Source: Alkalimarinus sediminis
GTDB taxonomy: Bacteria > Pseudomonadota > Gammaproteobacteria > Pseudomonadales > Oleiphilaceae
Length of the DNA: 64,000 nucleotides
Direction: 5' to 3'
NCBI RefSeq assembly: GCF_026427595.1
Contig: NZ_CP101527.1
Location: 2,761,501-2,825,500, forward strand
Shown here: in pieces, positions 1-64,000 of the stretch
Layout of the letters: every line of letters starts with the position of its first letter
How positions within the stretch are numbered: position 1 is the stretch's first letter
Made by a program: the position numbers and the translations under genes
The notes under the pieces: model-generated
Database searches by the model: none
What the model saw: the letters and a program-made list of their open reading frames with translations, nothing else
What the model was told of the DNA's origin: nothing

Positions 1-378
1 AAAGCAGCAGGATTCGCCAAGGGTGGGTTGTTGAGCAACGCCATTTTAGTAGATAAAGAGAAGGTCGTTAACCCAGAACAGCTACGCTATAAAACAGAAT
101 TTGCGCGTCATAAAGTACTAGATGCAATGGGAGATTTAGCACTCTCGGGCTACCCTATTATCGCCGACTACCACTCTCACAAAGGTGGTCATGATTTAAA
201 CCATAAGCTTGTTACCAAGTTAATGGCAGACCAACGTAACTGGCGCCTGATGACCTATACAGAGTATGCAGACCTAGTTGGACCTCAATTTATTGCAAGC
301 AGTAAATCTGCTCATAAAACGGGTGAGATCAGTTTTAGTCATGATGCTCTGGCGCATGCACGATTAAAAGAGGGGTAA
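1..378 (+). CDS. LpxC-like UDP-3-O-acyl-GlcNAc deacetylase paralogue, 3' part only
   Basis: The reading frame is open from base 1, so the gene starts outside the window; 125 residues are visible. They match the C-terminal 40% of LpxC, the zinc deacetylase that commits lipid A synthesis. The HKVLDAMGDL block (nt 109-138) carries the zinc His and Asp, and GGHDLNHK carries the catalytic His, so the visible active site is intact. The canonical lpxC is at 48300-49211, and this copy differs clearly from it. It also has about 20 extra residues after the last conserved helix. The gene converges on the SDR gene. Whether it deacetylates the same substrate cannot be judged without the N-terminal half. 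Confidence 0.88.
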   Translation, partial: KAAGFAKGGLLSNAILVDKEKVVNPEQLRYKTEFARHKVLDAMGDLALSGYPIIADYHSHKGGHDLNHKLVTKLMADQRNWRLMTYTEYADLVGPQFIASSKSAHKTGEISFSHDALAHARLKEG

Positions 379-419
379 ACATCATTACCTATAGTCGAAG
401 CATAAAAGCCAGTACCGAA

Positions 420-440
420 CAGGCCTGAAAAACAGGCCTG
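420..440. terminator. Stem-loop between convergent genes
   Basis: The 8-base palindrome CAGGCCTG occurs twice around an AAAAA loop, giving an 8 bp stem. It lies 42 nt after the LpxC-like stop codon and just beyond the end of the converging SDR gene. No long T-run follows on either strand, so it is a plausible but weak shared terminator. Confidence 0.45.
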
Positions 441-446
441 ACAACT

Positions 447-1424
447 TTATTCTGTTTGGCTCTTAAGTAGCTCTTTTAGCTTTTCAATACCGTCTTGCTG
501 GGTTATTTCATCACCCAAAAGCTTTTCGAGAGCGGTCACATCGCAACAGTGATTAAACCCCACCGACTGTAACTGGGTAGCCGCAGACTCAGCAATAGCA
601 TGAGGTATCCATTTTATAAGGCCAGGCAACCATACAGGAAGCGGAAGCGTTTTTACCTTGTTCTCAATGCGTTTTTCAGTTCTTATTTCTGTGAACATCT
701 GGTTAAACGATACTGGCAGTCGGTAAGCAACATTGAGCGCACACCGGAGTGAGGCTTCTTTTGTATCCCCTCCCACCGAAGAAACAATCTTCTCACTCAA
801 CTGCACCACAACACGAGCATAGTCTTCTACGGTAATAACAGAATACTCCTGCTCACCTCTACCCACTCTTACCCCTAATCGGGAGAGAAGCACCAACCCT
901 TTCATTAAGAGTGAATCAGAAGGACCTAAAATAAATCGAGGTCTAAGGCAAAAAGCCCACTTGTCATCTCTAGACATGGCCTCAATAATCAGCTGTTCAG
1001 CCTGTGCACGAGAGCGCTCGAGAGCTGTTTCTGGTTGCACAAGCTCAGACTCAAGCACTCGCTTATTGGAATTACGCCCCTGTATGGATAGGGTGCTGCC
1101 ATAAATAATACCTTTAGTATTGTCATTGCATTTAGACAAGAGGTTGTGTGTACCTAATACATTGGTTTCATAAAAACCTGTTTTAAGGAAATCTACTTGT
1201 TTAATACCGAAGTGGAAAAGCAAGTGAGGCTCTTTGAAGAAGAGACTGTCGGGTACATCAGGCAAATTGCCTTCGATAACCTCTACAAAGTCGCGAGGAG
1301 GAAATACTTTGTCTTTTTTTACCAGCGCCCTAACCGCTACACTACCGCTGGGAAGCAGGGCAAGCTGGTCAAGAATAGCCTGCCCCACATAACCGGTCGC
1401 GCCGGTTAATACAACTCTTAGCAT
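447..1424 (-). CDS. NAD-dependent epimerase/dehydratase-like SDR protein with degenerate catalytic motif
   Basis: This is a 325-residue extended short-chain dehydrogenase/reductase. The N-terminal nucleotide-binding motif TGATGYVG (residues 7-14) is perfect, and the Ser/Thr strand STLSIQG (110-116) is present. Where the family has YxxSK, this protein reads LERSR (135-139), so both the catalytic Tyr and Lys are replaced. It may bind NAD(P) and a ligand without being a normal oxidoreductase. No family substrate can be assigned. It lies 54 nt downstream of the ABC1 kinase gene on the same strand and is probably cotranscribed with it, and it converges on the LpxC paralogue. Confidence 0.85.
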   Translation of the reverse strand: MLRVVLTGATGYVGQAILDQLALLPSGSVAVRALVKKDKVFPPRDFVEVIEGNLPDVPDSLFFKEPHLLFHFGIKQVDFLKTGFYETNVLGTHNLLSKCNDNTKGIIYGSTLSIQGRNSNKRVLESELVQPETALERSRAQAEQLIIEAMSRDDKWAFCLRPRFILGPSDSLLMKGLVLLSRLGVRVGRGEQEYSVITVEDYARVVVQLSEKIVSSVGGDTKEASLRCALNVAYRLPVSFNQMFTEIRTEKRIENKVKTLPLPVWLPGLIKWIPHAIAESAATQLQSVGFNHCCDVTALEKLLGDEITQQDGIEKLKELLKSQTE

Positions 1425-1478
1425 GTTGAGTGTTTCACTTTATATTTTATTTTTGTTGGTATCTGGATGCTGCTTTTA

Positions 1479-2876
1479 TTATAGCCGCTCAAAACGCTTC
1501 AAATAAGGTTTTAGTAGATCTCGTCCGTTAAATTCAGCTTCTAGTACCGAGATAAACGTATAAACACCAACCAGTTTCCGATTTAGAAAAACAAACTCTT
1601 TAGGGGGGATTTTAAAGTATCGGTTAATAGCCGACACTGCCGCCCGTTTGGCCACGCGCGTGGGCAGGTCACTCTGTTTCCAACGATACTCGCCCTTGTC
1701 ATTCAGTGCATAATCTGGCACTTCTACCTTGCGGTCAGCCAACGGTTCCAGTACGGCCATACAGACACCACCAAACTCTTCGAGCACTTTTTCCGGCCAG
1801 TCATCATGCATAAAGTTGAGTTTGATACCGCCTTCGATCACTCGTTTGAGGTCTCTCGTATAAGAGGCATAGATCATATCGCAAACAGGGTCGATAAATG
1901 CGTCTGGGTACTTTTGCACAGCACCAAAATCAAGAAGCACAATTCTATCCTCTGCATGCTTTTCATCTGCAAGTCGGATTCTATAATTGCCAAAATTGGG
2001 GTCTGTTTGAATCTCTTTCCAGATAAACATCTCTTTTAAGAACAGCTCTAACGCACTCTCGGCCAGTTTATTTCTACGACTTTGAGGCAGCGATAACACC
2101 TCCTCGCTTGATACCGACAAACCCGGCTCATAGGAGGTCGCCATAACATGAGGCGTTGAGTACTCGAGCAGTATTTCCGGCACGATAAACCGTTCGTCAC
2201 CCTGCAACATTTTACCAAAACGTCGTGTAGTCTCTGCTTCAAGGGTGTAGTCTACCTCGCGGTGCATCATGACCCTGACTTCTTCTAGCCACTCATCAAA
2301 GTCACGGCTAAACGAGACTAGTTTTGCGAGCTTGAGTAACTGCGCCACCGCATCTAAGTCTGAATCAACGGCGTCAGCAACCCCTGGATACTGAATTTTT
2401 AAGCAAATTTCTTTACCATCAGATTTACGTCTTGCACGATGTACCTGACCCAGTGACGCGGCACCTATCGGTGTCTTTTCGATCTCGAGCTCATCTAGGG
2501 CGCCGTTACCCAACTCAAATCGCAGCACCTTTTCAATCGAAGGCCACTCTAGAGCAGTTGTTTGATCTTCAAGTGTATGGAGTGCTTCAGTTACTTCAAC
2601 AGGTAAAAAATGCTCGCCGTAAAGCGCCATCACCTGCCCGATTTTAACCACGCTCCCTTTTAGCTTTCCCAACTCATCTACTAAGAATTCAGCCTGTCTA
2701 GAAAGCATTTTTTTACGTCTTTCTAACCGCTTATCTTTACTGGTAAAAACATTAGCAGCAACATGCCCTGCCATTCGAGTGCTTGCAAATAAGCCTGCTT
2801 TGGTAAGACTCAATCTTCTTTCAAAGCTACCCGTTTTTATACGAGCAACGGTATCGTTGTTTTTGTCATCTGCCAT
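1479..2876 (-). CDS. ABC1/ADCK3-family atypical protein kinase-like (UbiB relative)
   Basis: This 465-residue protein has the ABC1 (Coq8/ADCK3) signatures: KIGQ in the N-terminal extension (78-81), the alanine-rich GAASLGQ loop (138-144) replacing a glycine-rich loop, an ATP-site Lys (K160), the EVDYTLEAE helix (207-215), catalytic-loop D292 and N297, and the DFG motif (316-318). The family supports isoprenoid-quinone synthesis as an ATPase/kinase-like factor. It is shorter than Escherichia coli UbiB, and I see no C-terminal membrane anchors, so it is probably a second ABC1 protein rather than UbiB itself. It lies between lipA and the SDR gene on the same strand. The role in this organism is inferred only from the family. 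Confidence 0.88.
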   Translation of the reverse strand: MADDKNNDTVARIKTGSFERRLSLTKAGLFASTRMAGHVAANVFTSKDKRLERRKKMLSRQAEFLVDELGKLKGSVVKIGQVMALYGEHFLPVEVTEALHTLEDQTTALEWPSIEKVLRFELGNGALDELEIEKTPIGAASLGQVHRARRKSDGKEICLKIQYPGVADAVDSDLDAVAQLLKLAKLVSFSRDFDEWLEEVRVMMHREVDYTLEAETTRRFGKMLQGDERFIVPEILLEYSTPHVMATSYEPGLSVSSEEVLSLPQSRRNKLAESALELFLKEMFIWKEIQTDPNFGNYRIRLADEKHAEDRIVLLDFGAVQKYPDAFIDPVCDMIYASYTRDLKRVIEGGIKLNFMHDDWPEKVLEEFGGVCMAVLEPLADRKVEVPDYALNDKGEYRWKQSDLPTRVAKRAAVSAINRYFKIPPKEFVFLNRKLVGVYTFISVLEAEFNGRDLLKPYLKRFERL

Positions 2877-2955
2877 CTTTACTAACTTCAGCTATGTCCA
2901 TTTAATCAGCGTCTCGCATTAGACCTCTGTCACCCTCTTTGTCATTGGGACGCTG

Positions 2956-3954
2956 TTAACTTACTTTCTCTCCATGAGCCTGCTTATCGGCATGGTATGA
3001 AGAACGAACCATTGGCCCACTAGCGACATGCTTAAACCCCATCGCTCGGCCTTTTTCCGCCAAGGCATCAAACTCTGCAGGAGTCACAAAACGCTCTAGT
3101 TTTAAGTGGTCTTTACTAGGCTGCAGGTACTGTCCCAAAGTGAGCATATCTACATCATGGCGTCTAAGATCTTCCATTACCTGTTCTACTTCAGCAATAT
3201 CTTCACCAATACCCAACATTAAACCCGACTTTGTCAGCACCTGTGGTGCGCGAGCTTTGTACTCTTTCAGTAGTTTCAGCGACCACTCATAGTCTGAACC
3301 TGGGCGCACCTTACGGTATAAGCTAGGTACGGTTTCAAGGTTGTGGTTGAATACATCTGGTGGTGTCTGTTGCAAAATATCTAGCGCAATATCCATTCGA
3401 CCACGAAAATCAGGCACTAGCACTTCTATTTCGATTTTAGGGCTCAAAATGCGCGTTTCTCTAATGCAATCAACAAAGTGACCAGCACCGCCATCTCTCA
3501 GGTCGTCACGATCGACCGAAGTGATCACTACATAACGCAAGCCCATATCAGCAATAGCTTCTGCGAGTTGAGCAGGCTCATTCTGATCTAGTGGTTTTGG
3601 GCGGCCATGAGCTACATCACAAAATGGACATCGGCGGGTGCAGATGTCCCCCATGATCATAAAGGTAGCAGTACCACCACCAAAGCATTCGCCTAAATTG
3701 GGACAAGAGGCTTCTTCGCAAACCGTATGCAGTTTGTGCTTTCTAAGCTTTTTCTTAATGTTATCAATCTTGGGCGTTGCCGGAACACGAACACGTATCC
3801 AGTCGGGCTTGCGCGGCATTTTATCTGTCGCGATTACTTTCACCGGGATGCGTGCGACCTTCTCAGCCCCACGCAGTTTTACCCCTGTCTCTACTCGCCT
3901 ACTTTTTGCAGCTTCCGCTTTTTCGGTGCCAGTACTATTATCCGACTCTTTCAT
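2956..3954 (-). CDS. lipA: Lipoyl synthase
   Basis: LipA is a radical-SAM enzyme that inserts two sulfurs into octanoyl groups on lipoyl domains of E2 and GcvH proteins. The auxiliary-cluster cysteines C79, C84 and C90 and the radical-SAM triad C105, C109 and C112 (CTRRCPFC) are all present. The C-terminal RSSYHA segment supplies the conserved Arg-Ser-Ser that ligates the auxiliary cluster. At 332 residues it is normal in length, with a charged N-terminal extension of about 50 residues. It lies 58 nt after lipB, so octanoyl transfer and sulfur insertion are encoded together. Confidence 0.97.
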
Positions 3955-4012
3955 GGTTCAACTCATTTTGCTAGTTCTTAACCCTCAACCAGTAGTTGGC
4001 AGTAAGGTCATT

Positions 4013-4741
4013 TTAAAATTCAGGTAGCTCGTGGGTAACGTTCACGGCTTGATAACCAAACGCTTCAGTCAGCTTGGACTGTAACTTTTCGGCTACATCA
4101 TCAATCAACAATGGACACGCGTCTGATGGCGAATAGTATTGCTCTAATGTTTGTTGATTCAGCCCTTTTAACTGCACTATCTCCATCCCTTGGTAGCCAC
4201 AGGGATTTATGCGAGAAAAAGGCTCAAGGTCCATATCGATATTGAGACTTAACCCATGAAAAGAGCGTCCTTTTCGGATTCTAAGCCCTAATGAGGCGAT
4301 TTTCGCCTCTCCTACATAAACGCCAGGCGCATCTTTTCGCGCTGCTGCTTCAACACCGTATAAAGAGAGCGTGTCGATAATGGCTTGCTCGATTAAAGAG
4401 ACCAACGCTCGAGCCCCCATATTACGACGCTTAATATCAACCATAATATAGGCAATTAGTTGACCAGGGCCGTGATAAGTGACCTGACCGCCTCTATCCA
4501 CTTGTACCACAGGAATGTCGCCTGGAAATAAAACATGCTCTGCTTTACCTGCTTGGCCCTGGGTAAATACGGGCGGGTGCTGCAATAGCCATATCTCATC
4601 CGTTGTACTATCGTCTCGCCCATCGGTAAAGGCTTTCATTGCCTCCCACGCGAGAGTATATTCGGTGACGCCCAGCACTCTAACCATAAGCGCTTGGGTA
4701 ACCTTCGTCAGTGGTTGCGAATCGGGCGCGTCAGAGTACAT
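4013..4741 (-). CDS. lipB: Octanoyl-[ACP]:protein N-octanoyltransferase
   Basis: LipB moves octanoate from acyl carrier protein to lipoyl domains and provides the substrate for LipA. The family motif [11 protein letters not shown] is at 83-93, the catalytic Lys is K148 and the catalytic Cys is C181 (NPCGYQG). The ATG at 4741 is preceded by AGGG with 7 nt spacing; a later Met19 lacks a Shine-Dalgarno sequence. The resulting 242 residues include an N-terminal extension of about 18. It starts 9 nt after the ybeD stop, so ybeD-lipB-lipA form one operon. Confidence 0.96.
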
Positions 4742-4750
4742 ACCGAAACC

Positions 4751-5020
4751 CTAAATAACCATGGTTACGCGGCCACTAGCTTTCAAATCTTCAAACAGAT
4801 TTTCTAGCTGATCTTTGCCTGTTGCAACAATGCTTAGTCTCACCGATACAAACTTCCCGTTTCGGCTAGCGTTGATATCTACACATTCTGCATCCAAATC
4901 TGGCGCATGAACGGAAATAGTTTTTATCACAAACTCTTTAAAATCTGGAGCGGCCTTGCCAATCACCTTGATCGGATAATCACAAGGGAACTCAATTTTT
5001 GGAGGTTCAGGCTGACTCAT
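4751..5020 (-). CDS. ybeD: YbeD/DUF493 family small regulatory-domain protein
   Basis: This 89-residue cytosolic protein begins with an acidic and proline-rich stretch followed by the FPCDYPIKVIGK strand typical of the DUF493 (YbeD) fold, an ACT-like alpha/beta domain. No catalytic residues are recognisable. The gene lies immediately upstream of lipB, as in many gammaproteobacteria, which suggests a link to lipoate metabolism, but no reaction is established. Length is normal for the family. Confidence 0.93.
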   Translation of the reverse strand: MSQPEPPKIEFPCDYPIKVIGKAAPDFKEFVIKTISVHAPDLDAECVDINASRNGKFVSVRLSIVATGKDQLENLFEDLKASGRVTMVI

Positions 5021-5127
5021 ATTACTACACCTATCTTAACTGTATCATGAGCATGTAAACTCATATAAATCAATATGTTTGCTGTATTCGCTTAACTAAA
5101 AACGCACTAAATCGAGCGCTAGTAAAG

Positions 5128-5997
5128 TCAAACATTCGCTTCACGAAACACTCGCTTTTTGTTGGCTTGATAGTGTTCTGCCATCAACTGCCATAGTGCT
5201 CCCGGTTCTCCATTGCCAACGGGACGACTATTTAACTCAACCACTGGCAGAATTTCACGAGTCGAACTACTGATCCAGACTTCATCCGCCTGCTCAAGAA
5301 ACTCTTGCGTCATCGCTATTTCTTGCAATGGCATATGGTGATCCTGCGCGAGTCCAATAATAATATCACGGGTAATCCCACCCAAAATATGATCATCTTT
5401 TATCGGGGTGTAGATTGTACCATTTTTAACAGCAAAGACATTGGCCGCTGCGCACTCTGTAATATGACCATCTCGCACCAAAATAGCTTCTTGGGCGCCT
5501 GAGTCAGCAGCTTGTTGTTTTAATAGAATATTCGGTAGCAGCGCGATTGATTTAATATCACACCGACTCCAGCGAGTGTCTGGGATGGTCATCGCCGTAA
5601 TCCCCTTAGCTTTTGTCGCATCAGCAGCCAGGGGCGGCGTAATAGGGCTCACCATGGCAAAAATAGTCGGTGAGATCTCGTCAGGAAAGGCATGATTACG
5701 AGTTTCGTACGCTCCCCGGGTAATTTGAAGATATACCGACAGGTCACCACCACCATTCTTAACAACTAACTGCTGTAGCAACGCCTCCCACTCTGCAGTA
5801 GTGGTACTTAGTGGAATGCGCACAGCCTCAAGGCTACGCTGTAGTCGGATTAAGTGCCCCTCTAAACCAAACGGCTCACCGCTATAATAGGGTATGACTT
5901 CGTAAACACCATCAGCAAAGAGAAACCCTCGATCAAGGGGAGAGATACGAGCCTCTTCCAGCGGTAAAAATGAACCATTCAAAAACGCAATACTCAT
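5128..5997 (-). CDS. dat: D-amino-acid aminotransferase (class IV PLP enzyme)
   Basis: This is a fold-type IV aminotransferase of 289 residues. The CDIKS segment (Lys149 from the chosen start) provides the PLP lysine, and the GGITRDIII and SSSTREILPV blocks match bacterial D-alanine aminotransferases rather than IlvE. The enzyme interconverts D-Ala/2-oxoglutarate and D-Glu/pyruvate, both peptidoglycan precursors. The ATG at 5997 is chosen because AAGGG lies 8 nt upstream; an in-frame GTG at 6006 is too close to that site. It lies between dacA and the lipoate genes, separated from dacA by a terminator. Aminodeoxychorismate lyase is a less likely alternative. Confidence 0.88.
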   Translation of the reverse strand: MSIAFLNGSFLPLEEARISPLDRGFLFADGVYEVIPYYSGEPFGLEGHLIRLQRSLEAVRIPLSTTTAEWEALLQQLVVKNGGGDLSVYLQITRGAYETRNHAFPDEISPTIFAMVSPITPPLAADATKAKGITAMTIPDTRWSRCDIKSIALLPNILLKQQAADSGAQEAILVRDGHITECAAANVFAVKNGTIYTPIKDDHILGGITRDIIIGLAQDHHMPLQEIAMTQEFLEQADEVWISSSTREILPVVELNSRPVGNGEPGALWQLMAEHYQANKKRVFREANV

Positions 5998-6050
5998 AAG
6001 CAGCACCCTTTAATACGATAATCATTCATACAGCCCCCACATTTAAAACA

Positions 6051-6078
6051 AAAAGAGAGACCCGAAGGTCCCTCTTTT
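6051..6078 (-). terminator. Rho-independent terminator of dacA
   Basis: On the minus strand this is a 12 bp stem (one G-T wobble) closed by a stable TTCG tetraloop. Its right arm ends in TTTT and is followed by TGTTTT. It starts 29 nt after the dacA stop codon and separates the dacA transcript from dat. Confidence 0.78.
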
Positions 6079-6107
6079 GGTGAATCAAACAGGCTTGCAA
6101 CTTAAAA

Positions 6108-7283
6108 CTATGAGAAAAGGCCAATAAAGAACAGCTTAATCAGATCCCATATACGCTTGAAGAAGCCACCCTCCTCTACAGGTTGCAGCGCTATCAATGG
6201 TTCATCAACCACTAATTCGCCATTAAGCGTTACCTTAACCCGACCAAACTCTTCACCCGTGTTAACGGGCGCTTTGATCACGCTATCAACGTCTAGCACC
6301 GCTTCAAGGTTACCCTTCTGGCCTCGTGGAATCGTCACCACCACATCTTTTGCGACCCCAAGATTCAGAACATCACTCTGCCCTGCCCACACCTTACTAT
6401 CTAGTAGCACTTGTCCCGTTTTATATAACTCATGGGTTTCATAGTAGCGGAAGCCATAATTTAATAGTTTTTGTGTTTCTCTTGCTCTGGCTTCTTCACT
6501 GGTTGTACCCATTACAACACTGATCAATCTCATATCGTCACGTTTTGCAGAGGCTACCAAGCAGTACCCTGCAGCATTGGTGTGGCCGGTTTTCAAACCG
6601 TCAACCGATTTATCTCTCCATAACAACCGGTTACGGTTAGGCTGTCGGATATTATTGTAGGTAAAATATTTTTCAGCGTAGAGGCCGTACTGGTCCGGGA
6701 AGTCTTGAATAATAGCCCGAGCCAACCGAGCCAAATCAAACGCTGTTGAATAGTGTTCGTCAGATGGCAAACCCGTTGCATTGACGAAATGAGACCCCTG
6801 CATACCCAGAATTTGGGCATGCTGGTTCATAATATCTGCAAATGCACCTTCACTACCGGCTATATGTTCTGCTACGGCAATGCTGGCATCATTACCCGAC
6901 TGAATAACAATACCTTTTAGGATATCCTCTAAAGGCACCCGAGTACCTTCTTTGATAAACATTTTAGAGCCGCCTGTACGCCATGCTTCTACACTGACTA
7001 AAACTTCATCGTCAGGTTTAATGTTGCCCTGAGCTATCTCATACTCAACGATAAATGCGGTCATCATTTTAGTGAGACTAGCAGGAGGTAACTGTTCTTG
7101 AGAGTTCTCTTCAACAATAATTTCTCCGCTGTTGGCATCCATCAGTATGTAAGATTTAGCGGCTATTTGAGGTGGCGCAGGAATTAGCGCAGGCTGTGCC
7201 GTAGAATACCCGCTAATACTAATAAGCGCGGAGAACACAAAAATTAAAGGCCATAGCACGTGTGGAACTTTCCGGGATAACAT
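6108..7283 (-). CDS. dacA: D-alanyl-D-alanine carboxypeptidase, PBP5/6 type
   Basis: This low-molecular-mass penicillin-binding protein trims the terminal D-Ala from periplasmic pentapeptides. The active-site motifs are SLTK (nucleophile S69, K72), SGN (129-131) and KTG (231-233). An N-terminal hydrophobic segment acts as signal peptide. The last ~20 residues (FFKRIWDLIKLFFIGLF) form the amphipathic helix that anchors PBP5 proteins to the inner membrane. At 391 residues it is normal. It follows rlpA after 126 nt on the same strand and ends at a strong terminator. Confidence 0.97.
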   Translation of the reverse strand: MLSRKVPHVLWPLIFVFSALISISGYSTAQPALIPAPPQIAAKSYILMDANSGEIIVEENSQEQLPPASLTKMMTAFIVEYEIAQGNIKPDDEVLVSVEAWRTGGSKMFIKEGTRVPLEDILKGIVIQSGNDASIAVAEHIAGSEGAFADIMNQHAQILGMQGSHFVNATGLPSDEHYSTAFDLARLARAIIQDFPDQYGLYAEKYFTYNNIRQPNRNRLLWRDKSVDGLKTGHTNAAGYCLVASAKRDDMRLISVVMGTTSEEARARETQKLLNYGFRYYETHELYKTGQVLLDSKVWAGQSDVLNLGVAKDVVVTIPRGQKGNLEAVLDVDSVIKAPVNTGEEFGRVKVTLNGELVVDEPLIALQPVEEGGFFKRIWDLIKLFFIGLFS

Positions 7284-7409
7284 AGAAAAGACTCAATTTA
7301 TTTAGTTTTACAAAAAGATTGCCCCTCATCCTGAGGAACGTACATAACAGGATTGAAATACTACCCTATCCGAATAGAGGATTCACCCCGTTCTAGCGAT
7401 TACTCACCC

Positions 7410-8348
7410 CTAAGAAGAAACAGGACGGGTAATAATCATGGGTGACCCCACGTTTGACTCTGTCAATTGTTTTAGCAACTGCTCTGCCTCTCTTAGGTCA
7501 TAAAAGGGGCCCAGTCTAACTCGGTGAAATACTTTACTCATATCTGAGGCAGTTTTTACGTTAGAAGAACTCACTGACGCAGCAGAAGCATAAGCACTCT
7601 CTTTTATTTCGGCATCCACTCGCTGTTTTAACTGTTGTGCCGCAGACTCGGTAGAAAAAGCCCCTACCTGAACAAAGTAACCGTAGCCATTGGCCAAAGA
7701 CTTAGCGGCTGCAGATTGGTTTGGCTTAGTCGCCACCACAGGAGCAGAAACCGTTGAGGATGGCGGCGCAACTGTAATAGCTTCAACCTCCACATGAGCT
7801 ATTCCACTGCTGTAATAACCGAGCTTTTTCGCCGCTGCATAAGATAAATCAATAATTCGACCTTCATGAAACGGGCCTCGATCGTTTATCCGTACAATAA
7901 CACTGCGACCATTATCTAGGTTGGTGACTTTGGCATAGGTCGGCAGCGGGAGTGACTTATGGGCTGCTGACATCTCATACATATTATACGTCTCTCCATT
8001 AGACGTTTTATGTCCATGAAACTTTGCGCCGTACCATGATGCACCGCCCCTCTCTTTGTACCCTTCTGCTGTGGGAAGCACATGATAAGTCTTACCCCAG
8101 ACTTTATAGCTAGACATGTTACCGCCTCGGCTCTTGGGCTCGTAGACTGGAACAGGGTCTGGTAGTTCACTAACATCAAACTCTCGATCAGGCGCTGCAT
8201 CAGTATCCATACTGTAGCGGGAAGGCGCAGAACAACCCACAATAGCCGTTACCAGTACTACTATACCGGCCTTTTTGAGGCTGCCACTTAACCGTCTACG
8301 ATTTGCTTTCGACTTGTTATTGGCTTCCATAATATCGATACTGCTCAT
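7410..8348 (-). CDS. rlpA: RlpA septal-ring lytic transglycosylase/lipoprotein
   Basis: RlpA is an outer-membrane lipoprotein that cleaves denuded glycan strands at the septum. A lipobox ending in VGC gives the lipidated Cys at about residue 39. The double-psi beta-barrel (about 100-190) contains GGASWYG, the HKTSNGE loop and NDRGPF with the catalytic Asp. A C-terminal SPOR domain (about 222-310) binds denuded glycan. The start is ATG 8348 with AGGG just upstream; an adjacent GTG would add one residue. It is 6 nt after the mltB stop, so the two lytic enzymes are coupled. Confidence 0.94.
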   Translation of the reverse strand: MSSIDIMEANNKSKANRRRLSGSLKKAGIVVLVTAIVGCSAPSRYSMDTDAAPDREFDVSELPDPVPVYEPKSRGGNMSSYKVWGKTYHVLPTAEGYKERGGASWYGAKFHGHKTSNGETYNMYEMSAAHKSLPLPTYAKVTNLDNGRSVIVRINDRGPFHEGRIIDLSYAAAKKLGYYSSGIAHVEVEAITVAPPSSTVSAPVVATKPNQSAAAKSLANGYGYFVQVGAFSTESAAQQLKQRVDAEIKESAYASAASVSSSNVKTASDMSKVFHRVRLGPFYDLREAEQLLKQLTESNVGSPMIITRPVSS

Positions 8349-8354
8349 CACACC

Positions 8355-9356
8355 CTACTTTTTTAATGCTTCCGACAATTGATAAACAGCCATTGCATAG
8401 AGGTGGCTATGGTTATATCGGGTAATTACATAGAAGTTGTGTAAACCTATCCAAAACTCAGTTCCGTTTTTACCTTCCAGCTGGAGCAGTTTCCCTTTAG
8501 CTTTAGGGTCAAATCCATCGTCTGAGCGAATCCCCCACTGAGCCATCTCTTCTAACGTGTACTTTAGTTTTAACGACTTATACAGTGCTTTCTCGTAGTC
8601 GTTTCCGGTGACCGTTGCAAGCCCTGTCACAGGCTGGCCTTGCATCCATTTATGTTTTTTGAAGTAGTTAGCCACACTACCGATTGCATCTACAGGGTTG
8701 TTAAGAATATCTGCCACACCATCACCGTCAAAATCTACGGCAAAATTACGGTAGCTACTAGGTATAAACTGACCATATCCCATGGCGCCAGCATAAGAAC
8801 CTTTGAGTTCAACAGGGTTAAATTTTTGCTCCCGAGATAACAGTAGCATCTGCTCTAATTCGCTTTTGAAAAACTTACTCCTTGGTGGGTAGTCAAAAGC
8901 CAATGTCGATAGCGCATCGATAACTCGGTAACTACCGCGGTTTTGGCCATACCGCGTTTCAACTCCAATAATTGCCGCAATAATAGACTGAGGAACACCA
9001 TACTCTTTCTCTGCTCGTGCCAACGTATCGGCATGCTTAACCATAAAAGCCTTGCCACGCTTTATTCGATCTTCGGTGATAAAGATTTTGCGGTAGCCTT
9101 TCCACTCAAGCCGTTTTTCTGCCGGGCGGGCAATCGCATCCAAGATACTCTGTTTCTTATCCGCTTGTGCAAAAAGTGCTTCTAGCTCTTGCTGATCAAA
9201 ACCATGCTTTTCAACCATTTCAGCGACAAAAGGTTTTACCGCTTGGTGTTCAAGATAGTTTGCATGAGCGATGCTTGCTGCACCTACTGAAGCGGCCAAA
9301 CCAATGACAGCAGGTTTCCAGACGGCCTGAACAAGGCGTGTTAAATATTTACTCAA
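8355..9356 (-). CDS. mltB: Lytic murein transglycosylase B (soluble periplasmic form)
   Basis: MltB-family enzyme that cleaves peptidoglycan glycan chains to 1,6-anhydro ends. The catalytic Glu is E133 in IGVETRYG, followed by the family segment RVIDALSTLAFDYP, and GYGQFIPSSYRNFA matches the second core motif. The N terminus is a Sec signal peptide ending in AHA with no lipobox, so it is probably soluble in the periplasm, unlike Escherichia coli MltB. The start is TTG at 9356, supported by AAGGA 8 nt upstream; no nearby ATG fits. It lies between rodA and rlpA. Confidence 0.95.
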   Translation of the reverse strand: MSKYLTRLVQAVWKPAVIGLAASVGAASIAHANYLEHQAVKPFVAEMVEKHGFDQQELEALFAQADKKQSILDAIARPAEKRLEWKGYRKIFITEDRIKRGKAFMVKHADTLARAEKEYGVPQSIIAAIIGVETRYGQNRGSYRVIDALSTLAFDYPPRSKFFKSELEQMLLLSREQKFNPVELKGSYAGAMGYGQFIPSSYRNFAVDFDGDGVADILNNPVDAIGSVANYFKKHKWMQGQPVTGLATVTGNDYEKALYKSLKLKYTLEEMAQWGIRSDDGFDPKAKGKLLQLEGKNGTEFWIGLHNFYVITRYNHSHLYAMAVYQLSEALKK

Positions 9357-9462
9357 TGTATCAATCCTTTTTGTTATTTTACCAATTAATTCCTATGACC
9401 AACTTATAGATAGTGGCTCACAGGATTACAGTTACCGAGTTCAGTACCAATATCTCTGAACT

Positions 9463-10611
9463 CTATTTACCTAGCATTTTCTTATGGGTGTGAATCGACA
9501 TCAAAACACCAAACGCCGCCATTAAGGTAACAATAGAAGTCCCTCCATAGCTTACCAAGGGCAACGGAACCCCTACAACAGGTAACAGTCCACTGACCAT
9601 GCCGATATTTACAAATACATAAACAAAAAACGTGAGTGTTAAACTACCAGCTAGCATACGGCCAAAAGAGTCTTGGGCATTAACAGCAATAAACAATCCT
9701 CGCGCCACAATCAGTACATACAACAAGACCAACAGCACTACACCAACAAAACCAAACTCTTCAGCCAATACAGCGATAATAAAATCGGTATGGCTCTCAG
9801 GCAAAAAGTCCAACTGAGACTGCGTTCCTTCAAGCCAACCTTTACCGGTCATACCACCGGAGCCAATCGCTGTTTTCGACTGGATAATATTCCATCCTGC
9901 CCCGAGAGGGTCTTTTTCAGGGTCTATTAGCGTCAGAACCCGTTGCTTCTGATAGTCCCTCATCACAAACATCCACATCACCGGGACCAATGCTGCAACA
10001 GAGGCGATGAAACCACCTACCAGTTTTCCACTAATCCCAGCTAACAGCAACACAAATATACCCGATGCAGCAATCAATAGTGAGGTACCAAGGTCAGGCT
10101 GTTTGATAACCAGAACAACAGGCATAAATATTAGCAGCAACGACCCAAATACATGTTTGAGTTGGGGCGGCAGGTAACGCTCTGACAAATACCACGCCAC
10201 CATCATAGGAACTGCAAGTTTCATAAACTCAGAAGGTTGAAATCTCGGCAACCCGGGCAGCTGCAACCACCTCTGTGCGCCTTTCGCCCCAGTGCCCATT
10301 ACCAAAACCGCAGCTAATGCCATCAACCCCATGACAAACAGCCAAGGGGCCCAGCGACGATAGACACTAGGGTCTAACTGCGCAAACACAATCATAACAA
10401 CAAAAGCGAGCATAAAACGCATCGCCTGCTTTTGTACATGCACCATGCTTTCGCCACTACCACTATAGAGAACAAACAAACCCGTAATGGAAAGCGTCAA
10501 GATCAGCACTAGCAATATAGGATCTATATGCAGCCTAAACAGCAAGCTTCTGCGACTTTTTAGATGATAATCGCTACCTGGCAATTGACGGAGAAACTCT
10601 TGATTAGCCAT
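9463..10611 (-). CDS. rodA: RodA, SEDS peptidoglycan glycosyltransferase of the elongasome
   Basis: RodA polymerises lipid II into glycan strands together with PBP2 during cell elongation. The 382-residue protein has about ten hydrophobic membrane segments and the SEDS signatures: a PSEFMKL block, the long loop FLPESHTDFI, the AEEFGFVG stretch and the C-terminal PLVSYGGTS. The start overlaps the 3' end of mrdA by 8 nt, which indicates translational coupling of the two partners. The division paralogue FtsW is at 56285-57478. Confidence 0.97.
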   Translation of the reverse strand: MANQEFLRQLPGSDYHLKSRRSLLFRLHIDPILLVLILTLSITGLFVLYSGSGESMVHVQKQAMRFMLAFVVMIVFAQLDPSVYRRWAPWLFVMGLMALAAVLVMGTGAKGAQRWLQLPGLPRFQPSEFMKLAVPMMVAWYLSERYLPPQLKHVFGSLLLIFMPVVLVIKQPDLGTSLLIAASGIFVLLLAGISGKLVGGFIASVAALVPVMWMFVMRDYQKQRVLTLIDPEKDPLGAGWNIIQSKTAIGSGGMTGKGWLEGTQSQLDFLPESHTDFIIAVLAEEFGFVGVVLLVLLYVLIVARGLFIAVNAQDSFGRMLAGSLTLTFFVYVFVNIGMVSGLLPVVGVPLPLVSYGGTSIVTLMAAFGVLMSIHTHKKMLGK

Positions 10612-12559
10612 GACTATGATTAAATTCCTGCTGCGTCAGGGGTGCTACCGTCTGATCATTATTTGAATTCGAGTCAAGTATCACACTACTTGACGCTTCT
10701 TCTTGGTCAGTTTCTGGAAAGTCTAACACCCATGCATCAAATATCTTGCGAGCAACCGGAGCTGCGGCACTACCGCCCCCCCCGCCATTTTCTACAATAA
10801 TCGCTACAGCTATTTTAGGCATTTCATAGGGGGCAAACCCTACAAACAGCGCATGATCTCTGTGTCGTTCAGCCAATGCCTCAGCATCATAGCGTTCGCC
10901 CTGCTTAATACCGACCACCTGGGCAGTACCAGTTTTACCCGCCATTTTATAGGTTGAATTAAGACCGCTACTTCTTGCTGTACCTTTTTTACCATGCATA
11001 ACCGCCTTCATTGAGCCTAAAATATAGTCCCAGTCATCAGGGTTATTTAAGATAACGTCAGGTGGCTCAGACTCATGCATACGAGGAATTTCCACAGACT
11101 CATCCTGACTCACCCCTTCGGAAATTTCCAGTGCCAGGTGTGGTCTGTGCCAACGCCCTCTATTGGCGAGCACTGCGGTAGCAGTAGCCAACTGCAATGG
11201 GGTTGTCAGCATAAACCCTTGCCCGATCCCCATATTTAAGGAGTCCCCGGGGAACCAAGGCAAACCTTTAGCACCCCGCTTCCACCCCCGACTAGGCAAA
11301 ATACCTTTACGATCTTCATCAATATCAATAGCCGTGCGACTACCAATACCAAATTTCTCTAGGTACAACGACATGCGATCAACGCCGAGCTTAAAAGCCA
11401 TGTCATAAAAAAAGGTATCGCATGACTCAACGATAGAGTCGTACAAGTCAACAACTCCGTGACCATAGCGTTTCCAGTCGCGATAGAACCGTTCATCATT
11501 CTTAAGTTGGTACCAACCAGGGTCTTGGATTTTGGTCTGTCTGTTGACCACTGCGGTATCTAACCCTGCCAGACCAATAATGGGTTTGATAGTGGAGCCG
11601 GGTGGGTACTGCCCCTTTAATGCTCGGTTAAACAGTGGAATATCAAGCGAGTCTCGCAGAGACGCGTAAGATTTATGGTCGATACCGGTAACAAATAAGT
11701 TTGGGTCAAAACTGGGTGTACTGACCAGTGCAAGAATACCACCAGTCTCGGGGTTTATCGCGACAACCGCTCCCCGCCGACCACCCATCGCATCCACCGC
11801 CACCTGCTGTAAACGCACATCAATACTGAGAGTGATATCACGACCTGGTAACGGGGGTACTTGATCAAGCACTCTTAATACTCGGCCTCGCGCATTCGTT
11901 TCTACTGTTTGATGCCCTACTTTACCGTGCAGCACATCTTCGTAAAATTTTTCTACTCCGAGTTTACCGATATAGTTAGTGGCTGAGTAATTGGCAGCAT
12001 CAACACGCTTCAACTCTTTAATATTTATACGACCAACATACCCAAGCATGTGAGCCATCAACTCACCGTAAGGGTAGTTTCTAACCAGTTCGGCTTCTAC
12101 TTCAACCCCTGGCAATAGGTGCCTATTTACCGAAAGTCTGGCGATTTCACGCTCGGACAGTTTTGACTTTAGAGGGACAGGCTCGTAAGGCTTGCGACGA
12201 TTGTTTAAGCGCTTATCGAAGCGCTTAATCTGCTCGTCGGAAAGTTCGATAATACTTCCGATTTTTGCAATGGTTTTTTCGAGGTCTTCTACACGCTCTT
12301 TAACGATTGATACACTAAAAACCGGTTGGTTATCGGCAAGCAAAATGCCGTTTCGGTCATAAATAAGCCCTCGTGTTGGGGCTACTGACTGAAGCTGCAT
12401 TCTGTTTTTATCGGAGAGTGTGGTGTAGTGCTCATAATCAACCACTTGAAGATAGTAGACCCGCACCACCAACACCGAGGCCATAACAATAATCAACAGC
12501 ATGGCCAGAATCGCACGAAACGTGAATATCCTTTTCTCCCTGATAGGATCTTTTAACAT
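10604..12559 (-). CDS. mrdA: Penicillin-binding protein 2 (elongation transpeptidase)
   Basis: PBP2 cross-links peptidoglycan during elongation with RodA. One N-terminal membrane anchor is followed by the pedestal domain (APTRGLIYDRNG) and a transpeptidase domain with GSTIK (S322, K325), SCD (379-381) and KTGT (542-545). The ATG at 12559 gives 651 residues and a family-like start. In-frame TTG and GTG codons up to 12589 would add up to 10 residues, and no candidate has a clear Shine-Dalgarno sequence, so the start is uncertain. It lies downstream of rlmH and overlaps rodA. Confidence 0.96.
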   Translation of the reverse strand: MLKDPIREKRIFTFRAILAMLLIIVMASVLVVRVYYLQVVDYEHYTTLSDKNRMQLQSVAPTRGLIYDRNGILLADNQPVFSVSIVKERVEDLEKTIAKIGSIIELSDEQIKRFDKRLNNRRKPYEPVPLKSKLSEREIARLSVNRHLLPGVEVEAELVRNYPYGELMAHMLGYVGRINIKELKRVDAANYSATNYIGKLGVEKFYEDVLHGKVGHQTVETNARGRVLRVLDQVPPLPGRDITLSIDVRLQQVAVDAMGGRRGAVVAINPETGGILALVSTPSFDPNLFVTGIDHKSYASLRDSLDIPLFNRALKGQYPPGSTIKPIIGLAGLDTAVVNRQTKIQDPGWYQLKNDERFYRDWKRYGHGVVDLYDSIVESCDTFFYDMAFKLGVDRMSLYLEKFGIGSRTAIDIDEDRKGILPSRGWKRGAKGLPWFPGDSLNMGIGQGFMLTTPLQLATATAVLANRGRWHRPHLALEISEGVSQDESVEIPRMHESEPPDVILNNPDDWDYILGSMKAVMHGKKGTARSSGLNSTYKMAGKTGTAQVVGIKQGERYDAEALAERHRDHALFVGFAPYEMPKIAVAIIVENGGGGGSAAAPVARKIFDAWVLDFPETDQEEASSSVILDSNSNNDQTVAPLTQQEFNHSHG

Positions 12560-12655
12560 CCTCACAGAGTTCAATGTTCCAACCTGCAATATTTCAGCGT
12601 GCTGTTTTTCAACCTATTAACCTTTGTCTGTAGTAATCATCGGTATCAACTATGA

Positions 12656-13126
12656 TCACTGTCTGTGATAAGGATGATTGCGTGTAATACTCCATGCTCG
12701 ATAGAGTTGCTCGGCAAGCAGCACTCGAACTAGAGGATGAGGAAGGGTCAGCGGCGATAAAGACCACTGCTGGTCTGCACGCGCCCGACAAGCATCAGAA
12801 AGGCCATCAGGCCCCCCTACTAGCAGAACCACATTTCGTCCAGCCATTTGCCAGGTCTCTGCCTGTTTGGCTAGCTTTTCGGTACTCCAGTTACGACCGT
12901 TAACTTCTAGCGCGATGACATAGTCGGAGCTCTCAACCGATGCAAGCATCTGCTCACCTTCTCGTTTGATAATGCGGTCAATATCGGCGTTCTTGCCCCT
13001 CTGCCCCAACGGAATCTCAACCAACTCAAGGGAAAACTCCGCAGGCATCCGTCGGGCATATTCATCATATCCGTCATTAACCCATGCAGGCATTCGGGTT
13101 CCGACCGCTATTAGTTTTATTTTCAT
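12656..13126 (-). CDS. rlmH: 23S rRNA pseudouridine-1915 N3-methyltransferase
   Basis: RlmH is a SPOUT-class SAM methyltransferase acting on helix 69 of 23S rRNA in assembled 70S ribosomes. The 156 residues end with the trefoil-knot signature: [30 protein letters not shown] and the terminal HPYHR. The ATG at 13126 gives the usual MKIKLIAVG start; a TTG one codon earlier is disfavoured. It follows rsfS after 61 nt, the normal rsfS-rlmH-mrdA order. Confidence 0.96.
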
Positions 13127-13187
13127 CAAGTAACGCCACTATCAAGCGATGAGTCTATAGCCTTGCGGCTGGGAACTGACTAAACGA

Positions 13188-13529
13188 CTACTCAGAGACA
13201 ACATCTGGACCATCAGTCCAAAAGCGCTCAAGATCATAAAATTCACGGGCTGCAGGCATCATGATATGGGCTACAATTCCACCTAGATCAACAAGTACCC
13301 AGTCACTTCCTGCTCCGCCTTCTATACCTAATGGACGAATGCCATTCTTTTTAACTTCTTCAATCACATTGTCAGCAATAGATTTAACATGACGATTGGA
13401 AGTACCTGATGCAATCACCATATATTCGGTCACGCTCGTTCGCTCACGCACATCTAGTACATTGATGTCGGTTGCTTTCATATCGTCCATCGCGTTCACG
13501 ACAATGTCTTTTAACTTTTCACTTTGCAT
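13188..13529 (-). CDS. rsfS: Ribosomal silencing factor RsfS
   Basis: This 113-residue protein binds ribosomal protein uL14 and blocks 30S/50S joining when nutrients run low. The DUF143-fold segments DINVLDV, MVIASGTSNRHVKSIA and the WVLVDLGGIVAHIM core are all present, followed by the FYDLERFW tail. The length is typical. It lies between nadD and rlmH, as in most gammaproteobacteria. Confidence 0.96.
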   Translation of the reverse strand: MQSEKLKDIVVNAMDDMKATDINVLDVRERTSVTEYMVIASGTSNRHVKSIADNVIEEVKKNGIRPLGIEGGAGSDWVLVDLGGIVAHIMMPAAREFYDLERFWTDGPDVVSE

Positions 13530-13634
13530 ATATGTTTTTTCGTTCGGAAGAATCTTGTAAGTCCAGACATTGCCAGGCTCATCTCAAGTTCGACAGTTTA
13601 CGTCCTCTAGGAGGTTAATGTTAATTACATGATT

Positions 13635-14288
13635 TTAATCTTGATAACCATAAAGCTGATTATCACAGATATAACGCCAAACAACATCCGATACCAAATA
13701 GCGGGCAGATCGGCCATTTGCAATCGAAGATCTAACTTTTGAGCTTGAAATATCGAGCAGGGACAGCTCAAGCGGCAATATATACCCCGCTCCACATTCA
13801 AACAATCTTTCTATTTTTTCAACGCGCTTTGACTCAACTAGCTCTGCCAACTCGCCAGTCGCAGTCAATGGCCACCCAGGCCTGTTTAGGACAATTATAT
13901 GGGCTAACGTTGGAATTTCCAGCCACTGATGCCAGCTGGCAAACTGATTAAAGGCATCGGTACCTAGCACCAAAGCAATTGGCTCATCCACCCCATACTG
14001 TTGCCTCATTGCTTTTAGAGTATCGACCGTATAAGAGGGCCCCTGCCTTAGAATCTCTCGTTGATCAACGATTAAGCGAGGCTCCCCTTCGGTTGCACGT
14101 TCTAACATTTCAACTCGTTGCGCCGAAGAAGCGCCCGGCTCACCACGATGGACGGGATTATAGCAGGGTAATAGGTGAACGTTTGACCCTTTCTCAGTTT
14201 TATCAGCCAATAACTCACTCAACTCAAGCGCACACCGCAGGTGGCCAAGGTGCACGGGGTCGTACGTCCCTCCCATTATTATCTTCAT
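13635..14288 (-). CDS. nadD: Nicotinate-nucleotide adenylyltransferase
   Basis: NadD joins nicotinate mononucleotide to ATP, giving deamido-NAD in the cytosol. The N-terminal nucleotidyltransferase motif GGTYDPVHLGH (6-16) and the C-terminal ISSSKVRSSI block (an ISSTxxR variant) are both present. At 217 residues it is normal. It starts 27 nt after the proA stop and sits in the proA-nadD-rsfS-rlmH series. Confidence 0.96.
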   Translation of the reverse strand: MKIIMGGTYDPVHLGHLRCALELSELLADKTEKGSNVHLLPCYNPVHRGEPGASSAQRVEMLERATEGEPRLIVDQREILRQGPSYTVDTLKAMRQQYGVDEPIALVLGTDAFNQFASWHQWLEIPTLAHIIVLNRPGWPLTATGELAELVESKRVEKIERLFECGAGYILPLELSLLDISSSKVRSSIANGRSARYLVSDVVWRYICDNQLYGYQD

Positions 14289-14315
14289 AGCTTAATGCTT
14301 CGTTGCGTTATAGCT

Positions 14316-15572
14316 CTACTGACGAATATGACCATCACCAAATACGACGTATTTTTGGGAGGTCAAACCATCAAGCCCAACCGGTCCACGCGCATGAATT
14401 TTATCCGTAGAGATACCGATTTCTGCGCCCAGACCATACTCAAAACCATCAGCAAATCGGGTAGACGCATTAATCATAACCGAGCTTGAGTCAACCGCCG
14501 TAATAAACGTTCGGCCCCGAGTATAGTTCTCAGTGATAATTGAGTCTGTATGGTGGGAGCCATACTTATTGATATGCGCTATAGCCTCTTCCATATCTGC
14601 AACAATTTTAACGGATAATATAGGCGCTAAATATTCAGTCGACCAGTCATCTTCTGAAGCTGGGTTGATATCGGTCAGAATGCATCTTGTGGCTTCACAG
14701 CCTCTTAACTCAACGCCCTCTTGACGATACTTTTCTGCTAATAGAGGCAAAATTGAAGCCGCAACAGGTTCATCAACTAACAATGTTTCCATCGTGTTAC
14801 AGGTACCATAACGATGGGTTTTAGCGTTAAAGGCGACATTCACTGCTTTTTCATGGTCAGCATCACGATCAATAAAGACGTGACAAATACCATCAAGGTG
14901 CTTAATAACCGTCACTTTAGCATCTCTACTTACACGCTCGATAAGCCCTTTACCACCACGAGGTACAATTACATCAACATATTCAGGCATGGTAATAAGC
15001 TCACCTACCGCCGCTCGGTCTGTGGTTTTAACAACCTGTACCGCATCTTCTGGCAGACCTGCTTGAGACAACCCTTGGCTAATACATACTGCAACCGCCT
15101 GATTAGAGTGGATCGCCTCTGACCCACCACGCAAAATAGTGGCATTGCCAGATTTAAGGCAAAGGCTGGCGGCCTCTACCGTTACGTTAGGGCGAGATTC
15201 ATAGATAATTCCCACAACCCCCAAAGGCACACGCATTTTGCCTACTTGAATACCAGAAGGCATAAACTTCATATCGTCAATAATGCCAACAGGGTCTGGA
15301 AGGGCCGCAACTTGTTTTAGCCCTTCAATCATTGTGTCTATACGAGCAGGCGTTAGCTCAAGACGGTCAAGCATGGCAGAATCCAGGCCGTTAGCCCGAC
15401 CATTTTCCAAGTCTAGCTCGTTAGCCTGAGCCAATTTATCTCGTGCGTTATCCAACGCCTCAGCCATCGCTAATAGCGCACGATTTTTCGCTTCAGTACT
15501 CGCCTGAGCAATTTTCACTGATGCTTCGCGAGCCTTTTCGCCCACTTCCACCATGTATGCTTTTACATCCAT
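14316..15572 (-). CDS. proA: Gamma-glutamyl phosphate reductase
   Basis: ProA performs the NADPH-dependent reduction of gamma-glutamyl phosphate to glutamate semialdehyde in proline synthesis. It has the aldehyde-dehydrogenase fold, with catalytic Cys258 in [13 protein letters not shown], the [13 protein letters not shown]-type N-terminal block (around 122-134) and the VPRGGKGLI loop. At 418 residues it is normal. It is the first gene of the long minus-strand series running to rlpA and faces the GGDEF-like gene divergently across 202 nt. proB is not in the window. Confidence 0.97.
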
Positions 15573-15774
15573 CGCCTGTTCTCAATCTATAAAACTGCTA
15601 CATTAAACAATACCAAATGAAAATTAAGACCTTAGACACAGTCTAAAGACAACAATCATTTATACGATACGCCAAAAGAGGTTATTATAACCTTCTGAAC
15701 CAATGACACCAACGTTGAATTAAGGAACACTCCCAGAAGACCTTAATTGATTAAGGATAATAACAAAGACTAAT

Positions 15775-16830
15775 ATGCCTCAGACTAGCTTAAGCACTAT
15801 CATGCGCACCCGCTCTTACCAATGGGCGGCCGCTATCACAGCACTATTGGCCTTAACAGGGTTGCTCACCGGAAAGCTCGAGGGAGCCATTATTGCCGCT
15901 GTTTTTTCAGTTCTTCTTTTTATGAACAGCCTCTTCGAAAAGCATCGACCGCAAGAAAAAGAGCAACAGAGAAAACTTCGTCGCAGCCCTTGGACCCATG
16001 TTACAACACTATTTTTGGCGTCAGTGACGTTATTGAGTGCACTTTATAGCGAGTTTTCAGCAAGTTCATGGAGTTTTATCCTCCCTATGCTGCTGTTTTT
16101 CTTCTACCCGTTAAAAACCGCCGTCATAGCGGTGGCGGTTTATAGCCTCTGCCTACTCATCATTGTTACGCAACTGAGTGAATCGGTAGAAAAACTTGCG
16201 TTACTGATCAACTACCTACTTTGCCTGAGCTTAACCGCTGGCTTTGTTTATCTCAGAGAGGTTAAAGACCAGCAACTCAAACCACTCAGGCGCACCGATA
16301 ATCTAACTCAGGCTTCAATCAAAGAACGGCTTAACGATGATTTAGCAAAAGAGATCCAACGCAGCGAACGAGAGGGCACAGAGTTAACCGTTATGGCTCT
16401 AGCCATTGACGAACGAGGCTTTAATCAAGTGGATGAAGCTGATCATGACGTACTTCTGAGCAAATTGGGGCACCTATTACATGAGAATCTTAGGGCTTTT
16501 GATAGCTATTACCGCTGGAAAGATCACGAATTCTTGATCGTATTCCCCTACACCAACACCCAAGACGGGATGAAGACCGCTGAAAAGCTAAGATTAATCG
16601 CCAAAGACTCCCTGAGCGACAGTAAACGTCCTATTACCGTTAGCATCGGCACCGCTAGCCTCAATGTTGGTGACAGTGCAGAGTCTATGTTAAACAAATC
16701 ATTGTCGGCACTAAAGCAGGCTCAAAAAAGAGGCCATAACCGTACTCGCTCCTATGTAGACTCAGATGCGTCTGAAAATTCAGCGACTCAATCAGCACCT
16801 ACGAGCGCAGCGAGTGATAGCGACCATTAA
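15775..16830 (+). CDS. Membrane protein with degenerate GGDEF domain and intact I-site
   Basis: The protein has 351 residues. The first 160 hold about six hydrophobic segments with no recognised sensor fold. Residues 173-335 align to a diguanylate cyclase domain, but the active-site GGDEF reads KDHEF (249-253), so cyclase activity is very unlikely. The inhibitory c-di-GMP site RxxD is intact as RAFD (240-243), exactly five residues before that motif. The SIGTA strand and a terminal KRGHNRTRSY match normal domains. This suggests a c-di-GMP receptor. A low-complexity Ser/Ala tail follows. The next gene has the same architecture, so the two probably arose by duplication. Confidence 0.85.
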   Translation: MPQTSLSTIMRTRSYQWAAAITALLALTGLLTGKLEGAIIAAVFSVLLFMNSLFEKHRPQEKEQQRKLRRSPWTHVTTLFLASVTLLSALYSEFSASSWSFILPMLLFFFYPLKTAVIAVAVYSLCLLIIVTQLSESVEKLALLINYLLCLSLTAGFVYLREVKDQQLKPLRRTDNLTQASIKERLNDDLAKEIQRSEREGTELTVMALAIDERGFNQVDEADHDVLLSKLGHLLHENLRAFDSYYRWKDHEFLIVFPYTNTQDGMKTAEKLRLIAKDSLSDSKRPITVSIGTASLNVGDSAESMLNKSLSALKQAQKRGHNRTRSYVDSDASENSATQSAPTSAASDSDH

Positions 16831-16924
16831 CGTTTATAAACTAAACGAGTATGATTCAGTAACCGTTAGTAGACCGATACCGATTAAAGAATAAAAGAAT
16901 AAAAGAATATAAGGCGCGCAAAGG

Positions 16925-17908
16925 ATGACCGACTTCCAACTCAAGAACATGACTCGAGCCACATCTTACGGCTTAACGGCATTATTTATGTTCTTTCTGG
17001 CAATTCAAAATTACCGCTATGGATACTACGACTTGGTTTACACTGCCACGCTACTCATGCCGTTACTGGGGTTTGGCATTGCATATACCTACGCACAACG
17101 CTATTTTGAAATACAAGATTATGCTCATGTTGTATTGTTAGCGGTGATGGCCGTTTTAATCACCACCAATATTTCTGAAACCTCCTCTAATGCGACGCTC
17201 TGGCTCTATCCTATCGGGCTTTTAAGCTATCTTGTTCTTCCATTTCGCGCATCTAATATTTTTAATGGCGCAATACTTTTCTGTTTGACATTTTATATAG
17301 GCTTGCAGCAAGGGCTATATAGTGGACTCTTGTTTTTTACCAGCTACCTGTTTGTGAGCGGTATTGCAGGCATCTTTGCTTACCTCCATCACCATAAAAA
17401 CCGCAAACTTATCGAGCTCTCGCTACATGATCCACTGACTGGTGCTTACAATATGAAGCACCTTGATGACACTCTCACTAAAGAGATTAGCCGCTCACAT
17501 GTGACTGGCAATACACTGTCATTAATTGCTTTAAGAGTCGACTATTTTGACCAATTTACCGACGTTCATGGCAACAACGCAGCTAAAGAACTTACTGTAG
17601 AGCTATCGAAGGTGCTGGGAGGTATGATCCGAGCAGGAGATAGCCACTATTACAGTGAAGAGAGCTTATTTTATCTACTGCTACCCAACACCCCTCAAGA
17701 GGGCATGCTCATTATGACAGAGCGGGTTCGCAGAACCGTCGAAGACACTAAATGGCAGACGATTGGCACGATGACCGTAAGCTTAGGGTGCACTACATCA
17801 ACTCAAAAACCCGCTACGGCAAAAAGTCTTAGAAACGAAGTGCACTGCGCATTAAAAGATGCCGAGAGCAACGGACATAATAGAGTAAGTCTTTTCAATC
17901 AACCATGA
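16925..17908 (+). CDS. Second membrane protein with degenerate GGDEF domain and intact I-site
   Basis: The 327 residues begin with about six transmembrane segments (13-153). A GGDEF-type domain follows from HDPLTGAYN (169-176), which is the normal domain entry. The signature is EESLF (245-249) instead of GGDEF, while the I-site RAGD (236-239) sits exactly five residues upstream as in active cyclases. Loss of catalysis with retention of the c-di-GMP site points to a receptor role. The C-terminal SLGCT and GHNRVSLF elements are preserved. The gene ends in ATGA, overlapping the start of the DedA-PAP2 gene by 4 nt, so the two are translationally coupled. Confidence 0.85.
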   Translation: MTDFQLKNMTRATSYGLTALFMFFLAIQNYRYGYYDLVYTATLLMPLLGFGIAYTYAQRYFEIQDYAHVVLLAVMAVLITTNISETSSNATLWLYPIGLLSYLVLPFRASNIFNGAILFCLTFYIGLQQGLYSGLLFFTSYLFVSGIAGIFAYLHHHKNRKLIELSLHDPLTGAYNMKHLDDTLTKEISRSHVTGNTLSLIALRVDYFDQFTDVHGNNAAKELTVELSKVLGGMIRAGDSHYYSEESLFYLLLPNTPQEGMLIMTERVRRTVEDTKWQTIGTMTVSLGCTTSTQKPATAKSLRNEVHCALKDAESNGHNRVSLFNQP

Positions 17909-19359
17909 ACGCATCAGATATCCAGCCCCTTATCGAAGGGCTTCAGGCTCATCAGGGGTGGGTGGCATTTGCCATTTTTATTGTTTCCTTCGTTGAATCT
18001 TTGGCAATCGCTGGAGTTATCGTACCTGGAGTGATGCTGTTATTTATGGTGGCGGCTGTCGCAGGGGGCGGCGCCCTGTCGTTAGAAGCCGCTTTGATTT
18101 GCGCATTCGCTGGCGCCGTATTAGGTGATGGCATCAGCTTTTTTATTGGCCGTTATTTTAAAGCATCAATCGCTCAAGTGTGGCCGGTAAGTCGCTATCC
18201 TAAATTGCTACATAACGGGCAAACATTTTTCGAGAAGCATGGCGGTAAAAGCGTACTTATTGGCCGTTTTGTTGGGCCTGTTCGCCCTATTCTCCCGCTG
18301 ATTGCTGGGATGCTAGATATGTCGCCCAAGCGGTTTCTACTATTTAACGTTGTCTCTGCTATTGGCTGGGCACCGGTTTATATTCTACCCGGGTATCTGG
18401 TGGGCGCATCGGTATCGCTAGACATTGAACTCCCTCCTCACTTTTACCCAGTGCTACTTACTGCTCTAGGGATACTATCGGTCACCTATCTATTATTTGT
18501 CCGCCTTCAATGGGGGCTGCACCCTCAAAGTGATAGCTACAATTACATTAAACAAGTGCTGATGCGCTACGATGTTAGTCAGAAACTCTGGACTGGGTTA
18601 TCCAACAGACGAGTTGCTGGAGGCGAGTTTCCGCTCCCATCTCTTATCTTAGCACTTGCCACGTTAACACTATTTATACTATTGGCCCAGGCTGTGAGCT
18701 ACACGCAATGGTTTGAGTCCTTCAATCAGCAGGCATCGGATTTTTTTGTTTTACTGAGAAACCCTTTTTATGACCCTGCAGTTGTCATCATCACCATGAT
18801 TGGAGATCCGAAGTTGCTTTATATTTCGGTTCCCATTTTTGTGTCGCTGCTGTTTTTTAGAGGCTATTACGCCGCAGCCATCCACATAGCTGTAGCGGGT
18901 ATCGCAACTTCATTAGTCACTCACGGCTTAAAGGACTACTTCGCCATAGCGAGGCCTGATTTAGTCGTAAGCGCGCCGTTATCAGCCGCCTTCCCTAGTG
19001 GACACACTAGCGGCGCAGTTTTCTTTTTCGGCTTATTGGCGGCATTTATTGCTCAAGAAATGGAGCAAAAAAAGCGTTGGGTGATATATAGCTTGTTTAG
19101 CGTTCCAATGTTACTCATCGGACTTAGCCGACTTTATCTAGGTGTCCACTGGGCAAGCGATGTATTAGGCGGGATGTTGCTAGGCTTGTGTATCTGCGCA
19201 ATCACACGGGTTAGTTATAGCCGTTATGACCGTCAGGCCATTAGTGTCGATATATTTACGCTCCTAGCCGTAGCTCTTTGGCTCGTAGCGGTAACGGTTT
19301 ATGTGTGGACCGGGCTTCCAGAGGCCATCGCCCGCTATCAAATGATCCCCGCACCATAA
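17905..19359 (+). CDS. DedA-PAP2 fusion: putative lipid-phosphate flippase/phosphatase
   Basis: The 484-residue membrane protein joins two domains. Residues 1-200 are DedA/SNARE-associated, with ESLAIAGVIVPG and the signature GRFVGPVRPILPLIAGML (120-137). Residues 245-440 are a type 2 phosphatidic-acid phosphatase with all three motifs: KxxxxxxRP (343-351), PSGH (364-367) and SRxxxxxHxxxD (408-419). DedA proteins include undecaprenyl-phosphate translocases, and PAP2 enzymes include undecaprenyl-pyrophosphate phosphatases, so dephosphorylation and recycling of a polyprenyl or phospholipid phosphate is plausible but unproven. The start overlaps the preceding degenerate-GGDEF gene by 4 nt, which suggests its activity or level is tied to that protein. 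Confidence 0.9.
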   Translation: MNASDIQPLIEGLQAHQGWVAFAIFIVSFVESLAIAGVIVPGVMLLFMVAAVAGGGALSLEAALICAFAGAVLGDGISFFIGRYFKASIAQVWPVSRYPKLLHNGQTFFEKHGGKSVLIGRFVGPVRPILPLIAGMLDMSPKRFLLFNVVSAIGWAPVYILPGYLVGASVSLDIELPPHFYPVLLTALGILSVTYLLFVRLQWGLHPQSDSYNYIKQVLMRYDVSQKLWTGLSNRRVAGGEFPLPSLILALATLTLFILLAQAVSYTQWFESFNQQASDFFVLLRNPFYDPAVVIITMIGDPKLLYISVPIFVSLLFFRGYYAAAIHIAVAGIATSLVTHGLKDYFAIARPDLVVSAPLSAAFPSGHTSGAVFFFGLLAAFIAQEMEQKKRWVIYSLFSVPMLLIGLSRLYLGVHWASDVLGGMLLGLCICAITRVSYSRYDRQAISVDIFTLLAVALWLVAVTVYVWTGLPEAIARYQMIPAP

Positions 19360-19442
19360 ATAGAGAACCCTTTGATCTCGGCAAAACCAGCCCCAACAAT
19401 AACAGCCCAGTTAGTCAACACCCAACCATAGGTCGAGCTGGC

Positions 19443-20018
19443 TTATTGCTCCATTAGCGATAGGAAATACTCTATTTGCTTTAAGCGCTCTAATGGATCT
19501 GTCAACTCAAGTAGAAATTGCTTCTCTTCTTTCGACAGAGGCAACAACTCGACTAGCCGCCAACCAACCTGGCGACCATCTTCATAATCAACACTCATAT
19601 TGAGCGCCTGTATTGCGGGGTGCCTTTCTAACTGCTCAAGCAACGTCGCTAATTCCAGATGTTCATCTGGTAGTGGCACATACTCCTCTTCGATTAAGTG
19701 CTCAATACGACCACTGTAGAGCCCATCAGCACCCTTTGTAGATTCGGTCAACAAAACTTTGGAAGTACCTTCAATGGTTATCCCCAACAGGCCGTTTTCT
19801 AGCTTGCGGAAGTCAACCAAACGAACATAGGTACCAACCCCATAAAACTCGCACTCACCTGCAACCTCATCCCCCTCTTTAATCAGAACCACTACAAACC
19901 CACGGTCTGATTTCATGCAGTCAGACAACATGTCTAAATACCGCGGTTCAAATAGCTGCAAGGGTATTCTGCCCATCGGGCACAATACTGAATTCAAAGG
20001 AAATAGAGGCGTTTTCAT
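19443..20018 (-). CDS. Stand-alone Lon substrate-binding-domain protein
   Basis: The 191 residues correspond to the N-terminal domain of Lon protease (PUA-like): FPLNSVLCPMGRIPLQLFEPRY (start) and GTYVRLVDFRKLENG are typical. No AAA+ or Ser-Lys protease domain follows, so it is not a protease by itself. Single-domain proteins of this family are common in proteobacteria and of unknown function. Its start overlaps the stop of the thioesterase gene by one base (TAATG), so the pair is coupled. Confidence 0.92.
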   Translation of the reverse strand: MKTPLFPLNSVLCPMGRIPLQLFEPRYLDMLSDCMKSDRGFVVVLIKEGDEVAGECEFYGVGTYVRLVDFRKLENGLLGITIEGTSKVLLTESTKGADGLYSGRIEHLIEEEYVPLPDEHLELATLLEQLERHPAIQALNMSVDYEDGRQVGWRLVELLPLSKEEKQFLLELTDPLERLKQIEYFLSLMEQ

Positions 20019-20548
20019 TAAGATGATTGTTTTTCCAGTTGTGCGATAAAGCCAGTCGGCACAGCCACGCTCTTGCGCTGTGCGTAGTCAAAAAATACGA
20101 CTCCCGTCTTTGCCAAAGCAATGAGTTCATCACGTTTTACATGATTACCACACATATCGCCACTCACTGCTTCACCTTTTGTTTTTTCAGTTTTGGTATT
20201 TACACTATCTCCGTTCAGCGTAGATGAATCTGAGAACTTCACCACTCGATAGATAAACTGGCAGCTTTTGCGTGAGATATCTTGCACAGAAATATCAAAC
20301 CTGAGACGGTCCCCGTAGAAGGCTTCATTTTGATAACTGATGGCTAAGTCTGCAACTAATGTCCCTACTCCGTCTATATCTAGCTCCTCATAGCCTAGCG
20401 ATCTGAAAAACTGAATACGAGCCTCATGGATCATAGTGATCATACGATCATGGCCGAGATGGTTACCTTGGTTTATATCGCCAATGCGCACATCCAATTC
20501 GGTACTAAAGTGCGTTATTTCCGGAAAACTAATTTTAACACGCGACAT
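20018..20548 (-). CDS. Hotdog-fold acyl-CoA thioesterase-like protein
   Basis: This 176-residue protein of the 4-hydroxybenzoyl-CoA thioesterase/YbgC-FadM type has the motif D-x-N-x-G-N-H-L-G-H-D around residues 23-33, and the helix IHEARIQFFRSLGY contains the conserved Glu. The following VADLAISYQNEAFYGD strand matches the hotdog core. An insert of about 25 polar residues (SSTLNGDSVNTKTEKTKGEA) interrupts the later strands, which is unusual. Substrate unknown. It is cotranscribed with the Lon-domain gene and divergent from the potassium channel gene. Confidence 0.88.
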   Translation of the reverse strand: MSRVKISFPEITHFSTELDVRIGDINQGNHLGHDRMITMIHEARIQFFRSLGYEELDIDGVGTLVADLAISYQNEAFYGDRLRFDISVQDISRKSCQFIYRVVKFSDSSTLNGDSVNTKTEKTKGEAVSGDMCGNHVKRDELIALAKTGVVFFDYAQRKSVAVPTGFIAQLEKQSS

Positions 20549-20706
20549 TTTTCACCCTATAAGAAACAAGTTTTAGACACTCAATAACGAGCGTTCTGCA
20601 TGAAACCGTTGTTTAACGTTGCTTGAGCCTTCACGCTAAAATACCCTGAGACAATATTCTGCTACCATTATAAAATCAAATCACTTTTTAAGACCTTAGT
20701 AATTTA

Positions 20707-21522
20707 ATGAATAATCAGTCATTTCCACGCGTTATTGGATTAGCCGGCGTAGACCGAAACGAGACATCTGCAGCCTTAAAGTACTCTGCACGCCTTGAGT
20801 GGCCAATGGTCATGATGGCTATTTGGATAGTTATTGAGTGGTATTTGCAGGCAAAAGGTGCGGTCCCCGCTCGTTTTGTACTGGTGACAGACTGGGTGAT
20901 CTGGGGCTTTTTCCTGTTTGAGACGGTATTACTCACCTCACTTGTACGCAATAAACCCTACTACCTTATTGGAAACTGGGTAAATCTGGTAATTATCGTA
21001 TTGGGGTTCCCTGTTCTCTGGGAGGAGTTTCCCGCGGCTGGCGTCCTTCGCTCACTTCGCCTAATTGTAATGGCGGGTATTCTGATTCACATTTCAAGCA
21101 CTGCCAGGCGTATTCTCGCGAGAAATCATCTAGGTACAACATTATTGGTAGGCTTTATTATCACCGTAATGGCCGGTTTTTTAATCGCAGGGCTCGACCC
21201 CGCGATCGAAACCCCTTGGGATGGTATTTGGTGGGCATGGGTGACCGTAACAACAGTTGGCTATGGTGATGTAGTACCTGTCAGCACAGAGGGACGTTTA
21301 TTTGCCTCGTTTCTGATACTAATGGGAATTGGCATCTTCTCTATGTTAACTGCCAGCTTCTCGGCGTTTTTCGTCTCTCGAGATGAAAAGATGGTAATCC
21401 AGCGAGAGCAACAAATTCTCGCGAAGCTTGAGTTAATTGAAATGAGACTGCACAAAATGGAAAAAGAGATCAGCTATGTTGCCAAAACTCAGCAAAAGGC
21501 GGCCAAGGAAACACCACCATAG
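20707..21522 (+). CDS. Six-transmembrane voltage-gated-type potassium channel
   Basis: The 271 residues give S1 (around 31-48), S2 (58-80), S3 (90-105), an S4-like segment with spaced arginines (RSLRLIVMAGILIHISSTARR, around 115-135), S5 (145-162), a pore loop with selectivity filter TVGYGD (183-188), and S6 (196-220). A C-terminal helix rich in Glu and Lys (about 225-260) probably forms a tetramerising coiled coil. It has no cyclic-nucleotide or RCK domain. It converges on the CNB-HDOD gene with only 24 nt between stops. A role in K+ flux or membrane potential follows from the family. Confidence 0.92.
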   Translation: MNNQSFPRVIGLAGVDRNETSAALKYSARLEWPMVMMAIWIVIEWYLQAKGAVPARFVLVTDWVIWGFFLFETVLLTSLVRNKPYYLIGNWVNLVIIVLGFPVLWEEFPAAGVLRSLRLIVMAGILIHISSTARRILARNHLGTTLLVGFIITVMAGFLIAGLDPAIETPWDGIWWAWVTVTTVGYGDVVPVSTEGRLFASFLILMGIGIFSMLTASFSAFFVSRDEKMVIQREQQILAKLELIEMRLHKMEKEISYVAKTQQKAAKETPP

Positions 21523-21546
21523 CGCTATCTTTATATAAACCGAGCA

Positions 21547-22830
21547 TCACGAACTTAACGGGAAGTCAGGCCCTAATACCTGTTGAATTTCCTCGATCTT
21601 ATGCCTTGCTTCAACCATTACTTTCAAGCTCCGCTCTGGAGTTAAGCCGCCATTAGCGAGTTTTCTAAACGCAGGCACCTGACCAAATGGGGGTAAGTTA
21701 TTCCGTTTAGGACAGCCAATTAATGCATGCATCTGTGCCACAATAATAATATCAGTATAGCTAGGCTCGTCTCGGCCACTATCAAAGCTCCACTCTTCCG
21801 CCTTTGATACGACTTCGATCAAGTCTCCCGGAAATCCCCAGTGCTCCAGAATCGTACAACCAATCTCACCTCGTAACTCATCAATGGCATCGGCTAATGC
21901 TTTTTCATCCGCGTACAACTCAGGGAAGTTCTCCGCATAAGTGATAACCGGTATCGCACCAATATCATGTATCAAGCCTGCCAACATGGCGTGATCTTTG
22001 TTTAGATTTGGGGTTAGCTCTGCCAACACGTAGGCGATAGATGCGACCTCTCGAGAGTGGTTCCACAAATCAGACATCGCCTGTTTAAGCTCTGTTTTTT
22101 TACTACGAAATAGCTCCCGCATTGAAAAAACAGTCACCAACTGTTGGGTTGTTTGAATGCCTAGCCGCACTACCGCATCACGACATGATGCGACTTCATT
22201 AAACCCTCTATAAAGAGGACTATTACATGACTTAATCAACTTAACTGTCATGGCGGGGTCTGCATTTATAACTTTCGCGATGTCGTCAGAGGAGGTCTCT
22301 TCTTTATCTGCAATCTGTCGTATGCGGTAAGCAACATCGGGCAAGCTCGGCAGAGTAAAGTTATTGGATTTTAAATCATGATAAAAGCTCATCAACACTT
22401 TATAAGTGCCTTCAGAGTCCTCTCCACTGCTATCATCCACTTCGAAGCCATCTGCAGCCTCAAAACTATGAACAGGTGCCTCTCGGAGCAGAATATTGAG
22501 TACATCCTGCTCTATGACCAAAAACTCAGCATCGGTGACAGCTCTAACGTTATATTGCCGTGGCTGCAAATGAGCGATAGCAGCATCAGCTTTATCTGAA
22601 CCCGCTTCTATCTGCCGAGTTCGACCATCAGGGGCTTCTAGCTCAATCTTGCCGCTCAACAAAAAATAGTCATGATGATCCTGGCTTCCTCTCTCCAAGA
22701 TCAGCTTTTTCTTTTTGAAAGAAGAAAAATGTGCCTTGTGCGCGAGTAAAATCCTTTGGTTTTCAGACAGTCTGTCAAGCGGACGAAATTTTTTTAACGC
22801 GGCGGCATTTAGCTCGGTCGAAGCATGCAT
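21547..22830 (-). CDS. Cyclic-nucleotide-binding-like plus HDOD domain signalling protein
   Basis: In 427 residues, the N-terminal part (about 15-125) resembles a CNB beta-barrel (ILERGSQDHHDYFLLSGKIEL). The phosphate-binding cassette reads ADAAIAHLQPRQYNV and lacks the usual GE pair, so nucleotide binding is doubtful. Residues about 150-370 are an HDOD domain (FTLPSLPDVAYRI; LIKSCNSPLYRG; GLIHDIGAIP), an HD-like fold used in regulatory proteins. No output domain is visible. Such proteins often act in motility, c-di-GMP or stress networks, but no specific role can be given here. It is divergent from ilvD. Confidence 0.88.
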   Translation of the reverse strand: MHASTELNAAALKKFRPLDRLSENQRILLAHKAHFSSFKKKKLILERGSQDHHDYFLLSGKIELEAPDGRTRQIEAGSDKADAAIAHLQPRQYNVRAVTDAEFLVIEQDVLNILLREAPVHSFEAADGFEVDDSSGEDSEGTYKVLMSFYHDLKSNNFTLPSLPDVAYRIRQIADKEETSSDDIAKVINADPAMTVKLIKSCNSPLYRGFNEVASCRDAVVRLGIQTTQQLVTVFSMRELFRSKKTELKQAMSDLWNHSREVASIAYVLAELTPNLNKDHAMLAGLIHDIGAIPVITYAENFPELYADEKALADAIDELRGEIGCTILEHWGFPGDLIEVVSKAEEWSFDSGRDEPSYTDIIIVAQMHALIGCPKRNNLPPFGQVPAFRKLANGGLTPERSLKVMVEARHKIEEIQQVLGPDFPLSS

Positions 22831-23032
22831 TAATAGAACCTATTCCTTAGATATTGGCAACTAACGTTCTGCGGTAGAAAAGACTGGCTAAAAGTTTAAC
22901 AGGTATTTGTTTGATTGCACCAAAGTATTCGCTCTACAGCCTTAATAGAGAGTTAAATCTGCAGATTATCTCTGGTATGCTTGCTATATACACATATATA
23001 CCCATTTATCGACCGTTTACTGGAAGACACTA

Positions 23033-24877
23033 ATGCCAATATATCGCTCAAAAACCTCCACCGCTGGCCGTAATATGGCCGGAGCACGTGCTTTATGGCG
23101 CGCAACCGGCATGAAAGATGATGATTTTAAAAAACCTATCATTGCTGTTGCCAATTCATTTACACAGTTTGTTCCTGGACACGTTCACCTAAAAGACTTG
23201 GGGCAACTGGTTTGTAGAGAGATAGAAAAAGCCGGAGGCGTTGCAAAAGAGTTTGATACCATCGCTATCGATGATGGTATCGCAATGGGGCATGATGGAA
23301 TGTTATACAGCCTCCCCTCCCGTGATTTAATCGCTGACTCTGTAGAGTATATGGTTAACGGCCACTGTGCCGACGCGCTAGTTTGTATTTCGAACTGCGA
23401 TAAAATCACTCCCGGAATGGTAAATGCTGCACTTCGCTTAAATATTCCTACAATTTTCGTATCCGGCGGCCCCATGGAAGCGGGTAAAACCAAATTATCC
23501 GAGCATAAGCTAGATTTGGTTGACGCAATGGTCATTGCTGCAGACCCAGACGCAGACGATAAAACGGTTGAAGAGTATGAGCGTAGTGCTTGCCCTACCT
23601 GCGGTTCATGCTCTGGTATGTTTACCGCTAACTCTATGAACTGTCTAACGGAAGCTATTGGTCTATCACTACCAGGAAACGGCACGGTGTTGGCAACTCA
23701 CGCCGACCGCGAACAACTATTTCTTGAGGCAGGCCGAACCATCGTTGACATTACTCGTCGTTATTACGAGCAGGATGATGAGTCTGTACTACCACGATCA
23801 ATCGCCAGCTATAAGGCATTTGAAAACGCGATTATGCTAGATATCGCCATGGGTGGGTCGACCAACACCATATTACACTTACTTGCCGCTGCGCAAGAAG
23901 CTGAAATTGACTTCTCACTCAAACGCATTAACGAACTCTCTCAAAAGATACCTCAACTATGTAAAGTAGCCCCGAACTCACCTGATTATCATATGGAAGA
24001 TGTTCACCGAGCAGGTGGCATCATGGGTATTTTGGGTGAGTTAGATCGAGCAGGTTTACTGCATACCGAGCTCCCTACCGTCCACGCGAAAACCATGGGT
24101 GAAGCGCTCGATCGATGGGATATCATGCGTAATAACGACCCTGCGGTTGCGGAGTTCTATAAAGCAGGTCCTGGCGGCATACCAACCCAAACAGCATTTA
24201 GTCAAAGCACTCGTTGGCCAACACTTGATGGCGATAGAGAAACCGGATGTATCCGTTCAAAAGACAACGCCTACTCACAAGAAGGTGGTTTGGCGGTACT
24301 ATACGGTAATATTGCCGAAGATGGCTGCGTTGTTAAAACTGCAGGCGTTGATGAGTCAATTTTATTATTCAACGGTAAAGCCAGAATATTCGAGAGCCAA
24401 GACGCGGCAGTCGATGGTATTCTCAATGATCAAGTCAAAGAAGGCGATGTCGTGATTATCCGCTACGAAGGCCCAAAAGGCGGGCCTGGCATGCAGGAAA
24501 TGCTCTACCCCACCAGTTATCTCAAGTCGAAAGGGCTTGGCAAGGCTTGCGCACTGTTAACTGATGGTCGTTTCTCTGGCGGTACGTCAGGCCTTTCAAT
24601 AGGACATGCATCACCTGAAGCGGCTTCGGGCGGCGCAATTGGACTCATTGAAGAAGGTGACGGCATCACGATTGATATTCCAAACCGAACTATCAATGTA
24701 AATGTTAGCGACGAAGTCTTGGCAGAGCGACGCAGCGCAATGGAAGCCAAAGGTAAAGATGCCTGGAAACCTGAACTGCCGCGCAAACGCAAAGTGTCAG
24801 CAGCGCTTAAAGCCTATGCAATGCTAGCCACTAGTGCCGATAAAGGTGCGGTAAGAAACTTGGATATGCTGGATTAA
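23033..24877 (+). CDS. ilvD: Dihydroxy-acid dehydratase
   Basis: IlvD dehydrates 2,3-dihydroxy-isovalerate and -methylvalerate in branched-chain amino-acid synthesis and uses an Fe-S cluster. At 614 residues it is typical of the gammaproteobacterial [4Fe-4S] form. Cluster cysteines lie in [10 protein letters not shown] (C122) and [19 protein letters not shown] (around 186-204); DGRFSGG and the GHxxPEA region complete the active site. The ATG has GGAAG upstream. It is transcribed alone, with no attenuator leader peptide visible in the 202 nt upstream. Confidence 0.97.
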
Positions 24878-24895
24878 TTTCCAGCTTCCTAGCTA

Positions 24896-24938
24896 CATCA
24901 CGGCAACAAGGTAGATCAACACCTCCGTAGCCGTGATG
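24896..24938. repeat. Long inverted repeat downstream of ilvD
   Basis: CATCACGGC (24896-24904) pairs perfectly with GCCGTGATG (24930-24938), and AGGT/ACCT (24909-24912, 24921-24924) can pair inside, giving a two-tier hairpin between convergent ilvD and folA. No T-run follows, so it may be an RNA-stabilising hairpin or a non-canonical terminator. Confidence 0.45.
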
Positions 24939-25014
24939 GAGTGAACCACAATCAAAAGAATAGATGTTAACCAACCTTATTCGAGCTTCGATAGGCAATC
25001 AAAGGGGTCCCTAT

Positions 25015-25518
25015 CTACTTTCGATCATAAACAATAAAGCTATAATCGTAAGGGTTTGATCCTTCTGCCTTGTAGTCTTCTCGAGCAGTCTCTTGCCACT
25101 CACTCCAGTCAACTTCAGTGAACCAAGCATCACCCTCAACTTCTGCATGTACTTTGGTTAGATAGATTCTATCAACCAAAGCCAATGACGATTGATAAAT
25201 CTGATCACCACCAATAATCATCACTTCATCAACACCATCAATCAGGGCTGTCGCTTCGGCTTTCGCAAACGCATCTTCATAAGAGTGCACAACCGTAACA
25301 CCGTCATGTCTCCACTCAGTATTTCGCGTAATAACCAGATTCAATCGACCCGGTAAAGGCTTGCCAATCGACTCAAATGTTTTCCGCCCCATGATAATGG
25401 GTTTACCCATGGTGACTGACTTAAAATATTTGAGATCATTAGGCAGATACCATGGAAGTTTATTGTTCCTGCCAATGACTCTGTTTTCAGCCATCGCGAC
25501 GATAATCGATTTCTTCAT
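25015..25518 (-). CDS. folA: Dihydrofolate reductase
   Basis: FolA reduces dihydrofolate to tetrahydrofolate with NADPH. In 167 residues it has the start SIIVAMAENRVIGRNNKLPW with the Met20-type loop, then the PNDLKYFK helix carrying the catalytic acidic residue, GRKTFESIGKPLPGR, and IIGGDQIY. The length is normal. thyA, which makes its substrate, is 3.5 kb away on the same strand with the chemoreceptor gene inserted between them in the opposite direction. Confidence 0.96.
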   Translation of the reverse strand: MKKSIIVAMAENRVIGRNNKLPWYLPNDLKYFKSVTMGKPIIMGRKTFESIGKPLPGRLNLVITRNTEWRHDGVTVVHSYEDAFAKAEATALIDGVDEVMIIGGDQIYQSSLALVDRIYLTKVHAEVEGDAWFTEVDWSEWQETAREDYKAEGSNPYDYSFIVYDRK

Positions 25519-25750
25519 TCTAGTTAATCTGCCTCTGAGAATTTATAGCGAGCCACAATCAGCCAATTAATTGAGACTTTGTAGCATTTTACCCTACCAA
25601 GCACTGCAAGAAACCTCGCGATTCAGAAAATTGTGTCTATTCTTAAAATAATTCTAAAAAATAATTAACGAGAAGGGCAAGTTAGCAGCCTGCAAGCCCT
25701 TACCCGCTATAAGTAAATTACAATATCATGATGCTCGGGAGCCAGGTAAC

Positions 25751-28700
25751 ATGAAGATCAATATGCCGGTCACAGATAACGAGGTTAATTTTGCTGAAAA
25801 AGATACTCTCGTATCAACGACCGACCTTAAAGGTATTATCACCTACGTAAACCAAGAGTTTATTGCCGTAAGCGGCTTTACCGAAGAGGAGCTTATTGGC
25901 AAAAACCATAATATGGTCCGCCACCCGGATATTCCGCCAGAGGCATTCCAAGATTTATGGGATACGTTAAAAGAGGGAAAGCCCTGGGTTCAAGTGCTCA
26001 AAAACCGCTGCAAAAATGGCGATTTCTATTGGGTAAAAGCGAATGTTACGCCTGTCTGGAAAGACGGTAATATTGTTGAGTATATGTCGGTACGGGCCAA
26101 ACCAACCCGTGAAGAAATTGCTGCTGCCGAAGCCGCGATGAAACAAATCAAAGATGGCAAGCTTCGACTCAAAAACGGCAATCTCATCAAGCCGGGGGTT
26201 GCATCATTATTCTCAAAATTTGGCAACATCAAACTGACCCACCAATTCGCAACACTAGGTCTTGTATTTGCATTTTTGGTGGCCGTTATTGTGGCCCAAC
26301 TCAGCATTCAAAAAGAGAATGTCGACTTCTCCTCAAAAGAGTTGCTTGGGGTTGAGTATGTCAAACCGTTAAGAGGCCTTTTGGAATTAGTTCCTCAACA
26401 CCGAGGGATGACTAATGCTCTCCTCAACGGCGACGATAGTTTTGAACGCAAGATACAAGAACGAAGAGTCGATATAGACCAAGCCTTTACTACACTATTC
26501 GAAGTCGACAACCGCTTAGGCGAGTCATTAGACGCAACCTCGGATCTTAATAAGCTGTATGATGAGTGGAAATCGTTAAAATCTCTATCCTCTTCTCTCA
26601 CGGCCTCACAAAGCTTCGCACGCCATACAGAGTTTATCGACGACATATTACAACTCATTATTCATGTTGGTGATACATCTCACCTGATTTTGGACCCGGA
26701 GCTAGATAGCTTCTACAGCATGGATTTGGTCATAAACCGCCTTCCTCAACTCATTGAGTTTATGGGGCAAGCGAGAGGCCTAGGGGCAGGCATTGCAGCT
26801 CAAGGTGGAGAGCCAACCTTTGCTCAACAAACACGTCTTACTGAGCTACTTATCGCCTTAAACTTATCTCATAAAGCCATGTTAACGTCCTATCATAGTG
26901 GGGCAGATGCCAGTCAGGAGGTATCAAAAACACTGGGTAGTCAAGAGAGTAAAGCTGAAGTGGCTATTGCCAACTTTATCTCCTCGATTTCATCACTAAG
27001 AGAAGGCAGCTACCGGGGTGATGCTGAAACACTATTTGAGTCTGGCACAACGGCCATTAACGAGTCATACGCACTATATGACCAATCAGCAGATCTACTC
27101 GAAACACTGCTACAACGCCGTGTTGACCGCTTATCGCTAACATTCTACACCATCGCCGCACTGACCCTTTTATCTATTCTTATCGTATCGATTATTGGCT
27201 TCACTGTTAGCCGCACGACACTCAGAACTATCAAGAATAGCCTGAGTAACTTAGCCTCTATAAGTAATGGTGATTACAAAAGAACACTTACCATGGTCGG
27301 TGATAACGAGCTCTCATCACTGACAAGAGCCATTACGTCAATGCGGATTAAGATTGGTTTTGATGTCGAAGATGCGACTAAAAAAGCAGCAGCATCAACT
27401 CGCATTAAAGAGGCATTGGACAATGTTAGTGCTAATGTCATGGTGGCAGACAATAATAGAAACATCATCTATATGAATGGAGCTGTCATAGAAACATTGA
27501 AGAACGCAGAGTCTGACATTCAAAAAGACCTACCAGACTTCAACGTCGATAAGTTAATGGGCACCTCGATCGACTCGTTCCATAAAAACCCAGACCATCA
27601 AGCTCGCCTACTAGAAACACTGACCTCCACCTATGAAGCATCCCTGCTGATAGGAGGGCGGTCGATGGACCTATCGGTTAACCCCATTAGAAACGAAGAG
27701 AATGTTCGCCTAGGTACCGTTGTTGAGTGGACAGATCGCACTCTAGAAGTCGCCATTGAGAAAGAGATAGACGCTATTGTTGAGTCTGCCTCCCAAGGAG
27801 ACCTCTCGAAACGTATTTCGATAGATGACAAAGACGGGTTCTTTAAGAAGTTAAGCATCGGCCTAAACGAGTTACTTGAAAGCTCCTCTTCATTTGTTTC
27901 AGATATCGGCCAACTCTTTGCTCAGCTTGCAGAAGGCGACCTAACCAAGTCCATTGAGAAAGATTATGATGGGGATTTCCAACGGATTAAGGATGATGCG
28001 AACGGCACTATCAGCAAACTGACTGAGATCATCACTCAAATAAGGGAGGCCGCCAACACAGTCCATACCGCCGCAAACGAAATCGCGCAAGGTAATACCG
28101 ACCTTAGCCAACGCACCGAAGAGCAGGCAAGCTCACTGGAAGAAACTGCGTCAAGTATGGAGGAGATCACCGCAACGGTTAAGCAGAGTTCAGATAATGC
28201 CGGCGAAGCAAATCGACTCGCCTCCGAAGCTAAAACAAAAGCTCAACAGGGTGGCGAAACGGTTCAAGAAGCGGTTGAAGCAATGAAGGAGATTCTTACT
28301 TCAAGCAACCGAATTAATGACATCATCGGTGTTATTGATGAAATTGCCTTCCAAACCAATCTGCTTGCACTCAATGCCGCTGTTGAAGCTGCTAGAGCAG
28401 GAGAACAAGGGCGAGGCTTTGCAGTTGTCGCAGGAGAGGTACGAAACCTATCGCAGCGCTCTGCCGACGCAGCAAAAGAGATCAAAGACCTCATAAGGGA
28501 CAGTGTTGTTAAAGTAGAAACTGGCTCTAATCTTGTTAACGAGTCAGGTGATACATTAGGCGCAATTGTAAATGCAGTTGACCGTGTGGCTAGCACAATA
28601 AACGAAGTGAACATCGCTGCGGCAGAGCAGACCTCTGGTATCGAACAGATCAACCAGGCCGTCGCGCAAATGGACGAAATGACGCAGCAGAACGCAGCAC

Positions 28701-28927
28701 TGGTAGAGCAAGCATCTGCGGCAAGTGAAGCGATGTCTGAACAAGCCTCTGGAATGAATCGACTTATTGGTTTCTTCAAAGTAGGAGCGTTTACTGCTAG
28801 CGAATCGAGTCAGCCTAGCCCCAGCCCCGAGCCCATTATGACCTACCAGCCTCAAACTAATAATAGTCAAGCTGGCGGTGGGAATGCAGCATCATTTTCT
28901 AATGATGATGACTGGGAAGACTTTTAA
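25751..28927 (+). CDS. Large PAS-containing methyl-accepting chemotaxis protein
   Basis: The order in 1058 residues is: N-terminal cytosolic Aer-like PAS (about 12-120), TM1 (168-186), a helical sensor region (200-460) with [13 protein letters not shown] resembling nitrate/nitrite-sensing NIT domains, TM2 (463-485), HAMP (487-540), a second PAS (about 553-660), a HAMP-like linker, and the MCP signalling domain with the hairpin [20 protein letters not shown] near residue 865. The protein ends in DWEDF, a match to the xWxxF pentapeptide that docks CheR/CheB. Having both cytosolic PAS and extracytoplasmic sensing is unusual. The signals sensed are unknown. A strong terminator follows. Confidence 0.93.
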
Positions 28928-28960
28928 CCCATACGGTGAATATTTAACTCTTCACCATCG

Positions 28961-28992
28961 AAAAGGGGCTGCATTAACGCAGCCCCTTTTTT
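28961..28992. terminator. Bidirectional rho-independent terminator (chemoreceptor / thyA)
   Basis: The perfect 12 bp inverted repeat AAAAGGGGCTGC / GCAGCCCCTTTT around the loop ATTAAC gives a GC-rich stem with a T-run on both strands. It lies between the convergent chemoreceptor and thyA stops and can end both transcripts. Confidence 0.92.
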
Positions 28993-29014
28993 GTTCTAGC
29001 AACTTCAGGTCAAC

Positions 29015-29854
29015 CTAAACCGCGATAGGTGCTCTGATTAATCCATCCGGGTCATAACCTTGTACATCGAAGTCTTCATATTTGTAGTCAAATATCGAGT
29101 CCGGCTTACGTTTAATCACTAACGTGGGGCGCTCTCGAGGCTCTCTCGCTAACTGCTTAAATACAATGTCATCATTCAGATGGTTCTGGTAGAGGTGACA
29201 GTCACCAAAGGTGTGAATAAACTCACCTACTCCAAGCCCACATTGTTGAGCAATCATATGCGTCAACAACGCATAACTGGCAATATTAAAAGGCACCCCT
29301 AAAAACAAATCGGCACTACGTTGATAAAGCTGACAAGATAACTTGCCGTCTAATACATAAAACTGAAACAGACAGTGACAAGGTGCCAGTGCCATTCTAC
29401 CTTGCTCCACATTAGCTTGCGGGCCAATTGATTCATCCGGCAGTTCAGCAGGGTTCCAAGCAGAAACAATAAGGCGCCTGGAATCGGGTTTCGACTTAAT
29501 CTGCTCTATCACTTCGGTAATCTGATCCACCGTATCACCGTTTGGCGCAACCCAACTACGCCACTGTTTACCATATATGGGGCCAAGATCACCCTCTTCC
29601 GTTGCCCAGGCATCCCAAATAGAGACTCCTCGCTCTTTCAACCAATTGTTATCGGTCGACCCTTTTAGAAACCAGAGCAACTCATAAATCACACTCTTTA
29701 AGTGTATCTTCTTGGTGGTGACTAACGGAAAGCCTTTCGATAGATCAAACCGAATCTGCCTACCAAAAACAGAGCGAGTGCCTACTCCAGTCCTGTCACC
29801 TTTATCAGTTCCGTTGTCCACCACATCCTGCATTAAATCCAAATACGCTTTCAT
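29015..29854 (-). CDS. thyA: Thymidylate synthase
   Basis: ThyA methylates dUMP to dTMP using methylene-tetrahydrofolate. The catalytic Cys is C159 in [24 protein letters not shown], the GKQWRSW block and [11 protein letters not shown] are conserved, as is the C-terminal APIAV. At 279 residues it is 15 longer than Escherichia coli ThyA, mainly through the [17 protein letters not shown] insert before the active-site loop, a known proteobacterial variant. It starts 31 nt after lgt. Confidence 0.97.
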
Positions 29855-29885
29855 CGATCACTACCTATCAACTGTGTCTTAATAC

Positions 29886-30701
29886 TTATGATTTTTCGGT
29901 TGCAGAGGCATCTGCAATACTGTTCATTTTATAAGCCCAAACCATCATTCCGATGCCGACAATTACCATAGGTAGTGATAATACCTGCCCCATGGTGAGC
30001 CAATCCCAGGCCAAGTAACCTAAATGCGCATCTGGCTGACGGAAGAATTCAACCACTATACGAAACGCCCCATAGCAGAGTAGGAATAACCCAGAGATCG
30101 CCATTTTAGGCCGCTGTCGAGACGAAAACCACCATAACACGGCGAATAATGCTACGCCTTCAAGTGCAAATTGGTATAGCTGAGACGGGTGCCTGAGCAG
30201 TTGTTCTGGGTCGCGAGGAAATACCATCGCCCATGCAACATCTGTTTGCCGCCCCCATAATTCACCGCCAATGAAGTTGCCTAACCGCCCCATACCTAAG
30301 CCAACAGGAACAAGCGGAGCAACAAAATCAGAAATTTCAAAAAAGGTGCGACCAAGCTGACGACCAAACCAAAACATCGCCAAGATAACGCCTAGTAGGC
30401 CGCCATGAAAAGACATTCCGCCCTCCCAAACCATAAAGAGCCACAATGGGTCATCTAAGAAACGATCAAAGTTATAAAAGAAAACATAACCAAAACGCCC
30501 ACCTAAAACGACCCCCATCGCACAGTAGAAGATCAGGTCACCCATCTGCTCAGGTTTTATTGGTGACCAAGGCTTTGCCGCTCGCTTAGTACCTAAGAAC
30601 CATGCCGTTGCAAAGCCAATCAGATACATCAACCCATACCAGTGAACCTTTAGGGGGCCAATAGAGATGGCTACAGGGTCAATTTGAGGGTATTTCAACA
30701 T
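29886..30701 (-). CDS. lgt: Prolipoprotein diacylglyceryl transferase
   Basis: Lgt attaches diacylglycerol from phosphatidylglycerol to the lipobox Cys of prolipoproteins in the inner membrane. The 271-residue multi-pass protein carries the Lgt signature [16 protein letters not shown], the [13 protein letters not shown] block and the N-terminal [12 protein letters not shown]. It forms the widespread lgt-thyA pair and lies 64 nt downstream of the TauE-type permease gene. RlpA in this window is a likely client. Confidence 0.97.
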
Positions 30702-30765
30702 TCACAGGTTCCTTTTCCGCTACTTAATATAGCTACATTCAAAATATTAGGTTTACCGCCAACCG

Positions 30766-31551
30766 CTATGCTAGCAAAAATCTCATGCCGACTAACAACA
30801 ATAGCACGGCAAAAATCCGCTTTAGCTTTTCAGGGGACAGCCTATGGGCCAACTTAGCCCCTGCACGGGCAAAATAAACACTCGTTATCACAATTCCGAC
30901 AAAAGCGGGTAGATAGATAAAACCTGCACTCCACTCGGGCAGCGCAGGGTCCCCCCACCCTTTGTATATATTGGTCAGTGCCGCAGACACCGCTATGGGC
31001 AGGCCGCAGGCCGCTGAGGTACCGACTGCTTGCTGCATTCGCACATTACACCAAGACAAAAATGGTACAGACAATGACCCCCCACCAATACCAAAAATAG
31101 CGGATGCCCAACCGATGCCTGCCCCCACACCGACTAAGCCTCCATCTCCAGGAATGCTGCGAGAGGGTTTGGGTTTTAGCCCCAAGCCCATTTGAGCCGC
31201 CATTAAAATGGCAAACACACCAATAATTTTTTGCAACACAGGGCCACTCAATTCAGCAGCCGTAAACACCCCTAATATTGCCCCTAAAACAATCCCGATA
31301 GCCATGGGCTTAAACAGCTCCCATCGCACACCGCCTTTTTCTTGGTGTGTTTTTACAGAGCTTAAAGAGGTAAATACAATGGTCGCAAGTGACGTACCAA
31401 CCGCCATATGCGTTAATACATCTGGTGAAATACCCTGATAAGAAAAACTAAACACCAGAACTGGCACAATAATTAAGCCACCTCCAATGCCAAATAACCC
31501 TGCAAGTAAACCTGCAATTGCGCCTAGTCCTAAATAAAGTATAAGAACCAT
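30766..31551 (-). CDS. TauE/SafE-family membrane transporter
   Basis: The 261 residues form about eight hydrophobic segments arranged as two similar halves, each with a glycine-rich entry: GLLAGLFGIGGGLIIVPVLV near the N terminus and GWASAIFGIGGGSLSVPFL in the middle. That pair is diagnostic for the TauE/SafE (DUF81) family, which exports sulfite, sulfoacetate or related organic anions. No substrate can be inferred here. It precedes lgt and thyA on the same strand and faces the NRDE gene divergently. Confidence 0.92.
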   Translation of the reverse strand: MVLILYLGLGAIAGLLAGLFGIGGGLIIVPVLVFSFSYQGISPDVLTHMAVGTSLATIVFTSLSSVKTHQEKGGVRWELFKPMAIGIVLGAILGVFTAAELSGPVLQKIIGVFAILMAAQMGLGLKPKPSRSIPGDGGLVGVGAGIGWASAIFGIGGGSLSVPFLSWCNVRMQQAVGTSAACGLPIAVSAALTNIYKGWGDPALPEWSAGFIYLPAFVGIVITSVYFARAGAKLAHRLSPEKLKRIFAVLLLLVGMRFLLA

Positions 31552-31703
31552 GTAAAAGATTAACCCTGATTAGCGTATATCGACGGAGCGTCAGTCAAAA
31601 CTAGCTGCCTAGCCCCCTGCTTTAAGAAAGAGTGATATGATACACAGAATATGGTCTCGGTGGTAAGCTGACCTGAAGATTTATGAGATTTGAGTAACCC
31701 GTT

Positions 31704-32471
31704 ATGTGCCTTATTTTATTCGCTTGGTCTCCTGACGATAAAGACCAATTAGTCGTGGCAGCCAATAGGGATGAATTCTACGACCGCCCAAGCCAGTATG
31801 CTCACGTTTGGCAGAGCAACGACCAGATATTTGCCGGCAAAGATTTGCAACAGCACGGCACTTGGCTTGGTATCACAAAAGCCGGCCGATTTGCGGCTGT
31901 CACCAACTTTCGCAAGCCTGACCGTCACCAGTACCCTCAATCAAGGGGCGCATTAACCACTGAGTTTCTAAATAGTCACTGCAGTCCAGAACAGTATTTG
32001 CAGCAGGTACAAAACGAGCAAAACCAATATGCAGGCTTTAATTTGCTCGTTGGTGATCGCTCCTCTCTTTATTATTACTCCAACCGAAGCACCGACCAAC
32101 CCAAGCAACTCACACCAGGGGTATACGGCCTTAGCAACCACCTACTCAACACCCCTTGGCCAAAAGTGACTATCGGTGTAACCGCTTTCAGTCGTATCAT
32201 CAGCAACAAGGTCAACTCATTTGCAGAACAAGAGACGCAGTTGCTTAACCTGCTTCAGAGTGATGATCTAGCAGATGAATCCCTACTGCCCGACACAGGT
32301 GTCGGAATAGCCCTTGAGAAGATGCTATCACCGTTGTTTATCGCAAGCCCTAACTATGGTACTCGAGCGAGCTCTATTGTTCGAATTCAGGCAGATGGCA
32401 AGATTAACTTTACGGAACAAAACTATTCATCAGGAGGAAAAACAGACAAGAAAGTCGTTTATTCGAGTTAA
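31704..32471 (+). CDS. NRDE (TANGO2) family protein
   Basis: This 255-residue protein starts with MCLILFAW and the family motif ANRDEFYDRPS (about 20-30), followed by GxDLxxxGTWLGI (about 51-62) and TNFR. The N-terminal Cys2 exposed after Met removal resembles Ntn-type enzymes. Animal TANGO2 has been linked to heme and lipid handling; bacterial members are uncharacterised. It is a single gene ending at a stem-loop that faces the PilZ gene. Confidence 0.93.
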   Translation: MCLILFAWSPDDKDQLVVAANRDEFYDRPSQYAHVWQSNDQIFAGKDLQQHGTWLGITKAGRFAAVTNFRKPDRHQYPQSRGALTTEFLNSHCSPEQYLQQVQNEQNQYAGFNLLVGDRSSLYYYSNRSTDQPKQLTPGVYGLSNHLLNTPWPKVTIGVTAFSRIISNKVNSFAEQETQLLNLLQSDDLADESLLPDTGVGIALEKMLSPLFIASPNYGTRASSIVRIQADGKINFTEQNYSSGGKTDKKVVYSS

Positions 32472-32496
32472 CCTATCAACTTACTCTGTTGATAGG
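32472..32496. terminator. Stem-loop between NRDE and PilZ genes
   Basis: A perfect 9 bp stem, CCTATCAAC / GTTGATAGG, with loop TTACTCT starts at the base after the NRDE stop codon, in the convergent gap. No T-run follows, so termination is only suggested. Confidence 0.42.
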
Positions 32497-32554
32497 CCTT
32501 CATTGCTTTGCGCTTAACTAAATATAGTTTGCCAAGCTCACTACTGGGTAATGT

Positions 32555-33136
32555 CTATTTTTGCCTTGCTTCTCGGCGCTCCTTGAGCTGCAGGGTCTGC
32601 CGCTTAATCACATGCTGAACCAATACTTCTTGCTCATTGGTGGTGATATCAACAAAGTCAGCTCGAATCATATAGGCATCTTCTCCAATAGGTTCAGGAA
32701 GCGGCTCACTACTTATGACCGCTGCTGCCAATTTGAGGCAAACGTTAGAAGGGAATAATGTGAGGTCTAGTAGAATCTTGTCGTTAGGTCTTAGTTGTTC
32801 ATGAGATGGAAAAGCAATTCCACAAGCACTTATATTGACCTGCTGTGATCGTTTCTGCTGCTCACTCTCAGGCTGTGAAATGGACTCATCTAAAGACAGA
32901 ACTAAGTTTATTTTACGATTAAAAAGCTCCAGCAACTCGTGCACCTGAGGCTGAACGGAGCGCAAGGTCTCTAGCGAAGCAGAAATCTGATTTTCGAGCT
33001 GAACAATTAATGCAGCCGGGGAGTTTATGCCAACACCGGTTGCGGCTCCCTCTTCCTCAGATAGCAGTCGATAGCTAATCGCTACCTGATCCACAATTCT
33101 AAAATATCGTCTTCGCTCTTGATTGCTATCATGCAT
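32555..33136 (-). CDS. PilZ-domain c-di-GMP receptor with helical insert, linked to stator genes
   Basis: The 193 residues contain both c-di-GMP motifs of PilZ: RxxxR at R9-R13 (RRYFR) and NxSxxG at N101-G106 (NISACG). They are normally 20-30 residues apart. Here about 87 residues separate them, and the insert (around 40-95) is predicted helical, with heptad-like leucines, so it could oligomerise. The beta-barrel continues with DLTLFPSNVCLKLAAAVI. The gene follows pomB by 73 nt on the same strand, so a role in controlling the flagellar motor in response to c-di-GMP is reasonable but inferred. Confidence 0.85.
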   Translation of the reverse strand: MHDSNQERRRYFRIVDQVAISYRLLSEEEGAATGVGINSPAALIVQLENQISASLETLRSVQPQVHELLELFNRKINLVLSLDESISQPESEQQKRSQQVNISACGIAFPSHEQLRPNDKILLDLTLFPSNVCLKLAAAVISSEPLPEPIGEDAYMIRADFVDITTNEQEVLVQHVIKRQTLQLKERREARQK

Positions 33137-33209
33137 GTTGTATCGCCGTCTTATTTTGTGACCTTAAATCTTTACTACACCAACAAGCATCGAGTCGCTC
33201 AATGCTCTG

Positions 33210-34202
33210 TTAAAAAATCTCATCAGGGTCTAGCTCTTCGAACCCATCAAACTCATCACCCTGGAAGCTGCCTGCATCAAGCTCTCGAGCTTTACGAATA
33301 TTTTCTTTGAGCTCTGGATCAGCAGGTTCCTGTAGAATAATCTCTACCCGCCGATTTCGCGCTCTCCCCTCAGGGGTGTCATTGGGCACCAACGGCTTGG
33401 TATCAGCCATTCCGGTAACCGTAAAGCGGCTTTGATCTAGCGCACCATCATCAAATAAACCATGTGCAACTTCCAGCGCACGAGCCACAGACAAATCCCA
33501 ATTCGAAGGGAATTGAGCCGTATTAATCGGGATATTATCGGTATGCCCTTCGACAGAAATATTCCCCTCTATGTCACGCAGAAGTTCAATCAGCTTATCG
33601 AGAACAGGAAAAAACTCCGTCTGCAGTCGTGCAGAGCCTGACGCAAAAGAGCCTTTTTCTTGCACCCTGATAACAATCTTTCGTCCTCGGGTTTCGATTT
33701 CGACCATGTTGCTACGAATCTCACTTTCAAGCTTCGCAGCCATATCCATGGCATTACTTTCAGTCTGCTCGACTAACTCTTGCAGCTTTTGTATGACGAC
33801 TTCATTAATGGCCTGCTTTTCACCCTGAGCGTCAGAGCACTGGTCTTCTACTGCTTTTTCGACCTCGGCTTCACAGAGCACTTCAAGTGTCGACTGGTCA
33901 GGGTCAGTGGTATGCTGCATGACGACCTGGAGAGGCGAAGGATCTGGTTTACCAGGCGAAAACTCTTGCGCAATAATGCTCGTACCCTTAGGGATATCAT
34001 TAGCATCTATCTGATTCTGAACACCAAAAGCCTCCCTCATAGAACCCGCCAGACGTTTAAACTTTAGAACATCCATTTCGGAAAAAGAGAGCAGTAGTAC
34101 AAAAAAACACATTAGTAGCGACATTAAATCTGCAAATGTCGCTAACCACGCAGGAAGACCGACGGGACATTCGGGGCAATCCTGTTCTTCTTCATCACTC
34201 AT
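33210..34202 (-). CDS. pomB: Sodium-driven flagellar stator protein PomB (MotB family)
   Basis: In 330 residues, one transmembrane segment (about 19-41) holds the ion-binding Asp D25 in TFADLMSLLMCFFVLLLSF. The following region (SEMDVLKFKRLAGSMREAFGVQN, IPKGTSIIAQEF) closely resembles Vibrio PomB rather than Escherichia coli MotB. The C-terminal OmpA-like peptidoglycan-binding domain contains VEGHTDNIP and the RNRRVEI motif. With PomA it forms the Na+-driven torque unit. It lies 89 nt downstream of pomA. Confidence 0.94.
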   Translation of the reverse strand: MSDEEEQDCPECPVGLPAWLATFADLMSLLMCFFVLLLSFSEMDVLKFKRLAGSMREAFGVQNQIDANDIPKGTSIIAQEFSPGKPDPSPLQVVMQHTTDPDQSTLEVLCEAEVEKAVEDQCSDAQGEKQAINEVVIQKLQELVEQTESNAMDMAAKLESEIRSNMVEIETRGRKIVIRVQEKGSFASGSARLQTEFFPVLDKLIELLRDIEGNISVEGHTDNIPINTAQFPSNWDLSVARALEVAHGLFDDGALDQSRFTVTGMADTKPLVPNDTPEGRARNRRVEIILQEPADPELKENIRKARELDAGSFQGDEFDGFEELDPDEIF

Positions 34203-34291
34203 TCAAACATTCACTCATAAAACTCTGTTTCTCTCGAGGCTAACATATACCAAGGTAAAGAGGGTCAGCCTTAACAACCATGCAGTGCTAT

Positions 34292-35056
34292 CTAACCGTC
34301 AGCATCAGCAGAAGCACGTTTGCTTTCAGGTAAGTAGGTTCTTAACATCTGCTCAATAACACGAGGATTTTGTCCTGCCTGAATAGCGAGTAGAGCGTCG
34401 ATAATCATGGTTTTTAATAACTGCTCTTCTGCCATTCTTATCTTCAGCTTGTCTGCAATTGGGAGCGCAATCATGTTACCCACCATCGCACCATAGAGCG
34501 TTGTTAACAATGCAACCGCCATCGATGGGCCAATTGATTTAGGGTCATCCATATTAGATAGCATCGCCACAAGCCCGACCAAGGTTCCGATCATTCCCAT
34601 TGCAGGCGCTACATCACCAATCGCCATAAATACACTATTTCCCTGACTGTGCCGCTCTACTGCCAGATTTTTGTCTTTTGTTAACAGTGATTTAACAACG
34701 TCAGCGTCATGGCCATCGACTAAAAGCTGTATGCCTTTCGCTAAAAAGTCATTACTAATTTCTTTCCCTTCTAATGACAGTAGCCCTCCTTTACGAGCAG
34801 CATCAGCCATTTCTACAATTTGTTCAATCAGCTCTTCAGGCTTATCCATTTTAAACATAAATGCTTTAGCGGCGACTTTACCTGCCCCTAAAAACTGCCC
34901 TAATGTAAACTTCATTAGCGCAACAAATATGGTTCCTACGATTACAATCAAGAACGACGGTGTATCGACAAACATCCCGACACCACCACCGAGCACCATC
35001 GCCATTATGACGATACCAAAGCCACCGATTAAGCCTATGAGGCTTGCTAAATCCAC
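34292..35056 (-). CDS. pomA: Sodium-driven flagellar stator protein PomA (MotA family)
   Basis: The 254-residue inner-membrane protein has four hydrophobic segments. The large cytosolic loop (about 55-140) is rich in charged residues and interacts with FliG in the family. VAPAMGMIGTLVGLVAML and the final GAMVGNMIALPIADKL segment carry the conserved channel prolines. The sequence follows PomA rather than MotA. It starts a minus-strand pomA-pomB-PilZ series and is divergent from xseB, the same neighbourhood as in Vibrio. Confidence 0.95.
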   Translation of the reverse strand: MDLASLIGLIGGFGIVIMAMVLGGGVGMFVDTPSFLIVIVGTIFVALMKFTLGQFLGAGKVAAKAFMFKMDKPEELIEQIVEMADAARKGGLLSLEGKEISNDFLAKGIQLLVDGHDADVVKSLLTKDKNLAVERHSQGNSVFMAIGDVAPAMGMIGTLVGLVAMLSNMDDPKSIGPSMAVALLTTLYGAMVGNMIALPIADKLKIRMAEEQLLKTMIIDALLAIQAGQNPRVIEQMLRTYLPESKRASADADG

Positions 35057-35371
35057 CCTTTACTCCCCACCTTGCTTTTTATAATCACACTCAGTAAACC
35101 TATACTTGGGCCACGTAAATACTATAACCCTCTCCCACTCTTTTGAAAAAGTCAGCTCTACTTCTCGCTATTGCACACGAAGCTACAAGGTTGAAGAAAA
35201 GTGATTTCGATTATTATGGGTCTGGTATAATGCAATCCACTCTATTATTGTAGCTATAATTTTTCAAAATTCATGAATAATTTTAATAATATATGTTAGC
35301 TTAATTATTTATAGTCGTAGCACCCCATCGACATTTAACGATTTAAAACAGGTCAACTTATAATAGGTCTA
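35057..35371. other. 315-nt divergent intergenic region pomA / xseB
   Basis: This holds the promoters for pomA-pomB-PilZ (leftward) and xseB-ispA-dxs (rightward). The middle and right parts are AT-rich (35240-35320). Apart from the extended -10 element at 35223-35231, I see no hairpin, small ORF or repeat, and no obvious sigma-28 or sigma-54 flagellar promoter on the pomA side. Confidence 0.6.
35203..35231 (+). promoter_or_regulatory. Probable sigma-70 promoter of xseB-ispA
   Basis: TATAAT at 35226-35231 is preceded by TGG, forming an extended -10 element. The -35 region is weak (TTTCGA or TGATTT around 35202-35210). Transcription would begin near 35238, leaving a leader of about 134 nt before xseB. 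Confidence 0.55.
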
Positions 35372-35641
35372 ATGCAGATGCCTGAAGCAAATAGAACAGC
35401 GCAGAAAAACGAAGAGGCAATTGATTTCGAGCAGTCATTAAGAAGTCTGGAAGAAATTGTTCGAAAAATGGAACAAGGGGAGCTGACGCTAGAAGATTCG
35501 CTAGAAGCGTTCGAAGAGGGCGTACGACTCACTCGAAACTGTCAAACTGCACTGCAAAAAGCAGAGCAGAAAGTTAACATTTTAGTTAAAAACTCCGACG
35601 GTGAGTTTTCACCGGCCGAGTTCAATACCACGAGCGACTAA
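35372..35641 (+). CDS. xseB: Exodeoxyribonuclease VII small subunit
   Basis: XseB is the small helical subunit that, with XseA, forms the single-strand-specific exonuclease VII. In 89 residues it has the family core: [33 protein letters not shown], then [17 protein letters not shown] Met two codons later is an alternative start. It is the first gene of xseB-ispA-dxs, the usual gammaproteobacterial arrangement; the large subunit gene is not in the window. Confidence 0.95.
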
Positions 35642-35699
35642 CTCTTAGACATACCAAAATACGCTTGCAGATAAGAACACTACCGGGCCACAGAGATAA

Positions 35700-36596
35700 A
35701 TGACCAATAACGACATCAATAGCTACTTCAAGCTATGCCAGGAACTCATCGACAACACCTTAAACGACTGGCTTCCAGCAAACGACACAGAGCCCACTAA
35801 ACTGCACTCTGCCATTCGCTATAGCGTTCTTTCGGGAGGCAAAAGGGTTAGGCCTGTTTTAGTCTTTGCCACAGCAGAAGCATTTGGCCTACAAAAAGAG
35901 CAAGCTCTCGCTGCAGCCTGTGCGGTAGAGCTGATTCATGCATACTCACTGATTCATGATGACCTACCTGCAATGGACGATGACGACCTGCGTAGAGGCA
36001 TGCCTACCTGCCACATAAAGTATGGTGAGGCGACAGCTATTTTGGCCGGCGATGCACTGCAGGCAATGGCCTTTGAAATACTCTGTAGCTATGGTGAACA
36101 CTCCGCTATCGCTCGCCTTGAAATGATGAAAACATTGAGCATTGCTAGCGGAAGCCAAGGTATGGTGGGTGGCCAGGCAATTGATCTTGACTCCGTTGGC
36201 CAGCAGCTTTGCTTAGACTCTCTGGAGCGTATGCATAATTTCAAAACAGGTGCACTGATCGAAGCGAGTATTGTGCTAGGGGCACTCAGTGCCACCATTA
36301 CCAACGATGAAGTTTTAACACCTCTCCGACAGTATGCTAAGAACATCGGTTTAGCATTTCAGGTTCAAGACGATATTCTAGATGTGACCAGCGATACCCA
36401 AACCCTGGGTAAAACCCAAGGTGCAGATGAGGCAAGAAACAAGCCCACCTACCCTGCTTTGCTTGGCTTAGAGGGTGCTAAACAAAAAGCAAAAGAGCTT
36501 CACCTTGACTCATTAAAGGCACTGGATCAACTTGGCCAATTTGACACCTTCAGACTAGCTCAGATAAGCGAATTTATTATCAGCCGAGCACGATAA
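35700..36596 (+). CDS. ispA: Farnesyl diphosphate synthase
   Basis: IspA condenses IPP with DMAPP and geranyl-PP to farnesyl-PP, the primer for undecaprenyl and quinone chains. Substrate motifs are GGKRVRP (47-52), the first Asp-rich region DDLPAMDDDD (87-96) and the second QDDILDVTSD (around 222-231). At 298 residues it is normal. It begins 58 nt after xseB and ends at a terminator before dxs. Confidence 0.96.
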   Translation: MTNNDINSYFKLCQELIDNTLNDWLPANDTEPTKLHSAIRYSVLSGGKRVRPVLVFATAEAFGLQKEQALAAACAVELIHAYSLIHDDLPAMDDDDLRRGMPTCHIKYGEATAILAGDALQAMAFEILCSYGEHSAIARLEMMKTLSIASGSQGMVGGQAIDLDSVGQQLCLDSLERMHNFKTGALIEASIVLGALSATITNDEVLTPLRQYAKNIGLAFQVQDDILDVTSDTQTLGKTQGADEARNKPTYPALLGLEGAKQKAKELHLDSLKALDQLGQFDTFRLAQISEFIISRAR

Positions 36597-36617
36597 GTTA
36601 GTTCAAATAGCTACAGT

Positions 36618-36656
36618 GCTGTTTTGATCTGCAATTGAAGCTCAAAACAGCTTTTT
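36618..36656 (+). terminator. Rho-independent terminator after ispA
   Basis: GCTGTTTTGA (36618-36627) pairs perfectly with TCAAAACAGC (36642-36651) and is followed by TTTTT. It lies 22 nt after the ispA stop, so xseB-ispA form a transcript partly separate from dxs. Confidence 0.82.
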
Positions 36657-36680
36657 CGAACTAAAAAAGTGCAAGGCTTT

Positions 36681-36711
36681 ATGTCAATTTGTTGAATATC
36701 CGAGTTATAAT
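36681..36711 (+). promoter_or_regulatory. Probable promoter of dxs
   Basis: A consensus -10 TATAAT lies at 36706-36711, after the ispA terminator and 35 nt before the dxs ATG. The -35 region (ATGTCA around 36681-36686) is poor. Position relative to the terminator supports independent dxs transcription. Confidence 0.55.
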
Positions 36712-36746
36712 GGCGCCTTGTTGTCTCAACGGATTAACATCGCCGG

Positions 36747-38699
36747 ATGCTTCATTCTCACGTTTTTCAAGAAATACCGACTCACAGGCCTAATACACCA
36801 CTTTTGGATAAGCTGGACTCACCAGCCCAATTGCGCTTGCTGAGCGAGGACCAACTGCCACAACTAGCACATGAGTTGAGGGCCTTCTTGCTATATAGCG
36901 TCGGACAGTCTGGCGGTCACTTTGGCGCGGGCTTAGGCGTTATAGAGCTTACCATTGCCTTACACTTTGTATTCAATACACCAGATGACCGCCTCGTTTG
37001 GGATGTCGGCCATCAGGCATATCCGCACAAGATTTTAACCGGTCGCCGCGATCAAATGACGCGGATCAGGCATAAAGATGGGCTCGCGGCATTTCCGCGC
37101 CGCTCAGAGAGTGAATATGACACCTTTGGTGTTGGTCACTCCAGTACTTCTATTAGTGCTGCGCTCGGCATGGCCTTAGCCGCAAGATTACAAAACATCA
37201 AACGACAATCAATCGCCGTAATTGGTGATGGTGCGCTCACTGCAGGTATGGCGTTTGAAGCACTGAGCCATGCCGGAGATGTTAAGCCCAATATGTTAGT
37301 TATCCTCAACGATAATGATATGGCCATATCTAATAGTGTTGGCGGCTTGAATAAGTACTTAGCCAGAATCCTCTCAGGCAAAACTTATAACCACATGCGA
37401 GATAGCAGCAAAAGCTTTCTCAGCCAAAACCCTAATTTAATGGAGCTCGCCAGAAAAACCGAAGAGCACTTTAAGGGGATGGTTGCACCCGGCACACTGT
37501 TTGAGGAGTTGGGATTCAACTACATTGGCCCTATCGATGGTCACGACTTGCCTACCCTGGTAGCCACACTCGAAAATATGAAGGAGCTCAATGGCCCGCA
37601 GTTTCTTCATGTAGTCACCAAAAAAGGTAAAGGCTTTGCTCCGGCAGAGAAAGATCCTATTGGCTACCATGCGATCAATAAAATTGACCCTAAACCCAAA
37701 GCGACTATTGCGACAGAAGAAAAGCCACAGAAGCCTAAGTTTTCCAATGTTTTTGGCCAATGGTTGTGCGACATCGCTGAAGTCGACTCACGCGTAATCG
37801 GCATTACACCCGCAATGAAAGAGGGTTCAGATCTTATTGCCTTCGCCGAGCGGTTTCCTGAGCGCTACTTTGACGTTGCCATTGCCGAACAACACGCTGT
37901 AACCCTAGCTGCAGGCATGGCTTGTGATGGAGCAAAACCCGTTGTCGCGATCTACTCGACATTCTTACAACGCGCCTATGACCAACTGATTCACGATGTT
38001 TCAGTGCAGAACCTTGATGTTCTATTTGCCATTGACCGAGCCGGTTTAGTCGGTGAAGACGGCCCCACTCATGCAGGCAGCTTTGATATCTCTTATCTTC
38101 GCTGTATACCAGAGATGCTGATCATGGCACCATCTGATGAGAATGAACTCAGACAGATGTTAAATACCGGCTACCACCATCAAGGGCCCGCAGCAGTTCG
38201 TTACCCACGAGGAACAGGTATTGGTGCTGCAATAGATGATTCACTTGAACAGCTACCGATCGGTAAAGGTCGCGTCATGCGTGAAGGCAACGATATTGCA
38301 ATTATGACATTCGGCACCCTACTGCATGATGCACTCCTGGCAGCAGAAGAGTTAAACGCTACTGTTGTTGATATGCGCTTTGTGAAACCTTTAGATATCG
38401 AACTGATCACTCGCATCAGCAGCACTCACTCATTGCTAGTAACGATAGAAGAGAACGTAGTGGCAGGCGGTGCAGGCAGTGGTGTTAATGAGTTTCTAAA
38501 TCAAGCAGCTATAGGCACTGACATTATTAACTTAGGTCTACCTGACTATTACGTTGAGCACGGTAAACCTACAGAGCTACTGCAAGAGTGCGGCCTTGAT
38601 AAACAAGGGATATTGAATTCAATTAAGACAAAACTCGAGCAATTGAAAGGCTCTGTTGTTGCGATGGGCAGTGACGCTCAAAAGGTCATCAATCAATAG
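36747..38699 (+). CDS. dxs: 1-deoxy-D-xylulose-5-phosphate synthase
   Basis: Dxs is a thiamine-diphosphate enzyme that condenses pyruvate with glyceraldehyde-3-phosphate, the first step of the MEP isoprenoid pathway. The 650 residues include [13 protein letters not shown], the [14 protein letters not shown] segment, the TPP-binding [14 protein letters not shown] and the transketolase pyrimidine-binding part with [16 protein letters not shown]. The transketolase C-terminal domain follows. Its product feeds ispA and, further on, the undecaprenyl carrier used by mraY and murG in this window. Confidence 0.97.
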
Positions 38700-38714
38700 A
38701 TGATGGTGGTTTAT

Positions 38715-38736
38715 GGAGTGACGTTACTGTCACTCC
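38715..38736. terminator. Stem-loop overlapping the ribA 3' end
   Basis: GGAGTGAC / GTCACTCC form a perfect 8 bp stem with loop GTTACT in the 30-nt gap between dxs and ribA stops, covering the ribA stop codon. There is no T-run. It could limit read-through between the convergent genes. Confidence 0.38.
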
Positions 38737-39344
38737 TGAGGCTCATCATCCTGGTGTGTTTTAAGCCAATGGCCTAACTTATCCGCCTTAGTCGATAGGT
38801 ATCCTTCGTTATGAGGGTTCTTACCCACCTGCAGCGGCACTCTGGTCACCACTTCAACGCCAAAGTCACCCAACGCTTTTACCTTTCTTGGATTGTTGGT
38901 CATTAGTTTAAGCTTAGAAACACCTAAGTGCTCAAGCATCCCCTTGCACATACTGTAGTCACGAAGGTCTGCAGCAAAACCCAACCGCTCATTTGCTTCA
39001 ACGGTATCAGCACCTCTATCTTGCAGGTGATAGGCGCGAATTTTATTGAGCAAGCCGATTCCTCGGCCCTCTTGTCGAAGATACAACAAAATACCGCGTC
39101 CTTCATCTGCAATACTTTTGAGCGCTTCTTCGAGCTGATAACCGCAATCACAGCGCATGCTAAACAAAGCATCACCTGTAAGGCACTCAGAGTGAGTTCT
39201 TGCTAATACAGGCTCACCATTAGAGATATCCCCCAACGATAACACGACGTGTTCTTGACCCGTTTCCGTCTCTTCAAAACCATGCATTTCAAATTCTGCA
39301 AACGGAGTGGGCAAACGACAAGTTTCAATAAAGCGAACAGACAC
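38730..39344 (-). CDS. ribA: GTP cyclohydrolase II
   Basis: RibA opens GTP to start riboflavin synthesis. Zinc-binding cysteines are C54, C65 and C67 ([16 protein letters not shown]). [11 protein letters not shown] contains the catalytic Arg, and the NNPRKV segment is conserved. The 204-residue stand-alone protein has no RibB domain. The start is GTG at 39344 with GAGG 7 nt upstream. A CRP-type palindrome and a -10-like element lie in the 202 nt upstream; no FMN riboswitch motif is visible there. Confidence 0.96.
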
Positions 39345-39461
39345 TATACTTCCTCAACACTATTTTTCATGGAGGCAACTACTTCTCTTGAAGCCGTTTT
39401 ATATCTCTTTAATACAACAATAGATAGCACTTCAAACGCGTGATAGTTTATTAAGGGCGGC

Positions 39462-39467
39462 ATTGTA
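39462..39467 (-). promoter_or_regulatory. Candidate -10 element of ribA
   Basis: On the minus strand TACAAT lies about 118 nt upstream of the ribA GTG, 18 nt downstream of the CRP-like palindrome. With a start near 39455 the palindrome would be centred around -38, close to the class II activator position. No good -35 hexamer is needed in that arrangement. Confidence 0.4.
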
Positions 39468-39485
39468 ACATAATCAATATTCATG

Positions 39486-39501
39486 TGTGAGCGAGATCAC
39501 A
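39486..39501. promoter_or_regulatory. CRP/Vfr-type binding palindrome upstream of ribA
   Basis: TGTGA-N6-TCACA is present with both half-sites perfect and a GCGAGA spacer. It lies in the ribA-moaA intergenic region, 142-157 nt upstream of the ribA start and 39 nt beyond the moaA stop. It is the one clear match of this type I noticed in a non-coding region. Binding is inferred from the motif alone. Confidence 0.6.
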
Positions 39502-39546
39502 CCGCTTAGTTCATAACCATACACGTTAAAACACTGGGAATATTCC

Positions 39547-40572
39547 TTAGCCACCGGTCATATTCATAAATCTTAATATCTGAGGGTCTTCGTTGTTATC
39601 AAAGTAATGCCTTTCTGGCTTCAGATCCATTGCGTCAATAATGACCTGTTTTAACCGTTCAACATCACCAGGATGTGATCTCAAAACACCTTTTAAGTCG
39701 ACCGAGTGTTCATTGCCTAAGCACAACAACAAACGCCCTTCAACAGTCACTCGCACACGATTACAGTCACCACAAAAGTTATGGCTATGAGGAGAAATAA
39801 ACCCAATGCGGGAGCTAGAGTCTGTCATACCATAGTATTTAGAAGGGCCGCCGGTAGAGTCTGAAATAGGCGTCAGCGGATAAACCTTTGAAATAGTGGT
39901 TAATATTTCATCACTGGAGCAGTAAGACTCTCCTCTGTCATGGGAGGAGATATCACCTAAAGGCATCTCTTCAATAAAACTGATATCGATCTTTTTATCT
40001 CTAGCAAAGTTGACGAGATCGATTATTTCATCGTCATTGCGCCCTTTGAGTATCACGGCATTTAATTTAATACGCGAAAAACCTGCCGTAATAGCCTCAT
40101 CGATCCCCTTTAGCACCGTTTCAAGATTACCGGTACGAGTGAGCTGTCGGAAACGCTCAGATTTGAGACTGTCGAGACTAATATTGATGCGCCTCACACC
40201 TGCAGAGACCAACCCTTTTGATAACTTGGTTAACTGCGAACCATTAGTTGTTAACACTAACTCATTTAAGTCCGGTAGCGCACCGATCTCTTCAATAACA
40301 CTCATGACGTTATTGCGAATCAGAGGTTCACCACCGGTAAGACGAATTTTACTGACGCCTAGCTCGCTGAACACTCTAGCAATCAACCCGATCTCTTCCA
40401 GTGTCAGGATGTCCGCTCGAGGCAAAAAACTCATCTCCTCATCCATACAATAGACACAACGAAAATCACAACGGTCTGTGACAGAGATACGAACATACGT
40501 CACCTGTCGTCCAAACTTGTCGATTAATGTTGCACTAGGCTGAGCGGTCTCGATTTTTTCACGGCTATTCAT
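39547..40572 (-). CDS. moaA: GTP 3',8-cyclase (molybdenum cofactor)
   Basis: MoaA is a radical-SAM enzyme that rearranges GTP to 3',8-cyclo-GTP, the first step of molybdopterin synthesis. The N-terminal cluster triad is C35-C39-C42 (CDFRCVYC) and the C-terminal cluster ligands lie in FCGDCNRVR...LLLC. The protein ends in GG, the conserved C-terminal tail needed in trans for activity. At 341 residues it is normal. It follows moaC by 13 nt. Confidence 0.97.
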
Positions 40573-40585
40573 ACTACATCTCTAA

Positions 40586-41062
40586 CTATTCAGCTTTCCA
40601 ATGACCTGTGCGCCCGCCCTCTTTTTCAAGAAGCCTGATACTTTCAATCACCATTCCTTTGTCAACCGCTTTACACATATCATATAGGGTCAGCGCCGCT
40701 ACACTTGCAGCGGTTAACGCCTCCATCTCGACACCTGTTTTAGCATCCAACTTACACATAGTGTCAATTCTAACCCTTGATTTATCGGGCTCAGCAGTCA
40801 AATTAACCTTTACCGATGTCAATAACAGAGTATGGCAGAGCGGAATTAGTTCGGGGCATTTTTTAGCCGCCATAATCCCCGCAATACGAGCAGTTGCAAA
40901 TACATCACCTTTCTTATGACGCCCTTCTGTAATCATACTTAGGGTCTCTGCCTGCATAGTAATATACGCTTCGGCTCTTGCAACCCGCGTTGTGACAGTT
41001 TTATCCGATACGTCAACCATATAGGCGGCTCCCGTATCATCCAAATGAGTCAATGTCGACAT
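40586..41062 (-). CDS. moaC: Cyclic pyranopterin monophosphate synthase
   Basis: MoaC converts 3',8-cyclo-GTP to cyclic pyranopterin monophosphate. The family blocks are [50 protein letters not shown] and [23 protein letters not shown], which include the active-site His and Lys. The second ATG (41062) is preferred because AGAGG is 5 nt before it; the ATG at 41065 is too close. It gives 158 residues. It forms a moaC-moaA operon. Confidence 0.96.
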
Positions 41063-41135
41063 CATAACCTCTATATTTGTTTAATTAGACCGTGACAACA
41101 TAAAAAGCGTTCAACACCACACTAACCATCGTTAG

Positions 41136-42086
41136 TTACCACCAAGCACTAATGGCCGCGATACCCTGAGCACCATAATTGATCGCATCTGTCATATCGG
41201 TGTCCATCATGCCTCCTAAGGCAAATACGGGGTACGGCACAGTCTCAACCAATGCTTTAAACTTCTCCCACCCCATTGGCTCAGCATCAGGATGGGTGGC
41301 CGTCTTGTTTACCGGTGACAGCAACACATAGTCCGGTGAGAGCCGCGCTAGATTCGATAATTCTTCTGCATTATGGCAGGAGACCCCTAGCCACTTATTT
41401 CGAGGCACGGGACGAGTACTATATTCGTTTGCTTGCGCATATGTCAGGTGCACACCTGCAGCATCAATACCCTGCAATATTGCAGGAGGGGCATTTAATA
41501 TTAATCGTACGCCATTGTAATGACAGATATCACGTATGCCAGTGGCTTGGGCAATATAAGCCTCTTGATCGCTGGCATATAACCCATGGTTACGAAATTG
41601 AACCAACTTAATCCCATGACAGGAAATCGCATGCTGAAGCTTATGCATACAGTCATCGGGCGTTTCATAACCGCCTGTAATTAGGTACTTATTAGGTAAT
41701 AAAATAGCTGAGATAATCGGTTTATTCGCCTCAGGAAAGGCAAAATCGTTAAGGTTTTCTTTTTCCACCCACTTAATGGGTTGCCCTTCAGCCCCTACTG
41801 CTTCGCCTTCGAAGCTGCTTACCACCCAAACATCAAGCAATACAGCTTTATCGCCATAGTCATGACGAATAGATATCAGCGGTTGGACACCGTCACTCAG
41901 GTTAACCTCAATATCGAGTTCTTCTTTCAATTCACGCTTTAGTGCATGCCGAACCGTTTCATTACTCTCAACTTTACCGCCGGGAAACTCCCATAACCCA
42001 CCTTGATGCGCATCATCTGACCGCTTGGCGATCAACACCCGATTCCCGCGCATTATGACTGCGACCGCCACATGAACTAACTGCAT
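41136..42086 (-). CDS. Nudix hydrolase fused to ThiE/TenI-like domain
   Basis: The 316 residues join an N-terminal MutT-type Nudix hydrolase (Nudix box GKVESNETVRHALKRELKEE, about residues 37-56) to a C-terminal TIM-barrel of the thiamine-phosphate synthase/TenI type (about 135-316). MutT hydrolyses oxidised dGTP in the family. The barrel lacks key ThiE residues: the usual ND pair is LNAPPA, and HLGQxD is HLTYAQA, so thiamine-phosphate synthesis is doubtful. The same two-domain protein occurs near argJ in pseudomonads. It lies 65 nt downstream of argJ. Confidence 0.9.
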   Translation of the reverse strand: MQLVHVAVAVIMRGNRVLIAKRSDDAHQGGLWEFPGGKVESNETVRHALKRELKEELDIEVNLSDGVQPLISIRHDYGDKAVLLDVWVVSSFEGEAVGAEGQPIKWVEKENLNDFAFPEANKPIISAILLPNKYLITGGYETPDDCMHKLQHAISCHGIKLVQFRNHGLYASDQEAYIAQATGIRDICHYNGVRLILNAPPAILQGIDAAGVHLTYAQANEYSTRPVPRNKWLGVSCHNAEELSNLARLSPDYVLLSPVNKTATHPDAEPMGWEKFKALVETVPYPVFALGGMMDTDMTDAINYGAQGIAAISAWW

Positions 42087-42151
42087 AAATATACGAGACC
42101 TAAAAACCTACTGACATTCGATACTTACCATCTCAATTAGACCCCTTTTGA

Positions 42152-43369
42152 TTAGGTTCTATATTCTGCGTTAATAGTGACGTATTCATGGGACAAGTCA
42201 GTGGTCCATATTGTCTCTGCAGAGTCGCCACGGCCAAGCTGAATGCGAATAGTGATCTCTTCCCTGTTCATCACCTCTTGACCTCTTTCCTCGGTGTAAT
42301 CTGGATCTCTCCCCCCATCACGCACAATACAGACCTCATCAAGATCTATCACTATGGCATCTAGATCTAGCTCAGCAAGACCTGCTCTTCCTACTGCCGC
42401 CAAAATACGCCCCCAGTTCGGGTCGCACGCAAATAACGCCGTTTTAACCAGTGGAGAGTGAGCAACCGTATAGGCAACATCTAACGCTTCTTGTTGACTT
42501 TGTGCACCCTCAACAACAACTGATACAAACTTGGTCGCCCCTTCACCATCTCGCACAATAGCCTGGGCTAGTTCCATAAATATCGCTTTTAGCGCTACTG
42601 TAAACTGCTCTAATGCAGCACTACCACGCTCAAGTTTGGGAGCTTCGCTTTTACCGGTTGCGATTAGCATGCAAGAGTCATTAGTAGAGGTGTCGCCATC
42701 AATCGTAATGCGATTAAACGAAAGGTTTGCACACTCAGTTAGCAACTCCTGCAATAGCACTTGATCAATGTTCGCATCAGTAGCAACAAAGCCAAGCATT
42801 GTCGCCATATTCGGCATAATCATACCTGCACCTTTACTGATGCCAGAAATAGAGACTTGATGCCCTTCGATGTCTATTACCTTAGATGCGCCTTTTGGTC
42901 GAGTATCGGTCGTCATAATACCCTCTGCAGCATCAGCCCAAGCACTCTCATCAAGAGCGGTCAATGCGGCAGGAAGCCCATCAATAATCGCAGTGACAGG
43001 CAGCTTTTCACCGATAACCCCGGTCGAAAAAGGCAAGATAGCATGACTATCCACACCAGCAAGTTCAGATAATGCCTGGCAACACTCAAGTGCATCTTTC
43101 ATACCTTGGGCGCCAGTTCCCGCATTAGCATTACCCGTATTGATCAGAAGATAACGAGGAGCACCCGCCGCCAGATTTTTCTTGGACAGTACAACGGGAG
43201 CTGCACAAAAGGCGTTTTTTGTAAAAACGCCTGCACAGGTACTACCTTCAATTAATTCAAATACTACTAAGTCCTTCCGGTCTTGGTATTTGATGCCCGA
43301 CTTTGCTACACCTAGACGCACACCATCAATTACATGAAAATTTGGTAGCTCACCTTTCCCAACAGCCAT
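42152..43369 (-). CDS. argJ: Bifunctional glutamate N-acetyltransferase / amino-acid N-acetyltransferase
   Basis: ArgJ transfers acetyl from N-acetylornithine to glutamate (and may use acetyl-CoA) in cyclic arginine synthesis. It cleaves itself at the Ala-Thr bond in NMATMLGF, leaving Thr190 as nucleophile. GNANAGTGAQG, the TTDTRPK region and the C-terminal FACDPNWGRILAAVGR are conserved. The ATG at 43369 gives 405 residues, the usual length, with GAGAG upstream; the open frame extends 17 codons further to 43420 but without family similarity. Confidence 0.96.
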   Translation of the reverse strand: MAVGKGELPNFHVIDGVRLGVAKSGIKYQDRKDLVVFELIEGSTCAGVFTKNAFCAAPVVLSKKNLAAGAPRYLLINTGNANAGTGAQGMKDALECCQALSELAGVDSHAILPFSTGVIGEKLPVTAIIDGLPAALTALDESAWADAAEGIMTTDTRPKGASKVIDIEGHQVSISGISKGAGMIMPNMATMLGFVATDANIDQVLLQELLTECANLSFNRITIDGDTSTNDSCMLIATGKSEAPKLERGSAALEQFTVALKAIFMELAQAIVRDGEGATKFVSVVVEGAQSQQEALDVAYTVAHSPLVKTALFACDPNWGRILAAVGRAGLAELDLDAIVIDLDEVCIVRDGGRDPDYTEERGQEVMNREEITIRIQLGRGDSAETIWTTDLSHEYVTINAEYRT

Positions 43370-43457
43370 AACCACTCTCTCTTTTATCTTTGATAATTGC
43401 CATACCTTACCAGAAAACATCTAAAGGCGGACTCGGGTTTTCACCGGTTATAACGAA

Positions 43458-43491
43458 ATAAAGGGGTGAACCTATCAGCTCACCCCTTTAT
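43458..43491 (-). terminator. Rho-independent terminator of secA
   Basis: The perfect 12 bp inverted repeat ATAAAGGGGTGA / TCACCCCTTTAT encloses a 10-nt loop and begins 26 nt after the secA stop. On the minus strand the stem ends in CCCCTTTATTTCG, a short T-rich tract. It separates secA from argJ. Confidence 0.8.
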
Positions 43492-43516
43492 TGATACTTA
43501 AAACAATTGAACTAAT

Positions 43517-46249
43517 TTAAGCAATCTTACCGTGACACTGCTTGAACTTCTTACCTGATCCACATGGACATGCTTCGTTTCGCCCAACCTTTCGGCCATC
43601 TCGCACAAACGGTTCAGGTTGCTCTTGCGCCTCTTCTTGTTCACCTTCTTGTGCAATAGCGGAACCCTTTTCATGCTGGGTTTTCGCTGCTTCCATCTGG
43701 TGCGCTAGCGCTTCTCTGCGTTTCTGTTCAATCTGCTCAATCTCTTCTTTGCTTTGAACTTGAACATGACAAAGAACTCTAACAACATCATGCTTGAGGG
43801 TGCTCAATAGATTATTAAACAGCTCAAAGGATTCACGCTTATATTCCTGCTTAGGATTTTTACCTGCATACCCACGCAAATGAATGCCTCTGCGCAAGTT
43901 ATCCATCGATGCTAAGTGCTCTTTCCAAAGCGTGTCGAGTATCTGTAGGAAAATTTGTTTTTCAAAGTTACGCATAACCTCTGCACCGGCAGATTCTTCT
44001 TTCGCAGCGTAGGCGGCGATAACTTCTTCACGAATTTTAACCAGTAGAGACTCTTCATGTAAGCTGTCGTCTTCATCCAACCACTTCTGCACCGGAAGAG
44101 ATATAGCCATCTCTGATTCTAGGTGCTTCTCAAGCCCTGCTACATCCCACTGCTCTTCAAGGCTCTGTGGTGGAATAAAGCCACCGACCACTTCATTGAT
44201 AACATCCTCACGAATCGCATTGACCATTTCAGAGATGTCATCATTGCTCATTACTTCGTTGCGCTGCTCGTAAACCACTCGACGTTGGTCATTTGCAACA
44301 TCATCATACTCAAGTAGCGACTTACGAATATCAAAGTTACGCCCTTCAACCTTACGTTGAGCTTTCTCAATGGCATTGCTAACCATGCGGTGTTCAATCG
44401 CCTCACCTTTCTGCATGCCTAGGGCTTGCATAAGGTTCTTCACGCGATCTGACGCAAAAATACGCATTAAGCTGTCTTCAAGAGAGAGGAAGAAACGCGT
44501 GCTTCCTGGGTCACCCTGGCGACCTGCACGGCCTCGTAGTTGGTTATCGATACGTCTAGATTCGTGACGTTCAGTACCCAAGATGTGCAAACCACCAGCC
44601 TTGATGATGGCATCATGTCGTACTTGCCACTCTTGCTTGATTTTATCGATCTGTTCTTGAGTCGGGTTGTTGAGTTCAGCAACCTCTGCTTCCCAGTTAC
44701 CGCCCAATACGATATCTGTTCCTCGGCCTGCCATATTGGTAGCGATTGTAACCGCACCCGCTCGACCCGCCTGCGCGATAATTTGTGCCTCTTGCGCGTG
44801 CTGTTTAGCATTTAGTACGTTGTGCTTAATACCTGCTTTTTTAAGGGTATTAGAGAGTATTTCAGATGTTTCGATTGAAGCAGTACCCACCAGTACAGGC
44901 CTATCTTCAGCCGTTACATCTTTGATTTCATCAACAATCGCCTGAAACTTCTCTTCTTCAGTCATGTAGACCAAATCATTATGGTCTATTCGCTGAATCT
45001 CTTTATTAGTGGGGATTACCACTACATCTAAACCATATATCTGCTGAAACTCAAACGCTTCGGTATCAGCAGTACCGGTCATACCTGCTAGCTTCTCATA
45101 CAGTCTAAAGTAGTTCTGGAAGGTAGTAGATGCGAGAGTCTGACTTTCAGCCTGAATAGTAACGCCTTCTTTCGCTTCAATCGCCTGGTGCATACCCTCA
45201 CCCCAACGACGACCCGGCATTGTACGACCAGTGTGCTCATCAACAATGACTATCTGACCATTCTGAACAATATAGTCAACGTCTTTAGTAAATAGCACGT
45301 GGGCCTTGAGCGCTGCGGAAACATGGTGCAATAGCCCCAGGTTAATAGCAGAATAGAGACTATCACCCTCTTCTAAAAGCCCCTGGCTAACGAGTAGTTG
45401 CTCAATGTAGGTATGACCTGCTTCGGTCAGGTCTACCGAGCGACTTTTTTCATCAACAATATAGTGCCCCTCATCAGCAGCTTCACCTTCTTCATTCACC
45501 TCTGCTCGCTTTAGCATCGGAGCAATGAGATTCATCTGCTTGTAGAGCTTAGAGCTGTCTTCTACAGCGCCAGAAATAACTAGAGGCGTTCTGGCCTCAT
45601 CAATTAGAATCGAATCAACTTCGTCAACAATCGCAAAGTGCAAACCTCTCTGTGCTTTCTCGGCAGTACTAAATGCCATATTGTCGCGCAGGTAATCAAA
45701 GCCAAACTCATTATTGGTACCATAGGTGATATCGCACTGATACGCTTGACGCTTCTCTTCAGCGTCTTGCCCACCATAAATCACACCTACTTCCATACCC
45801 AGAGCGTTATATAGCGGGCGCATCCAGTTGGCATCTCGTTTAGCCAAGTAGTCATTCACCGTAACAACGTGAACCCCTTTGCCGGTTAGTGCGTTTAAAT
45901 AAACAGGCAGTGTTGCCACCAGTGTTTTACCCTCACCGGTGCGCATCTCAGAGATACGTCCTTCGTGCAGGGTGATACCACCAATCATTTGCACATCAAA
46001 GTGTCGCATCCCCATGGCACGCTTGCCCGCTTCTCTCACCACCGCGAATGCTTCTGGTAATATTTGGTCTAACGTTTCGCCGTTAGCAAGACGCCCTTTG
46101 AGTTTTTCGGTTTGTCCTTTAAGAGCCTCATCGTCTAATTTGGCTAACTCTTCTTCCATGGCATTAATCAGTGGTACGATTTTGCCCATTCTTTTCAGTT
46201 CACGGCCATTTTTACTGCCAAAGACCTTCTTTACCAAAGATGAAAACAT
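43517..46249 (-). CDS. secA: Preprotein translocase ATPase SecA
   Basis: SecA drives Sec-dependent export through SecYEG. The 910 residues carry Walker A (RTGEGKT, 103-109), the [15 protein letters not shown] block, the [14 protein letters not shown] and [10 protein letters not shown] helicase motifs, and a C-terminal zinc/SecB-binding tail [14 protein letters not shown]. The start has GAAGAG upstream. There is no secM-like gene immediately before it. It follows the M23 peptidase gene with 340 nt between. Confidence 0.98.
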
Positions 46250-46589
46250 AGTGCTCTTCTGTTTGATGTCTACGAAAAATTAAATATAAGGCTACGAGGA
46301 GATATCCATCATCCTACGTGTTTTTAATAAGCATTTAAACTATTCTGCAAGTGCTACGATATCACTGATTATTATCACTATTTTACGTGTTTATTAAAAA
46401 CGTATACTTGATCACACACAAGCGAAGTCACTTCGGTACCGCTATCCAATACCCGTCAGAATCGCCAGCTTTATCAACAAGCCAAACATTCTAACCCTAT
46501 TTTAATCAAGCAACAAAGTTTTTAACTACTTGATAGAAGGGCTTACGCCCTTCTAGTGAGGAGAGTGGAATCGATAACGCTAACCGAGA
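46250..46589. other. 340-nt intergenic region between the M23 peptidase and secA
   Basis: No ORF of secM type was found. The left part (46314-46400) is AT-rich and contains two copies of the ACGTGTTT word and an inverted repeat (TTTTTAATAA at 46320-46329 and TTATTAAAAA at 46391-46400). This area probably holds the secA promoter. The right part contains the M23 stem-loop at 46534-46555. Confidence 0.5.
46534..46555 (-). terminator. Stem-loop after the M23 peptidase gene
   Basis: TAGAAGGGC / GCCCTTCTA pair over 9 bp around a 4-nt loop, 34 nt beyond the stop codon. The following minus-strand sequence has only scattered T residues, so termination strength is uncertain. Confidence 0.5.
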
Positions 46590-47531
46590 TTAACGACTTG
46601 CTCTGTAGATATACTTTTCAGGGTTCTGAGACTTGTTATTTTTAATCACTTCAAAGTGAACATGGGGCCCAGTCGAACGCCCTGTGCTACCCATCTGCGC
46701 GATGACTTGGCCTTTTTTAACAACTTCCCCAACCTTTACTAGTAATTCTTTACAGTGTGCATAGCGAGTCGTTACACCACCACCATGGTTTATTTCAATT
46801 AAGTTTCCATATCCGTAACGCTCAGATGACCAGGTGACAACCCCTGACGCAACCGCAACAATATCACTGCCGTCTTTACCCGCAAAATCTACACCTGCAT
46901 GCCATGCTCGCTTGCCGGAGAATGGGTCAGAGCGATAGCCATAACGAGATGACATCCACCCTTTGCGGATTGGGCGACCTGCTATAAAGAGATCTTTCTG
47001 GATTTTTTGACTGACAAACAGCTCATCTAGTACATCTAGCTGCTGTTCACGGTCTTTGATTTGGTTTTCTATTCTAGCCAGAGACTCTTGCAAATCTGGC
47101 AAACTATAGGACTCAGTTTCATCAAGGGACTCAGGTCCCCCCAAAGCGGGCGCACTCTCAAAATCAAATTCGCCTTTACCTATTTTAGCTACTTCTGTCA
47201 GTCGCTGTCCGAGTGCATCTAGGCGTAAAAGGCTCGCCTGAATCGACCCCATTCTTAGTGTAAGGGCATCAACTTGCTCTCCAGACTCTCGCTTGAGTAC
47301 GTCTATCTGCTCTTGCTGCTCAGCCAAAAGCGTTTGCCAATACTCAATAGTCTTACCACTAAACTCCTGCGGCACGCCTTCTGCAACAGGTGTTGAGGCT
47401 AATTTATAGCCGGTAAAGGCTACTCCAATTAACATGACAACAAATGCCATAAGCACGACACTCAACTTTGCATTATTGAGTACCATGGTTTTGGACTTGC
47501 CATGACTGCGTCCAACAAAAATAATATTCAT
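46590..47531 (-). CDS. M23 (LytM-type) metallopeptidase, membrane-anchored
   Basis: The 313 residues comprise an N-terminal transmembrane anchor (about 22-45), a coiled-coil region (60-185) and a LytM domain (190-300). All zinc and catalytic residues are present: H211 and D215 (HAGVDF), H259 (YAHC) and the HxH pair at 290-292 (HVHFEV). It is therefore likely an active peptidoglycan endopeptidase, unlike EnvC/NlpD-type activators that lack them. The gene is in the lpxC-dciA-M23-secA neighbourhood known from pseudomonads. Substrate is inferred from the family. Confidence 0.92.
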   Translation of the reverse strand: MNIIFVGRSHGKSKTMVLNNAKLSVVLMAFVVMLIGVAFTGYKLASTPVAEGVPQEFSGKTIEYWQTLLAEQQEQIDVLKRESGEQVDALTLRMGSIQASLLRLDALGQRLTEVAKIGKGEFDFESAPALGGPESLDETESYSLPDLQESLARIENQIKDREQQLDVLDELFVSQKIQKDLFIAGRPIRKGWMSSRYGYRSDPFSGKRAWHAGVDFAGKDGSDIVAVASGVVTWSSERYGYGNLIEINHGGGVTTRYAHCKELLVKVGEVVKKGQVIAQMGSTGRSTGPHVHFEVIKNNKSQNPEKYIYRASR

Positions 47532-47806
47532 TAACTATGTCTATCTCTCGTTAGGGCTTGAGTGCTTAATAAAACTAGCCATTCAATATCAACGAAACCC
47601 CCGTATCATTAATACTTTTATAGCCTAAAACACTGCAAACTCAATGTGGATGAGTTATCCTGACCTTGTATTCATTTTTAACTATTTTACAAATTTTACT
47701 GTTTTATTCTTGTAACAGCGTGTATTAAAACTGCACAAGATAAAATAAATCGCACAATCGCCTATTTTCTCGCTTCTAGGAACTTTTTTCAAACTTTTAC
47801 ATTTTT

Positions 47807-48271
47807 ATGACAAACGAAAAACTGACAGAGAAAAGGTCTTTAGCCCAGATAACGCGCAAAACCTATGATTTAAATCGTCTTTTCAGAAAGGCTGATGCAA
47901 TAGCAAGGCTAGACAAAGAGCTAGATAACGCATTGCCCAGCAGTCTCAAGGGCAAGTTCAAAATCTCAGGCTATAAAGATGGCGTGTTAAAGCTTGTTGT
48001 AAATTCAGCAGCGTCCGCAACACGACTTAAATACGGGCAGAGCGAACTTATTAATAAATTGCGCTGTAACTCTGTTCTCAGGGAGTTGCAGTCAATTTCA
48101 ATTAAAATAAGGCCTGCACGCTATAAAAAGAAATTGGTACGAAAAATACAGCCTCTCAGTAACGAAAATGCCCAGCTTCTAACAGAAGAAGCTGGGCAAA
48201 CGAAGGATGAAGCTCTTAGAGATGTGCTATTACGGCTGGCAACTCATACCAACCATAATTCGAAAGAGTAG
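47807..48271 (+). CDS. dciA: DciA (DUF721) replicative-helicase loader
   Basis: This 154-residue basic protein carries the DUF721 domain: about 30 lead-in residues, then LDKELDNALPSSLKGKFKISGYKDGVLKLVVNSAASATRLKYGQSELI. DciA is the ancestral loader of DnaB helicase in bacteria that lack DnaC. It is the only plus-strand gene in this section and converges on lpxC with 28 nt between stops. A GC-rich hairpin inside its last 100 nt appears to serve as the lpxC terminator. Confidence 0.9.
   Translation: MTNEKLTEKRSLAQITRKTYDLNRLFRKADAIARLDKELDNALPSSLKGKFKISGYKDGVLKLVVNSAASATRLKYGQSELINKLRCNSVLRELQSISIKIRPARYKKKLVRKIQPLSNENAQLLTEEAGQTKDEALRDVLLRLATHTNHNSKE
48170..48197 (-). terminator. Candidate lpxC terminator embedded in the dciA coding region
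   Basis: The perfect 11 bp inverted repeat GCCCAGCTTCT / AGAAGCTGGGC with a 6-nt loop lies inside dciA codons. Read on the minus strand, it occurs about 103 nt after the lpxC stop and is followed by ATTTTCGTT. The gap between the genes is only 28 nt, so the terminator sits within the convergent gene. Confidence 0.62.
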
Positions 48272-48299
48272 GTTTATCTCTACTTTTCGCTCAGCAATC

Positions 48300-49211
48300 T
48301 TAGGATGATAACAGCGGCCTCATATATGAGATAGGCGCAGTAGACGCATCATGAAATGTCTCTACTTCCCATGCATCTGTTTGAGCAATAAGGGCTCTTA
48401 GTAGTTTGTTATTAAGGTCATGACCTGACTTATGGCCTTTAAACTCACCAATCAGACTGTTTCCTAACAAATACAAATCACCAATAGCATCCAATACTTT
48501 GTGTTTAACAAATTCATCTTCATAACGAAGGCCGTCTTCATTAAGAACCTTAAATTCATCAACCACAATGGCATTGTCAACACTGCCACCCAAAGCAAGG
48601 TTCATGGCGCGCAGTTGCTCAATATCTCTCATAAAACCAAATGTTCTAGCCCTACTCACTTCTTTCACAAACGATGTACTTGAAAAGTCCACCGATGTTT
48701 CCTGGCTTCGTCCCTTGAAAGCAGGATGATCGAAGTCAATAGTGAAGCTCACTTTGAAACCATTAAACGGCACAAAAGTAGCGGTCTTATCACCATCTTT
48801 TACTGTGACTTCTTTCGTGATACGAATAAACTTTTTCGGCGACTCTTGCTCTTCTATTCCTGCAGACTGAATCAGAAATACAAAAGGTCCAGCACTCCCA
48901 TCCATTATCGGCACTTCTTCAGCACTCACTTCTACATAGGCATTATCGATACCTAAACCAGCCATAGCAGAAAGCAGGTGCTCAACTGTCGCTACTTTTA
49001 CGCCATCTTTAACCAATGTGGTAGACAAGGTAGTCTCACCTACATTTTCAGCTCGCGCAGGGATCTCGACAACAGGATCAAGATCCGTTCGACAGAACAC
49101 AATCCCGGTATCAATAGGCGCAGGTTTTAAGGTCAAATAAACCTTTTTACCACTATGAAGCCCCACACCCGTTGCCCGGATTGTATTTTTTAAAGTCCTT
49201 TGTCTAATCAT
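48300..49211 (-). CDS. lpxC: UDP-3-O-acyl-N-acetylglucosamine deacetylase
   Basis: LpxC is the zinc deacetylase committing UDP-acyl-GlcNAc to lipid A synthesis. Zinc ligands H78 ([12 protein letters not shown]), H237 and D241 (HKVLDAIGD) and the catalytic H264 (SGHDLNNK) are present. At 303 residues it is the standard length. It is the last gene of the dcw cluster, 118 nt after ftsZ, with its own candidate promoter. A second LpxC-like gene is cut by the left edge of the window. Confidence 0.98.
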
Positions 49212-49278
49212 AAGGATGTAAACCGCTCAAAGATATTCAATATCATTGCACAAAATAAGTCTGTACAAATTTTGGCGC

Positions 49279-49308
49279 ATGATACCAGAAATCAGCATCT
49301 GAAACCAA
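49279..49308 (-). promoter_or_regulatory. Probable lpxC promoter
   Basis: On the minus strand TTGGTT (49308-49303) and TATCAT (49284-49279) are 18 nt apart, and TGG before the -10 makes it an extended type. It lies 68 nt upstream of the lpxC ATG in the ftsZ-lpxC gap and would allow lpxC to be expressed independently of ftsZ. Confidence 0.6.
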
Positions 49309-49329
49309 TCCAATGGATATTACTGATTG

Positions 49330-50493
49330 TTAATCAGCCTGACGTCTCAAAAACGCTGGAATATCCAAATACTCTACGCCTGATTCAGCACTAGCAGTTG
49401 CAGTGCTATCTACAGCTGCATTTCCATTAGCCATAGGGCGCTTGCGCATAACAGCAGGTCGATCTAGCTGCTTATAATCCGTTGTACCATCAACCGGTTT
49501 TGCGGTGTTATCCACCACCTTAACAGGTTTATCCATTGCCTGACCTAGACCCGTCGCGACAACTGTCACTTTTAACTCATCGGTCATTTCAGGATCAATT
49601 ACAGTCCCTACTACAACCGTAGCCGCATCAGAAGCAAACTCTTCAACAATATTACCCACTTCAGAGAACTCGCCTAAGTTCAAATCAATACCCGCAGTGA
49701 TATTAACCAGAATACCTCTTGCACCCTGCAAGTTTACATCTTCAAGTAGCGGGCTTCGAATAGCCGCTTCTGCTGCTTCTTTCGCGCGATTTTCACCTTT
49801 TGCAGAACCCGTCCCCATCATAGCCATGCCCATTTCAGACATAACAGTTTTAACGTCTGCGAAATCGACGTTAATCATACCTGGGCGGATAATAAGGTCA
49901 GCAATACCCTGAACCGCTCCGAGTAAAACATCATTCGCCGCACTAAATGCGTCTAATAAGCTTGTATTTTTACCAAGTACCGATAGTAGCTTTTCGTTCG
50001 GAATAGTAATCAGAGAGTCTACATGCTCTGCCAACTCATTAAGGCCTGCATCTGCAACCTTCATGCGCTTTCCGCCTTCAAACGGGAATGGCTTGGTTAC
50101 AACAGCAACAGTCAATATACCGAGGTCTCGTGCAACTTCAGCAACAATTGGCGCGCCTCCAGTTCCGGTTCCACCACCCATACCGGCAGTAATAAACACC
50201 ATATCAGCACCTTTAAGCGTTTCGGCTATACGCTCACGGTCTTCAATAGCGGCCTGACGGCCAATTTCTGGGTTAGCACCTGCACCCAAGCCTTTAGTAA
50301 TGTTATTACCTAGTTGTATGATTGACTTAGCGTCTAACTCCTTTAGCGCCTGCGCATCAGTGTTGGCACAGATAAAATCCACACCATCAACTTCACTTGC
50401 CAACATGTGACGAACAGCGTTACCACCGCCACCGCCAACACCTACAACTCTGATTACCGCATTCTGTGGTACATTATCTACGAGCTCAAACAT
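49330..50493 (-). CDS. ftsZ: Cell division GTPase FtsZ
   Basis: FtsZ is the tubulin-like GTPase that forms the Z ring. The GTP-binding loop GGGTGTG (around 108-114), the N-terminal [11 protein letters not shown] and the T7-loop region [11 protein letters not shown] are intact. The protein ends in DIPAFLRRQ, the conserved peptide that binds FtsA and ZipA. At 387 residues it is normal. GGAG lies 7 nt before the ATG. It follows ftsA by 86 nt. Confidence 0.98.
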
Positions 50494-50579
50494 CGCCCTT
50501 CTCCTTCCTATATTCTTCAGTCTGTTAAATTTAAAACTATCTATAACTTTTTATTGCCTGTTAACCAGGCTCTTATTTT

Positions 50580-51815
50580 TTAAAAGTTTCCGGTAAACCA
50601 GCTTTTAAATCGCTGTAGGGGGCTCACTCCCCCTTCTGGTTTAACCGGGGGAACGATCCCCATTCCCTGCTGTTTTAGTCCATACATCAGCAGCCCTACG
50701 CCTGTTGAAAACATAGGGTTATTCACCACATCACTTAAACCGGTTACACCTTGCGGTGAAGCCAATCTAACAGGCATGTGGAAAATTTCTTCAGCCAGCT
50801 CGACAGCACCCTCCATTTTTGAGGTGCCGCCTGTCAATACGATGCCAGCAGCAATCAAGTCTTCGAACCCGCTTCGGCGAAGTTCGGATTGAATTAATGT
50901 AAACAGTTCTTCGTACCGTGGCTCAACCACTTCCGCTAACGCTTGACGAGACAAGTCTCTTGGCGGTCTATCACCCACACTTGGAACTTTGATCGTTTCA
51001 TCTGCACCTGCAAGCTGCGTGAGCGCGCATGCATACTTAATTTTTATTTCATCTGCATTCTGCGTAGGGGTTCTCAATGCCATCGCGATGTCATTCGTCA
51101 CCTGGTCTCCGGCAATCGGTATAACTGCTGTATGACGAATCGATCCACCAGTAAAAATAGCAACATCAGTGGTACCGCCACCGATATCAACAACACAGAC
51201 TCCAAGCTCTTTCTCGTCATCCGTTAGAACGGCATAACTAGAAGCCAGTTGTTCCAAGATGATATCGTCAACATCCAAACCACAACGCTTGACACATTTT
51301 TCGATATTTTGTGCTGCATTCACCGCACAGGTGACTAGGTGAACCTTTGCTTCAAGGCGCACACCTGACATACCCAAAGGCTCTTTGATACCTTCCTGGC
51401 TATCGATCACATACTCCTGCGGCAATATATGCAGGATCTTCTGATCCGCTGGAATCGCAACCGCTTGCGCAGCATCGATCACTCTTTCAATATCGGCCTG
51501 AACGACTTCTCGCTCACGCACCGCCACGATACCGTGCGAATTAAGGCTGCGAATGTGGCTACCAGCAATACCCGCATACACCGAGTGAATCTCACATCCA
51601 GCCATCAACTCGGCCTCTTCTATAGCGCGCTGTATCGCTTGTACGGTGGTTTCTATATTGACCACGACGCCACGCTTGAGTCCTTTAGATGGATGAGAGC
51701 CAATCCCGATAACCTCAACACCCCCTTCAGGTGTCTCTTGGCCAACGATCGCCACAACCTTTGATGTTCCTATGTCCAGTCCTACAATCATTTTGCTACT
51801 CACTAACTCTGACAT
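50580..51815 (-). CDS. ftsA: Cell division protein FtsA
   Basis: FtsA is an actin-like ATPase that tethers FtsZ to the membrane. IVGLDIGTSKV (phosphate-1 loop), VVDIGGGTTDVAIF and the VLTGGTSKMEG adenosine motif are present. The C-terminal amphipathic helix PLQRFKSWFTGNF is the membrane-targeting sequence. At 411 residues it is normal. The ATG at 51815 lacks a well-spaced Shine-Dalgarno sequence; Met9 is an alternative start. Confidence 0.97.
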   Translation of the reverse strand: MSELVSSKMIVGLDIGTSKVVAIVGQETPEGGVEVIGIGSHPSKGLKRGVVVNIETTVQAIQRAIEEAELMAGCEIHSVYAGIAGSHIRSLNSHGIVAVREREVVQADIERVIDAAQAVAIPADQKILHILPQEYVIDSQEGIKEPLGMSGVRLEAKVHLVTCAVNAAQNIEKCVKRCGLDVDDIILEQLASSYAVLTDDEKELGVCVVDIGGGTTDVAIFTGGSIRHTAVIPIAGDQVTNDIAMALRTPTQNADEIKIKYACALTQLAGADETIKVPSVGDRPPRDLSRQALAEVVEPRYEELFTLIQSELRRSGFEDLIAAGIVLTGGTSKMEGAVELAEEIFHMPVRLASPQGVTGLSDVVNNPMFSTGVGLLMYGLKQQGMGIVPPVKPEGGVSPLQRFKSWFTGNF

Positions 51816-51900
51816 CTCAGATGTTTGTCGCTAGCAACCGATCCTCGATTACTAACACTTAATTACGCACTCTGCCCCTCTAACCTAGATAGGCTCTTGC

Positions 51901-52752
51901 TTATATCGATTCAAACGTTTCATCGTCTTTATTTGGGAGTTCCTTCCATCTCACTGCGATTCCGTTGGTATATCGCGCATCAATAGACTGAATCTCTCCT
52001 GCTTTGCTATTTAAACCTTGCCTGTATGCCTTTAAAAAACGGCTAAGTTTTTCATCTAAAGGCGCTCTTCCAAGCTTTATATCTATTCCATTCTGTAACG
52101 TTAATCGCCAAGCCCCTCGCTTCTCTAAACTCAGCAACGCGATGTCTTCGTTAACTGCCGCCAGTTGATCTCGATAACTGACGTATCTCACCAATACATC
52201 TTTAGCTCTATCCGCAGGACCTAAAAGATCAGGTATCGATGCAACCGCAACTGGCTCCGGCGGCCGGAAGACCTCCCCGTACTCATTTAGGTAGAACTCC
52301 CTGTTCCAACTTGCTACGGGATGCTGCTCTTTTACCGTAATCATCAAGGTGCCTGGCCAACGCCTACTTAAAGACGCACTATAGATCCAGGGCATTGCTT
52401 CTACTTCTTTTTTAACTGCATTTAGGTCAAGTGAAAAAAAACCTTCTCCTAAGTGCTTATTCAGTGCCTCTTGAAGCAGATCTGGCCGCTGGTATTTGAG
52501 CTGCCCTCTAACTTCTATTTTGACCACTTCTCGATCAATGCCGCTGACCAACTCGTCCCAATATACCAACACTATTGCGCTGGCTATGCAGACAACCGCC
52601 ACAACCGATATTGGCATCCATTTGACTCGTTTCAGACCGTCAAAAATGGTCAAATCGATCTTAAAAGAGCGTTTCTTTTTCTCCTGCCTTAAAGTAGCAC
52701 CGAGTCTTTTTGGTGACTTTGACTCTTGCTTACGTTGCCCCACTTTAAACAC
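51901..52752 (-). CDS. ftsQ: Cell division protein FtsQ
   Basis: FtsQ is a bitopic divisome scaffold. It has a basic cytosolic N terminus, one membrane segment (about 51-68), a POTRA domain beginning VVKIEVRGQLKYQRPDLL, and an FtsQ beta domain with WPGTLMITVKEQHPVASWN. At 283 residues it is normal. The start is uncertain: GTG at 52752 has a close GGGG, whereas GTG three codons later (52743) has AGG 8 nt upstream. It follows ddlB by 34 nt. Confidence 0.94.
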   Translation of the reverse strand: MFKVGQRKQESKSPKRLGATLRQEKKKRSFKIDLTIFDGLKRVKWMPISVVAVVCIASAIVLVYWDELVSGIDREVVKIEVRGQLKYQRPDLLQEALNKHLGEGFFSLDLNAVKKEVEAMPWIYSASLSRRWPGTLMITVKEQHPVASWNREFYLNEYGEVFRPPEPVAVASIPDLLGPADRAKDVLVRYVSYRDQLAAVNEDIALLSLEKRGAWRLTLQNGIDIKLGRAPLDEKLSRFLKAYRQGLNSKAGEIQSIDARYTNGIAVRWKELPNKDDETFESI

Positions 52753-52786
52753 CTAACCCCATTGTTAGCTCACGACCAGCCGATGA

Positions 52787-55209
<2,423 letters not shown>

Positions 55210-55217
<8 letters not shown>

Positions 55218-56292
55218 TACACGCCTCCATACAATAAGAAACCACTTTTTCGGTGGCGTCTGGCCTGGCCAACTTTCTAGCCGCTTGAGCCATATTCGTC
55301 ATTATTTGTTTATTCTCAATCATTGCTTTTAACTTTTTACTCAGTGCCAAAGCAGTAAACTGCTGCTGGGGCATTAATTCAGCAGCCCCGGACTCAACCA
55401 TAAAACCTGCATTTTTCGTTTGGTGATCATCTACCGCATGGGGATAAGGAACTAAAATAGCACCGACTCCCGCCATGCATAATTCTGAGATAGTCAAAGC
55501 ACCTGCTCGACAGATCACAATATCAGCCCACTCATAGGCCGCTTTCATGTCAGCTATAAAAGGCACGACATTCGCTTCCACACCTGCCTGTTGATAATTA
55601 TTCTGAGTAGCCTCTAAATTCTTCTTTCCCGCTTGATGGGTCACGTCTAACGACAACCCCTTGCCAAGTAGTTTGATCGCTTCTGGTACAACCTGGTTAA
55701 TCGCCACAGCGCCTAAACTACCACCGACCACAAGCACCCTTAAATCACTGCTTTGATCTTGCACTCTCTGCTCGGCTGTTAGTTCGCATATATCTTTACG
55801 AACTGGATTTCCTGTCACGACGGTTTTGACACCTGACGGAAATGACCCTGGAAACGCCTCCATCACGATGGTTGCGAACTTAGAAAGCAATTTATTGGTC
55901 ATGCCTGCGACCGCGTTCTGCTCATGTATCAGCAACGGTTTTCCAGCTAAACGAGCCGCTAAACCACCTGGCCCAGTGACAAAGCCACCCATACCCAATA
56001 TACCCACTGGCTTCACGTTTCGTATCACCACTAACGCCTGTATCAGTGCATTGATCAGTTTAAAAGGCGCAATTAGCAGTGCTAGCTTGCCTTTTCCTCT
56101 AAGTCCCGAAATTGATATGCACGATATGGGTAGCCCTGCATCCGAAACAAGCTCAACCTCCATACCATTTTCAGAACCTAGCCAATGAACATTAAAGCCA
56201 TTTTCTTGCAACATACGAGCAGTGGCGAGAGCAGGGAAAACATGCCCTCCCGTTCCACCAGCCATAATCAAAAAGGTTTTATCCTTAACCAC
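55210..56292 (-). CDS. murG: Lipid II synthase (UDP-GlcNAc transferase) MurG
   Basis: MurG transfers GlcNAc to lipid I at the inner face of the membrane. [12 protein letters not shown] (UDP/membrane loop), the [29 protein letters not shown] block and the C-terminal [11 protein letters not shown] and [14 protein letters not shown] donor site are intact. The start is set to GTG at 56292 because GGAGG lies 5 nt upstream; the frame's first ATG (56319) is 27 nt earlier within ftsW and has no Shine-Dalgarno site. This gives 360 residues. Confidence 0.97.
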
Positions 56293-57478
56293 CTTTTCCT
56301 CCAGCTGTAGAATCACCATTCTTATTTTCTAACTGACACCGTTCTAAATTAATTCTCATTAGAACACCAATACACATGCAGCTAACCACTAAACTACTAC
56401 CGCCATAGCTGACCAGAGGTAGAGTCAATCCTTTGGTGGGCAACAACCCTGTATTAACCCCCATGTTAATCAACGCCTGGCCGCCTAATAACAATCCGAT
56501 ACCATAAGCAAAATAGGCTGCGAAACGCTGATTAGCTTTCTCTGCCATCATGCCAATCTTTAACGCCCTAAACACTAAAATCGAAAATAATCCGATCACC
56601 ACAAAGCAACCAACCAAGCCAAACTCTTCAGCAAGAATGGCAAACACAAAATCGGTGTGAGCTTCAGGTAGGTAAAACAATTTTTGAATACTGTTACCCA
56701 AACCTAACCCTGTCCACTCGCCTCTGCCAAAGGCGATTAATGCCTGTGACAACTGATAACCACTACCAAATTGATCCGCCCATGGATCTGTATACCCGGT
56801 AAAGCGCTTCAAGCGGTATGGCTGTGACATCACCAGTAAAACGGCGGTAATACTGCAACCGATAATCAGTATCGAAAACTGACCGATGCGCGCACCGCTT
56901 AAAAAAATCATTCCTAACACGGCGGATGCTATTACTACTGTGGCACCAAAATCAGGCTCCATTAACAATAAAAACGCAGCCATAAACATCACCAGCATTG
57001 GCTTTAAAAATCCCCACCAACTGGCCATCACTTCTTCTCGCCTACGGTCAAGATAACCTGCCATATAGGCGACTAAAAACAGCTTTGCTAACTCCGAAAC
57101 CTGCAAATTCAAGCCGCCAAATCCAATCCAACGGGTACTCCCGTTAACCGTTCGACCCACACCAGGCAGTAAGACCAAAACCAAAAGCGCTAACGAGACA
57201 AATAGCAGCAGCCAACCACTTTTCATCCACCAGGCAACCGGCACATTGACCACTGCAAAGCCCGCAACCAAGCCAAACAACAAGAATGTTCCATGCCGCA
57301 TGGCATAAAAGAACGGGTTGTCGTTACGAATATCGGCAATATCAATCGACGCAGATGCAATCATGATTAACCCGATCATCAACAATGCCCCTGCGGCACC
57401 TAGCAACCAATAATCAACACCTCTATCAAGGGAGAGCAGTGATGTTTCAGGGGTATTAGTAACGGCTATAGTGCTCAT
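56285..57478 (-). CDS. ftsW: FtsW, SEDS peptidoglycan glycosyltransferase of the divisome
   Basis: FtsW polymerises lipid II at the septum with FtsI. The 397 residues have about ten membrane segments; YLPEAHTDFVFAILAEEFG and LPLVSYGGSSLVVS are the SEDS hallmarks. Its start overlaps the murD stop by 4 nt (ATGA), and its last codons contain the murG Shine-Dalgarno site. Confidence 0.97.
   Translation of the reverse strand: MSTIAVTNTPETSLLSLDRGVDYWLLGAAGALLMIGLIMIASASIDIADIRNDNPFFYAMRHGTFLLFGLVAGFAVVNVPVAWWMKSGWLLLFVSLALLVLVLLPGVGRTVNGSTRWIGFGGLNLQVSELAKLFLVAYMAGYLDRRREEVMASWWGFLKPMLVMFMAAFLLLMEPDFGATVVIASAVLGMIFLSGARIGQFSILIIGCSITAVLLVMSQPYRLKRFTGYTDPWADQFGSGYQLSQALIAFGRGEWTGLGLGNSIQKLFYLPEAHTDFVFAILAEEFGLVGCFVVIGLFSILVFRALKIGMMAEKANQRFAAYFAYGIGLLLGGQALINMGVNTGLLPTKGLTLPLVSYGGSSLVVSCMCIGVLMRINLERCQLENKNGDSTAGGKGG
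56298..56302 (-). promoter_or_regulatory. Shine-Dalgarno site of murG inside ftsW
   Basis: GGAGG on the minus strand, 5 nt before the GTG at 56292, lies within the ftsW codons for its glycine-rich C terminus. It fixes the murG start and implies coupled translation with an 8-nt gene overlap. Confidence 0.75.
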
Positions 57479-58818
57479 AGCTGCTCCACCGCTTTAATAA
57501 ATACATCACCGCGCTCTTCAAAATTACGAAACATGTCAAAGCTGGCGCATGCCGGCGACATTAATACTGTATCTCCAGGTTGAGCGTTCTTTTTGGCGAC
57601 TTTCACTGCCTCATCTAGCGAAGCAACCTTATCAACGGTAACTGTACCCTCTAGATCCGACGCAAGCTTATTGGCATCACGTCCAAACAGAATGACCTGT
57701 CGACCATAGGCCTGTACCGGCTCTCGCAGAGCAGAAAAGTCGGCGCCCTTTCCCTCTCCACCGGCAATCAAAAGGAGCTTTCCTATGCTTGACTGCCCCA
57801 AGCTATTAAGAGCGGTAAGCGTCGCACCTACGTTTGTTCCTTTTGAGTCATTGATGTAATCAACACCATCAACACACCTAACCCATTGACACCGATGGGC
57901 AAGACCTGAGTACTGTTTTAACGCATCAAGCATTGCGTCCATACTAATACCCGCTGCATACCCCAAGCTCAGAGCAGCCAATGCGTTACTTATATTATGT
58001 GTGCCCTTAATAGCGACATCATTAATATTTATGAGAGGTTCAAAACCATGACAAATAAACGTCTCATCACCCTCTTTAAGGGTGCTAAATTTTTGAATAT
58101 CAGGCTTAGCGACACCAAACCTAATCGACTTCATACTTTCAGCCATCAACGGTTCACTAAGAAGGTCGTCGTCATTAACTATGACATAACGACAGCCTTG
58201 AAATACTCTCTGTTTAGCCTGAAGGTACGCTAGCTTGCTTGAGTAACGATCCATATGATCTTCTGATATATTCAGAATAGTGGCCGCCAAAGCATTTAAC
58301 TGCTGAGTCGTCTCCAATTGAAAGCTCGATAGTTCCACTACATACAATTCAGCCTCTTCATCAAGCAGATCAAGAACCGGTGTCCCCAAGTTACCGCCAA
58401 CCGCAACGTTAACACCTGCCTGTTTAGCCATTTCAGCAACCAGTGTGGTAACAGTACTCTTGCCGTTCGAACCGGTAATCGCCACTATGGGTGCATTCGC
58501 AACGTCACTAAAGAGGTCGACATCTCCAGTTACTCTAACGCCTCTACCTTGGGCTTCTTTAATAGCAGGCTCTGATATTGCTACTCCAGGGCTCACCACC
58601 AACTGATTTGCAGATGAAAGCAGCTCAACATCAAACGCACCACAGTGCACAGCAACATCAGGAAACTCAGCTCTACAGCAATCGAGACCTGGAGGGTTTG
58701 CTCGGCTATCAACGACTTCTACACTATGCCCTTTTGACTTCAGATAACGCACGCAGGAAAGCCCGGTTATACCGAGCCCCACTACAATACTTTTGTTATC
58801 TGTTGCTATAAGCGACAC
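57475..58818 (-). CDS. murD: UDP-MurNAc-L-alanine-D-glutamate ligase
   Basis: MurD adds D-Glu to UDP-MurNAc-L-Ala. The N-terminal VVGLGITGLSCVRYL Rossmann motif, the ATP loop GSNGKSTVTTLVA and YINDSKGTNVGAT are characteristic of MurD. At 447 residues it is normal. The start is GTG at 58818 with AGGAG 6 nt upstream. The D-Glu it uses could be supplied by the D-amino-acid aminotransferase encoded at 5.1-6.0 kb. Confidence 0.97.
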   Translation of the reverse strand: MSLIATDNKSIVVGLGITGLSCVRYLKSKGHSVEVVDSRANPPGLDCCRAEFPDVAVHCGAFDVELLSSANQLVVSPGVAISEPAIKEAQGRGVRVTGDVDLFSDVANAPIVAITGSNGKSTVTTLVAEMAKQAGVNVAVGGNLGTPVLDLLDEEAELYVVELSSFQLETTQQLNALAATILNISEDHMDRYSSKLAYLQAKQRVFQGCRYVIVNDDDLLSEPLMAESMKSIRFGVAKPDIQKFSTLKEGDETFICHGFEPLININDVAIKGTHNISNALAALSLGYAAGISMDAMLDALKQYSGLAHRCQWVRCVDGVDYINDSKGTNVGATLTALNSLGQSSIGKLLLIAGGEGKGADFSALREPVQAYGRQVILFGRDANKLASDLEGTVTVDKVASLDEAVKVAKKNAQPGDTVLMSPACASFDMFRNFEERGDVFIKAVEQL

Positions 58819-58834
58819 AGCCTACTCCTAATAT

Positions 58835-59917
58835 CTAACGAACCTTAAGTGTTGCTAACCCTATTAACACCAACACGACAGTAATAACCCAAAACCTTAC
58901 GATGACGCGAGGCTCCGGCCACCCTTTCAATTCAAAGTGGTGATGCAAAGGGGCCATTCTAAATATTCTTCTGCCAGTTAACTTATATGAGCCAACCTGA
59001 AGAATCACAGAGACGGTCTCCATCACAAATACACCACCCATGATGAATAAGACGATCTCTTGTCGAACAATCACCGCCACAACACCTAATGCGGCTCCCA
59101 AGGCAAGAGCACCTACGTCCCCCATAAATACTTGTGCTGGGTAAGTGTTAAACCATAAAAAACCTAGCCCTGCGCCAACCAATGCACCGCAGAAAATAAT
59201 TAATTCACCTGCACCGGGTAAGTAAGGAATATGTAAATAATCCGCAAAGCGAATATTCCCGGACAAGTAACAAAATATCGCCAAAGCACCCGCTACCATT
59301 ACAGTAGGCATAATCGCGAGGCCATCAAGACCATCAGTAAGGTTGACGGCATTACTGCTGCCAACAATTACGAAATAACTCAGCAAAATAAACAGTGGCC
59401 CCATCTCTAAAGCAAACTCTTTAAATACCGGTATTATCAAAGTCGTTTCTTGGGGCAAGGTTGCGGTGCTGTAAAGCGCAAACGCCGCACCTAATCCAAA
59501 CACAGACTGCCAGAAGTATTTCCAGCGGCCAGGCAAACCTCGTGAGTTTTTCTCAACAACTTTGCGATAGTCATCAACCCAGCCAATTGCTCCAAACGAC
59601 AATGTGACCAACAGCGTAACCCAGACATATCGATTACTGAGGTCAGCCCATAGCAATGTACTAACAGCAACGGCCACCAAAATAAGCGCCCCCCCCATGG
59701 TGGGAGTCCCTGCTTTACTAAGGTGTGATTGAGGCCCATCATCTCTGACTGATTGCCCAATCTGATACTGGCTTAATTTCTTGATCATTATAGGCCCAAC
59801 AATCAGGGCAATAGTCAGTGATGTGAGAACTCCGAAGATTCCTCTCAACGTCAGATACTTAAACACTCCAAACGCACTGATATACTGTGATAGAAAATCA
59901 GCTAACCAAACTAACAT
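58835..59917 (-). CDS. mraY: Phospho-MurNAc-pentapeptide transferase
   Basis: MraY makes lipid I from UDP-MurNAc-pentapeptide and undecaprenyl phosphate. The 360-residue protein has about ten membrane segments and the family motifs [15 protein letters not shown] (catalytic Asp pair), [24 protein letters not shown] and [13 protein letters not shown]. Its ATG overlaps the murF stop by one base (TAATG). Confidence 0.98.
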
Positions 59918-61281
59918 TACGCAACCACCTTTTGTTTAAGCATTTCTTCTACAACCGTTTCCATTGCTGAGCCTCTAGACCCTTTAACCAAATAGGTAGC
60001 GTCTTGACGCACCTCTTTCATTAGTGCGTCAACTAAAGCTTGCTTAGTCTTAAATTGCTGCGCGCCACTGCCGTATCCCCTCACGACATCTTTCGCAAAC
60101 TCACCAACCGCATACAATGCATCAGCGCGCCCTTCTTTCGCATACAGTCCAACTTGCTCATGTAACTCGGCAACATTCGCCCCAAGTTCACCCATATCGC
60201 CTAGCACTGCCACCCTAAACCCGCTTGATTTAGCTAATACATCTAATGCTGCTCGTGTAGAAGCTGGGTTTGCATTATAGGTGTCATTAATAACCGTATA
60301 TCCTTGTGAGGCTTTAGCTATTTCAAGGCGACCCTTAACCCCTCGCAGACTATTTAGTGTCTGTTGTATGGTTTGCCAATCAACCCCCAACACATTAGCG
60401 GCACATGCTGCCGCCAATGCATTGGCAATATTGTGCTCACCGGGAAGCGGTAGTGAGATAGCTAACCGCCCACCATCCCAGCACAACTCAAAATTAGAAC
60501 TATCAGCATGCAAAGTCACTGACTCGGCCCACACTGCTGAATCGTCACGCTTGTTTAAACTAAATGCACGTACCAGCCTAGGCTGTGCCAATTGTTGCCA
60601 ATACCCAAAAGCAGGATCATCCGCATTCAGAACTGCTACTCCATCGTCGGCTAACGAGCTAATAATCTCGCCTTTTGCTTTTACGATATTGTCATAACTA
60701 CCAAACCCTTCTAAATGCGCACTCCCTGCGTTAGTCAGGATTGAAACATCAGGTTTAGCGATCGATGCGGTATAGTTGATCTCTCCAACTGCACTGGCAC
60801 CTAACTCAATAACCGCAAACTTATGTTCATCCGCCATTCTTAGCAACGTCAACGGTGCACCGATATGATTATTAAAATTACCGGCTGTTGCGAGGGTTTT
60901 ACCCTCCCTGCTTAGCAGCTCTGCCAACATCTCTTTTACTGAGGTTTTACCACTGCTACCGGTAATAGCCGCTACTTTGCCATCAAATAACTGACGATTG
61001 TGAGCCGCAATCAACCCCAATCCTTGCAATGTATCGGCTACTTTAACTTGCGGTATATCGACATCCTGAAAAGAACTTACCAGAGCGGCTGCCGCACCTT
61101 GCTTTTTAGCTTCATGAACATACTGGTTGCCGTCAAAGTTAGGCCCTTGCAGTGCGACAAATAAATCACCTGACTGAATAGTTCGAGTATCTGTACTTAC
61201 AGAACAAAATACCTGATCACTGCCTCGCAGTTCACCATGGGTTACCTCAGCCAGAGCCGAGAGTGCACATAGACCTATCAT
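59917..61281 (-). CDS. murF: UDP-MurNAc-tripeptide-D-alanyl-D-alanine ligase
   Basis: MurF adds the D-Ala-D-Ala dipeptide made by Ddl[14 protein letters not shown] is the ATP loop, and [15 protein letters not shown] is the MurF signature. The ATG at 61281 overlaps the murE stop by 4 nt (ATGA) and has AGGAG 7 nt upstream, so it is preferred over an earlier in-frame codon at 61305. Length is 454 residues. Confidence 0.97.
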
Positions 61282-62774
61282 TTCTGCACTCCTGACTTCA
61301 AACAACTCTCGACCACCGCAATATCACTAAATTCTAATCTCTGACCAGCCACTTCCTGATAGTCTTCGTGCCCTTTGCCCGCAACTAAAACCATATCCTC
61401 TTCTGCTGCGCTCGATATGCAGGTCTCGATGGCCGTACGTCGGTCATGAAGCACTCGCGCACGTCTCTCATCGCTAAAACCAGTAAGGATATCTGCGACA
61501 ATACTTTCTGGCTTTTCACCTCGAGGGTTATCATCAGTTACCACCACAACATCTGCATACGTTTCTGCAATAGCCGCCATCATGGGTCGCTTACCTGTGT
61601 CTCTGTCACCACCGCAGCCGAAAACACACCAGACCTTTCCGCGACAATGCTGCCGCACAGCCACTAGCGCATTCTTCAATGCATCAGGAGTGTGAGCATA
61701 ATCAACAACCACCCCGGCTCGCCCTGCAACACTATACGACTGCATTCTTCCGGTAACTGGTGTTAATTCAGCTACCGCCTGACAAATCTCTTCAATTTTA
61801 TAACCCATGGCATATGCCACACCGATAACAGCCATTACATTGCTAAGGTTAAATGCACCCATTAGCTGACAGCTTAATGATGTTGTTCCCCAAGGGCCCG
61901 ACAACTCTGCATCAATACCTTTGTGAGTATATTGAATACGATCGACAACAATATCCGCAGGCTCGCTGATACCGTAGCTGATGATCTGCGTACCTTCAGC
62001 AATCGCTCCCACTAACTCCCGGCCAAATTCATCATCAAAATTAATCACTGCAAAAGACAAACCTGGCTTTTGAAAAAGGGCCTTCTTGGCATTGCCATAG
62101 GCCTCCATAGACCCATGATAATCCAGGTGATCTCTCGACAAGTTCGTAAACACTGCACCTGCAAAACTCACGTCATCAACGCGACCTTGATCAAGACCGT
62201 GAGAGGACACTTCCATGGCTGCACAGCTAGCACCCTGACATTTTAAGTTGGCTAATATCTGCTGAACCCTCACCACATCTGGAGTGGTATGAGTAGCAAC
62301 TTCTAAATCATCAAGCAGTCCATACCCGAGCGTCCCTATAACGCCAGTTTTGTCTCCAAGGCCACTTAATACTTGGGCCAAATATTGCGATACAGATGTT
62401 TTACCGTTTGTTCCCGTCACACCAACTACTTTCATAAGCTTCGAAGGAGCCCCGAAGAATCGAGAGGCAATATCACCAACATGAGTCTTTAAGCCAGGAA
62501 CAAACAACTCAACAGAGTCGCCTTCTTCACAAATACTGACGGTCTCTTGGTCGCTTTCAACCAACACCGCAACCGCACCATTTGCTATCGCTTGCGGTAT
62601 ATAAGCTCGGGCGGAAGAGCTAAACCCTTTAAGTGCGATGAACAAATCACCTTTTTTTACTTTACGGCTATCTAGTGCGATACCATAAACACGACAATCC
62701 AATACCGACGGCAGAACGCAAATTCCTTTTAGTAGCGCACTTAGGGTGTGTTCTCGGGGTTCTATCGCCATCAT
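61278..62774 (-). CDS. murE: UDP-MurNAc-tripeptide synthetase (meso-DAP-adding)
   Basis: MurE adds the third stem residue. GVTGTNGKTSVSQYLAQ is the ATP loop, and TTPDVVRVQQIL and the DDNPRGEKP motif are present; DNPR is typical of enzymes that select meso-diaminopimelate rather than lysine. The ATG at 62774 is chosen because GAAGGG lies 6 nt upstream; TTG 62780 overlaps ftsI. This gives 498 residues. Confidence 0.96.
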   Translation of the reverse strand: MMAIEPREHTLSALLKGICVLPSVLDCRVYGIALDSRKVKKGDLFIALKGFSSSARAYIPQAIANGAVAVLVESDQETVSICEEGDSVELFVPGLKTHVGDIASRFFGAPSKLMKVVGVTGTNGKTSVSQYLAQVLSGLGDKTGVIGTLGYGLLDDLEVATHTTPDVVRVQQILANLKCQGASCAAMEVSSHGLDQGRVDDVSFAGAVFTNLSRDHLDYHGSMEAYGNAKKALFQKPGLSFAVINFDDEFGRELVGAIAEGTQIISYGISEPADIVVDRIQYTHKGIDAELSGPWGTTSLSCQLMGAFNLSNVMAVIGVAYAMGYKIEEICQAVAELTPVTGRMQSYSVAGRAGVVVDYAHTPDALKNALVAVRQHCRGKVWCVFGCGGDRDTGKRPMMAAIAETYADVVVVTDDNPRGEKPESIVADILTGFSDERRARVLHDRRTAIETCISSAAEEDMVLVAGKGHEDYQEVAGQRLEFSDIAVVESCLKSGVQK

Positions 62775-62776
62775 GA

Positions 62777-64000
62777 TCAACCCTTCTCTCGACTGTTGTT
62801 AGTTGAGTTAGCACGTTCCTGTGAGTAAATGCTCTGCTGATCAGCCATCAAGGGCAGGTTGTCTGGAGTTACGTTAAGCAGCCGCATCGCACCAGACATA
62901 ACTCTTGAAAAAATAGGAGCAGCCACCTCTCCGCCGTAGTACTCTTGACCCTGCGGTCCATCAATTACCACAACTGCTGCCACTCGCGGATTATCAATCG
63001 GTGCCACGCCTGCGAATAGCGCTTTGTACTGACTGTCTTCGTAGCCATTACTACCAACACTGTGAACCGTGCCAGACTTTCCACCAACATCGTAGGTTGC
63101 TACACGGGCTCTAGTCCCTGTACCGCCTTTTTCAACCACTTTTTGCAACATTAAACGAACATTCTTGGCAACAGATGAATCCATCACATTTTCAGTTAAC
63201 ACATCACCTTCTACTTTCAATAGGCTAACCGGAGGCTTCTCACCGTCATTACCTAACACCATATACATTTGAGCCAACTGAAGAGCGTTAACACTCACCC
63301 CATACCCATACGACATAGTAGCAACCTCGATAGGTCGCCACTTTGCAGGGTTGCGCAATAACCCAATACTTTCACCAGGAAAGCCTGTGCCTGTTGCCTG
63401 ACCAAACCCCAAACGATAAAACATATCCCAAACGACTTCTCCACTTAGATCCAGCGCAATTTTGCTGGTTCCTACATTGCTAGATTTGGCAATAATGGTA
63501 GACAGGTCGATCACGCCATAATCTCGGTGGTCTCTTATCGCTTTTCTTCCCACTCTAAAGTAACCCGGCGCTGTATCGATCTTGGTTGCGGGGTAGTACT
63601 TACCCGTCTCAAGTGCTGCAGCAATGGTTACCGGTTTTACCGTAGAACCTGGCTCAAATACATCAGTGATCGCGCGGTTACGCAGTGCTGAGGTCGATAA
63701 CTTAGAACGGTTATTCGGGTTATACGACGGCTGATTAACCATGGCTAACACTTCGCCGGTCGCGACATCAAGTATCACCATCGAACCAGCCTTGGCTTTA
63801 TGAGCTGTTACCGCTGCTTTTAGCTCACGGTAAGCGAGGTATTGCACTCGCATATCAAGACTCAAACTCAGCGACCTGCCGGGTTGTGCGTCTCGAACTA
63901 AATCTAAATCCTTAACAACAGAACCCCGTCTGTCTTTTAAAACTCTCTTCTTGCCAGGATGCCCAACCAACCACTCATCATAAGCTAGCTCAACCCCCTC
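62777..64000 (-). CDS. ftsI: Penicillin-binding protein 3 (FtsI), 5' end outside window
   Basis: FtsI is the septal transpeptidase. The frame is open to base 64000, and the first visible residues (EGVELAYDEWL) belong to the pedestal region, so the N-terminal anchor lies outside. The transpeptidase domain shows the nucleophile motif GSTVK, KSSN and KSGT (a Lys-Ser-Gly form of KTG common in class B PBPs). About 407 residues are visible. Its stop precedes the murE ATG by 2 nt. Confidence 0.97.
   Translation of the reverse strand, partial: EGVELAYDEWLVGHPGKKRVLKDRRGSVVKDLDLVRDAQPGRSLSLSLDMRVQYLAYRELKAAVTAHKAKAGSMVILDVATGEVLAMVNQPSYNPNNRSKLSTSALRNRAITDVFEPGSTVKPVTIAAALETGKYYPATKIDTAPGYFRVGRKAIRDHRDYGVIDLSTIIAKSSNVGTSKIALDLSGEVVWDMFYRLGFGQATGTGFPGESIGLLRNPAKWRPIEVATMSYGYGVSVNALQLAQMYMVLGNDGEKPPVSLLKVEGDVLTENVMDSSVAKNVRLMLQKVVEKGGTGTRARVATYDVGGKSGTVHSVGSNGYEDSQYKALFAGVAPIDNPRVAAVVVIDGPQGQEYYGGEVAAPIFSRVMSGAMRLLNVTPDNLPLMADQQSIYSQERANSTNNSREKG

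Follow-up and report, generated by a model that had tools for sequence, protein, structure and literature searches.

A conserved operon of three genes in Marinobacter and its relatives, encoding two sensor-like membrane proteins and a predicted lipid-handling protein, suggests a link between c-di-GMP and lipid handling

PssE is a membrane-bound protein. In Listeria monocytogenes, PssE (Lmo0531) binds c-di-GMP with a Kd of 0.79 uM and a stoichiometry of two per protein, as described in PMC4125290. Its GGDEF domain is degenerate, with DKDDA at the signature and an RxxD motif five residues upstream, and its gene lies in the operon of the machinery that it controls (PMC4125290). PelD of Pseudomonas aeruginosa and Bacillus cereus also binds c-di-GMP through a degenerate GGDEF domain, using RxxD and a third arginine; it has a GAF domain, and its output is Pel polysaccharide (PMC7112168). 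Degenerate-GGDEF receptors are already known, and the PssE and PelD examples govern exopolysaccharide synthesis (PMC4125290, PMC7112168). In PleD, the inhibitory site (I-site) is described as R359, D362, and R390 plus R313 from the adjacent GGDEF domain (PMC7288161). A DedA-PAP2 fusion, PA4011 of P. aeruginosa, has the same two domains as the third protein described here and is encoded in the PA4010-PA4011 operon, which is under PhoP control (PMC12893004, PMC7916210). Its authors term the role of PA4011 elusive and consider a part in C55-P flip-back improbable (PMC12893004).

We analyzed a 64,000-nucleotide stretch of Alkalimarinus sediminis (NZ_CP101527.1), here called the window. Three of its genes, P1, P2, and P3, have the following features.

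15775..16830, + strand: P1, membrane protein with a degenerate GGDEF domain, 351 aa (ORF; Pfam; predicted model, pLDDT 78.9)
16294..16743, + strand: GGDEF-fold domain of P1, aa 174-323 (Pfam PF00990, 58 bits; structural matches)
16360..16362, + strand: R196 of P1, equivalent to PleD R313 (R in 78 of 79 P1 orthologues)
16492..16503, + strand: RAFD of P1 (R240, D243), I-site RxxD (R and D in 71 of 79 orthologues)
16519..16533, + strand: KDHEF of P1, replacing GG(D/E)EF (canonical motif in 0 of 79 orthologues)
16925..17908, + strand: P2, membrane protein with a degenerate GGDEF domain, 327 aa (ORF; Pfam; predicted model, pLDDT 81.2)
17423..17884, + strand: GGDEF-fold domain of P2, aa 167-320 (Pfam PF00990, 71.9 bits; match to PleD 2v0n)
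17492..17494, + strand: R190 of P2, equivalent to PleD R313 (arginine in all 80; the distance to R236 is 46, the PleD value)
17630..17641, + strand: RAGD of P2 (R236, D239), I-site RxxD (R and D in 80 of 80)
17657..17671, + strand: EESLF of P2, replacing GG(D/E)EF (canonical motif in 0 of 80 orthologues)
17723..17725, + strand: R267 of P2, equivalent to PleD R390 (R in 78 and K in 2 of 80)
17905..17908, + strand: ATGA, 4-nt overlap of the P2 stop and the P3 start (sequence)
17905..19359, + strand: P3, DedA-PAP2 fusion, 484 aa (PF09335, 73.8 bits; PF01569, 70.5 bits)
18046..18396, + strand: DedA/VTT domain of P3 with GRFVGPVR, aa 120-127 (Pfam, motif)
18880..19218, + strand: PAP2 domain of P3 with KX6RP (aa 343), PSGH (aa 364), and SRX5HX3D (aa 408) (Pfam, motifs)

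Both P1 and P2 scored above the Pfam cut-off for GGDEF (23.8 bits), and the domain was matched in all 30 P1 and all 26 P2 orthologues scanned (E up to 0.01). The initial annotation held that both proteins have lost the catalytic motif and keep RxxD five residues upstream of its remnant, and the sequence bears this out: the order is RAFD-SYYRW-KDHEF in P1 and RAGD-SHYYS-EESLF in P2, with five residues between RxxD and the degenerate signature, the arrangement also described for PssE (PMC4125290). GG(D/E)EF is absent from all 159 aligned orthologues of the two proteins, so neither is classed as an active diguanylate cyclase. Unlike PelD, P1 and P2 have no Pfam match to a GAF domain at E up to 1. 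MASE6 (PF20966) scored 23.9 bits on P1, under its cut-off of 27.4, and reached E 0.01 in 3 of 30 P1 and 1 of 26 P2 orthologues in the Pfam scan; our literature search found no paper joining MASE6 with GGDEF.

Predicted structures agree with the domain assignments. The P2 model matched c-di-GMP-bound PleD (2v0n) with a Z score of 23.3 and an rmsd of 1.9 over 165 residues, and the best match of the P1 model to GGDEF domains had a Z score of 22.2. Nearly all matches span the GGDEF domain and barely cover the membrane parts, the exception being ImcA (8wcn), which covers P2 residues 1-323, membrane part included (Z 21.3, rmsd 8.4).

We followed the I-site through 79 P1 and 80 P2 orthologues spread over four families within a single order, leaving out beforehand the P1 gene of one locus (L043) that is cut by a contig end. 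Alignments of related sequences used 29 of 48 P1 and 25 of 48 P2 sequences plus the window's own, without near-identical sequences and a partial P2 (L195). All four PleD residues (R313, R359, D362, and R390) are present in P2 at the PleD spacing of 46/3/31, in a protein with EESLF where the active cyclase PleD has GGEEF (seen in the alignment). The counterparts of R313, R359, and D362 are invariant even in P2 orthologues that share just about 20% identity with the P2 of the window, and the position of R390 departs from arginine solely in two sequences of family f7, both with lysine. P2 therefore has the third arginine, and its R267 is the presumed counterpart of R402 in P. aeruginosa PelD (PMC7112168). 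The first four positions of the P2 signature rank 197-291 of 327 in conservation and the fifth (F) ranks 16; thus, the signature is free to vary at all but one of its five positions, while the I-site residues stay fixed or, at the fourth, nearly so.

Other GGDEF domains of the same genome served as controls. The genome has 62 GGDEF matches, and our sample of 40 regions covered 41 of the 60 matches other than P1 and P2, all from the weaker end, with the 19 strongest left out. In this sample, RxxD at the P1/P2 spacing occurs in 5 of 19 degenerate versus 16 of 21 canonical domains (Fisher p 0.004), and all four I-site residues (lysine being allowed in place of the fourth, arginine) in 2 of 19 and 7 of 21, respectively. 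The presence of RxxD in both P1 and P2 goes beyond chance. An RxxD kept for folding, or for another ligand such as GTP, pGpG, ppGpp, or another dinucleotide, would also be conserved, and PleD complexes holding ppGpp or pppGpp besides c-di-GMP do occur among the structural matches. We consider this unlikely: RxxD at this spacing is missing from 14 of the 19 degenerate domains sampled and so is not needed for the fold, and P2 keeps the full c-di-GMP site at the PleD spacing. Non-conservation of RxxD in orthologues, which would have spoken against the selection for ligand binding proposed initially, was not what we found. Such selection is strongly supported by these alignments, more for P2 than for P1, and c-di-GMP binding by the pair is strongly implied.

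P1 differs from P2 in its site. Its RxxD is lost in eight orthologues, which are all eight of family f36, and each of these keeps the counterpart of R196; the sole P1 without this arginine is L268 of family f38. The R390 position is variable among P1 orthologues and is K271 in the window, so that P1 lacks the third arginine and by itself would not be filed as a full I-site receptor. R313 of PleD comes from the adjacent domain, and its equivalent in P1, together with the P1 RxxD, suggests, as the likely switch, an asymmetric dimer of P1 and P2 in which a c-di-GMP dimer forms the bridge. The same arginine, kept in both proteins and acting across a GGDEF pair in PleD (PMC7288161), would suit proteins that dimerize with active diguanylate cyclases and use the kept I-site to set the feedback inhibition of these enzymes, with no c-di-GMP sensing of their own. 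Possible partners abound among the GGDEF matches of the genome, but tight P1-P2 pairing and the DedA association are left unexplained, and we regard such a role as very unlikely.

The two copies had been described at first as independently decayed. A tree built from 64 GGDEF domains has one branch that sets the P1 domains apart (support 94/92) and another that does so for P2 (95/78), and with the root among other domains their groups were neighbors; branches in this tree are long, the outside domains all come from one genome, and of the 19 degenerate controls it includes just the 5 with RxxD. Independent decay is thus not supported, and a single decay followed by tandem duplication would be an equally good reading of the sequences, though not a proven one.

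The three genes are closely packed. The 4-nt overlap of P2 and P3 stands as annotated (stop TGA at 17906-17908, start ATG at 17905-17907), and both Pfam domains of P3, PF09335 (VTT) and PF01569 (PAP2), exceed their cut-offs. P1 and P2 overlap in 55 of 60 loci of the host's family and P2 and P3 in 34 of the 55 that bear P3, counts in which starts were picked nearest the homologous start, a bias toward short gaps. Promoters and terminators were predicted no more often than in shuffled sequences, Rfam had no match at gathering score across 15400-19600, and the plasmid collection had no P2 match at E 1e-30.

In 39 of the 60 family loci, P1, P2, and P3 are accompanied by both a divergent proA and a convergent LON-like gene, a shared layout that speaks for a joint system. 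A rival reading is that P1 and P2, as a c-di-GMP receptor pair, act on some other target, and that DedA-PAP2 is a stable neighbor inherited with the proA region. Consistent with this rival, P1-P2 outlast P3, with RxxD intact, in 5 of the 60 family loci (genera g9 and g13), P1-P2 stand without a DedA match in 3 of 9 f38 loci, and several other families have P3 homologues near proA and no P1-P2. Two such loci, L126 and L128, belong to family f20, which we take to be Pseudomonas; there, the P3 homologue follows what is presumably a DNA glycosylase gene near proA, with no adjoining P1-P2. Their arrangement resembles the PA4010-PA4011 operon as described (PMC12893004, PMC7916210). On the other side, of 32 sampled genomes of the order that hold P2, 29 have a DedA gene directly after it (a sampling in which, in part, only seven candidates per genome were scored), the genes overlap in most family loci, and five family loci (L044, L046, L049, L050, and L052) hold P1-P2-P3 in a fetched stretch that showed no proA. 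Weighing these, we find another target doubtful. The common place beside proA may nonetheless be inherited rather than functional.

The tie to DedA proposed at the outset thus stands as operon overlaps and as P1-P2/DedA synteny in four families, and fails as a strict rule. We reject an obligate association of DedA-PAP2 with P1-P2, or the reverse, as each occurs without the other: P3 homologues lacked adjoining P1-P2 in 31 of 40 loci fetched outside the family, which tells in part against the proposed cassette. The coupling to DedA is real, not obligatory.

The hallmark of DedA proteins is the two arginines in GRFxGPxR, and PAP2 phosphatases are marked by KX6RP, PSGH, and SRX5HX3D. P3 of the window has all of these. 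In the family, GRFxGPxR is present in 53 of 55 P3 proteins, KX6RP in 54, PS[GA]H in 52, and SRX5HX3D in 53, with the 34-aa P3 fragment of L076 failing all four counts. By prediction, the DedA protein transports a phosphorylated lipid, and PAP2, when present, would strip phosphate from a lipid. The first reading of the locus, a c-di-GMP-controlled system for lipid-carrier recycling or for phospholipid phosphates, retains the receptor-DedA tie and loses ground in its undecaprenyl-phosphate part because of the PA4011 results (PMC12893004). By this analogy, undecaprenyl-phosphate recycling is weakened as the output and is just one option.

The explanation we favor, with slightly better than even confidence, is that P1 and P2 form a paired I-site receptor for c-di-GMP that controls the co-encoded DedA or DedA-PAP2 protein, with an asymmetric dimer as the likely switch. 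The two would be an inner-membrane receptor pair descended from GGDEF enzymes, having lost c-di-GMP synthesis and kept binding at the old inhibitory site. P2, with its complete four-residue site, would be the main binder, and P1 would contribute the R313-equivalent arginine and, in the majority of lineages, an RxxD as well. Made with the neighboring DedA or DedA-PAP2 protein, the pair would most likely control it, much as the PssE gene lies in the operon of its machinery (PMC4125290). PssE and PelD, RxxD-bearing degenerate GGDEF proteins with c-di-GMP as ligand and co-encoded machinery as target, provide the precedent (PMC4125290, PMC7112168). PssE is a single receptor in an exopolysaccharide synthesis cluster, whereas here there are two tandem receptors and the proposed output is DedA or DedA-PAP2. 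A more detailed version, which we offer tentatively, is that RxxD and R267 of P2 and R196 of P1 across the interface form an asymmetric switch gating a DedA lipid transporter, so that c-di-GMP would directly control the traffic of phosphorylated lipid or lipid carrier in the inner membrane.

The limited body of literature that we covered yielded no paper naming DedA, PAP2, and c-di-GMP together. A conserved c-di-GMP receptor pair in a DedA operon would provide a direct handle on the control of DedA proteins and on the role of DedA-PAP2 fusions such as PA4011, in the form of a signal and named residues to mutate. The conserved operon of Marinobacter and related bacteria, with its two sensor-like membrane proteins and predicted lipid-handling protein, thus suggests that c-di-GMP and lipid handling are linked in a new way.

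P1, P2, and P3 are co-directional, between a divergent proA and a convergent LON-like gene, with a 94-nt gap separating P1 from P2 and a 4-nt overlap joining P2 to P3:

15775-16830, P1, membrane protein with a degenerate GGDEF domain
16925-17908, P2, membrane protein with a degenerate GGDEF domain
17905-19359, P3, DedA-PAP2 fusion

We take the neighbors proA, nadD, rsfS, rlmH, and the penicillin-binding protein gene, as well as the LON-like, thioesterase, potassium-channel, and HDOD genes, to be what their sequences alone suggest. Each of P1 and P2 has long, presumably transmembrane helices in its first half and the GGDEF domain in its second, with the motif order RAFD-SYYRW-KDHEF in P1 and RAGD-SHYYS-EESLF in P2. 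P3 joins a DedA (VTT) domain to a PAP2 domain and carries KX6RP, PSGH, and SRX5HX3D, the motifs of PAP2, and GRFxGPxR, that of DedA. The predicted model of P2 (pLDDT 81.2) matches c-di-GMP-bound PleD with a Z of 23.3 and an rmsd of 1.9 over 165 residues, and that of P1 (pLDDT 78.9) has GGDEF-domain matches up to Z 22.2; these matches of predicted models show a GGDEF fold, not binding.

The inhibitory site for c-di-GMP consists of PleD R359, D362, and R390 plus R313 of the adjacent molecule, according to a review (PMC7288161). In a profile alignment, where the printed PleD chain is numbered one lower, the spacings 46, 3, and 31 are the same in P2 and PleD. P2 R190, R236, and D239 are invariant in 80/80 sequences, and the fourth residue, R267, stays R in 78 and is replaced by K in two, both from family f7. 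Ranked by conservation among 327 positions, signature positions 1 to 4 of P2 come 197 to 291; the F at position 5 is conserved, as a core residue would be. No canonical GG(D/E)EF occurs in the 159 aligned proteins (79 P1 and 80 P2), which span four families and identities as low as about 20% to the window P2; since sequences of one family are related, the counts are not independent events. The motif observation of the initial annotation was right, and for P2 the conservation makes it stronger than one sequence could. Its claim that RxxD is kept in both copies holds fully for P2 but less well for P1, where RxxD is kept in 71/79 sequences and the position equivalent to R390 is variable. P1 R196, the equivalent of PleD R313, is kept in 78/79 sequences and R199 in 79/79. 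RxxD is lost (D to E) in all eight P1 sequences of family f36 (L103, L107-L112, and L269), which retain R196 and R199, whereas their P2 partners retain RxxD, which makes f36 a natural experiment on which of the two subunits binds.

The window genome has 62 GGDEF matches in 4.2 Mb. The control set of 40 regions takes in 41 of the other 60 matches, drawn entirely from the weaker end; 19 regions lack the canonical signature. RxxD stands at the right spacing in 16/21 canonical and 5/19 degenerate regions, the R313 equivalent is R in 7/21 and 4/19, and all four site residues (R/K at the fourth) occur in 7/21 and 2/19. A complete site therefore does not come with the fold, and it is unusual among the dead GGDEF domains of this genome. 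One degenerate domain (L256, 4975-5973, + strand, SDKRI), beside a gene that resembles dnaE, retains RNSD and all four residues. A response-regulator-like protein (L257, 5951-6928, - strand), next to a yajQ-like gene, has SESQF and an intact RPLD and is a candidate for another dead-GGDEF receptor.

P2 matches at E 1e-50 or better were found in 149/151 family genomes, the window's included; only G038 (68% complete) and G110 were without one. In 60 loci, fetched from 60 of the P2-positive genomes, P1 always precedes P2 (in L043 a contig end cuts P1). P3 follows in 55, proA is on the other side in 54, the LON-like gene is present in 49, and all five genes occur together in 39. P1 and P2 overlap in 55/60 loci, by exactly 4 nt in 32; P2 and P3 overlap in 34/55 and lie within 100 nt in 47/55. 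In L076, the P3 match is two overlapping pieces, as if frameshifted in the genome or the assembly. Named records of the locus include many Marinobacter species; P3 is present in 46/48 named loci with P1 and P2, and the two without it, titled Vreelandella utahensis, are taken as genomes of genus g9 already counted. P2 orthologues at E 7.4e-48 or better were found in 32/293 sampled genomes of the order, the window's included: 13 in family f1, two in f7, eight in f36, and nine in f38. The next matches run from 1.0e-42 down, starting with the window's P1, and the remainder are taken as P1 or other GGDEF proteins. In a class sample of 321 genomes, overlapping the order sample in at least three genomes besides the window's, only the window's own genome had a P2 match at 1e-45.

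Within the order, the link between P1-P2 and DedA is real, with a DedA gene after P2 in 29/32 P2-bearing genomes, but is obligatory in neither direction. A P3-type fusion follows P2 in 23/23 genomes of f1, f7, and f36. Six of nine f38 loci, some closely related (L265-L267), have instead a stand-alone DedA gene of about 195 aa, one directly 3' of P2 and five beyond a reverse-strand gene inserted between the two; the other three loci gave no DedA match. Because these genes lack PAP2, the shared neighbor of P2 is DedA, not PAP2. The reverse-strand gene (about 280-330 aa) follows P2 in eight of the nine f38 loci (L260-L268, not L261), resembles one located in L128 between proA and P3, and is itself followed by the DedA gene in five. 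The five family loci without P3 all belong to genera g9 and g13 (L060, L064, L070, L082, and L083); RxxD is intact in their P1 and P2. Of six g9/g13 genomes searched, four show no more than short matches to DedA or PAP2 at other places; in the remaining two, which are 68% and 88% complete, nothing matched. Retention of P1-P2 in these loci points to a role independent of P3 in cis.

Conversely, among 40 P3-homologue loci from 39 genomes outside the family, P1-P2 lie between proA and P3 in nine (L091, L093, L103, and L107-L112) and not beside the P3 homologue in 31, some of them cut by contig ends. Four of the 31 (L114, L117, L118, and L130) match the DedA half only, and L122 is a second P3-homologue copy in a genome with P1-P2 elsewhere. 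As tblastn missed most f36 P1 and P2, absence was judged from open frames, listed up to L110 and again from L113 on, and from a search with the P2 profile that gave no match at E 1e-45 in other genomes of the order sample.

A tree of 64 GGDEF domains groups P1 across the four families, and likewise P2, so both were probably present together in a common ancestor of those families. The two are neighbors when the tree is rooted outside, which allows a tandem duplication after loss of catalysis.

The best reading of P1-P2 is a paired membrane receptor. P2 would bind c-di-GMP through its complete site, and P1 would contribute R196 as well as a second, partial site in most lineages. With ligand bound, the pair would alter the DedA or DedA-PAP2 protein encoded on the same message. 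If the P1 arginine completes the P2 site across the interface, a P1 with R196 and no RxxD is expected, as in f36, the one lineage from which we infer this role. P1 R196 is lost in L268, an f38 locus without a DedA match. PssE and PelD provide precedents for dead GGDEF receptors that act on machinery encoded alongside them.

The DedA domain stands alone in 93% of cases, and fusions to rhodanese and to PAP2 are known (PMC10127716); PA4011 is the Pseudomonas aeruginosa fusion, in the PhoP-regulated PA4010-PA4011 operon (PMC7916210). Deleting PA4011 reduces the emergence of colistin-resistant mutants, but overexpressing it did not compensate for the missing C55-P flippase PA4029, and in the authors' view it probably has no part in C55-P flip-back (PMC12893004). 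Two f20 loci, taken as Pseudomonas from gene order, have a homologue 33-34% identical to P3, and architecture and gene order suggest that P3 and PA4011 are orthologues. The lipid handled by P3 could thus be C55-P, C55-PP, phosphatidic acid, or phosphatidylglycerol phosphate. P1-P2 would be an I-site receptor, a known kind, and no such receptor with a DedA output was found in the papers searched.
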